Translations under genes and position numbers: made by a program
Assembly (NCBI GenBank): GCA_963854735.1
Contig: OY978097.1
Coordinates: forward strand, 1,488,001-1,552,000
Direction: 5' to 3'
From: Marvania coccoides
Lineage: Eukaryota; Chlorophyta; Trebouxiophyceae; Chlorellales; Chlorellaceae
Length of the DNA: 64,000 nt
Shown here: positions 1-64,000 of the stretch, in pieces
How positions within the stretch are numbered: position 1 is the first letter of the stretch
Layout: the number at the start of each line of letters is the position of its first letter
Notes under the pieces: model-generated
Databases searched by the model: none
Seen by the model: only the letters and a program-made list of their open reading frames with translations
What the model was told of the DNA's origin: nothing

Positions 1-2
1 GG

Positions 3-2309
3 GCGCCGGGGGACAACCTGGTGGTGCTGCTGGACGACTCGCGGCTGGCTCTGAGCGTGTTTCACTCCCTCAACTCCCCAGGGCTGACAGAAGAGTTTGA
101 GGCGACGCTGGGTGACTGGATGGCGTGCATCCACACGCTGCTGACGCTGCCCGCGGTGCCTGCCGGCGCCTCGAAAGACCCCGACCAAGAGGGACCATTG
201 GACGCGCTGAAGTCTACCGCCTGCGAGTGCCTGTCGCTGTTTATGGCGCTGAACGAGGAGGAGTTTGCGCCGCATTTGGAGACCTTTGCGCGCGATGTGT
301 GGGAGCAGGTGGTGGCGGTGGGGCCTGCCACGGGGCAGGACCACTTGGCGATGGCTGCCATCGCGTTTCTGACCACCGTGGCCCGCAGCGTACACCATGC
401 CCTGTTCGGCGACGCCGGCGTGCTGAAGCAGGTGTGCGAGGGCATCGTGATCCCTAACGTGCGGCTGCGCGACGAGGACCTGGAGCTGTTTGAGATGAAC
501 TGGGTGGAGTGGATGCGGCGGGACGTAGAGGGTGGCGATTCTGACACCCGGAGGAGGGCAGCGTCGGAGCTTGTGCGGGCCCTGGTAGAAAAGTTTCCGA
601 CGCAAACCACGGAGCTGTTTGCGGGGTACGTCTCGGCGCTGCTGGCAGAAGCCGCGGCGGTGCCGGACGCGGGGTGGCGCGCTAAGGACGCCGCGATTTA
701 CTTGGTGATGGCGCTGGCGGTGCGCGGCCGCACCGCCGCCGCCGGCGCCACCTCCACCAACGCGCTAGTTAACCTGCAGGAGTTTTACGCGGCTCACGTG
801 GCGCCGGAGCTGGCGGACCCCAACGTGGAGGCCCGTCCGGTGGTGAAAGCCGACTGCCTGAAGTTTGTGACGATGTTCCGCTCTCAGCTGCCGCGGGAGG
901 CGGCACTGGACCTGTTCCCCAAGGCTGCTGCGCTGCTGGGGTCCTCCCACAACGTGGTGCACTCGTACGCCGCGGTGCTGGTGGAGCGGCTGCTGGCACA
1001 GCGCAGCAACGGCGCGCCGGCCTTCACGCCCGAGCAGCTGGCTCCCTACCTGCAGGCGCTGCTGGAGCGGCTGTTTGCGGCACTGGGGATGCCGGAGTCT
1101 GGCGAGAACGAGTACGTGATGCGCGCTGTGATGCGCCTGGTCGCGTTTGTTGGCCCCGCCATTGCGCCAGTCACTGCTCCCGCCCTGCGCCAGCTTGCCG
1201 ACATTCTGCTGGCGGTGGCGCGCAACCCCACCCACCCGGGCTTCAACCACTACCTCTTCGAGGCCATTGCCGCGCTGGTGCGGCACGGCTGCACGGCTGC
1301 CACCGTGGGTGCAGCCGAGGAGGTGCTGTTCCCCCCCTTCCAGCTGGTGCTGCAGGAGGACGTGCAGGAGCTGCACCCCTACGTGTTCCAGATCATGGCG
1401 CAGCTGGTGGAGCTGCGCGGGCAGGGGCTGCCGGAGACCTACCTGGCGCTGCTGCCGCCGCTGCTCACGCCCATGTTCTGGGAGCGTGCGGGAAACGTGC
1501 CGGCGCTGGGGCGGCTGCTGCGGGCGTACGTGACCGTCGCGCCTGCTGAGATTGTGGCGCGGAACCAACTTCCCGGCATTTTGGGCGTCTTCCAGAAATT
1601 GGTTGCTTCAAAAGCACACGACCACGAAGGCTTGGCGCTGCTGGACGCGCTCAGCCTTAGCATAGACCCTGCCGCGATGGCGCCCTACATGGCCACGGTG
1701 TGGCAGCTGCTGTTCCAGCGGCTGCAGGTGGCCAAGACCCCGAAAGTCACGAGATGCTTCCTGTACTCAGCGGCGCTGCTGGCGGCCAAGCGAGGCGGCG
1801 CGGAGCTGGCAGCGTCCATGGACGGCGTGCAGACCGGCATCGTGGTGGGCATCGCGCTGGGCATTTGGGCGCCAGCGCTTGCAGGAGGCGGCAGTCCTCA
1901 AGAGGACAAAGTCGTTGCGGTGGGCACCGCACGGCTGCTCTGCGAGGCCCCCGCGCTGCAGGGCGCGGGCTCCGATGGCGCTGCGGGGGCGCTGTTGGCT
2001 GGACTCGTGCTGCGGGTGACTGGAAGCAGAGCCACCGCTGCCGGCGGTGGCAATGACCTGGAGGGCGTCGGGGAGGAGGAGGAGTTTGCCACGGGGTACT
2101 CGGCAGCGTACGCAAAGCTACACAATGCTGCGCGTGCTGAGCCTGACGTGCTGGGCGAGGTGACGGACGCTGGCGCTGATGTGGCGCAGCGGTTGGCGGG
2201 GTGGTCGGCGCAGAGCCCAGGGAGGGTGGGACGCCTGCTGGCGGCTGCGCCAGAGGCGCAGACAGCGCTGCAGACCTTGTGTCAACGCACCGGAGCTGCC
2301 ATTTCTTAG
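3..2309 (+). CDS. XPO2: Exportin-2 (CSE1/CAS), 5' partial
   Basis: This is the C-terminal 768 residues of the importin-alpha re-export receptor CSE1/CAS, an importin-beta-family HEAT-repeat protein that works with Ran-GTP at the nuclear pore. The frame is open from base 3, so the gene begins before the window; it stops with TAG at 2307-2309 and has no intron here. The call rests on the CSE1-specific stretch around 445-560 (VRLRDEDLELFEMN followed by DTRRRAAS) and on continuous alpha-helical repeat sequence to the end. Protein size fits: the full family is about 960-980 residues, so roughly 200 N-terminal residues (the Ran-binding importin N domain) lie outside. A TGTAA-like 3' signal sits near 2447. 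Converges with HIRA. Confidence 0.93.
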   Translation, partial: APGDNLVVLLDDSRLALSVFHSLNSPGLTEEFEATLGDWMACIHTLLTLPAVPAGASKDPDQEGPLDALKSTACECLSLFMALNEEEFAPHLETFARDVWEQVVAVGPATGQDHLAMAAIAFLTTVARSVHHALFGDAGVLKQVCEGIVIPNVRLRDEDLELFEMNWVEWMRRDVEGGDSDTRRRAASELVRALVEKFPTQTTELFAGYVSALLAEAAAVPDAGWRAKDAAIYLVMALAVRGRTAAAGATSTNALVNLQEFYAAHVAPELADPNVEARPVVKADCLKFVTMFRSQLPREAALDLFPKAAALLGSSHNVVHSYAAVLVERLLAQRSNGAPAFTPEQLAPYLQALLERLFAALGMPESGENEYVMRAVMRLVAFVGPAIAPVTAPALRQLADILLAVARNPTHPGFNHYLFEAIAALVRHGCTAATVGAAEEVLFPPFQLVLQEDVQELHPYVFQIMAQLVELRGQGLPETYLALLPPLLTPMFWERAGNVPALGRLLRAYVTVAPAEIVARNQLPGILGVFQKLVASKAHDHEGLALLDALSLSIDPAAMAPYMATVWQLLFQRLQVAKTPKVTRCFLYSAALLAAKRGGAELAASMDGVQTGIVVGIALGIWAPALAGGGSPQEDKVVAVGTARLLCEAPALQGAGSDGAAGALLAGLVLRVTGSRATAAGGGNDLEGVGEEEEFATGYSAAYAKLHNAARAEPDVLGEVTDAGADVAQRLAGWSAQSPGRVGRLLAAAPEAQTALQTLCQRTGAAIS

Positions 2310-2536
2310 AAAACAATGATGCTTTGCTGGCTTTCGATTTCCATGAAGAAATTATTTCAGCCATCAGGCAGATAGCATATATAGTTCATATCAGATGCAC
2401 AGATATCATTTTCATAAAAAACGTGTATTCTGTCAATCAAACGTCAGTTGTAATGTACTCATGAGAGGTTAACAGCGTTCGTTAGGTCGGTAAAACTGTC
2501 GCCACATTCGCTTTCGTGACTTATCAGAGCTAGTTT

Positions 2537-5347
2537 TCAAGTAATTCTGCCGCCGTTCTCCTGGGCGTGCTGCGCCATGGCATCCGCCGCCTCGGCGTCG
2601 TCCAGGGCCAGCCGGCAGCGCTGCCACAGCGCCCCCAGCTCCCGCTTCCTGCCAACCTCCCGAAGCACCACCTCGCGCAGCAGGTCGCGCTTGCGGTGGG
2701 TTACCACAGTGGGGGACCACTGGCCCTCTGCCCCTTCACCAGCACCACCACTCATACCACCAGCAGGGCCCATCAGCCAGTCGCTGAGCTCCCGCAGCCG
2801 AGCCTCATCGCTGCTGTCCACCAGAATGCGCGCGTACGTCGCCAGCCAGGCGCGGTACTCCATGGCCGACCCCAACGCCTCCGCCGCTGCCAAGTTGCTC
2901 TCAGCCACGCCGCGATCCACCTGTTGCTGCGCCAGCGCTGCCGCGGAGCCGTTGCCACCCACCAACAGCCGCCGGCGCTGGTCCGCAGCGCCCGCTGCCG
3001 CGGCAGCTTGCACCTCCGCCAGCTCCCCCTGCCCAGGGACGCTGGGCACTGGAGAAAACCTGGAAAAGGCGAGCACGTCGTCGGCGATCCTAGCCCAGAC
3101 CTGCAGCCCGCGATGCCACACGTAAGCGCTGGCGTTGGTCAGCGTGATCAATGGCAGCCCCTCCGAAGCCGACATGTCCACGTCCAACACTGCGCCCCCG
3201 CCTTCCAGCAGCGGCGCCAGCTCGGCCGACAATTCTTCCGTCAGAGCCACGGCATTGAGGAGTCTCAACCGGCCCGTGGTGGTCACCACCAGCAGCCGGT
3301 CGGGTGCCGCAGTGGCAGCGCGTAGCGCAGCGATCCCCGCGCCCATGCGCAGGGCAGGTGCAGCGCGGCGTCCCGCAGCCGTGTAGACGATGACGTGGCC
3401 GTCTGACGTGGCTACGGCCGAAAAGTCGGGGGTTCCAGCTGCAGCGATGATGGTGGCAGGCACTACGTCTTGCCACACGGCCTCTGAGCCCCGCATCAAG
3501 CTCACTTCTGCGTGGGGGCTGCCGTTGCTGTGGCCGCGCTCCTTGTTGGTCACTCGCAGCTCCAGGGGCGCCGCGCCCGCCGTTGCGCTGCCCAATAGCG
3601 GCATTTCGCTCCCCAGGGAGGTGCGCAGCACCGGCACGGGCCTGGGAGCTGACAGCAGGAGCGCAGGAGCGGTGGACACTGCGGTGGTTGCTGCAGCAGC
3701 GGCAGGCCCCTCCAGGCGCTGCTTCTTCAGATCGCCTTGCGACGCACCCGCACCTGCTGCGGCGGCAGCGGGACGAGGGGGCGGCGGGGGCATGAGTTCT
3801 CGAGCTGCAGCTGTTCCGCTCTTGGTAGCGCCGCCAGCAGTGAGGGCAGAGTCGAATCCGGTCTGGGTCACCACCCCTGCTGCGCCAGAGACACCCCCTA
3901 GCCGCGCATCCAAAGCCGCCAGCGCTCCGCCAGCCCCAGAAGCAGAAGGCCCTGCAGCTGTGGGTCCTGCCGCCATTGGCAGCGGTTGCTTCCGCTTTTT
4001 CACCAGAGGCAGCCCTGGAGCCACCGCTGCTTTTGCGCCACCCCCCGCAGCCCTTTTTTCCATGTCCAGCTGCTCCGCGCTCTCAGCCAACGATCGCTTG
4101 GCGCTGCTGCCCATCGTTGTTGAGCCGTACAGCGACCGCATAGCCTCCGCCATCTCCTCCGCGCTGGCCGGCTCCCCCAGCTCCGTGGAATCGAATTGCA
4201 GGCACGCCACGGTGCCGTCAGACGACGACGCCAGCAGAGCCCGTCCGTCCGGCATCCACGCTAAATCCAGCACCTGCCCCTTGAACAGACGCGACCCGCA
4301 GAAGATGGGGCGCTGGGCCGCTGTAGCCCACACCGTGACGCGCTTGTCCTGCGCGCCCAGCGCAAACACCGGCGACAGCGCCTCCGCGGGGGGGCCCCCG
4401 CCCAGCGGCGGCACTCTGAAAAGTTTTGGGCCAAACGCGGTGGAAACCACCGCGCCGCCGTGCCCGCTGACGTAGAGGTACTCTCCGGGGTCGTTCCACG
4501 CCTCGCGGGGCACCGCCACCGCCGCGTGGGTGGCGCCTTGGTAGGAATTTCCCGCCAGGAGGAATCGCCCGTCAGGGGACCAGCTCAGCCGGCAGGCGTA
4601 CGTCGCAGACACCATCTGCTTGAAGGGGTCGGCGATGGTGGCCACCAGCGACCAGTCGTCCGTCTTCCACACCACCAGCGTGTGATCTTCGGAGAGCGTG
4701 GCCAGGTACGTTCCGACGGGGTCCCAGGCCACCCCTTTAACGAACGACGAGTGTGCGGTGAGGGTAGTCACCAGCGTGCCCGCTGCAGCGTCCCAGATGT
4801 GCACCGAGCGGTCCAAGCTGGCGGTGGCAAGCCTGGCATCGTCTGGAGCCCAATCCAGGTCCACAATGTTGGACATGTGGCCTCTCAGCACAAGGCGCGC
4901 GCGCCAGTTTTCAATGTTGGACTCCCCGCCGAGAACCCCGCCTCCTGCTCCCGCCCGCAGCTCGTAGATGCAGGCCAAATGGTCGTCGGAGCCCGAGGCG
5001 AGGCAGCGGCCGTTGTGGGAGAAGCGCACGACGTTGACGGGGCCGTTGTGGTCTGTCATGGTGGCCAGCAGCTTGGGGGTGGCGGCATTGTGCTCTTGGC
5101 GGCTGTCCAGCGCCGGCAGTGTGCTCCACACCTTGATTCGCCCATCGCTGCCGGCAGAGGCAAAGCGGACGCCAGAGGGGTGGACGTGCAGCGAGAGGAT
5201 GGCATCGCCTGCTCGGGTGGTAGTTGGAGTGGATTAGATAGTATTATATACCAGCACGGAGAGAGAGAAAGCACAACAGCTGTTTAAAGATTGACATTTT
5301 GGACACTTGCCTTGATGGGCACACCACGGAAGCTTGTCTATCAACAT
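2537..5347 (-). CDS. HIRA: HIRA histone H3.3 chaperone subunit
   Basis: HIRA is the WD40 scaffold of the replication-independent H3.3/H4 deposition complex. Two exons: 5347-5311 and 5208-2537, 902 residues. The small first exon supplies MLIDKLPW, matching the conserved HIRA start, and joins in frame to GDAILSLHVHP. The 102-nt intron between them begins with GC (AAG|GCAAGT) and ends CAG, a GC-AG intron. Residues 1-370 hold the N-terminal WD40 propeller (motifs such as ASAGSDGRIKVW and ATASLDRSVHIWD); a low-complexity Ala/Gly/Pro linker follows; the C-terminal Hira domain (LLVVTTTGRLRLLN to the end) binds the CABIN1-like partner in other species. The next gene upstream on the same strand is UROD. 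Confidence 0.93.
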
Positions 5348-5700
5348 CCTATTCTGTGAACTAGGTTGATGCCATTAAACAGCCATGCTGCTGCCGGTGC
5401 GCAATTTGTCTTTGCAAAGATGGCGTTCTTGCGATGTGATCAAAAATATATAAGTAAATGTCTTGTTGTGTCTACGCACGGAGGAGACAAAAAGCCACGC
5501 TGCGACTGTATTTATTTAAAAACAATTTATTTATTTGCCTTTTCCTGGCTGCTCCCAACCCAAATTGTTTAAAAAAAAATCAGTCTGTTGAGCTCTCTCG
5601 ATTTTCAACAAAACAGATCGCCATTTACACGTTCACTTCATCAAATCTAAGGACTACTCTCTCTCATCCAGCACATTTCACTCATTTTTTCGCCATCAAA
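5348..5700. other. Intergenic, HIRA promoter and UROD 3' UTR
   Basis: 353 bp of AT-rich DNA between the HIRA start codon and the UROD stop codon, both genes on the minus strand. It must hold the HIRA promoter and the UROD 3' UTR. I see no conserved ORF, repeat or RNA gene. Confidence 0.6.
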
Positions 5701-7209
5701 TCACACCCCTGCTGTCACCGGGTACTTGCTCTTTCTCGCGAGGTCAAACATGAAGGCCACGTTCTCCTCGGGGGTGCCCACCAGCACGCCGTGCCCCAGG
5801 TTCAGCACGTGCCCCCGCGGGCCCGCCTTTGACACGCATTCCTTCACCGCCGCCTCGATCGCCGCCTCAGTGCCAAACAAAATCACAGGGTCGATGTTGC
5901 CCTGCACGGCAACGCCAGGGCCCAACCGTCTCCGCGCATCCGCCATATCCACCGTCCAGTCCAGCCCGATCACGTCCGCCCCGGTGCCCGCCATCCTCTC
6001 CAGCAGCCCGCCGCTGCCGTTGGCATACAGCGTCACCGGCACGTTGGGGTGGGTGGCCTTCACCTTGCGTACCATGCGCTCAATGTACGGCCTGCTCCAC
6101 TTGTCCCAGTCCTTGGGCGGCAGCTGCCCGCCCCACGAATCGAACATCATTATGCAGTCGGCGCCGGCGGCCGCCTGGAAGCACGCGTACTCGGCAATCT
6201 GGTCAGCCAGGTGAGACAGCAGCGCGTCCAGCAGTTCGGGCGCGCCCACCATCATGCCCTTGATGGTCTTGTACCTGTCAATACACGCGGAAACACAGAA
6301 AGGTGAGAACAACAAAAAGCATAAACAAAGGAGAGCTGTCTCCAAAGCCAAAAATTGCAGTTTTCATGCTCCCAAAACCAGGATTTAAAGCGCATTATTC
6401 ATCAAAGTACTAAACGCAGTATAGCACTACTCACAGTGACGATGAGGCTCCCTCCACGACATAGGTGGCCAGTGTCCAGGGGCACCCCACAAAGCCCAGC
6501 ACCGCCGCTTGACCCGCAACCTCCCGCTTCAGAATGCCCAGCGACTCCCCCACAAACTCCAGCTGCGACAGGTCGATGGCGTGCAGGTCTTTCAGGCCCT
6601 CCATCGTGCGAATGGGCTTGTCCAGGATCGGGCCCTTGTTGTCGTCGATTTCAAAGGGAATGCCGAATGCAGGCAGCGGGGTGAGGATGTCTGAGAAGAT
6701 GATGACGCCGTCGGGGCGGAAGGAGTGCCACGGCTGCATCGAGATCTCAACGATGAGGTCGGTGTTCTCAGAGCGCTCACGGAAGGAGGGGTGCCTGATG
6801 GCCAGGTCGCGGTACGCCTGCTGGTAGCGACCCGCCTGCCGCATCATCCTGTGGGGTGGGATTCGGAGAATTTTTTGGGTTGGTTGGAAGGGAGGAAGGT
6901 GCAGTGGAAAGAAGGGAAAAAGGGATCTGGTGGGGTGCGAGCTCACCAGCAAGGAGGGCGCTCAATTGCCTCTCCTCGTGCAGCTCGGACCATGAGCGGG
7001 GCTGAAGAAAGAAAAAAACGTGAGAAAGGCTACGTGGAGCGAGAAAAGAAGATTTGATGATGAAGTGGAAATTGGTCCAAAAGTGCACCTTCTTGGCTTG
7101 CCGATACTCGCACGACATTCATCCTTTGCGATGGTTTGCTTTGTCGGGCCGTAAACAGGCCCCGCCGACTGGCCAGCCCCAAGTCACCCGAAGCTAGTCT
7201 GCCTTGCAT
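5701..7209 (-). CDS. UROD: Uroporphyrinogen III decarboxylase, plastid-targeted
   Basis: Converts uroporphyrinogen III to coproporphyrinogen III in haem and chlorophyll synthesis. Four exons: 7209-7089, 7001-6947, 6848-6435, 6274-5701, giving 387 residues. Residues 1-40 look like a chloroplast transit peptide (Arg/Ser/Ala-rich, few acids, ending VRVSAS). The mature enzyme starts near [11 protein letters not shown] and carries the first UROD signature [13 protein letters not shown] across two exon joins, then [13 protein letters not shown], the second signature region [12 protein letters not shown], and the C-terminal QGNIDP and GHGVLVGTP motifs. Length equals that of plant UROD. A TATAAATA element lies only 10 nt upstream of the chosen ATG. 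The gene is divergent from the transporter at 7412, sharing about 200 bp. Confidence 0.93.
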
Positions 7210-7218
7210 GGCTGCCTT

Positions 7219-7226
7219 TATTTATA
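7219..7226 (-). promoter_or_regulatory. TATA-like element at the UROD start
   Basis: TATAAATA read on the minus strand, ten bases before the UROD ATG at 7209. A normal TATA spacing of about 30 bp would place transcription start inside the transit-peptide codons, so either the element is not a TATA box or the next in-frame ATG (residue 30) is also used. Function is inferred only. Confidence 0.3.
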
Positions 7227-7411
7227 ACGAGTTGCACGCAATCCCGATCTCACTACTGTACACAGATCGCAAAAATTAAAAGCTTAAAATGTTTCAATTG
7301 AAAAAAAATCGCATTATCCAAAAACACACGACAAACAAATTAGGCGCGCGCTTTCCAACGCAACTTTAGGTAACTTCATTGTTGGCTCATTCAGTTGTAA
7401 AATAAATTGAA

Positions 7412-9230
7412 ATGGGCAACCCAGGACCGGAATACGATCCCCTCACGCTGGGAGGCACGCCCTTCGTGCTTCACCGCGAACGGAAAGATTCAACATGGGC
7501 CATAGCGTTTGCAGCTCTCTACGCCGCAAGCGTTATCGGCACTGCCTACTTTGCCAACACCATGTGAGAGCGCCCCGCCACGCCGTAGCCCGTTGTGTCA
7601 ATTATTCGTTCAGCCAGCTTCTCGAACAGATTCTTCGATCACTTATACCCGTTAACACCTCCCCTTCTTAACGCCCGAAATCAGAAATCCCCAGTTCTTC
7701 AAGTTGACCCCATCGTACATGAATGACACCCGCAACTGCCCGCTGCACCCCTCGGGACGCCAGCTGCTGCGCTCCGATGACCCGCCTTTTGACGGTGCTG
7801 ACTTCGCGCACCACGCAGCCCTCTGGCTGGTCCTCTCCGTGCTGGCCTCCCTCGCGGTGGCCATCGCCTTCCTCCACCTCGTCCGCCACCACGCGCGCAC
7901 CCTCACAAGAGTCACAATCGGTTTCCAGCTGGCGCTCCCTACGCTCGTGGCGCTCTCTCTCTTCCTCACCGGCAACCTCCCGCAGGCGCTGCTGGCAGGC
8001 GGGCTCGCGGGGCTCACATTTCTGGTCTTCTACCTGTGGCGGCGCGAGCTGGGTGTGGCTAGCAAGCTGATGGGCGTCAGCGGACACGCCCTGTCCGCCA
8101 ATTCCTCACTCATTGGGGTCACGGTGCTGCTGAACGTCGCGGGGCTGGTGCTGGCCCTCCCACCGCTGGCAGGCGTGGTCGCAGGCTTCGCCAACGGCGA
8201 CGTCACCCCCAACCCTGCCCGCGAAGGACGCTCAGCCTGCGTGGACTCCCTGGGCGGCCCCGTGCCGTGCTGCGCGTGGGAGCCCCGCCCTTCTGCTGCC
8301 GCCTTCATGGCGCTGGCAGCCCTCGCAGCCGCTTGGACGATGTTCACCCTCAACCAGATTCGAGTCTACGTTGTTTCAGGGGTGGTTGCCCAGTGGTACT
8401 TTTCCCCCGCTGGCGCGCCCACCGCCGGCAACGTGTCCCGCTCCCTGAAGCACGCGCTGACGACCTCGTTCGGCACCAACGCGTTCGCTGGCCTGGTCAT
8501 CACGCTGACAAATGCCATCAAGCGGCAGGGCGAGCAGGACCGCCAGGAGGGCAATCTGTCTGTATGGGGGTTCATCGCCTCCTGCCTGGCCAGCCTGCTG
8601 GAGTACCTGACCAAATTTGCGACCGTGATGGCTTCAATTACGGGGCAAGGGTTGATGGACGCTGGGCGGAACGTAACTGACCTGTTGGCGAGGAACTTCC
8701 TGGAGGCGTTTGCCACGACGGTGTGGTTCCCGAGCGCCGTGCTGTCGCTGGTGTCGGCCACGCTGTCTGCGCTGTGGGGCGCCGCTGTGTGGGCAGGTGA
8801 GAGAGGACAAAGATACTCGCTACTTTATGCGTAGCACACACTGCGTTGTAGTATGAGCATTTAATTGTTATTGGACATTATTATTCACGTTTCTGACTTC
8901 TCTCTTCTTGCAGGCTACCGCTACCTCCACCAGAGGGGAGGAGAGATGTACCCAGACACCAACGCCCTCATCCTGGGAATCGCAGCAGGCGTCGTCACTA
9001 TGTTCGTGCTGTCCTTCCTGGCTGGCATGCTGCTGAGCGTTCTAGACAGCGTGTTCGTGTGCTTTGCGGTCGACAAAGACCGTCGCTCGGTGACCAACGC
9101 TTTCTTGTACGAGGAGCTGCTGTCGGCTGTGGAGGAGCGGGGGGCAGGAGGGGTGCTGGTGGTGGAGCCCACAGGCCAGGTGGAGTACGGAACAACCGCA
9201 TCGTACGACCCGCCGAGAATGAGCCGCTGA
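7412..9230 (+). CDS. Choline transporter-like protein (CTL/SLC44, PNS1 type)
   Basis: A polytopic membrane protein of the CTL/SLC44 family (choline or other small-solute transport at plasma or organelle membranes). Three exons: 7412-7563, 7685-8796, 8914-9230, 526 residues. The short first exon carries the N-terminal tail and first membrane span (TWAIAFAALYAASVIGTAYF). The extracellular loop with NDTRNCPLHP, several hydrophobic segments (LWLVLSVLASLAVAIAFL, LLAGGLAGLTFLVFYLW), the family core around SLKHALTTSFGTNAF and the late segment ALILGIAAGVVTMFVLSFLAG follow. The C-terminal cytosolic part has the family pattern DSVFVCFAVDKD. The exon 1 to 2 join uses the acceptor at 7684, which keeps frame; the CAG at 7692-7694 would not. 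Confidence 0.9.
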
Positions 9231-9525
9231 TTTGAATGTATAGGAGCTGCATATTTGCATTGAATGACCAATAATAACATGATATGGATACTTTTACCGC
9301 CCTTTTTGTTCTTCTTTTTTTGGTTTTTTGTACACCAATTTGTGTCATTTACAACAAAACAAAAATACACTTGCGATTCTCCCACTACTAGTAGTGTTGA
9401 AGCATTTATTCTCCACTTGACTTTCCCGTCTGATTTTGACGCGAAGCAGTCATGCACGTGCAAACAAAAAAACAATGTAATTTTTGCTCTTTCACATACC
9501 CTCCCGAAAGAGCCTTCACTTGTCT

Positions 9526-10371
9526 TCAAACTAAGGGAAACCTGGGGTCCTCAGTTGCTTTGTCGGCTGCGCCCACAGGCTGAACTAGGTACACCTGATG
9601 AGAGAAAAGGAAAAGGAAGGTTATCAGCCATACAAAAAAAACTACCCCCCCCCCCCCAGCAATACGTGGTTTTACATAGAGATGGAACAACGAAAATAAA
9701 CAAATAAATAATTCAAACGTATGAAACTGTTATTACCTTTGTGGGGTCACTGGGGTCTAAGAGCGCTTGCTGCACGAACTCTGGCGGCTGCATGACCGCC
9801 TCCTGCGCCGCGTACGCCTCCATGGCCTGCTCCTGCGTGCGTCGGTTGCGGTTGGCTGCCCGGAGATACGCCAGGCTGGCATAAAACATAGGCACGAGCG
9901 TGCCCATGCCACCGTTGCGGAACGTCAGCTTCCACTTGAAACGCTGGCTGGAGTTGGGGGGCGCGGTCACCGGCTGGCACAGCCCATTGAGGTTGTTGGC
10001 CCACAAAATGGGCTGCGAGACGTCTTCGTTCTCCACAAACAGCAGCGGCAGCTCGACCGCGCGGACGTCTGGCGTGGGCTTTTGCGCCACGAACACCAGG
10101 CGGTAGTTAGTCAGAAACACGGTGCCAGCGCCAGAAAACCTGTTGCGACCAAAAGGAATGGGTGGTTGTCAGGGCGGTGCGAGAGAGAGGACGAGCAGAG
10201 AAGAACCACTTAGAGCGCAAGAACTCACTTGTATGGCCGGTCGCCTTTGATTTCAAAATGGACGCCATCCCGAGAGCAGCAGATGAATTCTCCAGCGTAC
10301 GGAGCGGGGAAGTGGGTGGAGCTACCGCCGTAGGCTTGTGCCACTGACACCAGCTGTGGGTTCAGCGCCAT
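9526..10371 (-). CDS. WBP2-like GRAM-domain protein
   Basis: Three exons: 10371-10229, 10139-9737, 9594-9526; 204 residues. It starts MALNPQ as WBP2 proteins do and has a GRAM/PH-like core (GAGTVFLTNYRLVFVAQ, then ILWANNLNGLCQPV and FKWKLTFRNGGMGTL). WBP2 acts as an adaptor or transcriptional co-activator in animals; in algae the role is unknown. The PPxY motifs that bind WW domains in animal WBP2 are not seen; the C-terminal part is a short Gln/Glu-rich helix (EQAMEAYAAQEAVM) and ends with a small exon (VYLVQPVG). Divergent from the ALKBH8 gene, with start codons 296 bp apart. Confidence 0.85.
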
Positions 10372-10667
10372 AGTGATAGTATCTTCTCCTTTTCTTCAAT
10401 AATCTTCTTCAGAGAGACTCAAATAAGGAACGCGTCTGGTATTTTTTATTTTTTTTGAATGTCTGGTTAATTTCTCGACCACCAGGAGCGTATCTAGCGT
10501 AATCTTGGGAATAATGCGTGCAAAATGAAATTTATCAATAAATTTTTAAGGGCGTAGATTGGCAACACAGAGATTGGGAGAGAAAAAGAGCGCGCACGAA
10601 CATTTTTTTTTCAATCTCGCCTGCAAGCGCATTTTAACGTGCACTGCGAATTCTTTTTAACATTTGC

Positions 10668-12538
10668 ATGGCGAGGGAGGGTAAAGATCGCTACGTGCGG
10701 TCAACCCGCGATGCCGCCACGCCACATCTGTACTTGGGCGGCAAGGAGAGCGATCTCGTCGCTGCACAGCCCATCCTCCGTCTACAACTAGGCGCCATTT
10801 ACGTCTCCGACGTCCTCCCCGCCCGCATGGACAATCATAAGTTGTTTGCGACTTTCGAGGATGATGCCGCCGCCGCCGCTGCGCTGGTTTCAATCACCTC
10901 CAGCGCGCCCATTTGGGGCAGCCACGCTGAGGTTGTGCAACAAGCGAAAAACACAGCTCCAGCTGAGGCCCTCGAAGCGGCTCTTTCGGCCGAGAGCTGC
11001 GGCATTCCTGGGCTACATATAATCCCCGACTTTGTCTCCGCCGACACGGAGGCAGTCCTGCTGGAGGAGGCGGACGGCAGACCCTGGGACAACCTCTCGA
11101 GGCGACGAGTCCAGCATTATGGCCGAATTTTCAACTACATTGTAGGTGTATAATTTAATTTCCTTCCAATTTTTATTTCCTTCCGAACAATTTACTTTTA
11201 AACACTGCGCCATTGAACCTGCAGGCTCGCACCGTGGACAAGGACACCCCCGCCAACCCCGTCCCGCCCCGAATTCAAGCCGTGATGGCCCAGGTCGCCG
11301 CTGTGCCCTGTGTGGGCCCTCTCGATCAAGTGACGGTGAACGAGTACTCACCAGGCGTTGGAATCAACAGCCACGTGGAAACGCACTCCGCTTTCGGAGA
11401 ATGCATCGCGTGCCTGTCGCTTGCAGGCCCCGCAGTCATGGTGTTCCGCCGAGAAGACCAGCAGAAGGCGCTGTTCCTGCCTCCGCGCTCGCTCCTAGTT
11501 GTGTCTGGAGAGGCGCGGCTGGCGTGGTCGCATTGCATCCCGCACAGGCAGGGCGACGTGCTGGAGGGCGGGGAGTACGTGGCACGCGCTCCTCGCCGCG
11601 TGTCTCTCACCTTCCGCCAGGTCAGGCAGGCGCCCTGTGCCTGCGAGCATCCCACGTTGTGCGACGACCAGCAAGGCAGCATTCCCCTCACTCGAGCTGC
11701 CGAAAGAGCGGCAGCGGCCGACGCAGCGGCGCAGCAGTTGGAGGACTCCAACGTGAGGGACGTGTATGACGCGATAGCCCCTCATTTCAGCGCCACTCGC
11801 TTTTCGGTGTGGCCGGCGGTTCGGCGGTTTATTGAGGGCCTGCCGCGCGGGGCGCTGGTGGCGGACGTGGGCTGTGGCAATGGCAAGTACTTCGCGGTGC
11901 GCCGCGACGTATTCACGTCGGGCAGCGATAGGAGCAGCGGCCTGGCTGCGGTGGCTGCGCGGCGCTTGACCGGGAGTGCTGCCGCAGCACTTCCGCGGGC
12001 TGACGTGGCGGTGGCAGACGCCTTGAGACTGCCGTACCGTGCGGGGAGCTGTGATGCTGTGCTGTGTATTGCTGTATTGCATCACATGGCCACTGTGGAG
12101 CGAAGGGTGGCATTGTTGCGGGAGCTCGCGAGGACGCTAGCCCCTAGGGGACGCGCGCTGGTGACGGTTTGGGCCACAGAGCAGGAAAATATGAAGAAAG
12201 TGGCCAAGTGGCAGCCGTTGAAGGGTGACGAGGCGGGGCCAGAGGAGGAGAGAAGAGAGAGTGGAGAACATGCAGAAGCAGGAGATCAGGCTGTTCAGGA
12301 CTATCTCGTGCCGTGGCATTTGCCGCTGCACCGAGCGGAGGCGGCGGCAGCGGCTGGCAGCGCGGATAGAGTGGACAAAGGGAAGGACGCTTTGGTGTTC
12401 CGACGGTATTACCACTTGTTTGCGCCAGGGGAGTTGGAGGGGCTGGTGAAGTCGGTGCCAGGGGTGGATGTGGCGGAGAGCTTTTATGATAAAGACAATT
12501 GGTGCGTGGTGATGGAGAAAATCAAGCAGACGAGATAA
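10668..12538 (+). CDS. ALKBH8: ALKBH8-type tRNA wobble-uridine oxygenase/methyltransferase
   Basis: Two exons, 10668-11141 and 11225-12538; 595 residues. Order: an N-terminal RRM-like region (about 30-100), a 2-oxoglutarate/Fe(II) AlkB domain (about 120-330), a Cys-rich segment (APCACEHP), and a Trm9-type SAM methyltransferase (about 345-595) with motif I VADVGCGNGKY and the DALRLPYRAGSCD / IAVLHHMAT motifs. In other organisms the enzyme makes and hydroxylates mcm5U at the tRNA wobble position. Oddity: the iron triad motif is H-V-E (in GINSHVETHSAF, near residue 208) where the family has H-x-D. The distal His (LAWSHCI) is present. Methyltransferase motifs look intact, so at least that activity should be kept. 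Confidence 0.92.
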
Positions 12539-12834
12539 ATTTGGTGCTTGATCAGATCACTTTGAATAATATTCTCAAAAACCTGGTGCATTCATCTGGA
12601 TTCCACAATCAAGTGTTTGCAAAATCAAATTTGAATGCATTTACAAACGAATAATCTCGAAATTGAATAAATGCAGTCTTGAAAAATGTTTTCAGCTGCT
12701 TCCGGCTTCTCGCAGTTATTTCGATTCGAAATTAGAAACAAACCGACAAATAAATTGCATCTATCCTAGTAGTTTATCTGCATCGTGCACGAGCTGCGGC
12801 TCCAAAGTCGAACAAACAATTAATCTTTGTCGCC

Positions 12835-15800
12835 ATGGCTGGTGACCTTCCCCCCCATCTCCTAGAATCTTACCAAATAGCAGCCAACTCGTCGCTCGTC
12901 TTTCCTTTATCGCGCACCCCAGGCGGCGATGACCTCTCAGAGAGCTTGCTGTGCGAGTGGCCGGCGGTGGCCAGCTGCGGCAGCACTGAGGAGGTCCACC
13001 TGGGCACCGCAGCCAACGAAAGGTAAAAACTGTTTTTACTCGTGAATAACACCTGTAGTTTATCTAACCTAACCGCCCCTGTTATTCAATAAATTTACTT
13101 ATAGAATTTTGCAACTACGGGTCGGCGGCAGTTGGGGGACAGAGGTGCCTCTACAGCTCCCACCTCAAGAACTCCCCACCCCACACGTGGAGTGGTGCCC
13201 GATGCCTGGCCAACCGGGTTCAAAAGTGCTGTGCGTGCTGCAGGAGCGGCTGCTGTCGCTGCATTACTCAGACGGCAGACACCGCAGCATCTCCCTTCCC
13301 TACGCCGCCCCAACGTTCTGGGTCACGCCCTGCGGCATTCTCATCACGGTGCGCAGCTAAATCAGAAAAAACTATATATTTTAGACACCATTGAGTATGG
13401 AAGGCCTTTTTTTCCAGCGATATTATGTCAACCAATTATTATTTTGATCGTGCAGGCTGTTGGAGGCCAGGGCCCGCTGATGCTGCCTCACCCGCTGGAC
13501 CCTCCTTGCGAGCTGTTCCCCGTGGCGTCCCTCCCTGATACCTTTGGCAGCGATGAAATCGTTTGGTCCTCCCCCGACTGCCCTCTCGTCGCCACCAACA
13601 AAGTGAGGATTTTTTTTAAATATATTCTTCTTCTGCAGCATTGCGCACATCTAATTTACCACATTGTCATCATTTAATCATCCATATAATACTTTATATC
13701 AATCTTGCTTCCTATTATTTACTTTTTTTCTTCTGCAGCTGGGCACCGTCGCCTTGTGGAGGCTGTCGGTAATAAAAAACGCGCCATCACTGGGCCCAGC
13801 GTCCACAGCAAAAACGCAGCAGACTGCTCACACCCCTCGCACGCGTCTCTCGAAGGACCCGCTGACCCCCCGATCCCACCAAAGGTACGTCAAACTCAAT
13901 AGGAAAAATTAACTGAACGCTCAGCGGGGTAGCAATGCATTACAGAGCATACGTAACCGCGCTTTTTCTGAATTAAACTTCCGTACTTTAATGCAGGCTA
14001 TTGCGGAACCCCGATGGAGGGTGGTCCCCCGTGGCCTTCCAGCCCACTGCTGCGTCTGCCGCCGCCGCCCCCGCCCTCGCCGCTGCCGCCCAAGCCAGCC
14101 TCCGCCCCAAGTTCGTCTTTGAGCGGGTCTTCCGGAAGGTAGGAATGTTCCCTGCGGCGCCCTCGCCAGCGTCCCCAAAAGAACGCACCACATTTCTTCC
14201 TGGCAGCAGCACGAGCAGTGCTCACAAGCTTGAAGTTCACGTTGCGCACGACAAAGACGCGCTTCCCCTGGTGTGTTTCTTCTCCCCCGAGCACCTGCTG
14301 CTGACAGCCGTCAAGTGCGACGCCGGCTTCGGATCTCCTCGGGCGGCGTTCACAGTGGCCAACGCCTTCACCTCCGTTACCGCCGTGCTGGCCTCCCGGC
14401 GGGAGCAGGGCCTGCGAGACCTGCTGGTGGTGCACGTGGACAGAGGCCTGCGGTTGTATGAAGGTTCGCAGTGCATTCAAAGGTTCACTGTGACTCGGGC
14501 AGTCAATGGGCTGCCGTATGCAACGCTGCTGGACGATAAGACCCCTCTCGATGGTTACATAGACCCTCGGGAGGCGGTGACATCGTTGATGTCGGCTGAC
14601 GACATTGCGGAGGTGCAGGTGAAGGGCAGCCGGGTGAAGTTCGTGAGGAAAGCAGCAGCAGGGGGGGCGACACCCTTCACTTCAAGTTTCAAGTTTCGCC
14701 CCCCCTCGCCGGTGGTGGAGCTGGCGTTTGATCCCGTAGGACGGCTGTCCCGCATCTGCAATGACCTGCCGCGGGTATTATTGTGGTCCCAGTTTGCCAG
14801 CCGCCGCGACTCTGCTGCCGTGCTGTGTGGCGATGCTGATCTTGAATTCGACGTGATGGTGGACGTGACCAACTACAACGACCTCGACAAAGACGAAGAC
14901 GAAGAAATGGAGATGGAGGAGAAGGAGACGTGGACGGCTTGGGAGGCGCTGGTCCGCGGCAAGCACCACCGGTACTCATTGCCTTCCGACCATTCTTGTT
15001 TTATTATTGAAGTGAATGTATTGTTGGGTTATTTGTTGTGCATCAATTGTCTCATTGCTTTTTTCTGCCTTTTCTGCTTGCAGCTTGAGAGAGAAGCACT
15101 TTGAGTGGGCGCCTGGAGTCGGGGGCAAGGGCAGGGGGTACAACGACGACTTAGGCGAGGTCATGAAAGTCGGTAAGTGTCCACACAATAGATGTGTACA
15201 TCGAAACATGGTTTCAGCCCCCCTTTTTACATTTTATGGCGTATTTTGTTCCTTTACCGAGAGCTTTACTGAACAGTTTTTTTTTCTTTCTTCCCACTCG
15301 AGCTTCCTTTTCATTTCCTCTTTAAGAAATCTCCCGTCTTTTTTTTCCACTGACGATGTTTATTTCTGCCTTACTGCAGCCCGCGAGGAGATGAACCAGT
15401 CACCCATTTTCCGCCGCCACACTTATCCCGACGCAGAGCTCGAGCTCTCGCGCGGCGCCCGCTGGGCTGGGCTGCCGCCTCCCGCTGCCGTGGAAACCTT
15501 CATGCAGCTTGAGGGGGAGCTGCGCAAGGCGGGGGCGGCAGCCGACGGTGGCAGTCGCGCCCAGCTGACGTGGCAGGCTGCCTCCATCCTCAGTGATGCT
15601 GCGGTGGACAGAGTGGACCCGGCGGGGGTGGATCAAGCTATCGAAAGAGGCAGTGAAGAAGTCGCGGAGTGCCTCAGGGCGATGGCGTCCTCGCGGGCGG
15701 ACCCTGCGGCAGCCTCAGCAGCTCTGCGCCAGTTTGCTGCCGCATGCGTTGGTGAGGAAATTTCTACTATATTTGTTTACAAAACGTTGAGTGCGAAAAC

Positions 15801-18800
15801 AATTGCTGGGCCATTGACCCCCCCTTGTTTTGCTTCTTTCTCCTTTTCTTTTTTTTGCAGCTCTCGAGGATGTGGAAGCTCCAGTGGCTCCGCTGCAACC
15901 GGCACGCTCCGTTCCCGCGTTGTTCGCAGAGGTAAAAAAGCAGCTCTACATGGCAGAGGCGCTGCGGCAGTCCCCCTACGCGCAGGCGTCTGCCTTGCGG
16001 CAGCGGCTGGCGGAGAAGAAAGATGGCCGCGCGCCGAAGCAACGGGAGGCGCAGCACACGCTGCAGGCTGCTGCTGCGCTGGAGGAGGCGCAGTATCTGC
16101 TGCACTCCAACGAGCCTCGGCCCCTCAAATTTCCAAACAACATGCCGCCCAGGTCCAGCGAGGAGGTGCAGGCTGCTTTGCTTGTGGCCGCCAACAGAGC
16201 CCTGGCGCTGCCGTGGGGTGAGCTATGAATTGGTTCGAGCTCCTCATGAAATAATATTATAATTATTGTTTCTATATATAATTAAGAAACGCGATTTCAG
16301 GAGCGAAACACTTCATTACTTTCCTTTGTTGAGCGTTGCGCTATTTTTTTAAATAACCCCACCCCCCTCCATTCTGTTGTTGGTGCGCAGGGCGTGGGGC
16401 GCTGGAACTGGGAACTTACCAGCCGCTGCCCACGGAGGCTCTCCACCCGCCTCAGCTGTGTTTCGCGTCCAGGGTGGTAGAGAGAAACAACGCGGTGGTG
16501 CAGTTGGATGTTGGTACAGTCCCCGGGGTGTCAGACCTAGCAGATTTCACCGCATGGCCCGAATTTCACAACGGCGTGGCTGCAGGTTTGCGGTACGCTG
16601 CTAAGGGCCAGCTGGCGCGCACGTGGACTGCGTACAGCAAGCCTCCTGCGCCCTCTAACACCCACGCTGGGCTGCTGCTGGGGCTGGGCCTGCAGGGCCA
16701 CCTGGCGTGCCTGGCTATGACCGATATCTACCGCTACATGAGCGTGGAGCATGACGCCACCCTGATCGGGCTGCTTCTGGGAATCAGTGCAGCTAAAAGG
16801 CACGAATTGTTTTTTATCGTATTGGAATGAAAATGAAGGCTTTAAATTTTTCTATTGCAAATTAATTCAACTTTTCTGTGCGTTGTTTGCAGGAGGTCTA
16901 TGGATCAGTCGGTCAGTAAGCTGCTGGGCCTGCACCTGCCCAACAGCCACGCTGTGAGCCAGCTGGAATTGGAGATATCACCGCTAGTGCAGACGGCCGC
17001 CCTCCTGGGACTGGGACTGGTCTACCAGGGATCCTGCCAGAGGTAGATATTATATGTTTAAGTATACTCATATTTCTTTCTTTGTTGTTTCTTACATTTA
17101 TATATTTTAATCGCTAATTGTGCAGGTCGGTGATTGATGTGCTGGTGCAAGAGATTGGGCGGCGCCCGGGCTCCTCCCGCTCCAGTGAGCGGACGGGAGT
17201 CGAAATGAACGGGCCCCTCTACCACGTAAGATTCTCATTTTCTTTGCTTGCGAGCGTTTGGCACAGTTTCGAATTCACTTTATTTTTGGTTTGCAGGGCG
17301 TGACGAAGGACTGCGAGGGCTACGCGCTGTCCGCCGGCATTGCGCTAGGTCTCGTCGTCCTGGGCAAGGGCGGCGGCGCCGTGGGGCCCTCGGAAATGCC
17401 GCTGCAGTCGAAGCTCAAGTACGCTAACAAATTTTCAAGAGGCAATTCGCATGATTTTCTGATGTCTAACGCCTTAAAATTTTTTATTATATTTATAGGC
17501 ATTTTCTGCAAGGGGGCCTGCACTCTCCGGCACCTGAACCCCGCAGCTGCCTGCAGCCAACGAATGACGACGGTATGCAATTTTATGTGTCTAATACTGC
17601 CTCCTAAATTCTGAAATCCGTGTAATAGTGCTAACAATTTTTTTAATTGTCTTTCGAGCAGGTTTCCGGCTCCAAATCGAGGTCCATCGCGAATGGCCGG
17701 CCCATGGCCAGCGCCGGCCGACATCTGCTGTGGAGCAGGAGGCAGCGGCGATGCAGGGCGTGGCAGAAGTGGTGGCAGAGGGAGAAACCATGAATCTGAG
17801 CGTTACAGGTCCCGCTTCTGCGTTTGCCCTGGGCTTGATGTACCTTCAGTCCAACAACGCCATCGTGGCTGAGCAGCTGCTGCGACCAGCACAAGGTGAG
17901 ATTTTGGAAATATAAACGCAAGAAAAAATTTGAAATTTATTTTTTCAAGCAGTAGTTATTTTTTCTTGGATGAAATTTCGTCTGAACATGGAGTTGTCTA
18001 TTTTTATGTGTGCAGGCGGTGGCGCTCTAGACCTTTCGAATGAGAACCCTGACCACGTGGCGCTGAAGACCTTGATGCGGGCACTTATTCTGTGGGACTC
18101 CGTCGATCCGCCCGAGGCCTGGGTGTGGGGGCTGCTGCCCCCGGGGACTGAGGTAGGCCAGCGATTATTAACGCCCCCCCCCCATTTCTTCCTAGAAATA
18201 TTAGAATTGTATTTTAAATTTTGTAGGACAAGTTGATGAAGCGGGCTGCTCGCTCTGGCGCGAGTGAGGTGCAGACTTTGGCACAGGTAAGGCTGGTCGG
18301 ACGGATTTTGATTTTTAAGTAACCGTAGTTTTTCGCTGCTCGATTTTGGGCATATTCAAACACACGCAAATAATAATTGAGACAATGTTTTTAATTTGCT
18401 GCAGGCTCAGTGTTTCTGCATCGCGGGGGCCTGCTTGGCGCTGGGCATTAAGTACGCTGGGACGTGCAACGCTGCGGTGGCTGCAGCAGTCAGGCGCTTC
18501 ACCAAGTACTTCTTGAAGTTAAAATCTCGGGTGGCAGCGCGCTCTGGAACCACCTCTGGCGGCCTGAACGAGGAGATCCTGGAGAGCTGCCTCGACAGCA
18601 CAGCGCTGGCCCTGGGCACGGTCATGGCTGGATCGTGCGACCTTGGCACGCTCAGGCTCTTCCGAGGCAAGCAAAACTTTATTATATTGTTTCGTTCGTT
18701 CTACTCCAATCGAAATTAGACGTTTCGTTAATTATCCATCTCCTTTCATTCCCTTAATTTGCAGCGCTCCTCAAGCGGCTGCCTGTGCGGCCTGTGGGGG

Positions 18801-19234
18801 AGGTGGCGCACGTCATATACGGCTCATACGCTACCATCGGGCTGGCCATCGGGTTCCTGTGCCTGGGCAGCGGAGAGCTGACATTCGGGCGCACCCAGGA
18901 TGCAGGTAAGCTTTTGATGAACAGTCATATATGCCAAACTTTCTTTATATTTTTCAAGATCGGACGTCCCCACCAATGCTCGTTTTTTCCTGGCCTTAAT
19001 TGCAGTTGCCTTTTTGGCCATCTCCCTCTACCCTCACCTCCCCATGACCTCCGCTGACAACCGACACTACCTCCAGGTGCGGCAATATTAAGCACTCTCC
19101 CTTTCTTGCACTACCTGCTTCTTATGATTAGTAGTAATCACCCCCATGCACGTCCGTTTATGCAGGCGCTGCGCCACTTTTACGTTGTGGCCACTGAAAA
19201 GAAGAAATGCGATGACGCCGGCAGCAGCAAATAG
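12835..19234 (+). CDS. APC1: Anaphase-promoting complex subunit 1, C-terminally short
   Basis: APC1 is the largest scaffold of the APC/C ubiquitin ligase. Twenty exons: 12835-13022, 13105-13348, 13456-13602, 13739-13884, 13997-14971, 15084-15172, 15380-15751, 15861-16217, 16391-16799, 16893-17042, 17126-17225, 17297-17418, 17499-17572, 17662-17895, 18016-18152, 18227-18286, 18405-18666, 18765-18905, 19006-19076, 19166-19234; 1448 residues. The first third is the propeller-like region; from about 850 on come the PC repeats (WPEFHNGVAAGLRY, LLGISAAK, AALLGLGLVYQGS, CLALGIKYAG, TIGLAIGFLCLG). The protein ends soon after LRHFYVVATEKKK, where animal and plant APC1 go on for some 250 residues. Introns 9 (AG|GCACGA, less certain; an alternative GT donor adds three residues) and 17 (AG|GCAAGC) appear to start with GC. 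Confidence 0.92.
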
Positions 19235-19654
19235 GGAGCCATGGCGATGAGAGCGCGCCCTCCACTGCGGATAGCTATGGCAGCACGTGCCCACAAAAAC
19301 GAACATGTGTATTGACTTGTATTAAATGCTTTATGTAACCATCTGGAGAGGGAGCAAGAACTATCTGCATGGAGCATTTGCAGACTTAAAAAAAGTGGCG
19401 AATGCGCGGCAGACTCGCTCTTATGATTGGATTACATATGAACCCTTTTGAAAATGCGCTGCGAGCTGCAGGCATGAAAACTGACTGTATCAGGGCCAAA
19501 AAAAGCGCGCGCCGCCCTCGGCTTTCATTATTTCAAAATTTGCAATAGATGAGGGCAATCTAGACCATTTTTTGAAAGTATTCATATAAATTTTAATTAG
19601 ACGCGCTGTTCTGATCGGCGAAGAGTAGGGTCAACAAAGGGGAGCGATAAAAAA
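19235..19654. other. Intergenic, APC1 end to RETICULATA-related start
   Basis: 420 bp. Contains the APC1 3' UTR and the promoter of the next gene; a TATA-like ATATAAAT lies near 19583. No frame continues the missing APC1 C-terminus here, and I see no other gene. Confidence 0.6.
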
Positions 19655-20876
19655 ATGCACTTTTCGCTCGCTAGCTCATCGCAGCGGGTCGGCCTGCAGG
19701 CACCGCTGGGTGCGTCTGGATTAAGCCGGCCATTTTCAGCTGCAATTCGCGCACCAGGGCTCCCTCTCCAAAGGTGCGATTTTGCATTCAAATTATCTGC
19801 TGGGCCCAAACCCCAAATCAGACGCATAAACCTGCGCACATACTCCTTTTCCCGATACACCAGTCCCAACCTGCTGCGCGCCAGCCTCGCTCCTCTGTCC
19901 TCATTTCCATTGCCCTCACCACCGGCGCCTCGTTTTGCCCTCTCTCACTCCCTCCCTCTACCCCACCTTTCAACGCAGGCGATCCTCCCAGCTGCATGCT
20001 GTGGCAGGCGGTGGCGCGGGTGACATCCCCGGCGGCAACGGCGGCTCTAGCGGCGGCAACGGCGGAGGCGGCGATGCGTGGAGTGGCGGCGGCGACGACG
20101 AGGAGCCCGCGCCCGAGGTGAAGACCGGCATCATGTGGAAGGGATGGTACGACCGCGTGGCTGCCGACCCTCAGTTCGTGTACAAGGTGCTGATCGAGCA
20201 GATCATCGGCGTGGGAGCTTCTGTCATCGGCGACATGGCGTCCCGCCCCAACTGGGGCCTCAACGAGCTCGACTTTGTGTTCGCCACCCTTGTGGTCGGC
20301 TCCATCGTCAACTTCGCGCTCATGTACCTGCTGGCGCCCACCGCGTCCGCCGCCGCTTCCGGCGCTTCCGTTGGCTTCGTCTCCAAAGTCTTTTCTGACG
20401 TCTTCCTCAAGGGCTGGGGCGCCCCCGGCGGGCACATGTTCCAGCCGGGCTTCCCCGTCGGCAAGCGCCTCGTCAATTTTGCCTACAAGGGCGCCGTGTT
20501 CTCTTTCATCGGCCTCTGCGCGGGACTGGTGGGCACTGCGGTGTCCAACGGCCTACTGGAGCTTCGCAAGAAGCTGGACCCCTCGTTTGTGGTGGTGAAC
20601 ACGCCCCCCAACGTGCTGGCCAACGCCTCCTGCTGGGCCATCCACATGGGCTTCTCCTCCAACCTGAGGTATCAGATTTTGAACGGAGTTGACATGGTGC
20701 TGCAGCCCATCATGCCGTCCGGAGCATTCAGGCTGTTCACCTCGGTGGTGCGCGGCGCCAACAACGCGGCCGGCGGCATCTCCTTCGTGCTGATGGCCAA
20801 GCTGCTGGGCGTGCAGAAGGCGGCGGAGCCGGCACCGGTGGTGGACGACGGCAAGAAGAAGAAGAAGAAAAAGTGA
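19655..20876 (+). CDS. RETICULATA-related plastid protein (DUF3411)
   Basis: Two exons, 19655-19773 and 19979-20876; 338 residues. Exon 1 plus the start of exon 2 form a transit peptide (Ser/Ala/Arg-rich, MHFSLASSSQRVG to HAVAGGG), followed by a Gly/Asn-rich linker and then the DUF3411 membrane domain: YDRVAADPQFVYKVLIEQ, ELDFVFATLVVGSIVNFALMYLLAP, and three to four more hydrophobic spans. The C-terminus is a Lys run (KKKKKKK). RETICULATA proteins sit in the chloroplast envelope and affect leaf mesophyll development and plastid metabolism in plants; the molecular activity is not settled. The exon-1 start is chosen because it gives a transit peptide and a phase-correct join at AG|G. Confidence 0.88.
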
Positions 20877-21388
20877 AAACCGTAAATGGAGATGTAGTAA
20901 CTTTTGATGAAATTGAGAGAGAGCGTGGCGGCCTTTTTGAACGGTGCCCAGCCTGATCCCGGGAATTTTATTAACCGAATCTACCGATACTACTAATCAA
21001 ACCTACCACTTATTATTCTTCTATTTGTCCCTACTGTGATTGATTTCTCTGCCGTTTCCTGCAGCTTGCAACCCCCAACCAACCCTTTTCTTCTTTCTTT
21101 TTAAATAACCACCATTCTCTTGCATTGCTTCTGTGAATTGAGTGCTCTGTGTGCTTGCCTCTCCCGTCATTTTATTCTTTCTTATCATGGCGATTTCTTT
21201 ACAAACGAGTTAAAATGTAAATCAAAAAACAAAAATGCAAAAAGAGTTTCTAAAACGCATCATATTAATCTTACTACGATTAATTAATGCACATTTGTTG
21301 TTTCTTTTTGATACATGCAAGGCCCCCGCAAAACAGCTGTCAGGCCTTTGATGATTTGCTATTCCACACTAGAAAAGAAGACGCCCAT
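20877..21388. other. Intergenic, converging 3' UTRs
   Basis: 512 bp between the RETICULATA-related stop and the last exon of the ubiquitin-like gene on the other strand. AT-rich with pyrimidine runs; no conserved ORF or RNA gene recognised. Confidence 0.6.
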
Positions 21389-22174
21389 TCAAACAGCCAT
21401 GCCCTTCACTGCCTCCCAGTCCCTGATGCAGCTCTGGGCCTTGCGCAGCATCGCCTGCAGCTCGGCCACGTCAGCGCCTATGATCATCATGGCCTGGGCA
21501 GAGCTCTCCTCCCTGCGCTGGCACAGAGTCGCCAGCACCTGATACTTTAAGAAAACACTTCAAAGCCTCTTCAGGCTTTCAGTCTCCACCCATTTTCATC
21601 GAGAGGGACGAGCAGTCGGGCAGCGCCACCTCTACCTGGACCCGCTCATCGGCCTCTACGTCGTGGAGGTCGTTGCCAGGTTGGCAAAATCGTCTTTGCC
21701 AGTGGTTACATGAAACATCCCACCGCGCAGAAGCAGCCCCATGTGCAGGAAGGCTACCTTGCCGCTGGTGCTGGCGGCCGTGATGCCATAGTCAGCCAGT
21801 GTCCGCCCATCCTCCAGCTCTCTGCCCTCGTGGATCAGGCGCTGCTGGTCAACGGTAATGACCTGGTCCGTAAGCATCTGCTTGATCTCCTCGACGGTGC
21901 TGAGCTCCCTTGTATGCAGGGGCATGCTCAGCATTTTCCAAGTCAACGTTTTCACCCCCACGTTGACTTTGGACGAGCTGTTTACGCTGTTTCCGACCCA
22001 CACCTGGACGCCTTGGCGTCCGAGCAGCGCCGGGGTGATCGGCTCGTTAGGCGTCGTCCCCTTCCTGCCGTAGGGGTGATGCCAAAACTGAATTTCCTCC
22101 GGCTTGGTACGCCCAATGTTGTTGTTTTTTGTCGCTAGGGATCCCAATGACGAAGAAGCGAGGCTGGACTGCAT
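21389..22174 (-). CDS. Ubiquitin-like domain protein with apparent frame break
   Basis: The first exon starts at ATG 22174 and holds a diverged ubiquitin fold: [15 protein letters not shown] (compare ubiquitin strand 1), [21 protein letters not shown] (QQRLI..G..L.D..TL) and a tail [18 protein letters not shown]. In that frame it stops at TAG 21658-21656 (172 residues). A second frame over 21676-21636 encodes [14 protein letters not shown], ends at a good donor (CAG|GTAGAG) and joins in phase to an exon at 21538-21389 ([18 protein letters not shown] to [10 protein letters not shown], stop TGA). The two parts are in different frames without a plausible intron between them. The tail after Arg-Gly-Gly suggests either a processed ubiquitin-like modifier or an integral domain. 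Confidence 0.7.
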
Positions 22175-22419
22175 TATTATTATTGACAGAGAAAAATGAC
22201 GGAGGAAAACCAAAACCAACGGTTCCAACGGCTATTCGAGATGGGCACGCCCCAACAAAATCTGCATTTTTTTTTAAAGAGGGATATATATTAGCAATAT
22301 AATCCATCAAACGCTGGGGTTTCCTTCGTTTACAATTCCTAGATTTTTCAAGAAGTGTCGGACTTGCAAAAATCGCATTCTCAACTCAAAAAATCCTTTC
22401 AAAATACCATAAAATCACG

Positions 22420-23080
22420 ATGTCCCCTCCCATCCCCGAAGACGACGATTTGTGGGGCGGCGACGAAGACGAACAGCAACATGAGACCAAAGGCCTGGAC
22501 CGCGAGTGGCAAGCCCGCAGGGAGGAGTTTTGGAATTCTGGGTACCGAGAGGGCCTAGAAGCCGGCAAGCACGAGACAGCGCAAGAAGGCTTCGACCAGG
22601 GCAAGTTCAAAGTTATTCCGTTTTTTTGCCCGCCGCTCCCACCGCTTTCTCCCTGAATTGCGCTCTAACAATAGCTTTCTTTCCTTAAAAAGTGCAGGGT
22701 ACCGTCTAGGGACTGCTGCTGGGCACGAATGGGGCGTGGTGCGGGGGGCGGTGCTCACTTTGCAAGCTGCGGCAGCGCGAGGTTTTGTCTCCACGGCAGA
22801 AGCTTGCGCTGCAGCTGGGCCCATCACCGCGCTCGCCCCTGGGGAGGCTCAGCGCTCAACCTGCCGTGATTTGATGCGCAGCAACGATGGAAACGACGGT
22901 ACCGCCGAGAATACTGGCTCAGCAGCAAATATCGCCGGCGGCAACGCAGCGCTGCCTGCTGCTGATACTGTTCGACAGAAAGCAGAGGAGGAGGTGCGCC
23001 GACTGGGTTTCGCTTTGCAGCCGCACTGGCCGCTGCCTCGTCAACCGAATGTATCACAAGGAGAAATAATACCTCCATGA
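22420..23080 (+). CDS. YAE1: YAE1-like Fe-S adaptor protein
   Basis: Two exons, 22420-22600 and 22698-23080; 187 residues. The N-terminus is acidic with a DDDLWGGDEDE block, followed by the Yae1 domain of repeated deca-GX3 type: REEFWNSGYREGLEAGKHE then EGFDQGYRLGTAAG across the splice. Yae1 works with Lto1 to deliver the Fe-S cluster to ABCE1/Rli1 for ribosome maturation. The intron starts with GC (CAGG|GCAAGT) and ends GCAG. Divergent from the ubiquitin-like gene, 245 bp between starts. Confidence 0.85.
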
Positions 23081-23167
23081 TAATATATATCCATTTTTTA
23101 TAGTTATTATGTAAATAACCATCGTTCATTATGTTAAAGAAATAAAAAGAGCAAAATTTTCTGCGTA

Positions 23168-24566
23168 TCACGCGGGCTTCATCCATCGATTCCACGCTGA
23201 CACCACCCCTCGCGATCCCGCGCTGCCTGCCGCCTCCCTCGCCCCGACTTCCTCCACCACCCTCCTCATCACCGCCGCTATCACAGCAAACGAGGGCCGC
23301 CCCATGGGGTCGTGGCTCAACGCCGCAGCCAGCAGCTCCGCCAGCCCGGGCGGACACGTGGCGGGAATAGCTGGACGCAGGCCTCCATCAGCGACCTTCA
23401 ACGCCACCTGGATGGGCGTTAAATGCCGCTCAGCGTAGGGCCTCAGCCCCGTCATTAACTCGGACACCAGGCACCCCCACGACCATACGTCGGCTTGCGT
23501 GGCGTACAGCTCGTGGCGCACCACCTCGGGCGCCATGTAGAGGTACGATCCGGTCTCTGGAGTGAGCTCCATCAGTGCCAGCTGCGTGAGCACCCTCGCC
23601 AGCCCCATGTCGCTAACCTTGGCGCGCCCGGCCGCGTCCAGCAGCACATTGGCGGGCTTGAGGTCGCGGTGGATGATGGGCGGATCGTGTTGCTCCAGGG
23701 CCTCCATGCCGCTGGCAACGTCAAACGCCATGCGGAGGCGCTCAGAAAGGGATCGAACGGGGGGCCGCCGCGCGCCCGGGATGCCGTGCAGCCACTGCGT
23801 GAGCGTGCCCCCCGGGAGGTACTCGCACACCAGCCAGCACCGCTCCGGGGGATCAACCACGGCGCCGAAGAGCGAGACGACGTGGGGGTGACGGATGAGG
23901 GCCATGGCGGACAGCTCCCGGGCGAAAGCCTCCGCGCTGGGGGCGTCGGCGCGCACCACTTTGACGGCGCAGTCCGCTCCGCGCCACACTGCCTTGTGGG
24001 TCACCCCGAAGGAGCCTTCGCCTGCGACAGCGCCCAACGCCACTTGGCCGGGGTCCACCAGCCACCCGTGGGACATTCCATACGCCTTCAAGCGCTCCCA
24101 ATCCGCAGTGCTGACCACCGCCAGCGCGGCGGCCTCCTCCACCCCCTCTGGCTGCGGGTTCTCCAGCCCCAGTTGGCTAACTTCAGTGGTGGGCGGGGCA
24201 GCGGCAGCGGCTCTCTGATCCTCGCCGTCTGCTGGTTGGGGTGGTGGTGCTGCTGGGGCGTGCGGTTTCAATCGTTTGCGCATGTAGAAGAGGTGCCGCT
24301 TGAGGTTGTCGTTGTCTAGGGAGAGACGTTCCACCTCCGCTGCCAAGTGCCTGTTGACCTCGGTTGCAGCCTGGAGAGCCTCCGTCAGCTCCTCCACTTT
24401 ATCGCTGTAGGAACAGAAGGTTTGGGGGGATGGTTAGATGATGCCTTTAACCCAAATCCAAATTGAAATATATTGAAATCAATTTCAATCCCTCGATTTA
24501 TTTCAAAGATGCGGTTTGTTCTTACCTCAGCTGCATCGAATCTGATTCCTGATCGTCGTCCACCAT
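23168..24566 (-). CDS. TKL/RAF-like protein kinase
   Basis: Two exons, 24566-24526 and 24404-23168; 425 residues. Residues 10-60 form a predicted coiled coil (VEELTEALQAATEVNRH to LKRHLFYMRKRLK); a Pro/Ala-rich linker follows; the kinase domain covers about 130-400: glycine loop GEGSFGVTHKAVW, Lys in DCAVKVV, catalytic HRDLKPANVLLD, APE motif YMAPEV and the DVWSWGCLVSELMTG helix. The HRDLKPAN wording and the W-x-G-x-L pattern fit the TKL/RAF-like group common in plants and algae. Oddity: the metal-binding loop is D-M-G (SDMGLAR), not D-F-G. Substrates unknown. Confidence 0.88.
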
Positions 24567-25380
24567 TTTATTGCGTGCTTTTTTATTATTAAAATAATAA
24601 AAAAAGTTGCAAATGCTGTGCCACCATTTTCTCCTGCCCAAGCTGGCGCTCCCCAGCACATCGCGCAAGTCAGCAAGGGATAATCTCACACAGAGCACTC
24701 AGCACTACTCTACTTGTCGCTCGTCAATTTCAGCTGCTCAAACTGCCCATTGCTCCATGCAATGGCAGTATCGCCGACAGCCCGAACGCATGGGCAACCC
24801 AGACTGAGGACCCCCCCCTGCCACTGAGGCTCTGCCTCTGAGGACGTGCTGGTTTAATCAGAACTTGTATTAATTTGAAATTGTAGGAAGCACGCGCTGA
24901 AAAAACTCATTTTTGCACTTGTGTGATGGAGAAACAACAATCGGCGCTGACCGGCGTTGCGCAGGCAACACAGGAAATATCCTCACCCTAAGTGCAGCCA
25001 TTGCATGGCGACCTTCTCTCACTGAATAGCCGGGGGCAATACCCCCTTTTCCCCCGTTGTAGCAGGTTAACCGCGTCGCTCTCGAAGCAGCTCAAAATTA
25101 GCTTGTGCACGTGCACGTGGCGGCGGGTGTGGGTTCAGTTTGCATTTTTCGAATTTTATCACTCCGATTTCAACAAAACGCCAATCACAAAAGAACGATG
25201 CACATTGTTCACATTTTTGCGTGCAATTATATTTAAATCTTAAAAAATAACGCCCAAAATTAGCGCTTGTCTCACAAATTGGGCATAACAGCACTCGTTT
25301 GCAACCTGTATAAGCTGAACGAGCGCGGCAAGCCGTCCATACTTCATCTCCTTTTACTTTTTCTTGTCAACGTCTCAAGT
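24567..25380. other. Intergenic, divergent promoters
   Basis: 814 bp between two divergent start codons (kinase and SDR). Short ORFs are present but none has a recognisable family or good splice context. I see no repeat or RNA gene. Confidence 0.5.
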
Positions 25381-26534
25381 ATGGCCGCTGCAGCTCCAGA
25401 CCAGCACCTGCTGGAAGCAGCGCTCCGTTACACGCCCCACGGGTTGAAGGTGCTGATCACCGGCGGCAGCAAAGGGATTGGCCGCGCTGCTGTCTTGGAA
25501 ATGGCGGCCCTTCGCACTAGAGTGTTCACCTGCGCACGCAAAGAGGACGACCTCAACGAGCTGCTGGAGCACTGCAGCGCGCAAGGGTGGGATGTGCAAG
25601 GGGTGGTGGCAGACGTCGCCACCGCAGAGGGGCGCAAAGCGCTGGTGGACGCCGTGACAAACACATGGGGCGGCCAACTTGACGCCCTCATCAACGTAAG
25701 TTCAGCTGCACCGTTTTGCAATATTAAATTTAGCGTGCTGTTAGAGCTGGATGACTTTTTGTCGTGCTCTCATCACTATTATTTTTGCAAATAAAACGTG
25801 CGTGTCAAAAAAACATTTCCAATGAACGATTTTTCTTTATTTAACCCTCCGCCCTCTTTATTCTTTCTCCACAAATCAACAGAACGTGGGCACCAATATT
25901 CGCAAGCCCACCATTGAGTTTACCGACGCAGACTATCATTCCATTTTCCCAACGAACGTCGAAGCCGCATTCTTCCTCTCAAAAGACCTGTACCCGCTGC
26001 TCAAGGCCGCCAAAACCTCGGTGGTGCTGTTTAACTCCTCGGTGGCGGGCGGGCCTACCGCCATGAAGAGCGGTTCGCTGTACGCAATGACTAAAGCGGC
26101 GCTGAACCAGCTGGCAAAGAATTTGACGTGTGAGTGGGCTCGGGATGGCATTCGAGTGGTCTCGGTGGCGCCCTGGTACACAGCCACGCCATTGGCGATG
26201 CAGGTTCTGGCGGATAAATCGTTTGAGGAGGCTGTGGTGGGGAGGACGCCGATGCGGAGGGTGGCGCAGCCGGAGGAGGTTGCGCGGGTCATGGCCTTCC
26301 TGTGCTCGCCAGCTGCGTCATACATCACCGGCGCAACAATACCAGTGGACGGGGGCTACAGTTGCATGTTGAGTTCACGGATATTTGCTGCAATTTTGGT
26401 TGGCTTTTCTTTGTATTGCAATACAATTGTACCGCAGGGTGATTTTTTTTCTTCTTCTCCTTCTTCTTCTTCTTCTTCTTCTCATGTTTTTTCTTTTCTT
26501 TATTTTGCGCAGGGGCTGTTTTGATTTGTTCTGA
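25381..26534 (+). CDS. Tropinone-reductase-like short-chain dehydrogenase
   Basis: NADP(H)-dependent SDR of the tropinone reductase-like clade. Three exons: 25381-25695, 25883-26367, 26513-26534; 273 residues, the normal family length. Cofactor motif [10 protein letters not shown] near residue 27, NNVGTN motif at the first splice, catalytic Ser in LFNSSVAGG and Y-x-x-x-K in LYAMTKAAL. The C-terminal TIPVDGGYS motif lies just before the third exon. Without the last splice the frame would read through a CTT-rich tract to 26524; I prefer splicing because that tract looks like a polypyrimidine stretch and ends GCAG. Substrate cannot be told from sequence; plant members reduce many ketones. Confidence 0.88.
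26450..26484 (+). repeat. CTT microsatellite in SDR intron 2
   Basis: A run of CTT/TTC triplets that forms the pyrimidine-rich part of the last intron of the SDR gene. Confidence 0.7.
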
Positions 26535-27279
26535 AAACTAAATATATGAAGTGATACACCGGAATAAAAAAATTCATTTATGTTTATGAATTTCATTTTA
26601 TGGGGGTATAAATTTTGGTTGTAAATTTTGAAATTTTCACATGACAAGGAAAGGAAAACACGCGTGTTACCCTGCACCACCCCCCTCTCCCCTCATACCC
26701 ATCGACCAATTTCTGTTCCGCCAGATGAAAATACGACTTTTTGTTTGCGAGTGCAAAAAAGTGGAGGGTGCTTGACGTCCCAACGGACTTTCGACTTTAT
26801 TTCAATTAGATTGGGCTCCTTGGGACTGAGCAAGCGAAAATCAGTATCTGCAGCATTTCGTCAGCACCCACAACTTTTTATTTATAAATATGGAACACCC
26901 CTTATAACCGCGTTTAATGGCGTTTTAACCCGCCATTGCGCACAAATAGTATTTGATGACATGAAAATGCGTTCTGGCGCTAGTATATCATTCTGCCGTT
27001 GGCTGTCCGAAAAATGCGACTTGCATCGATTGCACGGAAAATTCAAAATATACGCGAATAATAAAGACCTGGTTTCATTATCTGGAAGCTTTAATTCAAA
27101 TTTAAATTTGTTTGCACGTTACAGTTCGTTCGCACCGTATCTATCTCGATGTTTGTGCCGTTTAGGAAGCTGCCAGCAAGCCGACTCAACCAATTCCGCA
27201 TTGCATCGTTCTCCCCACAGTCAATTTGCTGCTTATCTATTAATTTATTCGGGTTTTTTTTAAACAAAGCTTGCGCACA
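26535..27279. other. Intergenic before peroxidase pair
   Basis: 745 bp, AT-rich. It holds a 211-codon open frame (26628-27263) with no family similarity, no codon bias like the neighbours and many Ser/Phe/Leu; I treat it as chance. Probable promoter of the first peroxidase. Confidence 0.5.
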
Positions 27280-29082
27280 ATGCGGTCGCTCAACCTTGTA
27301 CAGATCGGCATCTTGGCCATTTTCTTTGCCGTGCTGACGTCCGCCTGCCCATTCGCTCACTTGGGCCCTCAGGATGGCCCCAAGTATGTCAACATGCTGC
27401 AAGGTGAGCCCCAACTGGCGTGCTTGGAGGAGCAGACCCTCCACCGCCGACCGGTATCAACATGAATTCTCCAAACCATCCCTGCTTCCGTATCTCCGCA
27501 GTCATTGCTCGAGACGACCCCGAGGACGTCCACGGCAAGATGGGGCTTCTCAATCACCAGCGGCGTCTCATGCAGCTGGATGGAGGCCAAGTTGGAGGCG
27601 GCCGGGCCACCTGCAACGTCGCCACAGCCCTGCAGGCTCCCCCTCACACCCCTGCCGAGCCCACGCACCACAACGGAGCCATGGATAAGAAAGTGAAGAG
27701 GATCTGTCGCCGTTTTCTGCTTAAAGCTATGCGCAACCCCGACCTCTCGCCCAAAAAAGACAGCGTTCCTTTTGGGCTGCTCCTGCGAGCAGCGTTCCAC
27801 GATGCGCAGACCTGGAACCAGCACAGGCGCCGTGGCGGTGCCAATGGCTCCCTTCGCTTTGCGCTTGAGTCCTTTGCGCCCCCCAACATCGGCATCGACC
27901 TGGCTCTCAGCATTGTTGGCGTAAGTACTTGGTCCCTTTGGTATTAATTGTAATCAATTTTCGGCGTTAATGAATTGTTGGTTCTCCTCGTGCCTGTGCT
28001 TTAAATAATAAGAAAAATTCGTTTACCCTTCATTTTCCGCCGTCGTTTTTCTCTTTCTGTAGAAATGGCGCGATGACATCAACGCAAAGCTCCCTGAAGG
28101 CGTCGATGTCTCTTGGGCTGACATGTTCCAATTGACAGGTGCCCTGGCGGTGGAGGTCCTTGGCGGCCCCAAGATGTGGCCAGCCATGAGGGTCGGACGA
28201 GTTGATGCTGTTGCGGCCGAGCCCACCACAAACCTGCCTGGAACCTTTGAATCGTACGAGCAGTTGGCGTGCAAGTTTGTCAACACAGGCGGGTACACGC
28301 CTGTGGAGATGATGGCCTTGACTGGGGCACACACGATCGGTAAGTGGATAATCATGGGAAGGAGATAAAACGGGGATATTTTAATGATGAAAGGGTTTGC
28401 CACCCTCACCCAGAATATAATGCCCCCGAACTGTGTTCTGACGCAAGTCCAGAACCTCTGGTATCCCGATCTGCCCTCGGGGGAGTTGCTCCTAGGGGTC
28501 GAGTGGCATAGCAGGATGGACCTGAGAAATCTCAATAAAAATTGGCAAATTTTGGCAAATTATTCTAAAACTAACCATTTTTACGTATTTAATGGCAGGA
28601 TTCGTTAATTTTACGTCCCATATGAACATACCAATTTCGCTGAGCCCGAACCCGTTCGAATTCAACAACGATTACTTCCTTTCGGTACGTTTCCACGATA
28701 CTTACCGATTTGCTGTAAAAACGGCTTGCATGGCCAGGAATATTTTATCGTCGCATTGCTTGCTCTTTTCAAGTCTTCAACTGCATTTTATTGATCTGTG
28801 TCCATGCGCCTGCAGGTCCAGAACTTCAATGGATTATTAGCGAGCGACAACACCCTGGCGGCAATGCACATCGACATCGTGGATGAATGGGCTGAGGACC
28901 AGGGCTCATTCTTCGCAGCGTTCCACGCGGCATATATTAAGGTGAGATTGAGGAAGTGCGCATTTTTATTTTTTTCATTTCCTGGTGCCGTCTTGCTATC
29001 GATATTCGCTCATCTCGCCTCTTTTCTTGCTCTATTTATTCAGATGGGCAAGATGGGCGCCCTGTGGCGCTCCTATGGATAG
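27280..29082 (+). CDS. Secreted haem peroxidase, copy 1
   Basis: Six exons: 27280-27403, 27502-27920, 28063-28339, 28599-28684, 28816-28941, 29044-29082; 356 residues. Residues 1-26 are a signal peptide (LVQIGILAIFFAVLTSA), cut before CPFAH. The plant-type peroxidase fold follows: distal helix LLRAAFHDAQTWN (Arg, Phe, His), GGANGSLRF, proximal His in ALTGAHTIG, and a C-terminal part like ascorbate peroxidase (GSFFAAFHAAYIKMGKMGALW). Class I ascorbate peroxidases have Trp where this has Phe beside the distal His, so it is a hybrid-looking or APX-related type. Tandem paralogue follows at 30061. Intron 3 is long (259 nt) for this window. Confidence 0.87.
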
Positions 29083-30060
29083 CCGCCTCCTTCCCCCCTT
29101 CTATCCGACTTCCTAATTACGAACGAGAGATTTTATTTTACATACAATTTGGGTTTATATTTTTTCCCTTTAAAGTTTCAGCAACGCCCGCCGCCCCCCC
29201 CCCCCCACACAACGTGATACTGCATTGGCGGGCGGGGGCAGGCGCAATTGCGCTGCCAGGCTGGTGCTCCTGTATTTTGCCACAGATTATTATCCAGTGA
29301 TTGATCTGCATACTGTTATATTTTACCTCGCCTATTTGTTGCTGTTTATTTTTCGAATCAATGATATAACAAACTGTCCCCGTTGTTTGGCGTTTTTCAT
29401 TTCCCTGCTGTTGAAATTTGTAACAAGCGTTTCGCTTTCAGAAAGGAGGCTGCACTTTATTTATTCAGCCATTGTAGCCACTGGCATCTAAGCATACATT
29501 GGGTCAACGGATCAGTCAACCACAGCCCAGAATTCCAATTGGAGGAATAAGAGCTTAATTACTCGATTTGAAATGCTAAAAAAATCACGATAAATGCATC
29601 AGGTCTAATTCAGCCTGCGCAGGCGCCCTTTTCCAACCTCAACTGTCGCCAATAACATTCGATCCCCGTCAGCTTCCCATCATTTTCCTGATGACGATTC
29701 TGCCAATCTCAATCTATAATGTGCATTATATTATTGGCATTCGAGCTGTGCATTTCAATAAAATTTGCTGCTACGTCAATTTTCTAAATTCAAAATATCG
29801 CATGAAATTCGAAATTCCGTTTGTGGCAATTATTGCCGTCTGCAACGCAACGCTGCCTATTCCGCAACATTTAAAGAATATAGATTGGCTGTCCAACTGC
29901 TTGTAGTGTTCGAAAGAGTCAGCAGAGACGACGTGACTATTTTTTTCCGTATCGAGAGAATCCTGCCAAGATGAAAAATCGCGTTGTACATCGGGTTTGG
30001 GTGCTTTCGTTGCTATAATTCCAATTTATTTTGAAATATATTAAACCCCAAAGCCTCAAA
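29083..30060. other. Intergenic between tandem peroxidases
   Basis: 978 bp of AT-rich DNA with homopolymer runs (C-run near 29203). Only short ORFs without similarity. It separates two paralogous genes and presumably holds the promoter of the second. Confidence 0.5.
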
Positions 30061-31540
30061 ATGCGTGCAACCTTCCTCTTTCTCTGCTTCGCCTGGTGGG
30101 CTGCCACAACCACCGCCTGCCCATACGCAGGCGCGAATTTGGTTCCGATTCCGGTTCCCCACAACCACCGCAAGCTGATGACCACTCGTTTATGCAACCT
30201 CCAGGCTGCCATTAAAGCGGGTCCGGTAGTTCCGCTGGGCCCAAGATTCCAGGTACGGCAATTATTTCACAAGCCCAGCCAACAGGAACTACTCGAAAAT
30301 GAGGTCTATTGCTTGCAACAGCAATTTTTTTTTACCATGTTGATATTCATCAAACCCTTTAGTATTTTGATTTTAAATTTTAACCTTCAAAAAAGATATC
30401 GCCCCCGCAGACTGCCACTGATCAATTGGTCAAGACTACGGTGCGTGCCTACCTCAAGACAGTCATGAAGCGCTTCCAGGGGGTGGCAGACCCGACGGTT
30501 CCTTGGGGGTCGCTCATCCGCGCGGCATTTCACGATGCACAGACGTACAATCGCAACACAGGCAAGGGCGGTGCCAACGGTTCTCTTCGCTTGGAGCTGG
30601 ACGCCCTTCCCAACCCCGGAATCTCACTTGCAATCGACGCCATTGCTGTAAGTCGCGAATCATTGTGCAATACAATGCGCACCTTGCCGTCGTAAATGTG
30701 CTCATTGAGAATTGGGACAGACATCCGACGCGTGGACTGCCAAGGAGCTTCGTGTTTCATTGTCTGTTAACAACTTTATCTGTGCTGAAAACATTATTCT
30801 CTTTTCTGTTCTGCAGAAATGGCGCAACGATATCAACGCCAGGCTGCCCCGAGGCATCCAGGTGACTTGGGCTGACCTCATTCAGTTGGCGAGTGCCATG
30901 GCGGTGGAGCGCCTTGGTGGACCCCATATTTTTATGCACGTGCCTGTAGGCCGAGTGGACGCCAATGTGGCTGATCCTGTCGACAATCTCCCATCCCCAT
31001 TCGAAAATTATAACACCCTTGCATGCAAATTCTTCCAGGTAACAGTCTGCTCTGGTGTTGCGGCGAATTTTATTTTTGGTTGGCTCCTCGAAATATTCCC
31101 TTGTGAGCTGAGATGTGTGCGCAATGCAGGCTGGGTACAACGAGAGAGAAATGATGGCGCTGACTGGTACGTTAGCGTATTGAATATTGCACGATTTCTT
31201 CTTGTTTTTTCTTCGCATTAATATCTGACACTGCATTAATAATTGGCGTTGCACAGGCGCTCACACGGTCGGCTTTATCAATGCCACTAGGCCATTTGTC
31301 GCGCCCTCTGCAACCTCTCCCATACCCCTTTCGCATGAGCCATTCAACTTCAACATGGACTGGTGGCAAATGGTTAAGCAGCAGACTGGTGCGCTCGTCA
31401 GCGACAACCTCATGGCACGGCGCAACAAGGCGCTGGTCTCCACCTATATTCAGACCCCAGCAATTTTCTTTGACGATTTCGTCAAGGCCTACGTCAAAAT
31501 GGGCAAAATGGGGGCGCAGTGGCGTTCCTATGGCCATTGA
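30061..31540 (+). CDS. Secreted haem peroxidase, copy 2
   Basis: Five exons: 30061-30252, 30411-30647, 30817-31038, 31130-31166, 31257-31540; 323 residues. Signal peptide MRATFLFLCFAWWAATTTA, then CPYAG, echoing CPFAH of copy 1. Distal helix LIRAAFHDAQTYN, GGANGSLRLEL, KWRNDINARLPRG, a substrate-side loop VGRVDANVADP, proximal His ALTGAHTVG split over a splice, and the C-terminal DDFVKAYVKMGKMGAQW. Clearly a tandem duplicate of copy 1, with which it shares the GCT-GTAAGT splice position before KWR, but it lacks copy 1's 3' introns. Likely acts outside the cell or in the secretory system on hydrogen peroxide. Confidence 0.87.
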
Positions 31541-32813
31541 TTTTTCAACCCTCCCTCTTCATCCTCTTTGTCTTTGGGGATACGAAGAACTCGCATGGCC
31601 ACACATACATACATTACAGGGTTTGCCCACCTTTTTATCAGCCTAAGGCTGAGCCTTATGAAAGTTCAGTCAAACACAATACGATTTCCTTTAGTTTTTT
31701 CGTAGCCTACCACAGCAGCATGCCAACGTGTTTCAATTTGATATTTTTCACATATCCTCTCCAGCCCATTCAAATATTTTTAGTACCCTTTAACATTTTA
31801 CTACAATCGTGTAAAATATATTGTCGCAGGTTTCTTTGTTCTTTTCCTGTCGCGCTCTTTAAATCTTCCACCGCCACCCCTCTGATGAGAAACCTGAACA
31901 CAAAATGCGCTCGATATCAATATTGACAGATAAATAAGAAAGGTCCTTAGAATCCACAGAAAGAAGAGCTTTGCCCTCGTTATGTTGCGCGAAGGGGGAG
32001 GGGTGAGCCCAGCTTTTCAAATGGAACAAACGCCTCCGCCGCCGCCAGGAAAGTTTTTCTACAATGCTCAGTCGTTTTGTATGATTTGAAAATGCATTCC
32101 ACCCAATGCAGGCGGCCAATTTGCGGGCAAAGGCGGGACGGGGAGGCGCCCTCGGGGTAGGCTGCTGGTGCCCAGCCACCTGCTCTCGCTCTGCAGCGTT
32201 GGCAGCGGCCGAAATGCCGGAGGCGGGCACCTGCAGCGGCATCGAGCTCTGCGGGGGCCGTGGGCGCGGTATGGTTGTGGATTTATGTTTTGATGCCGCG
32301 TATCACAAGATAACCTTACGAAAGCCTTCTCTCTCTAAAAAACAGATAATAATTGAGGGAAGCAAATATTTAAATCTTTCGGCGCTTAGGGGCGCTCTGT
32401 GCATAACAACAGTGATGTAAATTGTTTTGCGTACTTTACAGATGCATCAGCAGTCGACAGAGAGAGAAATTTGGCCAAAACCTGTTACAATTCATTTCGC
32501 GCCCTTTTCCTCTCTTGTGCTCATTTAGGCCCGCTGCTCGCATGTTTGGGCATAAAATAATTGCTGTAATCAATAATAACACGGAACAGATAGCGGAACT
32601 CATTGCTGTCTACATAAATAAATAAATTAATTCGAGGCTGCAATCGCGGCTCTCTCAGAAAATTGTTTTATATTCAAACACGTAGTTTTTGATCGCAACG
32701 TTATGCAATAATTTGTGGCCAGCAGAGCGTGCTGATTGCCCGAAAATTCGGTGCTGAAAAATAAAATCAAAAACTGCAGCTGGTGAAGGCTTGGGGCAGC
32801 GTGAGGAAGCATC
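31541..32813. other. Intergenic with a GC-rich island
   Basis: 1273 bp between peroxidase 2 and RPB1. Mostly AT-rich, but about 32100-32275 is exon-like in base composition (open on both strands). I could not connect it to a start, stop and splice sites or to a family. The last few hundred bases should hold the RPB1 promoter. Confidence 0.5.
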
Positions 32814-34347
32814 ATGTCGGGCGGAGACAGATTCAGCTTCTCGAACGCCCCGGTGCGGCGGGTGAAGGCTGTGCAGTTCGGCATCCTCGATCCCGACTTC
32901 ATCGTAAGTTTATTATTTTGTGTTGGCTGTTTGTGGGCCATTCAGACCTTGTTGTTGAATCGAGGTGTTCCCCCTTTTTCATTGTATGCCATTGCTCAGA
33001 GGCTTCGCCCTCTTTCCATGCCCCCACCACCCTCACATTCATCCCCCATTTTTGGTTTTGCAGCGTCGCTACTCGGTGGCGAAGATCGAAACATCGCAAA
33101 CGTACGAGAAGGGGCGCCCTAAGGTGGGTGGCCTGTCCGACCCGCGGCTGGGCACCATGGACCGCGCTTTCAAGTGTCTCACTGACGGCAGCGGGGTGCT
33201 CGACTGCCCCGGCTACTTTGGCCACATTGACCTCGCCAAGCCCATGTTCCACATACACTTCCTCAAGAGCGTGGTCAAGGTGCTGCGCTGCGTGAGCTAC
33301 CACACCTCCAAACTGATGATCACGCCAGAGGACCCCAAGTACAAGGCAGCCAGAAAAATCCGCAACCCGGAGCGCCGGCTGCGCGCCTTCACCCAGATCT
33401 GCCAGGGCAAGCGCGAGGACGAGCACACGGGCGCCAAGCAGCCCACCTACCGCCTGGAGCACGGCACTATGAAGATCATGGCGGAGTTTGCGCAGCCAAA
33501 GGGCGGGGCGGCCGCCCGCGAGGAGGAGGGCGGCATGATGGACGCGATGGAGCGCAAGCAGGAGATCACCGCGGAGCGCGCGCTGGAGATCCTGAAGCGC
33601 ATCTCGGACGAGGACTGCGAGGCCCTGGGGTTTGACGCGAAATTTTCCCGCCCGGACTGGATGGTGCTGACGGTGCTGCCGGTGCCGCCGCCCCCCGTGC
33701 GCCCCTCCGTGGCCATGGACTCCTCCGCGCGCTCCGAGGACGACCTCACCCACCAGCTGGGCGAGATCATCAAAGCAAACAACCGCCTGCGCAAGCAGCA
33801 GGAGGGCGGCGCCCCTGCACACATCATATCGGAGTTTGCGCTGCTGCTGCAGATGCACATCACGGGTTACATCGACAACTCGCTCCCCGGGCTGCCGCAG
33901 GCCAAGCAGCGCTCCGGACGGCCCATCAAGTCAATTTCGCAGCGGCTCAAGGGCAAGGAGGGCCGCGTGCGGGGCAACCTGATGGGCAAGCGCGTGGACT
34001 TCTCCGCGCGCACCGTCATCACGGGCGACCCCAACCTGGCGCTGGACGAGCTGGGCGTGCCGTGGGCAATTGCGCTGAACCTGACGTTCCCCGAAGTGGT
34101 GACTCACCACAACCTGGACAGGCTGATGAAGCTGGTGGAGAACGGGCCGCACCCGCCGCCGGGGGAGACGGGCGCGCGATTCATCGTGCGCGACGATGGC
34201 ACGCGGCTAGATCTGCGCTACCTGCGCAGCGACCGGGACCGCCACCTGCAGCCTGGCTACGTGGTGGAGCGGCACATGGTCAACGGTGATGTGGTCATCT
34301 TCAACCGCCAGCCGTCGCTGCACAAAATGTCCATGATGGTGAGCAGT

Positions 34348-34378
<31 letters not shown>

Positions 34379-37300
34379 GGTTAATATAGTTTGTTAGTTT
34401 GCTGGGCAAATTATATATATATATATATATATATTTAATGCCATGATCACTAACGTTTCCGTCTCCTCCTTCTCTCTCCCCCTCCACTAGGGCCACCGCG
34501 TGCGCATCCTGCCCTACTCCACCTTCCGCCTCAACCTGTCGGTCACCTCCCCCTACAACGCTGATTTTGACGGCGACGAGATGAACATGCACCTGGTGCA
34601 GGGCCAGGAGCCGCGCGCGGAGATCAAGGAGATCATGGCGGTGCCCCGCAACATCGTGTCGCCGCAAGCCAACAAGCCCGTCATGGGCATCGTGCAGGAC
34701 TCCCTGCTGGGCTGCCGTCTTTTCACCAAGCGCGACACCTTCATCGAGTACGACCTGCTGTGCAACATCCTCATGTGGGTGGAAGACTGGGACGGCCATG
34801 TCCCCCCACCGGCGGTGCTCAAGCCCCGGCCGCTGTGGACGGGCAAGCAGGTCTTTTCGCTGTTCCTGCCGCCCGTCAACCTAGAGCGCCGTGCCGCGTG
34901 GTACCGCGACGGCGAGCCCGACTCCATGTCGCCTGTGGACGCCCAGGTGGTGATTCAGGGCGGGACGGTGGTGTGCGGGACGCTGTGCAAGAAGACGCTG
35001 GGCGCGTCGGCCGGCGGGCTGGTGCACCTGATCTGGATGGAACACGGCCCCAACGCGGCGCGCGCGTTCCTGTCCCAGACGCAGTTCACCGTCAACAACT
35101 GGCTGCTGTCGCACGGCTTCTCCATCGGCATCGGCGACCTCATCGCCGACCCCCGCACCATGGCCATTATCAACGACATCCTGGCGCGCGCCAAGACCGA
35201 CGTCAAGGCGCTGATCCAGAAGGTGCAGGGCGGGGAGCTGGAGCAGCAGCCGGGGCGCTCCATCATGGAGTCGTTTGAGAACCAGGTCAACCAGGTGCTC
35301 AACAAGGCGCGCGACGACGCCGGCAACATGGCGCAGCAGTCGCTGCAGGACACCAACAACATGGTGCGCATGGTGACAGCGGGGTCAAAGGGCTCCTTTA
35401 TCAACATCTCGCAGATGATCGCCTGCGTGGGGCAGCAGAACGTGGAGGGCAAGCGCATCCCCTTTGGATTCGCGCAGCGCACGCTGCCGCACTTCACCAA
35501 GGACGACTTTGGCCCCGAGAGCCGCGGATTTGTTGAGAACTCATACCTGCGTGGGCTCACCCCACAGGAGTTCTTCTTCCACGCTATGGGCGGACGGGAG
35601 GGGCTGATCGACACCGCGGTGAAGACCGCGTCCACGGGATACATCCAGCGCCGCCTGGTGAAGGCCATGGAGGACCTGATGGTGCGCTACGACGGCACGG
35701 TGCGCAACGCCCTGGGCGAGGTGGTGCAGTTCCTGTACGGGGAGGACGGCATGGAGGGCACGTCCATAGAGGGCCAGCGCATGGAGTTCCTGCGGTGGGG
35801 GCCCCGGCGGTTTGCTGAGGCGTATCGGTGGGAGGTTGACCGCCCCGGGTGGTCGCCCGATTGGGTGGACCCTGAGCAGCTGGAGGCGCTGCGCACGGAC
35901 CCCCACGAGCGCGGCCTGCTGGAGGAGGAGTTCCGCCAGCTGGAAGAGGACCTGCTGGTGCTGCAGACGGAGGTGCTGCCCAGTGGCGACCCCAGCTGCA
36001 ACCTGCCGGTCAACCTGCGGCGCATGCTGGAGAACGTGCAGCGCAAGTTTGCGTGCAGGCCCCACAAGCGCGGCTACACAGGTATACAGTTTTGGTTTTT
36101 TTAAAGTTTTTTTCCTCGCTTAAAACATCCGACCGTCTTTTCTTTTATTAACTGTTTGTTCCTTTCACCCCCTGCAGACCTGAGCCCCTCCCACGTGGTG
36201 CGCGGCGTCAAGGAACTGTGCGCCAAGCTGCGCGTAGTGGAGGGCGGCGATGCTCTGTCCAAGGAGGCCCAGTCCAACGCCACGCTGCTCTTCATGTGCC
36301 TGCTGCGCTCCACGCTGGCCTCCAAGCGCGTGCTGGCAGAGTACCGCCTCAACCGCCTGGCATTTGAGGAGGTGCTGCGGCTGGTGGAGTCCCGCTTCAT
36401 GGCGGCAATGGCCGCCCCGGGCGAGGTGGTCGGCACCGTCGCTGCGCAGTCCATCGGGGAGCCCACCACCCAGATGACCCTCAACACCTTCCACTTTGCG
36501 GGCGTGTCCGCCAAGAACGTCACCCTGGGCGTGCCCCGCCTCACCGAGATCATCAACATCGCCAAGACCATCAAGACGCCCTCACTCACGGTGTTCCTGC
36601 TGGGGGCGGCCGCGCACGAGAAGGAGGCGGCCAAGGCGGTGCAGTGCTCGCTAGAGTACACCACGCTGCGGCGCGTGACCCAGGCCACCGAGATCTTTTA
36701 CGATCCCGAGCCCAAAACCACGGTGATTGGGGAAGACCAGGAGTGGGTGGAGGGGTACTTTGACCTCAGCGAGGGGGAGGTGGACGTGGGGCGGATGAGC
36801 CCGTGGCTGCTGCGCGTGGAGCTGGCGCGCGACATGATGGTGGACAAGAAGCTGCTGCTGAGTGAGGTGGCAGAGCGCATCAACGCTGAGTTCGAGGACG
36901 AGCTGCACTGCCTGTTCAACGACGACAACGCCGACAAGCTCATCTTGCGCATCCGAATCCTGGCCGACGACGCCGGCAACAAGGGCGACGCGGGGGGCGA
37001 CGGGGAGGAGGGCGACGACGACGTCTTCCTCAAGCGCATTGAGGGCTCCATGCTCAGCCAGGTGAAGCTGCAGGGCGTGGAGGGCATCCGCAAGGTGTTT
37101 CTGCGCGAGGCCAAGCGCACGCAGCTGGACCCCAACGCGGGCGGGTTTGTGACCGACGCTGAGTGGGTGTTGGACACTGAGGGCGTGAACCTGCTGGAAG
37201 TGATGTGCCACCCCGACGTGGACCACACCCGCACGGTGTCCAACGATATCATCGAGATGCTGAGCGTGCTGGGCATCGAAGCCGCGCGCCACGCGCTGCT

Positions 37301-40300
37301 GAAGGAGCTGCGCGGCGTGATTGAATTTGACGGCTCCTACGTCAATTACCGCCACCTGGCGGCGCTGGTGGACTCGATGACCAGCCGCGGGTACTTTATG
37401 GCCATCACCCGGCACGGCATCAACCGCGCGGAGACCGGGCCCATCCACCAGGCCTCGTTTGAGGAGACGGTCGACATTCTGTTCCGCGCTTCCACGTTTG
37501 CAGAGCGCGACGACATGGCGGGGGTGTCGGAGAACATCCTGTTGGGAGCGTTGTGCCCCGTGGGCACCGGTGCCTTCGACCTGCTGCTGGACGACGAGGC
37601 GGCGGCCAACGCAGAGGAGCTGGTGGACCTGGACGTGTTTGCCTCGTTTGGTGGCCAGGCGTTGGTGCCGGGGATGACGCCCGGGCGGTCGCCTGGCGCC
37701 ACACCCGGGCGGCTGATGAGCCCTAGCGAGATGATGAGCCCCAGCCAGGGGGTGGGGCTGTCGCCATTCAACGACGCGGTGCAATTTTCGCCCACCGGCA
37801 ACGCGCAGTTCTCGCCTGGATCACCAGCGGGGTACTCACCGACATCGTGAGGCTGCAGAGTATTTTCTTTATCTGTTCAAATGCCAATATTTTTTCCAAT
37901 ACAAGACGGCATTTTTTTCCTCGTTGTCGTTGTCTAACGCGTTCTCACTCTCTCTTCAAATTTGCGACTAATGCAGGCCTGGCTACAGCCCCACAAGGAA
38001 AGCCGGCGAAATTGCAGCACTTTCCCCCCCAATGTTCTTATGTTTATTTCCTCCTGGATCCAATAACTTTTTCATATAATAACGTATGTTTCCCCTTCCG
38101 ACGCTTGTGCAGCCCCGGGTACAGCCCAACCTCAGCAAATTACAGGTGAGAGGGATGAGATGAGGGGGACCGGTGCATGCATTAACGAGTGTTAAGCGGC
38201 AAGAAGACTGAGCGGGGTTTTGCATCACTCTGCTTTACGAGATGGCATATTTAACATTTATTTTTTTCCTTTTCTATATGCAAAGCCCGACCAGCCCTGC
38301 TTACTCTCCCACGTCGTAAGATTGCAGTCTTCTAAATGCTTCACCTCGTTTCCCTGGGGGCCCTATGCACGACGTCTTTTTTTCATTTTTTTCTCAGTGT
38401 CGTTGTTTTGCCTAACGTATTTACACCTTCTCCTCTTCAATTCGCAACCAATGCAGGCCCGCGTACTCTCCCACATCGTAAGATCGCAGTCCTTCAAATG
38501 CTTCACCTCGTTTCCCTGGAGGCCCTATGCACGGCGTCTTTTTTCATTTTTTTCTCAGTGTCGTTGTTTTGTCTAACGTATTTACATCTTCTCCTCTTCA
38601 ATTCGCAATCAATGCAGGCCCGCGTACTCTCCCACATCGTAAGATCGCAGTCCTTCAAATGCTTCACCTCGTTTCCCTGGAGGCCCTATGCACGGCGTCT
38701 TTTTTCATTTTTTTCTCAGTTTCGTTGTTTTGTCTAACGTATTTACACCTTCTCCTCTTCAATTCGCAATCAATGCAGGCCCGCGTACTCTCCCACATCG
38801 TAAGATCGCAGTCCTTCAAATGCTTCACCTCGTTTCCCTGGAGGCCCTATGCACGGCGTCTTTTTTCATTTTTTTCTCAGTGTCGTTGTTTTGCCTAACG
38901 TATTTACACCTTCTCCTCTTCAATTCGCAACCAATGCAGGCCCGCGTACTCTCCCACATCGTAAGATCGCAGTCTTTTAAATTCTTCATCTCGTTTCCCT
39001 GGGGGCCCTATGCACGGCGTCTTTTTTTATTTATTTTTCTCAGTGTCGTTGTTTTGCCTAACGTATTTACACCTTCTCCTCTTCAATTCGCAACCAATGC
39101 AGGCCCGCGTACTCTCCCACATCGTAAGATCGCAGTCCTTCAAATGCTTCACCTCGTTTCCCTGGAGGCCCTATGCACGGAGTCTTTTTTTAATTTTTTT
39201 CTCAGTGTCGTTGTTTTGTCTAACGTATTTACATCTTCTCCTCTTCAATTCGCAATCAATGCAGGCCCGCGTACTCTCCCACATCGTAAGATCGCAGTCC
39301 TTCAAATGCTTCACCTCGTTTCCCTGGAGGCCCTATGCACGGCGTCTTTTTTCATTTTTTTCTCAGTTTCGTTGTTTTGTCTAACGTATTTACACCTTCT
39401 CCTCTTCAATTCGCAATCAATGCAGGCCCGCGTACTCTCCCACATCGTAAGATCGCAGTCTTTTAAATGCTTCACCTCGTTTCCCTGGAGGCCCTATGCA
39501 CGGCGTCTTTTTTCATTTTTTTCTCAGTGTCGTTGTTTTGCCTAACGTATTTACACCTTCTCCTCTTCAATTCGCAACCAATGCAGGCCCGCGTACTCTC
39601 CCACATCGTAAGATCGCAGTCTTTTAAATTCTTCATCTCGTTTCCCTGGGGGCCCTATGCACGGCGTCTTTTTTTATTTATTTTTCTCAGTGTCGTTGTT
39701 TTGCCTAACGTATTTACACCTTCTCCTCTTCAATTCGCAACCAATGCAGGCCCGCGTACTCTCCCACATCGTAAGATCGCAGTCCTTCAAATGCTTCACC
39801 TCGTTTCCCTGGAGGCCCTATGCACGGAGTCTTTTTTTAATTTTTTTCTCAGTGTCGTTGTTTTGTCTAACGTATTTACATCTCCTCCTCTTCAATTCGC
39901 AACCAATGCAGGCCCGCGTACAGCCCCACAAGGTAAGTCGGCGAATTTGCATCATTTTTGTGTAACAACATGCTATGTTTTTCTTCCGAGAGTAGTAGTC
40001 CCAATAACGTGTGTTTCTCCTTCCGACGCTTGTGCAGCCCTGCGTACAGCCCGACTTCACCAAATTACAGTCCCACCTCGTGAGCGAGCGACAAACGGTT
40101 TATATTGGCGTTTTTTTCCTTTCAGAATTTCTATAAAATTGACGACATACAACCTCCTGGAGCGTCCCCCTCTTACCGCGTTTTCTTGTGCCCGTGCAGT
40201 CCTGCTTTTAGCCCCTCTGCCGCGACGTACAGTCCCACCAGGTTTGCTACTATTATATATGTCCATTCTTTCACTGCTTTGAAACCGGCGCCAGTCATTA

Positions 40301-40507
40301 TTTTGACGATTTTGCCATTTTTCGAGCTCCTTGTTCATGTCACGTCTTTTTATCCCTCCATCCTTCTACTGTTGCAGCCCGCAATACAGTCCGGCGTCCC
40401 CTCAGTACAGCCCCAGCGAATTTCCGCAAGATGGCGCAGGCTCTGCTGGCGGCGTCGTCTACTCTCCGACGAACCCCGAAAAATCGGAGGATCTGGCTGG
40501 GAAGTGA
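32814..40507 (+). CDS. RPB1: RNA polymerase II largest subunit RPB1
   Basis: Catalytic subunit of Pol II. Four large exons, 32814-32903, 33064-34338, 34491-36081, 36178-37846, hold the body; sixteen small 3' exons hold the CTD: 37977-37997, 38113-38145, 38286-38315, nine identical 21-mers starting 38457, 38618, 38779, 38940, 39103, 39265, 39426, 39587 and 39750, then 39912-39932, 40038-40079, 40200-40241, 40378-40507. Total 1710 residues. Seen: [10 protein letters not shown] active site near residue 480, bridge/trigger-loop region [24 protein letters not shown] and [10 protein letters not shown] before the linker. The CTD has about 21 heptads, mostly YSPTSPA, ending EDLAGK. Oddities: most clamp zinc ligands are gone, and the exon at 37977 lacks a GT donor. 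Confidence 0.95.
34350..34435 (+). repeat. T29 run and TA microsatellite in RPB1 intron 2
   Basis: A run of 29 T (34350-34378) starts 12 nt after the donor, followed by a TA dinucleotide repeat at about 34412-34435. Both are inside the 152-nt intron between exons 2 and 3. Confidence 0.9.
37977..37997 (+). other. RPB1 CTD microexon with GA donor
   Basis: A 21-nt exon encoding PGYSPT plus two bases of a Ser/Arg codon. It has a good acceptor (TAATGCAG) but the bases after it are GAAAGC, not GT. The paralogous exon at 39912-39932 has the same 3' end followed by GTAAGT. Because the exon is 21 nt and phase 2-2, skipping it keeps frame. Confidence 0.7.
38316..39932 (+). repeat. 161-163 bp tandem array, one RPB1 heptad exon per unit
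   Basis: Ten units, each a 140-142 nt intron followed by a 21-nt exon. Exon starts are spaced 161, 161, 161, 163, 162, 161, 161, 163 and 162 bp. Every unit has the same splice frame: acceptor CAATGCAG, exon beginning GCCCGCG and ending CCCACATC (nine copies), donor GTAAGATCG. The tenth exon (39912) ends CCCACAAG with donor GTAAGTCG. Intron variants recur with a 647-bp period (four units), seen by comparing units after 38638 with those after 39285. Diverged relatives of the unit flank the array on both sides (37847-37976 and after 39933). Confidence 0.97.
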
Positions 40508-40757
40508 GTGCGCCTCGCCGCTGCAGCCCGGGCGTCTTCTGCTGCAGCACAGGTGCATAATCTGGGGCGGAAATGAAGGAGATGTGGGTTTGGCTTTGTT
40601 AGCACTGTCCCTCTGGCAGTGGTTATGTTATGTTACAGCATACTCCCTAGTGGGAGCTTAGTTTTAGAAATTGTTTGAAAAAAATGCAAACAGTAATAAA
40701 ATGCCCTTTTTCAGTTTTCGAAATTGTCGTTTTTTGCACGCCGCCCGGAGGTTTGTT

Positions 40758-41108
40758 TCAAACGTTGAGGAGATTCATTCCAGCGAACTCGCCCCCCTGC
40801 AGCAGCTTCCAATCCGCCAGCATGGTGCCGCGGAGGTTCTTTGGAGGTGCGCCCACAGGCAACTTCCCCGTCTGCTGGTCGAACAGCACCTTGCGGAGCA
40901 GGCGCTCTTCAGGCTGGCAGCCAAAGTAGGCGGTGGCGTCGCTGGAAGACAGTGCAGCAGATTTCATGGCACAGACGCAGCAGGACGACCCAGAGCACGG
41001 CGCTGCCATCGTGACGTGCGCCGCGTGGTGCAAGCAATTTTGCACCGTACATCGCAGCGCCGCAGAACCCAGCACACCGGCAGTCGCAATCGTTTGTGGC
41101 CGACCCAT
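40758..41108 (-). CDS. Unrecognised 116-residue protein
   Basis: A single open frame, ATG at 41108, TGA at 40760-40758, with GC-rich exon-like composition. N-terminal half is Cys- and Ala-rich (LRCTVQNCLHHAAHV, SGSSCCVCAM), C-terminal half is basic to neutral and looks folded (ERLLRKVLFDQQTGKLPVG, GTMLADWKLLQGGEF). I do not recognise a family. It ends about 250 bp past the RPB1 stop on the other strand. An intron cannot be excluded. Confidence 0.5.
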   Translation of the reverse strand: MGRPQTIATAGVLGSAALRCTVQNCLHHAAHVTMAAPCSGSSCCVCAMKSAALSSSDATAYFGCQPEERLLRKVLFDQQTGKLPVGAPPKNLRGTMLADWKLLQGGEFAGMNLLNV

Positions 41109-42214
41109 TTTAATTTAATTTTTATTTTCCAAAAATAAAAAGAGTTTAAAAATATACTTGAGTACGAAAGTATGGCTTTTGCAAAACTTGGGGCCCCCTC
41201 TTCGTCTGATACGTGTTTTGATGGCTTAAAAAACCTCGGGAGAGCCAATCAGCGACAATGAAATAAGGAAAAAGAAACGCCGCCACTCGTGGGTTCCCCA
41301 AGCTTTTGCCGTGGGTGCTCAACGAGAATAGTTAAAAAGAAACCCCTCCCAGCAAAATGCATGCTCACCGCAAAATGGGCTATGCCCTGAAACTTGTCAG
41401 CCTCTAAGAATTAAAATTTGGTCATTTTAGAGAAATGCAATGCTAGATTGTTCAACACGCAAGAACTATCCACTCCTGTCCTCCTTCACGATAAAAATAA
41501 AATAAATAAGAGACCTGCATATCAAAAATGCAACGAGCAGCCAGCAGCATGTCTTTTACCCGCGGGTTTCCGCGTTTGACGCTCAGGATACAGCCCTCAG
41601 ACCAAGTTAGACCGGTACCGGGACTCCTCCCAACAATCCTTTTCGAAAACCAGCCCATACGCTATTTGGCTCAGGAACTCCTTGAAAAGACTTCGGCGTG
41701 TGGCAGGCGAAGACTGAATTTAAGATTTTTTAGCTGAGCGCGAGCTGGATCTGGGAATCAGCGGCTTCGTCTACGTCAAGATATTTGGAATAGATTCCAT
41801 GAAAAATTCTGATCAGGCGGCAACTCGTTCAACAGCAAATGAAAGCAATAGCAGAAGAAAAGCCGACTGAGTGGAAATGAGCAAGCGCAATGATGTGCTT
41901 GCTCATTTGGTGGACGAAATTTCAGACCGCCGTCTCTGAAGATCACGTTGCCTGCCGTGCGGATTTCAGCGAGACTTTTTAAGTCGGAGGGGTTTGCTTC
42001 CAACGAGGTGTCATTCAGCCATGCCAATCGACAGTTTCAAACTTGTTTACTTTCAAACTTTTGAAAAGAAGTTCAAACTCAGTTTGAAAAAAAAAATGAA
42101 AAAATGAAAAAGATTGTTTATTATTTCAGTAATAAACGAATCAATTAATGAAAGAGAAAATAAAATCATCATCCCGCCGTTAGCGTTTGAAAAAAACAAA
42201 GCGTAAAAAAAAAA
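41109..42214. other. Intergenic with weak coding signals
   Basis: 1106 bp. Between 41528 and 41737 a 69-codon ORF (MQRAASSMSFTRGFPRLTL) is followed in another frame by a coding-looking stretch (ELDLGISGFVYVKIFGIDS) to about 41870. Not enough to call a gene; could be a decayed or frame-broken one. The A-run just before 42215 belongs to the CTF8 leader. Confidence 0.35.
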
Positions 42215-42750
42215 ATGCTGATCCCCATTCGGCCAGCGGATGGCGCGATGCCCGCCGTCTGGGCAATGATTGAGCTTCAGGGAGAAATTCACCGGAACGA
42301 CGATGACGGCACAAGCAGGGGATTTGACGTGGGAACGCTCACAACCTCACCGACGGTAAGTTGGCCACGATTCTCCTGCTTACCCGCTTCCAGCCCATAT
42401 ATTTTACATTTTTCCGCGCGCTCTTATTCTCGCAGGGGTCCATACATCTCACAATCGGCTACCATCAGCTGGAGGGCTCTGTGCAGAAGTTAAAAAAGCC
42501 GCTGGCGGTGCTCACAAAATTAGCGCCGGCAGAGAGTCGAATGGAGGGGAAGAACGACCTGGAATACAAAGTGAGTGCGACATCCGGCACGGACCAGGGC
42601 ATGGGTGTCTATTTACATCGTGAAAGCGAGTCCAATACTCATTTACTTGCGTTTATTTTGGGGCTGCAGGTGATCGGCGTGGTACGAGAAAAATATATAT
42701 TCAAAGCGCGGCCAAAAGCGCTCATTTCAAAACCACCGTCAAAAGACTGA
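42215..42750 (+). CDS. CTF8: CTF8, alternative clamp-loader subunit
   Basis: Ctf8 joins Dcc1 and Ctf18-RFC, which loads PCNA and supports sister-chromatid cohesion. Three exons: 42215-42355, 42436-42570, 42670-42750; 118 residues, the usual size. Conserved blocks: AVWAMIELQGEI, HLTIGYHQLEGSV with KKPLAVL, and VIGVVREKYIFKARPKALI. Start chosen at the ATG right after the A-run because it precedes the conserved first strand; all joins are phase 0. Confidence 0.92.
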
Positions 42751-42807
42751 ATCCGATTCACTGTAAACTCATTACTGACCACTCATTCGAACTAACTAGT
42801 AATTTAC

Positions 42808-43796
42808 TTAGTTGCTTTTTATGTGAGGCGGCGGCGCTCTGGGACTGCGCGGAGCGACGCCTTTATGCCCGCGCTGGCGCTGAGCGACCTGCCGAGCAGT
42901 CATTGCGGCGATAAAGTCCCCCAGCGTCAGTCCGTCTTGCCTGCCGCGCTCCCCAAACGTCGCCGAAATTTCAGCGTCCATTCCATCCTGAAAATTTAGA
43001 GTTTATAAAAACAGTTGGGGTTCGGTTTCTACCTCATTGAATACTCGCGTTCCCCTCTCCCCAAAACACCCTGCTTGGGTTACTCACCCTGCCGTGCTGC
43101 AAGTACATTAGTTTGGCGGCCTCCTCGCGGGGCATCAGCCGCTGCACACCGTCAGCCTCCCCAGCGTGCAGCGCAAACACCACCACGTTGAACAGCTGTC
43201 GAGGCTCCGCGCCTGTCGCGTCGTTGGCGCACCGTTCAAACGCGCGCTCAAACTCCTGTCGCCCCACTTTTCCATCTGCGCGATTAAAGTAAGGGGCGAA
43301 GAAAGGCAGGCTTATACATATAGAGCGCTGTACAAGGCGATGAATGGCACAATTTTCTAACAAGAATACCGTGGTCCTCGTCGACCTCCCACACCATGCG
43401 CTCGACCTCCTCTCTGCTGCGGGAGTGTCCCAGCTGGCGCATGAACCGCACCAGTTCCTCCTGGTCGATCTTTCCATCGCCGTTGAGGTCCATGGCCGAG
43501 AAAACACGCTGGAGGCGGTTGGCGATGCCACGCCGAGCAAAGCGCTCCTGTGGGGGCGGGGGAATTGGAAAATAGTGAAATGAAAAGTAGTTTGTAATGT
43601 AGAGCAGATTGTGGCATTGTGAATATAGGCGGAAAAGGGTGTGTTCGCTGTGAATTTAAAAAAGGGGTGTTCGCTGTGACAAGCAGCGCTTCGGGCATAG
43701 GGCACTCCAATACTGTTGTTCTTGTGTTATTTCTAGGGCCTATCTAGTTTGGAGTAGACTTGAACTCACCCTCGCCTCTTTGTCAACGGGTTCCAT
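42808..43796 (-). CDS. EF-hand calcium-binding protein
   Basis: Four exons: 43796-43770, 43547-43370, 43275-43088, 42987-42808; 190 residues. One clear EF-hand (DLNGDGKIDQEE near residue 28) and a second that straddles an intron (DEDHDGKVGRQEF). The second half (ARHAGEADGVQRLMP-like segment, KLMYLQHGR, then GLTLGDFIAAM) resembles a degenerate EF-hand pair; the tail is basic and Pro-rich (KGVAPRSPRAPPP). Calmodulin-like in type; no transit or signal peptide. Role unknown. Confidence 0.85.
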
Positions 43797-44512
43797 CGAG
43801 ATTGGCGAGATTCTAAAGGCTGAAGAGAGGCAGTCACAATGGTTTCAGCGCTCCTATTGGAATTTTTCTCTTTTCGCTTTACAAAGTTATATTTAAAAAA
43901 CGAATGGCCCGTGAAACATGTTAATCAAAACGGAGAACGTGAGAAAATGAAATTAGGCAGAGTATCCCTAGGACAGATATTCAAAATTCAAAAAATTAAT
44001 TGAAAACTCAGCACGCCGCCTGATGTTCCTGGCCGCTGAGCCCATCGCCTACGCGGCCATCCTGGCCTCCCAGCCGCCCTCCGCATCGGCAGCGGCAGTG
44101 ACTGCCGCGGCAGTGGTGGTGGCTGCCCCTAAGGCACAGCTGTAGCAGACCGTCAGGGCCTGGGCTGAGGTGGTATACGCCAACACCGGCACCGTCAAGC
44201 CCACCACTACCATCGCCCGCGGCTAGGACAAGGAGAACGCCAGCACCAGCGCCAGCACCACCAAGCCCGCCAGACCGATGGTATCAAATAAAAATCAAAA
44301 GGGAAAGAGTACGATGTCATAAAATGAGAAATTAATCGCAGAACCAGGTGATGGATGTATACGCATCGATTCCCGAAGGCAGACATAAAATTTCAAAACA
44401 AAAGGAAATAGAAAGTGGCGTTTATGCGCCACAATTAATATTTAGAAAGCAGGTTCGTTCATTCTGTTTTCGTTTCAGCGACGAAGGTAACAAAAAAAAA
44501 GTGAGCCGTAGC
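43797..44512. other. Intergenic, includes a GC-rich fragment
   Basis: 716 bp between the EF-hand gene start and the acyltransferase 3' end. AT-rich apart from the GC-rich fragment at 44021-44280 listed separately. Otherwise I see nothing. Confidence 0.5.
44021..44280 (+). pseudogene. Possible decayed coding fragment
   Basis: 260 bp of exon-like GC-rich DNA reading MFLAAEPIAYAAILASQ, then Ala/Val-rich sequence, with two in-frame TAG codons (after PKAQL and after TIARG) and continuing KENASTSASTTKPARP. No family recognised. Other genes here use TAG as stop, so the stops are probably real and the piece is non-functional, or it is simply low-complexity DNA. Confidence 0.3.
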
Positions 44513-46952
44513 TCACTCCCTCACAAACTGCATGTTTTCGTAGCCAGGAAAGTCGCCTCGATGCGCGTTCCAAATGCGCTCAGCCTCGTCGTAGAACGCC
44601 TTGTGCAGCTCAGCCACCACCGATTCTGAAATTTCTTCGCCCGGCAGCACCGCCGGAGGCTCGATGGGCCGTCCCACGACGAACCTGAGCCCCGTCTTGG
44701 ATGGCATGGGCATAAACCCCGCCCTGCCACCAATCAGGAAAGGCACAGGGAAGCCCAGCACCTTGTAGGTCCACCGCTGCATGGCTGGCGCCCGAATAAG
44801 GTTTCGCAGCGAAGTTATCTCGCCGAAAACCACGACGGGCACCAGGCAGGCGCCCTCTTGCACCGCCAAGCGCACAAACCCGCGGTGCCGAGTGCACACC
44901 ACCAGCTCGGCGGTGTTCCCTTTGCCCCGAGCCACCGCCCGGTGTGCTTCCACGAGCTCTGCCTGCCCCCCTGGGACAACCATCACTGCGCCTCGCTCCC
45001 GCAGCACCCGCACAAATGTAGACCTGCCCACTGCGCGCGCCCCCGCCCACAGCAGCAGGTCTCTCAGGAACGGCAGCTGAAACACCACCGAGGCAGTGAG
45101 AACTGCTGGGTCGACGCCGTTGACTATCTTCTTAAACGCCGGCGTGGTGGGGAGGTAGGCGGCGCCGATGGGAAACAGCCCGTGCGGGGCGTAGCAGAAG
45201 CAGTGCTTCTTCCGGGGGTTGAACACTGTCCCAGGCTCTGATGCCCGGACCTCAAAAGAGCCCAGCACGGAGGGAAGGACGCGCTCCACCTCTCTCCCCA
45301 GCCAGTTGCGGAACCGGGGCCACTCGCGCCGCCCAGAGTGCTCTGCGCCAGTGCCGGTGGCGAGGAAGTAGACCCCCAGGCCGCCGCTCCACAGGGCAGC
45401 GGCATGGACGGTGGGCAGCACCAGGAAGGTGAGGAGGAAGGAAGAGACGACGACGTGCACCTGGAAGTATCTGCCAGGTAGCAAAAAGAGAAAGGAAACA
45501 AAACAGGGATGAGGAGAGGGAAAAGTGTCGGCGTTGAAGAAAACAAATGATGAAAATGAGCTATCACAAATTCATGCAGTGACGCTCGTACAATGTGATG
45601 ACCAGGGCAGCGTGGTTTGCGGCTGCGACCAGCGCTGATTTCTTCGGAATGTAAGGAACCCCGGGCACTTCATTATAGGCAAGCAGCGAAACAGCGATGG
45701 CCACCTCCGCAGCGACGCCGGACGCCCCAGCCGCCATCGCACAGCTGTGAACCCACTCTGCGGCACCCATCGCCGAGGACACCGTCCCCCACAGCATCAG
45801 CATGGCTGCTGTGCTATACAGCAGCCACCCTAGGGCCTGGGTGGCCACAAAAATTGTGCCGCCGCGGAAAGGCTGGAAGAAACGCCACTGGGCTGCCCTG
45901 TGAGCCTCCGGAGCAGGCTCCAGCACCGAAACAGGCTCCAACCCGTCCAGGCTGTCCGAATTTGCTGCGTTTGTTGCTGTGGTTGAAAAGCCAATGGTCA
46001 CGCCTGCTGCCTGCGGTGGGGGAACGCCACTGCTGCGCGAGGAGCGTCGGTGGTGGTGCGTAGGGGGGTGGCTGGGGATGCGGGAGTGGAGTCTCGCGCC
46101 GCTCTTGGGCGGTCCTGCTGCAGTTTTGAATCGCAGGTGGCCCCCCAAGCCATGCGTGGTGAACGCAGCAATCGTAAAGCATGCCAGCGAAAACGCATGA
46201 TAGGCCACCCTAGTTGAAACAAGGCCGAAAAAATCAGTGGAAAAAACAGAAAGAAAGAAAAAAGTGTAGCTGAGGCTTCGCGGAGAAGAAAGAAGGCATG
46301 AGTGCCGCTTACTTGAGGCTTGCAGGCTGGGGGTTGGTGTGGGCTGCGTACAGCAGCGCGGCTCCCAAGACAGACCACATCAGCCCCATGCCTACCACGA
46401 TGCGCGAGGCCGCCATTTTTGACGGCAGTCTCGACATGTCCCATCGCAACGTTGCCTTGCTGACGGCAAATTTGCGCCACAGCCCCTGGCGGCGGACGAG
46501 CGTTTCGTCGCTGGGGTCAAACAGCAGGATGGACTTGATCATGAAGAGCAGGCTCATGGCGGAGGAAAAGGCAGCCAAAGAGACGAGAAGGTCCAGGTGG
46601 GAGGGCGTGGTAGGCTCCCATGCCGGCAACGTCAGAACCAGGCTGGCAGCCAGCAAGGCCTGTGGGAAGGAGGTGACATGGGCGGTGAACCTGGGTGAAT
46701 CTTAGGGCAGGGGCAGAATGGTAATGAAAAGTTGTTGGGGCCATCCAACCAACTCACCCAAGAGAGGAGCTGAAAGACAAAGGTGCGGGCGCCGCCCGCC
46801 ACCGGGAAGCTGAGCAGCCACCCAAAGGAGTCTCTCTTCCACCGAGGGCTGGGCCTCGGAAAGGTGAAGTAGAGTGCGAGAGCATGGCAAACTGGAGTGA
46901 ATGCCTGGAAACAGTAGGCCGCGTGCAGCACTTGGGTGGTTGAGCTAACCAT
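44513..46952 (-). CDS. Polytopic membrane domain fused to DGAT2-type acyltransferase
   Basis: Four exons: 46952-46758, 46659-46313, 46209-45568, 45470-44513; 713 residues. Residues 1 to about 395 are a membrane region with six to eight hydrophobic segments (SLAAFSSAMSLLFMIKSILL, IVVGMGLMWSVLGAALLY, AYHAFSLACFTIAAF, ALGWLLYSTAAMLMLWG) and a soluble loop WRKFAVSKATLRWDMSR; I do not recognise its family. From about 396 on is a DGAT2/MOGAT-family enzyme: twin hydrophobic N-terminus (FLLTFLVLPTVHAAAL), FCYAPHGLFPIGA (HPHG-type motif), MVVPGGQAEL and the C-terminal FVVGRPIEPP. It probably acylates diacylglycerol or another alcohol with acyl-CoA at the ER or lipid droplets. No ATG is available to start the enzyme alone. 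Confidence 0.82.
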
Positions 46953-47237
46953 GTATGGTTACAAACTGTCGCCAAGACGCTGTTCAGCAGAACTAATGCA
47001 GCATATTTAGCTGTGTTCAATCTGAGCGATCCAAGAGTCAAAATTGAAGAATCAAGGGACTCTGGGGTGCTCTTCTGCACGTTAATGGTGAAATAATATC
47101 TCGAAAGCCAGAAAAATATGAAAACCTCCAGCCAAAGAACAGTAACAAGGGTCTGCTCATATAGGCGTCCAAATGGGCTTGTTAGATTATTATCAATATT
47201 GTTTTACCGAATTGATTGATGAATTAGCCACGTAAAT

Positions 47238-50231
47238 ATGGCAAGCGCTGCCCCCGAACGATTTGGCAAGCGCAGTGGAGCTGTGCAATTCGAGCATTTC
47301 CAGGTGAGATTTTGGTGTGTTCAGCAACAGTTTAGGGCAACACGCCGCTAATTCCTGATGATCGATTGCAGAAAGATGACTACCAGAAGCGGCTGGACCC
47401 CGTAGTTGAGCGGCTGAATGAGTCCATCGATGGCTTTATGTTCGACCGAAAAAACCTGGCCACCGTGCTGGCCGGCCTGCAGCAGTTCATGGAGGATGCA
47501 CTGGGAGTAAACGTACGTTTTTTTTGCCACGTTGCCAGCCTCTCCCGCCCAATTCGCCCCCCTAAAATTCCCTTCCCTCCCACTCCCGCAGGCGCCCAAC
47601 AAGCCTTTCCCAAAGATGCCCAGCAAGCTGTTCCGCGACTTCAACCCCGACGGCCCTCTCACTACCATCGGCCGCCTCTGCGCCGAGCTGATGAAGGCCA
47701 AGGGGCAGCGGCGCATCGACTGGGCAAACCCCGCAAACCGGAAAGAAAACACGGATCTGGTGCTGCGCATCAGGCAGGAGCTCATCCGGGGGGGGCACAT
47801 GCGTCTGCCCCGTGTTTTCGTCCTCCCTGACTGCCCGAACGCCTCCATGCTGCGCCACACGGTGACAAAATTGGGCGGAGAGCTGTCTCACGCTGAAGAC
47901 GCCCCTGGGGTGACCCACGTAGTGTGCCCCTATGGCCCCAATGGAGACCCTGACGACGGGCAAGAGTACCTGCGCACCTTGGACGTGAGTTGTATTATTA
48001 AAAATACGGTTTTGTTGAAAAATGCTTTGTCTGACGGCAGTGATGAATAAAATTGGCATTTGGGGCTGTTTTGGTGGGACATGTTGAGGGTCATTTCCTT
48101 ATATGCGCATAATATCACCCTATGCCTTGAATGAGGTCGTTTCTTATCTCTCAAGCAGCCAAAATAATCAATTTACGTGAATGCTATACGGTTTCTTGCA
48201 CAGATCGCCGGTGGTGCTGCGCGTGTGCACTGGTGGTACCTCCCCGACTCGTACGACGAGTGGCTGCCCGCTGCAGCTGCGCCAGCGGACGTGGATCCCG
48301 ACCTGAAGCCCCCTGGGGGGCGCCCCTGGCGGGTGTACTGGCGTTACCTCACTGACGCTGAAAAGTACAACGAGTGGATGAACGAGGCAGACTACGAGAC
48401 GGAGGAGGCCGCAGCGGAGAACAAGCGCGCTAGAGAAGCGGGCGAGGGCGATGCAGAGGCCGCGAGGGAGACGAAACGCGCGCGGAAGAGCACCGTAGCG
48501 CCGGAGGTCGCTCCCGGCAACCTGGAGTCGCTGGGCCCCGGGGTGGCGACGCGGAGGCTGCTGAACCCGCTGCAAAAGGCATTTGACGGCGGCAGAGTGG
48601 AGGATGTGAGCCATGGACAGCGGCAGGAGTGGGGCGGTGTCCCCGTGGGTGTGGTGCCTGAAGGAGGCACGGGAGCGCTGGCGGCGCTGCACCGCGTGCC
48701 CGCTAAAGCGTCGTGGTTCAAGTACGGTGCCGTACATCAGCTGGAGCAGGATGAATTTCCGGAAATTTTTGGGCCTAGCGGCGGAAACGACGGCAGATCC
48801 ACGCCCACTGCCCACCAGCAGCCGACGCAGCAGTACCTCACGGTGCGCAGCCACCTCATCGGCAGGTTCAGGGAGGACCCTGGGCGGGAGTTGACGTTCG
48901 TGGAGGCTCTCAAGGGGCTGGACGGGGACGCAAACATGGTGCGCAAAGTTTACGACTTTCTGGCGCGCTGGGGCATCATCAACTGGCGCGACGTGGGCCC
49001 GGGGGCAGCCCCCGTCACCCTGGACGGCGCCGCCGGCAGCGGCGGGGTGGCAGCGCCTGCCGGCATCGCCGGCATCGTCAACCTCCCCCGGGGGGCTCGC
49101 CCGGCGGAGGCAGCCGAGGCGGCGGCCACAGGGAGCACCTCCCGCGCCACGGTGCGGCGCGGCACCTTCCACGCCGCCGCCCCGCAGCCTCCTGCAGTGG
49201 CCACCGGCGCCCGCTTCATGTGCAATGCCCACCCCTGGGAGGAGGTCACAGAGCTGCGGTACCACTGCACAAAGGTGCCAGACGTGGACCTGTGCCCTGC
49301 AGCCTTCGCGGAAGGGCGGTTCCCGCCTGGTTGCTGCTCCAAAGACTTTGTGCGAGTGGCAGCAACCGATGCAGTCAAAGACGCCTCTGGGTGGAGCGAC
49401 CAGGAGACGCTGCTGCTGCTAGAGGGGATGGAGAAGTTCGGGGAGGACTGGGCGGCGGTGAGCGAGCACGTGGGTGGGCGCAGCCAGCTGGAGTGCGTGC
49501 AACGGCTGCTGCAGCTGCCCATAGACGACGTGCTGGCCATGCCGCAGCACAGCGCAGACGCGGGCGTAGAACTCGCCATGGAGCTGGACGTGGGGGAGGG
49601 CGATATCGGCGGCGGCGGTACTGAAAATGGCGGCGGCGCTGGTGCTGGTCCCTCCGTGGCTGGGCCGATGCCTTTCGCCGATGCCGGCAACCCTGTGATG
49701 GCCCAGGTGGCGTTCCTGGCCACCATGGTGGGCCCCAGGGTGGCTGCAGCGGCGGCGCAGCGCGCGATGGAGGTGCTGGCGGACGAAGATGGCGGCTCTT
49801 TGAAGGTAGAGCAGGACGGAGCAGAAGAAGGGAATGGCGCAGGGCATGTTGCCGTTGAAGCAGCGCCCAGCGAGGGCGTGCCAGAGAAGCGCACGCGAGC
49901 TGCAGCGGCCGCCGGCCTGGCGGCAGCGGCGGTGAAGGCACGGCTGATGGCGGACGCGGAGGAGCGGGAGATGCAGCGGCTGGTGATGGCGGCGTGCGAC
50001 ATGCAGTTGAGGCGCGTCAACGCCAAGCTGGCAGTGCTCGAAAAAATGGACGACCTTATGAAGGGCGAGATGGGCCCGCAGGCGGCCAGGGCAGCGGAGT
50101 ATGAGAAAGAGCTGGCGGCGCTGAAGGCGCTGCCTGCCCAAGGGGAGCAACCCCAGCAGCAGCAGCAGCAGCAGGCTCCGGGCGCCAACGGGGCGGCAGC
50201 ATCTGGCGCTGCTGTGTCTGGACAGCAGTAG
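47238..50231 (+). CDS. SWI3: SWI3/SMARCC chromatin-remodelling subunit
   Basis: Core scaffold of SWI/SNF complexes. Four exons: 47238-47303, 47372-47512, 47592-47984, 48204-50231; 875 residues. Residues 1-250 match the SMARCC N-terminal module (RLNESIDGFMFDRKNL, then the BRCT-like LGGELSHAEDAPGVTHVV and VHWWYLPDSYDEW). SWIRM domain about 365-460 (SWFKYGAVHQLEQDEFPEIF to VYDFLARWGIINW). SANT domain about 595-645 (SGWSDQETLLLLEGMEKFGEDW). A C-terminal coiled coil (VNAKLAVLEKMDDLMKGEM) and a short Gln run follow. Long Ala/Gly stretches separate domains. Divergent from the acyltransferase gene, 285 bp apart. Confidence 0.93.
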
Positions 50232-50721
50232 AAAACAGTGGGTTGGTCAGTCTGCTGCAATAAAATCAATGAATACCAATGCACAAGGTGCATATACCAC
50301 CATTTTTTTTTATTTTTTTTTGCTTCCTCCTTTTCCTTTCCTATCCAAGAACATGAAGGCCACCTTTCAATTCGGCCATCTTCAATTTATTAATTTCTTC
50401 TTCTTGCTGCACCCCTCCCTCTTCTTTTTCCTTCGTATTTCTTTGCCCCATCGGATTTCCCGGTTTTCTGTCCGTTTTAATCCATTCCCTGTCACTGTCA
50501 GTAATCTGTAAACGGGTCAACTCCTCTGTGCCGAACAACTCCTCTGCTCAGTCCTACTAGTGACGCTGCCCAACCGATTTCTTTGCTTTTTTATACTGTG
50601 TAAGAACCTTCAAAACAGGCGTACGACAGTCAAATGAAATGCAGGGTAACCGGTATGAACAAAACGGAAGGGAAAAGGGCGTCCAAAAAAACATGGGGCT
50701 TCATTTTATTTTCATTGTTGT
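50232..50721. other. Intergenic, converging 3' ends
   Basis: 490 bp of T-rich DNA between the SWI3 stop and the SWSAP1-like stop. No gene seen; likely both 3' UTRs. Confidence 0.6.
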
Positions 50722-51902
50722 TTAGCCCTGGTGCCTTGGTGGTAGTGGCGAAGTCACTCTGGCGTGCACCGTTTCCAGCACAAGCCCTTGGCTGAGTGAG
50801 TACTCCGCTTCCCAGCTGACAGGGATCGCCCCTTCCGCAGCACTCGACCCAGGGTCCACAGCAGCCAGCCTGAACATGTTTCTGCTGCTGCCGTATGTGC
50901 TGCCACCGCCGCCATGCTGTTGCTGCGGGCATGGGGAGCACCGCAGCGTGAGCGGTAGCCACCTGCGCATAATGTGCATCCACCTTGGTGCTTCGAAGGA
51001 GCTCACAGTTGACATGGTGGCGCCCAGTAGGGTGGGACGGCCTAGCGCATGGGATACATGATCCTGAAATAAAGTGAGATACAATATACAAAGAGAGGGT
51101 GAAGAGAGCGGGCAAGTACTGGTGGCAGTTCCTCATGAAAAAAATCAATGAACTGTTTGAAAAGTAAGAAACACAATTTAAAGCATGCATGCATTATGAA
51201 AACTCTCTCAAGAAGAAATTCTCACCAGCGAATCACACAGCGTGGCTAGTAATTTGCACATCGCAGCGTCTCGAGATTTTGGCCTCCCTTCTTCCGCCGC
51301 CCTACCCACGCTGGACCCCCCAGCGTGCGGTCCCGCCGCCACCAATCGGTCCAAATCGTCTATCAGCAGTACCGTGGGGGTCATATTTTGGCGGATGGTG
51401 CTGATGTGGAGCAGCGAGGCGTACCGCAGCAGTGCCACGTCATCCTCTACGTACTTCAGCTGCACGCGGGACCATCCCAGATTAGATGGACCCAGGCCTG
51501 GGGCCAAGCAGGGAGGGGAGAACTCCAGACGCTCTCTGAATGATAAATGCAGAGGAAAAAGAAGCGCGAAAAAAATTGGTGAGTCAATTTCATTCTCCTT
51601 GCCTTCTCCATATAAAAAGCATGCCGATGGTGGATTTTTTTTTTTTTGGAAAGCAATATGGGAGAACAACACCATTAATCTTCAAAGGATAAATAAAAAT
51701 TGCCAACCAACCTGGAACCGAGAAGCAGCACATTTGCGTTCTGGGAGGCGAGAGAGTAGGCGAGGTGGAACAGCAGCGTAGTCTTTCCGCTGTGTTCGGG
51801 GCCATACAGTACGAAGTTGCGAGGCTCAGGGGTCAGCAGCGGGCTTTGGGCAAACTCAGCAGCGTGCGGTGGAAAAAATTGGGCCAGGGAAAGCCCAGGC
51901 AT
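50722..51902 (-). CDS. SWSAP1-like RecA-fold ATPase
   Basis: Three exons: 51902-51712, 51535-51226, 51063-50722; 280 residues. Walker A is GPEHSGKTTLLFHLAYSL near residue 34 and Walker B is PTVLLIDDLDRL near residue 100. Size and the plain core without other domains fit SWSAP1 or another small Rad51-paralogue-like ATPase, which partners SWS1 in homologous recombination. The third exon (LLGATMSTVSSFEAP and RWLPLTLRCS) is consistent with the last strands of the fold. Identity as SWSAP1 is inference; the NTP-binding fold is directly visible. Confidence 0.75.
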
Positions 51903-52299
51903 GGTGATGACAAATTTTAACGACAATTTAATTCACTACCCCATAGTTGAAAGCGCCAATTTTGGCTTTTCGTCGTCGAAATTTTAATTTGTGATCTGAA
52001 AGAACAATAGGGGAATTCAGAACCGAAACGCTTCACTGGCCGCAATGATATTCTCACGAATAATTTTAAAACCAGTTTTTTTTTGCTCTTAATTCAATGA
52101 AACGCCTTATAAAAATTCAGCTTCTTGTGTGAGTTGGCAAGATTTCATTTCTCCTCCAGCAATCTCTCATCTCTCCTTATTGTAATTGCACGTTTTGGCA
52201 TTGAATCGGTCTCCGTCACCGTTAGCAACACCTCCTCCAAGGGAGGAAGGAGAAAGAGAGCAGTGAAAATAGCGATTTCTTTGAATTTTCTCCCTCGTC
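51903..52299. other. Divergent promoter region
   Basis: 397 bp between the SWSAP1-like and yippee start codons on opposite strands. AT-rich; no ORF or repeat of note. Probably a shared promoter region. Confidence 0.5.
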
Positions 52300-52940
52300 A
52301 TGGGCATCATTTTCAAGGAGTACCTGTCAGGAGACAGGATTTACGCCTGCAGTGGGTGCCGTACGCACGCAGCAGACCACTCTGAGCTCGTCAGCAAGGT
52401 TGGTTTTGGGGATTTCTGTATTAAACTTGTCACATTCGGCCTGTGTCGTGTTCCCACATTCAACCAGTTTCGTGACACCCGAAGCTCAATCTTCTCTTGC
52501 CTCACAGGCGTTCCAAGGTCGCCACGGGCGCGCCTACCTCTTCAGCAATGTGTGAGTGGGTGGCGTTATCCCTGAAGCTGGCTTAAAACTCCAACAAGAT
52601 GCTCTTCTGGCATCAGACACCTTTTAACATGTTTCTGCCTTTCCTCTGCAGGGTCAACGTCACTATGGGCCAACGAGAGGACCGCGTTTTAATCACAGGT
52701 CTCCACACCGTCTGCGACATTCACTGCACCACCTGCGGCACTGTGCTAGGCTGGAAGTACGTGGTGGCCTTCGAGGAGAGCCAAAAGTACAAAGAGGGGA
52801 AGTTTATCATCGAAAAAGCAAAGATTATGAAGGTAGGGGCGGGCGGGGAGAGTCCTGTGGGGACAAAAAAATATCTCCGCTGTTTTCAATCATCTGAGCT
52901 TCCTTTTAATTTAATGGCTTTGCAGGAAGGAAAGTGGTGA
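52300..52940 (+). CDS. YPEL: Yippee-like zinc-binding protein
   Basis: Four exons: 52300-52398, 52508-52551, 52652-52832, 52926-52940; 112 residues, exactly the family size. Zinc ligands are two CxxC pairs, CSGCRTH near residue 17 and [10 protein letters not shown] near residue 78, with the family motif GRAYLF and the C-terminal [10 protein letters not shown]. The last exon is only 15 nt (EGKW and stop). Yippee proteins are conserved through eukaryotes; in animals they associate with GID/CTLH-type ligase and centrosome functions, but the molecular role here is unknown. Confidence 0.93.
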
Positions 52941-53384
52941 CTGTCGAAGACCCATTAGCTGCTATGGAACAAATATATGTATCTCTCACCCAAGATAAGG
53001 CTACAACGAGCCCCTCTGCATGCATCTGTGCCACACATTTTGGCCAAAAAACGTTTGCCAATACTTAATCTAAATCTCCTTTCTCTTTTTCCGCTGTTGT
53101 CGCGCAAAACGCGCGCTTTTTCTTGGCACAATGTGTGCATTTCTCTTTTTTTCATATGCCCTCTTTGTATTTTCTCTATACAGCCATCCCATAAATCTCT
53201 CTCCTCTGGCGCTTTTCGGTTGCTTCTTTTTGTATTATTTTATGTCGTGGCTTCGTCCCCCCATTGGTCATCATTCCTTTTACCAACTTTGTATAAAATG
53301 GCGTACTCTAGCGCAACTTCCCGGCGTCCCCCCCCCCACATTTGTTGTTTTTGCGTTTCATGTAATATCTAAATATGAAAATAG
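52941..53384. other. Intergenic, converging 3' ends
   Basis: 444 bp, T- and C-rich on the plus strand, between the yippee stop and the stop of the orphan membrane protein. No gene recognised. Confidence 0.6.
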
Positions 53385-54102
53385 TCATCGTGGCGGAGGT
53401 TTATCTTCTGCTGGCTTCCTTTCTGCTGCTTTCTTTAACGGCATGCTGCTGGTTTCTTTATCTTTCTTTTCTGGCGGCTTTTCTTCCCGTGGTTGTGCTG
53501 AAGACTGCAGTGATTGCAACGCCGCCTCAATCGTAGCTAGCCGCTCCTCCACGCTCGCTGCTGCTTTCACCGCGATATTCGCCTCCTCTGTCGCCTTTTC
53601 TGCTTTCATCCTCTCGTCCGCCTCCATCTCACGCCGCGCGTACTGTGCAAGGGCATACATCACTGCAATGCAGGCAGCCACGATTAACCAAAGCATTTCA
53701 GAGGGACAAACAAAGCGGGGGAACTCACTGCCAGCGGGGGTGAGTGCTATCAAAAACTGCCACAGATGCCAGTCCCACCTGCGCCATTAATTAATGAGAC
53801 ATTGTTGGGATTTTTTAAGACGTGTTTCGAGGGTACTTAAGCCAGCCTCACCTCCCCACGATGTTTGGTTTTTCGGCTGCTTCTGCAAAGATTATGTCCG
53901 CGCTCTTCCACCCCCCATAGAGTTTCTCTGCACGATCGAATGCTTTAGATTTTTATATGTCGATTGGGAAGCGGCGCAGCTCGCAAATCTCACCATCGTG
54001 GGCCTTCACTGCATCATGTTTAAATCGTTTTGGAGGCAAAGCTCCTTCCCTGAGCCGCCTCCACTGCGCGTCGGTGACACCTTTCGCTATTCTTCGCAAC
54101 AT
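53385..54102 (-). CDS. Unrecognised single-pass membrane protein
   Basis: Three exons: 54102-53994, 53882-53852, 53778-53385; 177 residues, phases closing. Basic N-terminus (MLRRIAKGVTDAQWRRLREG), then WDWHLWQFLIALTPAG and a hydrophobic segment MLWLIVAACIAVMYALAQ (about 74-91), then a long charged helix (REMEADERMKAEKATEEAN to ERLATIEAALQSL) that looks like a coiled coil, and a Lys/Glu/Pro-rich tail. The basic start could be a mitochondrial presequence. I do not recognise a family. The model is supported by three clean splice joins rather than by similarity. Confidence 0.6.
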
Positions 54103-54287
54103 TCCAGATTACAACATTACAAAATGCAAAGGGATGCTGGTTTTCCACAAACTAGTTTCCCCGCCCAGCACAGCACGCCCTCCAAAGAAAATTAAGAAGA
54201 CCCCCCTTCAGTACTGCCGACTTTCCGGCAGCAGTGCCTCATTTGTTGACAATGAATCTCCACTAGCAAAATGTAAACTCTCCAACC

Positions 54288-55249
54288 TTAAAATGGTGCG
54301 TTGCTTTGGGTTGGCGCCCCTCCCTGCTGCGATCCAAAGAAGCTCCCCTGAATTGTTGGCGCAGCTGCAAACATCTCGTCGAAGCCCAGGATCCTCGGGA
54401 TGGCGTACTGCAAACGGATAAATGGAAGGAGAAAACATATCTCTGGGAGTCTGAGTCTGGAAAAAACAATGCTCACAAGAAGGGCCTCCTTGAAAAAATC
54501 AAAACTTGCACCCTCTCTACTCACGTCCATCACGTTGCGGATGACCCGCAGCTCCGCTGAATTCAGCGAAGTGAAGAAGGTGCTGCTGACCCCCGAAGCC
54601 TTCTGGTTCACCGTCAAGTTGACAAAGTAGCCACGCTCGACTGGCGTCAGCCGCAGCGTCTTGGTCACGCTGCCCTCCGAAGCGGTGTTCTTGTTGGGGT
54701 CATGGAAGAAGTCCTTCTTGGCGTTGGCCTCCACCGTCTCCAGCACCTCTGCGCACTCCACAGCGCTCAGCGCGAAGGTTTCCTTCTTCTCCCAGTCGTA
54801 CTCCCGTTCGCCTCTGGCGTTGGCGAACTCCAGGAGCACGGTGCCGCTGCGCACCATCTTCAGGCTGTTGCTACTTCCCGCCTTGTCCCAGGTGGGTTTG
54901 ATGAGCTTCATCGACATCGCCCCCTTGGTCTTGTAGACGGTGTAGTCTATTGCACGGTAAGTTTAAAGGGGAAGGGAAGGGGAGAAGGGTGGTATGGGCC
55001 GTGTTAGGTTCATTTTAAAGTTAAACTGGTTTTATTGGTGATGGAGAATGCGCCAGTACCTGTGTAAATGTTGATGGACGTCTTGTCGGTGTTGTAGTCC
55101 GAGGCGGCGGTGGCAGTCGTGACAAACGTAGCCCGTTCACGGTGAACCGAAGGCCGAGGCGCGGCCATCGCTCTGTGGGCCACTGGGTCCTGGAAATGGC
55201 GCGTTAGCAAGCCTCCAAGGGGGCCTCTTTGAAAACTTGATTTGAACAT
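54288..55249 (-). CDS. WHY: Whirly single-stranded DNA-binding protein
   Basis: Whirly proteins bind single-stranded DNA and stabilise organelle genomes; some also act in the nucleus. Three exons: 55249-55060, 54946-54525, 54407-54288; 243 residues. Residues 1-50 form an organelle transit peptide (FKSSFQRGPLGGLLTRHFQ). The fold begins at TSINIYTDYTVYKTKGAMSM, followed by GTVLLEFANARGEREYDWEKK, FFHDPNKNT, GYFVNLTVNQK and IPRILGFDEMF. The family ssDNA motif KGKAAL reads KTKGAMSM here. The acceptor of exon 2 falls inside DYT. Only one Whirly is visible in the window. Confidence 0.92.
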
Positions 55250-55427
55250 TTTATTATTATTTGCAATCCCGCACGCTTTGTTTGCAGAGTTCAATCTCTT
55301 TCTTGCAGGATTAACTTTATTAAAAAAAAATTTTTTATTTTACAGCTAAAGGAACTCACTAATCGGGCAATGCTTCAAATCAAATACTGATTTGTGACAA
55401 CTGATCGATCATGATGGAAAGAATTAT

Positions 55428-58400
55428 TTAATCAAACCAGCGCTTCTGGTCCTTGCTTTTTGGCGGCAGACTTGTCTCTGCCTTCTTGGGCTTCTTCTCC
55501 CCAGTCACCTTGGCGCGATACGCCTCGGCCAGGCGCTCAGTGCGGTCACCCTCTGACTTCCGACGCTTCAGCATGCGCCCCTCAGGCACGCCAGCAGACG
55601 CCAGGCGGTCAACCAGCGCGTCTGCCGCCGCCTTCCTCTTCACCGCCTTCTCGCCCTTCTCCACGACAGCCTTGGCCTTAACCGCCGGCTTTGGCGCCAC
55701 AATCACAGGCGCGCTGATGTTCAACACACCGTTGGCCCCCTCCGCCGCGCCAGCCTGGTTCTTCTTCTTGCGCTGCTCCCTCCGCCGCTGCGACTTGTTG
55801 CCCTGCTTCTCCGCCGCCGCCTCCGCCGCCTCTGCGGCCGCATCCGCCTTGCCCTGCTTCGCGCGCTGCCGTTCCTTCAGCATGCGCCGCCGCTCCTGCC
55901 GCCGCTTCCTCTTTGACTTCGGGCCCTCGTCTTCGTCCACTTCAGCAGCAGCAGCGGGTGCCGCCGCCTTCCGCTTGTCCCCTCCCCTTTTGGCCTTCTC
56001 CCCCTCTTCTCCCGCAGCCGACTGCTTCGCCACAGCCCTGTCCGTGGGTCCAGCCGCCTGCCTGGCTTCCCTTTTCTTCAGCGCCCGCACGTCGTCGATG
56101 GCGAACTCCACTATGGGCCGGGTGTCGGGCCCCCACGTCTTAGGATTGTTGTTCAGCTGCCGCAGCGCACACAACGAGTGTTCGTGGTCGTCAAACTCCA
56201 CGAACGCGATGCCCTTGCTGCGCCCCAGCGTCTCCGCGCCCACCGCCTCCTCCCGCAGGATCTTTACTTGCACGACCCTGGGAACCGCCTGGGAGGCCCG
56301 CTCCTTCACGGCGGCCACGAACAGGGCCTTGAGCTTCTTATCGTCCCAGGAGCGCGGCACATTGCGCACGTTTAGGCGGGTGCGGGACACGCAGAAGTTG
56401 GGGCTGCGCAGCTTGAGGCGAGCGTCCTCGGCGCCGCGCTTGCGCTTGTTCTTGTCCGAGGCGGACAGCTGCTCCCAGGCGGGGGTGCCCTCCGCGATGA
56501 GACCCTCTTTGGACTGCAAGATGGCGCGAAAGATGCGAATTAGAAAGAAGGGAAATTTGAAGAAAGAAGGCTATTGGAAACTATTAGTAGTAAATGAAGC
56601 GTGATGAAGCTCACCAGGTAGATGTTGCGCCGGTCCTTCTCCGCTGCAGATCCCTTCTCCGCCGCCAACTTCCTGGCGCCATCGCTGTCCAGCGCCAGGT
56701 CCACCTCCACCTGCTTGCCGCCCACCAACACCCCCGGCCCCTCATTCCGCCGCCCCTTCTCGCACACAGCCACCACCGCAGCGGCGCTCTCGGGCTCCCT
56801 GAAGTCCACAAATGCCGTGCCTTTGGGATTACCGGTGGTGGGGTTGAGCACCAGCCGGCAAGATCTCACCCAACCGAAGCCCCGCATGACGTGGAACAGC
56901 TGGTCCTTGGTGACGTCCAGAGCCATGCCGCGCACGAATACCGTGGCCCCAGGCGCCGGCGGCTCCCACTCCTTCTTTGCTGCGCCCTCAATCGCCGCCG
57001 CCAGCTGCTCCGCTCGCCGGGCCACCCTGTCCACAGCGTCAGAGCCCTTTTTTACAGCAGCCAGGGGTAGATTCGGCTCAGCAACCTCTTCTTCCTCATC
57101 CTCTTCGTCATCCTCCTCGTCACCGCTGCTGCCTGCTGCCTCCTCCCCCTCTGAGCTTCCTTCTGCAGCGTCCCCACTCTCCTCCGCCTCCTCTTCTTCA
57201 TCAGATATTGGTTCCGCTGCATCGTCGTCGCTGCCCCCCAGGATGTCGTCGATCACACTGTGCAGCATGTTGCGCTCCTGCTCTGGCTCCAAGTCGGAAA
57301 CAGCCTCGCCCTCAACCTCGTGACCCTGAAAGAAACGACGCAAGAAAACAGCAGAACCATACAGTCAGTCAGTATTCGACACACAGTGCACTCAATTCAG
57401 TATTTCTAGCCAGCAAAATGTGCGAAATACGTGTGAAAAGAAGAGGAAAAGGGACTCACCAAGCCGGCAGCCCTGCCAGCGCCACCGCCTCCATCGTCGC
57501 TCTCGGTGTCCTCCTCGTCCTCAGTCATCGCCTCTTCATCTTCAGCAGGTGGCGGCGGTGCAGGAGCAGCTCCCTGCTCGTAGTCCCTCTTCGCCACCGC
57601 CCAATCCACCGCCACCGCCCGACCGCCCACCTTGGAGCCATTGACTGCCTTGATGCCGCGCTCTGCGTGCGCCCGGCAGGTGAACCCCACGAACGCAAAT
57701 CCGCGCGGCTTACCGTCGGGCCCGCGCGGCATCGTCACCTCCCACACCAGCCCAGCGGGGGCAAACGCAGCGCGCAAGTCGGCCTCGGTGGCCTTGAAAG
57801 AAAGGTTGCGCACCACAACCCGCCAACGCTTCAGGTGCAGCCCCTCGCCAGACACCTGCCGCACCCACAGCCGCACCGCCACCCCGCTGACGGCAGCAGC
57901 GCCTTTCTTTTTGTTCTTCACACCACCAGCAGGCGGCGGAGCTTCCAGGGCCTCGCCATGCAGAGCAGCCACCGCAGCCATTGCATCTTTGGTGGTTTTG
58001 TACCGCACCAGCGCCACTTCGCCGGTGCACCCGTCCTGCGCCAGCTTATACCGCAAGATAACGCCCTCTGAGGCTTGGTTGACCACGTCTTCCACTGGGC
58101 CGACATTTCGGGCGAGGGCCACGGCTGCAGCGACAGACTCCGGGGTAAGCCCACCCAGCGCGATGGTACGCACCAGCGCGTGCTTCTCTGCGGTCTCCGC
58201 CGCCGTTTTCTTGCGCTTCTGGGGCTCGGCAGGGGCGGCGGCGGCGGATGGGCGAGATTTCTTGGGGGCAGGGGAGGGCTGTTCGTCGTCTTCGGAGGCA
58301 GCGGGCTCCTCGTCGCCGGTGGACTTGCGCTTGCCCTTGCGCTCCTCGAAGGAGGCGCGCTTCACGGCGCTCTCCACTTTGATTTTGCGGCCACCCAGGT

Positions 58401-58626
58401 CGGTGCTGTGGAGCTCTGCCACGGCGCGCTCCGCGTCCTCCTCGAGCGCGTACTGCACGAAGCCGTAGCCCTTGTGACGCCCGTCGCGCCCGCCTTTCAC
58501 CAGGAAGGCGTGGCGCACCGGACCCACAGCACTGAAGGCCTCTGTGAACTTGGCATCTGTGACGTCGAAGCTCACCCCGCGCACGAACACCGACTTTGTG
58601 TCCACCTGGCGGTCTTTGATGTCCAT
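55428..58626 (-). CDS. NOP4: RBM28/NOP4 nucleolar RNA-binding protein
   Basis: Needed for 60S ribosome assembly in yeast and animals. Three exons: 58626-57460, 57325-56615, 56513-55428; 987 residues. Five RRM-type domains: about 11-85 (SVFVRGVSFDVTDAKFTEAF, KGYGFVQY), a weaker one about 165-245 (RTIALGGLTPES), about 270-345 (RVVVRNLSFKATEADLRAAF, RGFAFVGF), about 500-590 (TVFVRGMALDVTKDQLFHVM, KGTAFVDF) and about 675-770 (TRLNVRNVPRSWDDKKLKAL, KGIAFVEF). An acidic Glu/Asp/Ser block precedes RRM4, and the C-terminal 200 residues are Lys/Arg/Ala-rich, typical of nucleolar proteins. Divergent from the U32 gene. Confidence 0.93.
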
Positions 58627-58940
58627 GATAGCTATTGCTCAAGTGGCCAGGACAGCTTAATCAAGGAATTCAGCAAAATGCTGTTCGCATTAATATTAAA
58701 AAGGGGACGAACCACAGCTAGACTCGGCTGTATGAATTAAACTGTTAATTTTATATATTTTTAATATGAAAATAAATATGAACACAGTGAATTGGGCGAC
58801 TTTTTGCAACATGCCGCCATTCGAATAAAATGTCTCGTGTTTTCACAATTTCAAAAACTTAACCACATTAAAATTATTAAAAATACATATATTTTCATGT
58901 AGCTTAGCACCCACCTCTTTCTTGTTCTCTATGAAATAAA
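58627..58940. other. Divergent promoter region
   Basis: 314 bp of very AT-rich DNA between the start codons of RBM28 and the U32-family gene. No ORF or repeat seen. Confidence 0.55.
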
Positions 58941-61900
58941 ATGGCTCATGTATTCCCCCCCATAAATCTACCACAAGGCAGCCATCGTCGAGTTCTTGCC
59001 GCTCCAGCACGACGCATTGCGACTACCTGTGCTGCAGGAGCGGGCACCAGCTCCGCGTTGCGCAAAAACCCAGCCTTGTACAACTCACAATCAGCACCGC
59101 CGACGCCTCAAACTGAAGGCAGTGCCAGTGCTAGACCTCCTTCTACTCCCCAACAACAAGCCTCAGACGCCACCACAACTACCTCCAACTCGCGCCCGCT
59201 CCGCAAGCCCGAGGTGCTGTCTCCAGCGGGCGGATGGCCCCAGCTCCGTGCGGCGGTTGAAAATGGCGCAGATGCAGTCTACTTTGGCGTGGGAGACCTC
59301 AACGCCCGCGCCCGCGCCTCAAACTTCACGCACGAAGAGCTGCCTGAGGTGATGGAGTACCTCCACACGCGCGGCGTGAAGGGCTACCAAGTTCTCAACG
59401 TTTTGGTTTTTGACGACGAATTGGAAAAATTGGCGCACCAAGCGCAGCTGGCGGCGGCCGCGGGCGTGGACGCGGTCATCGTGCAGTCTGTGGGCGCGGT
59501 AGAGGTCATTCAGAAAGCTGCGCCTTCTTTGAAAATCCACGGCAGCACTCAAATGTCGATAACCTCGGCTGAGGGCGCCAAGTTTGCCGCCTCTGTGAGT
59601 TATTCTCTTTAATTTTCTTAACCTTTCTGGTTTCTACATTCAATTTGTATACCAGCCTCCTCAATTTGTATACCACTTAAGCTCGTTTATTTTCGCCCCC
59701 TCCCCCCCCCAACTTCTTACCGTCGCTCATTGTTTTCGTTTCTTCGCAGTTGGGCGTGGAGCGCATCGTCGTGGGCCGTGAGCTCTCCGTCTCCGACATC
59801 GCCTCCGTCTCATCAACGTCCCCAGCTGAGGTGGAGGCCTTTGTGCACGGCGCCCTGTGTGTGTCGTACTCTGGCCAATGCTTCTCCTCCGAGGCGTGGG
59901 GCGGACGCTCAGCCAACCGCGGGCAGTGCGCGCAAGCGTGTCGCCTCGACTATGGCCTGCTGGTCGACGGCCAGCTGCAAGCAATGGGCGACGTGAAGTA
60001 TCTATTATCCCCCCAAGACCTGGCGGCGGTGGAGCTGGTCCCTGACCTCATTCAGGCCGGCGTGGTGTCTCTCAAGATTGAGGGGCGGCTGAAGGGGCCA
60101 GAGTACGTGGCCATGACCACCAGGGTGTACAGGGACGCGGTGGACGCAGCATGGAGGGCCGCAGAAAAAGAAAGCAAAGGAGCGGGCGGTGAGATTTTCA
60201 CAGGAAAGATTGAGGACGCGGCCTGGAGGGACCTGCAGCAGGTGTTTGCGCGGGGTCAGGACGGTGTGCACTCTGGGCTGACGCCAGGGTTCTTGGAGGG
60301 CCCGCAGCATCAGAATTTGGTGCAAGGGCGGTCCCCTCGCCACCGCGGTGTGTTTCTGGGGGAGCTGGAAAGCGTGAGCGCCAGCGGAGCGGTGCTGCGG
60401 CTGGCGGCGCCCTTGCGACGCGGCGACGGTATCGTGTTTGATCAGGGGGACCCTAGAGCGCCAGAAACTGGCGGCAACGTGTACGAGGTGCGGCTGCTGG
60501 CAGAAACAGAGGGCGCGAAGAAAGAACGCGGCGGAGCGACGGCGCCATCGACGCCCGCCCGCTCCAACGGCAACGGAAATCCCAACGGCAGCTCTAGGCG
60601 AGGGGGAGGTGCCGGGAGGCAAGAGCGTTCGCCTGGGGCCGCTGCCGCTTCGCAGTCTGTGCTCGAGGCGGACAGAGGCGCCCTGGTGGAGCTCCGCCTT
60701 GGGCCTGGTTCTGATTTTAGGAGTGTGCGCCCTGGGCAGCTGGTGTGGAAGAACAAAGACCCGGTGCTGGATTCTCGGCTGCGGGCGAGCTACGAGGGAC
60801 TGTCGGCAGCACAGCGCCGCCGCCTCCCCGTGCACGTCATTGTGGACGCCGCGCTGGGCGCCCCTCTTCGGATAACTTTGGTGGACGGAGAAGGCAGGAG
60901 AGGGGTTGGAGAGACTGATATGGCGGTGGAGCCGGCTGCTGCTCGTCCGCTGTCGCCGGGAGACATCGAAAAAGCGGTGGGGCAGCACCTGGGCGACGCT
61001 GGATCACTGGTGGCGTCTGACTTTGATCTTTCAGGCTGCGATTTTGCAGCAGGGCTATTTGTGGCTGGAGGGGCTATTAAAGAGGCAAGGCGGCGGGCAG
61101 CGACGGCGCTGCTGCAGCAGCAAACGGCTGCGCCTTCGGCAGAAGAGTTTGCTTCCCCAGCGGCTGTGCTCGATTACATGTTCGACGGCGTGGCGGCAGA
61201 GGGGCAGCGCTGGGCGGAAGCAAACGGCCCGCGTCCTGCTGCCCCTACGCTGCGCGTGCTGTGCCGCACCAAGGCGCAAGTGAACGCCGCCGTGGCGGTG
61301 CCCTGGCTAACAGAGATCGTCTGCGACTTTCTGGAGGTGCATGGGCTGAAGGAAGCAGTGGAGACGGTGCGACGAGCGGGAAAGCGCGTCGTGGTGGCCG
61401 CCCCCCGCATTCTAAAGCCTGACGAGCGGCGGCTGTGGCTGTTTTACCTGCGCTTGGGGGCAGACGCCCTATTGGTGCGCTCCTCTGGGCTGCTGCAGCA
61501 GCTGATGGAAGCTGGGGGCCCTGGGGCGATGGTGGATGGCCATGCCATTCCCCGCCTGGAGGGAGATTTCTCGCTGAACGCGGAGAACGTGGTGTCTGTG
61601 GATTTGCTGCTGAAGCGGGGGTTGGATAGGCTGTCGCCAACGCACGATTGCAACGCAGACCAGCTGGCAGGCATCGCCAGAGGCCTCGGTGAGTCGAAAA
61701 CATACACTGTTTCTCTTTGCAAAAGTTAGTTCTTTCAATATATTTCATCCCTCTTCTAGCGTCAAATTTCTTGTATTTATATTTCATTCAGACTAAATTC
61801 CATGAATTCTCTCTCTTTTTCTCCCGCCCCCCTGCAGGCCCGCGTTCTTCCTGCCTGGAGGCCATCCTCCACCAGAACCTCCCCGTCTTCCACACCGAGC

Positions 61901-62412
61901 ACTGCGTGTTCGCGCGCTTCCTGTCCGACGGCAACTCCTTTCTCGACTGCGGCAAGCCCTGCGAGCATCACACAGTGCACCTCCGGGCCGCCACCGGGGT
62001 CGATCACCTTGTGCTAGCAGACCTGGGGTGCCGCAACACCGTGTTTGAGGGCGTGGCGCAGAGCGGACTGCCGTTTGTGGACCAGCTCGCCACCGCTGGC
62101 TTCGGATGTTTCAGAATTGAGCTCGTCGATCAGCCCCCGGAGGTGGTGGCGCCGCTGCTGGAGGGGTACAGGGCTGCACTGGAAGAGAGTGTGAAGAAGA
62201 GAGGGGGCGGGCAGGGGCGTGGGCGGTATGAGCTGTGGGACTGGATGCAGCGGGAATTGCCGGATAAGAATGGCCGAGTGCAGGGGGTGGGGACGGGGTC
62301 GCTGCAGCCCAGGGAGGAGCGGAGTGCAAAGGATATGAAGCCCACGGCCGCTGCCACCAGGGCAGCCTTGGCAGCGGAAGAGAAAGGAGGCAAGGGAGCT
62401 ACCAGACGGTGA
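58941..62412 (+). CDS. Peptidase U32-family protein (TrhP/RlhA type), likely plastid
   Basis: Three exons: 58941-59594, 59750-61688, 61838-62412; 1055 residues. The first 90 residues are Ala/Ser/Pro/Thr-rich and could be an organelle transit peptide. The U32 core follows: KPEVLSPAGGWPQLRAAVEN, DAVYFGVGDLNARARA, HGSTQMSI, the family signature EAFVHGALCVSYSGQCFSS with GQCAQACRLDYGL, and SLKIEGRLKGPEYVAM. The later DUF3656-like part includes PVHVIVDAALGAPLRI, and Cys in FLDCGKPCEHH may bind an Fe-S cluster. Bacterial relatives hydroxylate tRNA (TrhP) or 23S rRNA (RlhA). A low-complexity insert (Ser/Asn/Gly) lies around residue 480-510. The substrate here is unknown. Confidence 0.88.
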
Positions 62413-62891
62413 TGACATTATGAATGGATTTCTGTCACTTTTGTATAGAGCATGCAAAGGAGGGATGTAGTAATATTATGTACAATAATTTTAACTGACT
62501 GTTTGCGTATTAACTTATTAATTTAACATGCAAAAGGTAATAAAATTCACCTGTCCACCGCTGTTGCGATGGCTTCATCGCTCTCTCCTTCCCCAAACTC
62601 GTGCCTGCTGCACTTGCTCATCCCTCTACGCAGTATCTCAAGCTGCTTCCATGACCTTTTGTCTTCCATGAACTTCCATGAAGTATATGGAGTGTATGAG
62701 CTTGCTTAATAAAATAATGGAGTCAACTGCTTCCCCAACCAATCCTGATTATTTTTTGTATATATAAATATAAATTTGAATTCAAAGCAATAATTTCCCT
62801 CCTACTTCACGTGTATGGTATCAAGTAAGCATCGCCCGCAATCAAAATAAAATAAAATCAAACATTTTAAGTGGTGCATTTAGCTGCGCGG
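62413..62891. other. Intergenic between tandem plus-strand genes
   Basis: 479 bp of AT-rich DNA: U32-gene 3' UTR and capping-enzyme promoter. No other feature recognised. Confidence 0.6.
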
Positions 62892-64000
62892 ATGGCGACG
62901 AAACGCCATTTGGAGGCACCGTCTGCAGAAAATGAAGCTGAAGCAAAAAAGCTGCACATTGATGTCGATCAAGTGGAGGTAAGAGCAGCAGATCAATCAA
63001 CTTTTTTCCTTCAAGATCACTTCGAGCCTCCCATGTCACATCGCCTCCCTTTCCTCTACCCCGCAGGCTCTGGCCCCTGGCGCTGGGCTGCACGACGCCA
63101 TGGACGAGGAGCTGGACATGCGCGGCATGCCTGTGGGCTGGACCGCCTGCCCCAAGATGGGGCTTCCCGTCTTCCGCTTCATCCCTATGAAGGTCCCTCT
63201 GGGCCCCCAATTCAACGACTTCCTGCCCAGAGACGACCAGTTCTCGGTGGAACAGGCTGTGGACATGGGCAACGAGATTGTGGGGCAGAAAACACATCAG
63301 GTTCCCAACCCAGACTCAGCAAAAGCAAGCGAGGGCGGAACGGTGGAGGTGCCTGGCAACTGCGGCATGGTGATCGACCTCACCAACAGCTCGAGGTACT
63401 ACAACATCAAGGCTTTCGAGGACCGCGGCCTCATTCACGTCAAGGTGAGAGGGACGATCTTTTTTGAGAAACCCTGCGAAGAGGGACGGAAAAGCAGGAA
63501 ATGGAAATTTCCATTCTTTTATCACCTTTCTATTTCCCCCCCTTTCTTGCAATCTATAAACTTTCCAAACTACAGCAAATCCTTTCCCCTTGTTTCCAGT
63601 TCTCAAGTTTTCATATATCAACTTTCTCTTCTTCTTTTTTGTGCCCAGATTCCCAACCGAGGTCGAGGAGAGGTGCCCCACCCGCAGGCCGTCAACGACT
63701 TCGTCTTCGAGTCGCTGCAGTACCTCAACCAGCACCCCAATGGCTACATCCTGGTGCACTGCACCCACGGCTTCAATCGAACCGGCTTCATGATCGTCTC
63801 CTACCTCATCCGCATCCTCTCCGACCCCAGCATCGCCCCTGAGAAGCCCATCACCAGCTTCGCGCAGGCCCGCCCCCCCGGCATCTACAAAAACTACTAC
63901 ATCGACCAGCTGTTCAGGTACTACAATTTTACTCGGCCAACCGACATGCCGGCGCCACGGCTGCCGCCCTGGAAGGCCGCGGACTCGCCGGACCGCGGGG
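62892..64000 (+). CDS. mRNA capping enzyme, RNA triphosphatase half, 3' partial
   Basis: Three exons in view: 62892-62978, 63067-63444 and 63649 to beyond the window; 285 residues visible. It is the Cys-phosphatase-type RNA 5'-triphosphatase of animal and plant capping enzymes: signature VHCTHGFNRTGFM (HCxxGxxR-T/S), preceded by VIDLTNSSRYYNIKAFEDRG and ESLQYLNQHPNGYI, followed by QARPPGIYKNYYIDQLF. The guanylyltransferase domain (KxDG motif) should follow outside the window. The enzyme binds the phosphorylated Pol II CTD, whose unusual gene is 22 kb upstream; no functional link is implied by that distance. The short basic N-terminus may carry a nuclear signal. Confidence 0.93.

Follow-up and report, generated by a model that had tools for sequence, protein, structure and literature searches.

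In the Marvania-like green alga described here, the CTD of the Pol II subunit RPB1 appears to be encoded for the most part one heptad per exon, and these exons have been multiplied together with their introns. The repeating unit measures 161–163 bp and comprises a phase-2 intron together with a 21-nt heptad exon. Its copies follow one another head to tail within the window, by which we mean the whole 64-kb stretch of DNA that was analysed and to which all positions refer. This exon-intron structure is real and unusual. It is probably the outcome of a recent tandem amplification of the intron-plus-heptad unit, constitutively spliced, in the only RPB1 that was found.

How long the CTD is and which repeats it contains are of central importance for the function of Pol II, and CTD length is generally considered to change via recombination within coding repeats. 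In this RPB1, protein repeat, exon and intron evolve as a single cassette. Because the repeated unit includes the intron, CTD length depends on splicing, which is itself supported by the CTD.

Reconstruction of the RPB1 gene

The RPB1 gene spans 32814–40507 on the forward strand, and its exons were assembled manually on the basis of open frames and splice signals. Splicing its 20 exons (four large and sixteen small) in silico yields a protein of 1710 residues with no internal stop. The reading frame of exon 4 (36156–37850; the exon itself starts at 36178) matches PDB chains of RPB1 with an E value of 9e-179, and the two frames upstream of exon 4 returned no rows against solved structures at very strict thresholds. 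From residue 5 on, the spliced protein is 80% identical over 1706 positions to the Micractinium protein P0003. The CTD is coded by the end of the large exon 4 and by the sixteen small exons; in the spliced model it comprises 22 heptad-like repeats (21 YSP and one FSP), 13 of them YSPTSPA. The gene has the following features, all on the forward strand:

32814–32903, 33064–34338, 34491–36081 and 36178–37846, forward: exons 1–4, the RPB1 body, from in-silico splicing and protein likeness
37977–37997, forward: exon 5, 21 nt, one heptad; GA in place of the GT donor
38113–38145, forward: exon 6, 33 nt; older duplicate of the start of exon 18, ending in TAC AG within the Ser2 codon
38286–38315, forward: exon 7, 30 nt; the repeat reported by Tandem Repeats Finder begins inside it, at 38294
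38316–39911, forward: the array, ten near-identical phase-2 introns (140–142 nt) separated by nine identical 21-nt exons
38457–38477, forward: first of the nine identical one-heptad exons, 21 nt each
38457, 38618, 38779, 38940, 39103, 39265, 39426, 39587 and 39750, forward: starts of the nine identical exons
38478–39123, forward: four-unit block, repeated at 39124–39770
39912–39932, forward: exon 17, 21 nt, one heptad; GTAAGT donor; older paralogue of exon 5
40038–40079, forward: exon 18, 42 nt, two heptads
40200–40241, forward: exon 19, 42 nt, two heptad-like repeats
40378–40507, forward: exon 20, 130 nt; last heptad-like repeats, C-terminal tail and TGA stop

The first-pass annotation had described sixteen small exons after the last large exon, which ends at 37846, eleven of them exactly 21 nt long and nine identical. 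Gene reconstruction and repeat finding together confirm these counts, with the qualification that the sixteenth exon is 130 nt long and carries the C-terminal tail and the stop. The further statement that each 21-nt exon lies in a 161–163-bp unit holds for ten of them, namely the nine identical exons and 39912–39932, which is preceded by an array intron. It does not hold for 37977–37997, which lies in an older, diverged duplicate outside the array. Microexons are delimited at no more than 51 nt in PMC6600660. Fifteen of the sixteen small exons, at 21–42 nt, fall below this length, the last one at 130 nt being the exception.

With intron 4 unrecognised, RPB1 seemingly ends at the TGA of 37848–37850 after a single heptad, and a gene caller that misses 21-nt exons could terminate the gene there, which is a warning for annotation. 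Intron 2 contains a run of 29 T at 34350–34378 followed by a TA repeat. On the opposite strand, an open frame of 116 residues (40758–41108, reverse) ends about 250 bases past the RPB1 stop, and the two may be convergent genes with short 3' ends.

A recent array and a probable older duplication

For positions 38294–39921, Tandem Repeats Finder reports a period of 161, 10.1 copies, 95% matches and a score of 2902. Six repeat rows were returned for the entire window, two of which are the array (scores 2902 and 2945), the next best scoring 61, so that the array stands far above chance. A 21-base repeat in two copies at 44087–44127 has a score of 54. The array is composed of ten adjoining units of 161–163 bp, each with one intron and one heptad exon; an exon and its flanking intron repeated head to tail is what characterizes tandem exon duplication. 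All ten matches to the 161-bp unit in the genome lie inside the array.

How recent is this amplification? Introns 7–16, which are 140–142 nt long, align in 142 columns, of which 18 are variable, and copies differ from one another at 0 to 12 positions with a four-unit periodicity. Intron 9 is identical to intron 13 and intron 11 to intron 15. The closest unit copies form a duplicated four-unit block: 38478–39123 and 39124–39770 differ at 5 of 647 columns, which makes the four-unit duplication the latest visible event. These few differences among introns and blocks support the claim of the first-pass annotation that the repeat unit of the protein and the intron-exon unit of the gene were amplified together.

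All nine array exons have GTAAGA donors, TGCAG acceptors and intact heptads. We considered their complete identity as proof of selection and rejected it, since the chance of zero differences is about 0.13–0.15, given 13 intron substitution columns with intron 7 excluded.

An older layer of duplication can be traced around the array. Twelve intron pairs were aligned and each was compared with 15 shuffles. Introns 4 and 10 are identical at 78 of 127 positions (maximum of the shuffles 54), introns 5 and 17 at 71 of 105 (maximum 50) and introns 4 and 8 at 71 of 127 (maximum 64). Eight of the nine remaining pairs do not rise above their shuffles and one, 2/10, does so slightly (64 against 61). As this pair exceeded it, the shuffle control is a loose one, and we rely only on 4/10 and 5/17 with their large margins. 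It seems that an older duplication gave rise to exons 5–6 and 17–18, and that the array sits between them. Exons 5 and 17 differ at 3 sites and the first 33 nt of exons 6 and 18 at 5, a total of 8 in 54, while the introns that match these exon pairs (4/10 and 5/17) differ at 83 of 232 aligned sites. This difference indicates constraint on the exons (Fisher P = 0.003, for pairs picked after the sequences had been seen). In the protein, the Y-S-P-T-S positions of the older pairs are unchanged; of the eight exon changes, four look synonymous by eye, and those that alter the protein are at heptad positions 6 and 7.

Predicted splicing of the microexons

Each of the sixteen CTD introns (introns 4–19) interrupts a serine codon in phase 2 (TC/G, TC/T or AG/C, the slash marking the intron). 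Their acceptors are AG in 16 of 16 cases and their donors GT in 15 of 16. The exception follows exon 5, where GAAAGC lies directly 3' at the place of the expected GT; reading through would add 27 residues before a stop. Due to this GA, fifteen of the sixteen small exons are equipped for GT-AG splicing, counting the last one, for which no donor is required. Exon 5 is probably skipped. Its donor site thus provides a counterpoint to coding use: probably not all of the microexons are still functional.

The lengths of the small internal exons are always multiples of three. Together with the uniform phase 2 of the CTD introns, this preserves the reading frame whether a unit is gained, lost or skipped. 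The complete exon set encodes 22 heptad-like repeats and 21 are left without exon 5; omitting the nine identical exons leaves 13, or 12 if exon 5 is missing as well. Retention has different consequences. When any one of introns 7–16 is retained, a TAA directly follows TCG and the protein ends in ...YSPTS. More generally, a dozen of the sixteen CTD introns (4, 7–16 and 18) complete the serine when read through and then stop at once; introns 6 and 17 yield an arginine and then a stop, and introns 5 and 19 stay open. Retention of introns 4–18 leads to products with 1 to 17 heptad-like repeats. No special selection is needed for such a stop, because any phase-2 intron with a GTRA donor reads NNG-TRA.

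Of the 19 RPB1 introns, 15 contain a branch-point-like YTRAY motif, where shuffling predicts 7.9. The count is a weak one, since ten of these fifteen introns belong to the array and are copies of one another. Among the nine introns outside the array, five have the motif, and introns 1, 5, 17 and 19 lack it. A single array intron folded alone is no more stable than its shuffles (z = 1.02).

From these features we derive the explanation that we favor. The spliceosome would join all small exons normally and remove ordinary short introns, resulting in a CTD of 21 heptad-like repeats, or 22 if exon 5 were used. Whole intron-plus-heptad units would be added or removed by unequal crossing-over or replication slippage, and the array would be tolerated and vary because unit gain, loss and skipping never shift the frame. 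No regulatory role would be needed. Against this explanation stand the missing GT donor of exon 5, the four introns that lack the branch-point-like motif and the tendency of consecutive very short exons to be skipped in other systems.

Search for copies elsewhere in the genome

The genome that was searched consists of 15 contigs with 22,462,713 bases (22.46 Mb). Contig 15, of 99,873 bases, carries an rbcL of the green type, and a 1246-residue part of its rpoC2 shares 91% identity with Marvania geminata, Chlorella desiccata coming next among the named hits with 50%. The G+C content of four stretches of contig 15 is 35.6–38.1%, compared with 37.6–38.2% reported for Marvania plastids and 32.8% for the similarly sized plastid of Koliella bifissiva (99,804 bp; PMC11434904). 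We regard the alga as a Marvania-like member of the Nannochloris clade. The family PF04998 has seven matches at four gene places, on contigs C1, C3, C5 and C15. The Pol II-specific domain PF04992 matched only the RPB1 locus on C1, and the heptad family PF05001 only the RPB1 CTD, both at the thresholds used. The PF04998 genes on C3 and C5 probably encode the corresponding subunits of Pol I and Pol III, and the one on C15 is probably plastid rpoC2. The first-pass annotation had named a second RPB1 gene with an ordinary CTD as an observation that would speak against its reading. Such a gene was looked for with the three families; within the limited sensitivity of the searches, neither a second RPB1 nor a second array was found in the 22.46-Mb genome.

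Related algal DNA was also sought in other collections. Among viral contigs, eight loci with 37–47% identity were found; among genome contigs, the best 80 of 580 matches were all archaeal by title. None of these matches was used.

Putative CTD introns in related algae

Seventeen RPB1 proteins were picked from the best 120 of 5727 matches, and each of them has at least 18 Y-S-P repeats. Against these relatives, a product without the nine array exons, with its 12–13 heptad-like repeats, would be short. The most identical protein among the matches listed is P0002, with 86% over 1695 aligned positions. Its gene lies on a contig of 31,937 bases. The protein begins with VAKIE just inside exon 2 of the RPB1 described here and runs through the CTD to the tail; P0015 begins with MAKID at the same site, which fits the reading of a GTG start. 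Judged from its protein letters, P0002 appears to be an uninterrupted genomic ORF that starts immediately past intron 1 and continues as far as the stop, and its CTD would therefore be without introns.

A second set was obtained with the exon-4 frame as query (best 120 of 3827 matches). The ORF of P0241 contains three YSPTSPG and then ends in ...GYRYVMW, that of P0242 ends in ...GAYRCVF and that of P0245 in ...GAGYR. In P0243, an apparent intron, seemingly retained in frame, follows GY at the start of the CTD and precedes 27 uniform YSPTSPA heptads, again ending in ...AYR. A tyrosine followed by an arginine at the break of an ORF is the reading expected from a TAC AG/GT donor. These endings suggest phase-2 introns between Tyr1 and Ser2 in four of the five top rows among the matches listed. 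P0244, the fifth, departs after GYSPTSPG in another way. Four rows further down were read as well: P0248 and P0258 continue across a long series of heptads, the partial P0251 (Helicosporidium) stops among the initial repeats, and P0282 diverges upstream of the CTD.

CTD introns therefore seem to be frequent in the nearest relatives and not general. The first-pass annotation had stated that the CTD usually lies in one or few exons. That view fits the closest relative, which looks intronless there, and needs qualifying in view of the same-phase CTD introns that the other ORFs suggest. What would set the present RPB1 apart is that its CTD introns have been multiplied together with the heptad.

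Alternative explanations

Could the array do more than encode heptads? It might set CTD length by splicing, with skipped units leading to shorter in-frame CTDs and retained introns to a stop after Ser5, a reading that we regard as unlikely. The heptads would then be optional cassettes, each followed by an in-frame stop upon retention of its intron, and the RPB1 mRNA pool would encode polymerases with graded CTDs, which we consider similarly doubtful. All skips are frame-neutral in the six exon combinations computed, read-through stops at once in three quarters of the CTD introns and the retention products cover a wide range of repeat numbers. The CTD itself promotes splicing, so that feedback could arise, and graded CTDs might act in this way on splicing capacity. 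However, the stop follows automatically from the phase-2 GTRA donor, transcripts with retained introns may simply be degraded and the folding of the array intron is unremarkable. A quite unlikely possibility is that the array is a non-coding relic, which the transcript skips altogether; exon 4 or 7 would then be spliced directly to one of exons 17 and 18. One phase is used throughout the small internal exons, so that omission of the nine identical ones would keep the frame and a dozen or so repeats, and exon 5 is an example of microexon decay. Against this stand the intact heptads, donors and acceptors of all nine array exons, an argument weakened by their recent origin, and the larger repeat numbers of the seventeen relatives.

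Two further readings concern the origin of the copies. That the number of units, or the array itself, is an artefact of assembly appears very unlikely. With two pairs of identical introns and two nearly identical four-unit blocks the exact unit count could be wrong, but most copies are non-identical, others show as many as 12 differences, indels among them, and the reading frame closes through unique flanking exons. It is highly improbable that the introns arose by repeated insertion of introner-type mobile elements into heptads, as near-identical introns at equivalent positions of one gene might at first suggest. Introners would be dispersed as near-identical introns over many genes, and no such pattern was found, with the reservation that diverged copies could be missed. 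The array intron, intron 4 and intron 17 have no match outside RPB1 at E values up to 10. Used as a query, the array intron retrieved the ten introns of the array. Intron 17 brought up its own sequence together with the end of intron 5. The only match of intron 4 was its own sequence, its diverged array relatives being missed; these searches skip very common words, overlook diverged copies and are not exhaustive. Moreover, the repeat unit includes the exon and recurs as a four-unit block, which fits duplication and not independent insertion. Recent amplification of the spliced intron-plus-heptad unit remains the explanation that we prefer.

Comparison with known systems

Among the titles and abstract openings listed by searches of an open-access collection, there was no described case of an RPB1 with one heptad per exon, which is not proof of absence. 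Like the CTDs of other green-algal RPB1 proteins, the one presented here consists of tandem YSPTSPX heptads after a linker containing F-S-P; it differs from them in having most heptads one per exon and an intron-exon repeat at the DNA level. P0002, in contrast, appears to be contiguous throughout this region. The ORFs of P0241, P0242, P0243 and P0245 end or are interrupted at Tyr-Arg, and intron 6 of the present gene lies at the same kind of site. Their putative introns are located where the CTD begins or next to heptad blocks, in a comparison made from ORFs, where one-heptad exons are invisible.

More distant parallels exist in other gene families. Collagen-type and micro-exon genes contain small symmetric exons whose lengths are multiples of three and which carry one motif each. 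This RPB1 shares their small exons of such lengths with one repeat motif per exon; it differs in being a core transcription enzyme, in its near-identical introns and in having one recent array. Clusters of mutually exclusive exons, as described in PMC9013439, likewise consist of an exon copied in tandem. In contrast to the exons of those clusters, the copies in the present array are identical and, in the simplest reading, all joined instead of being chosen singly.
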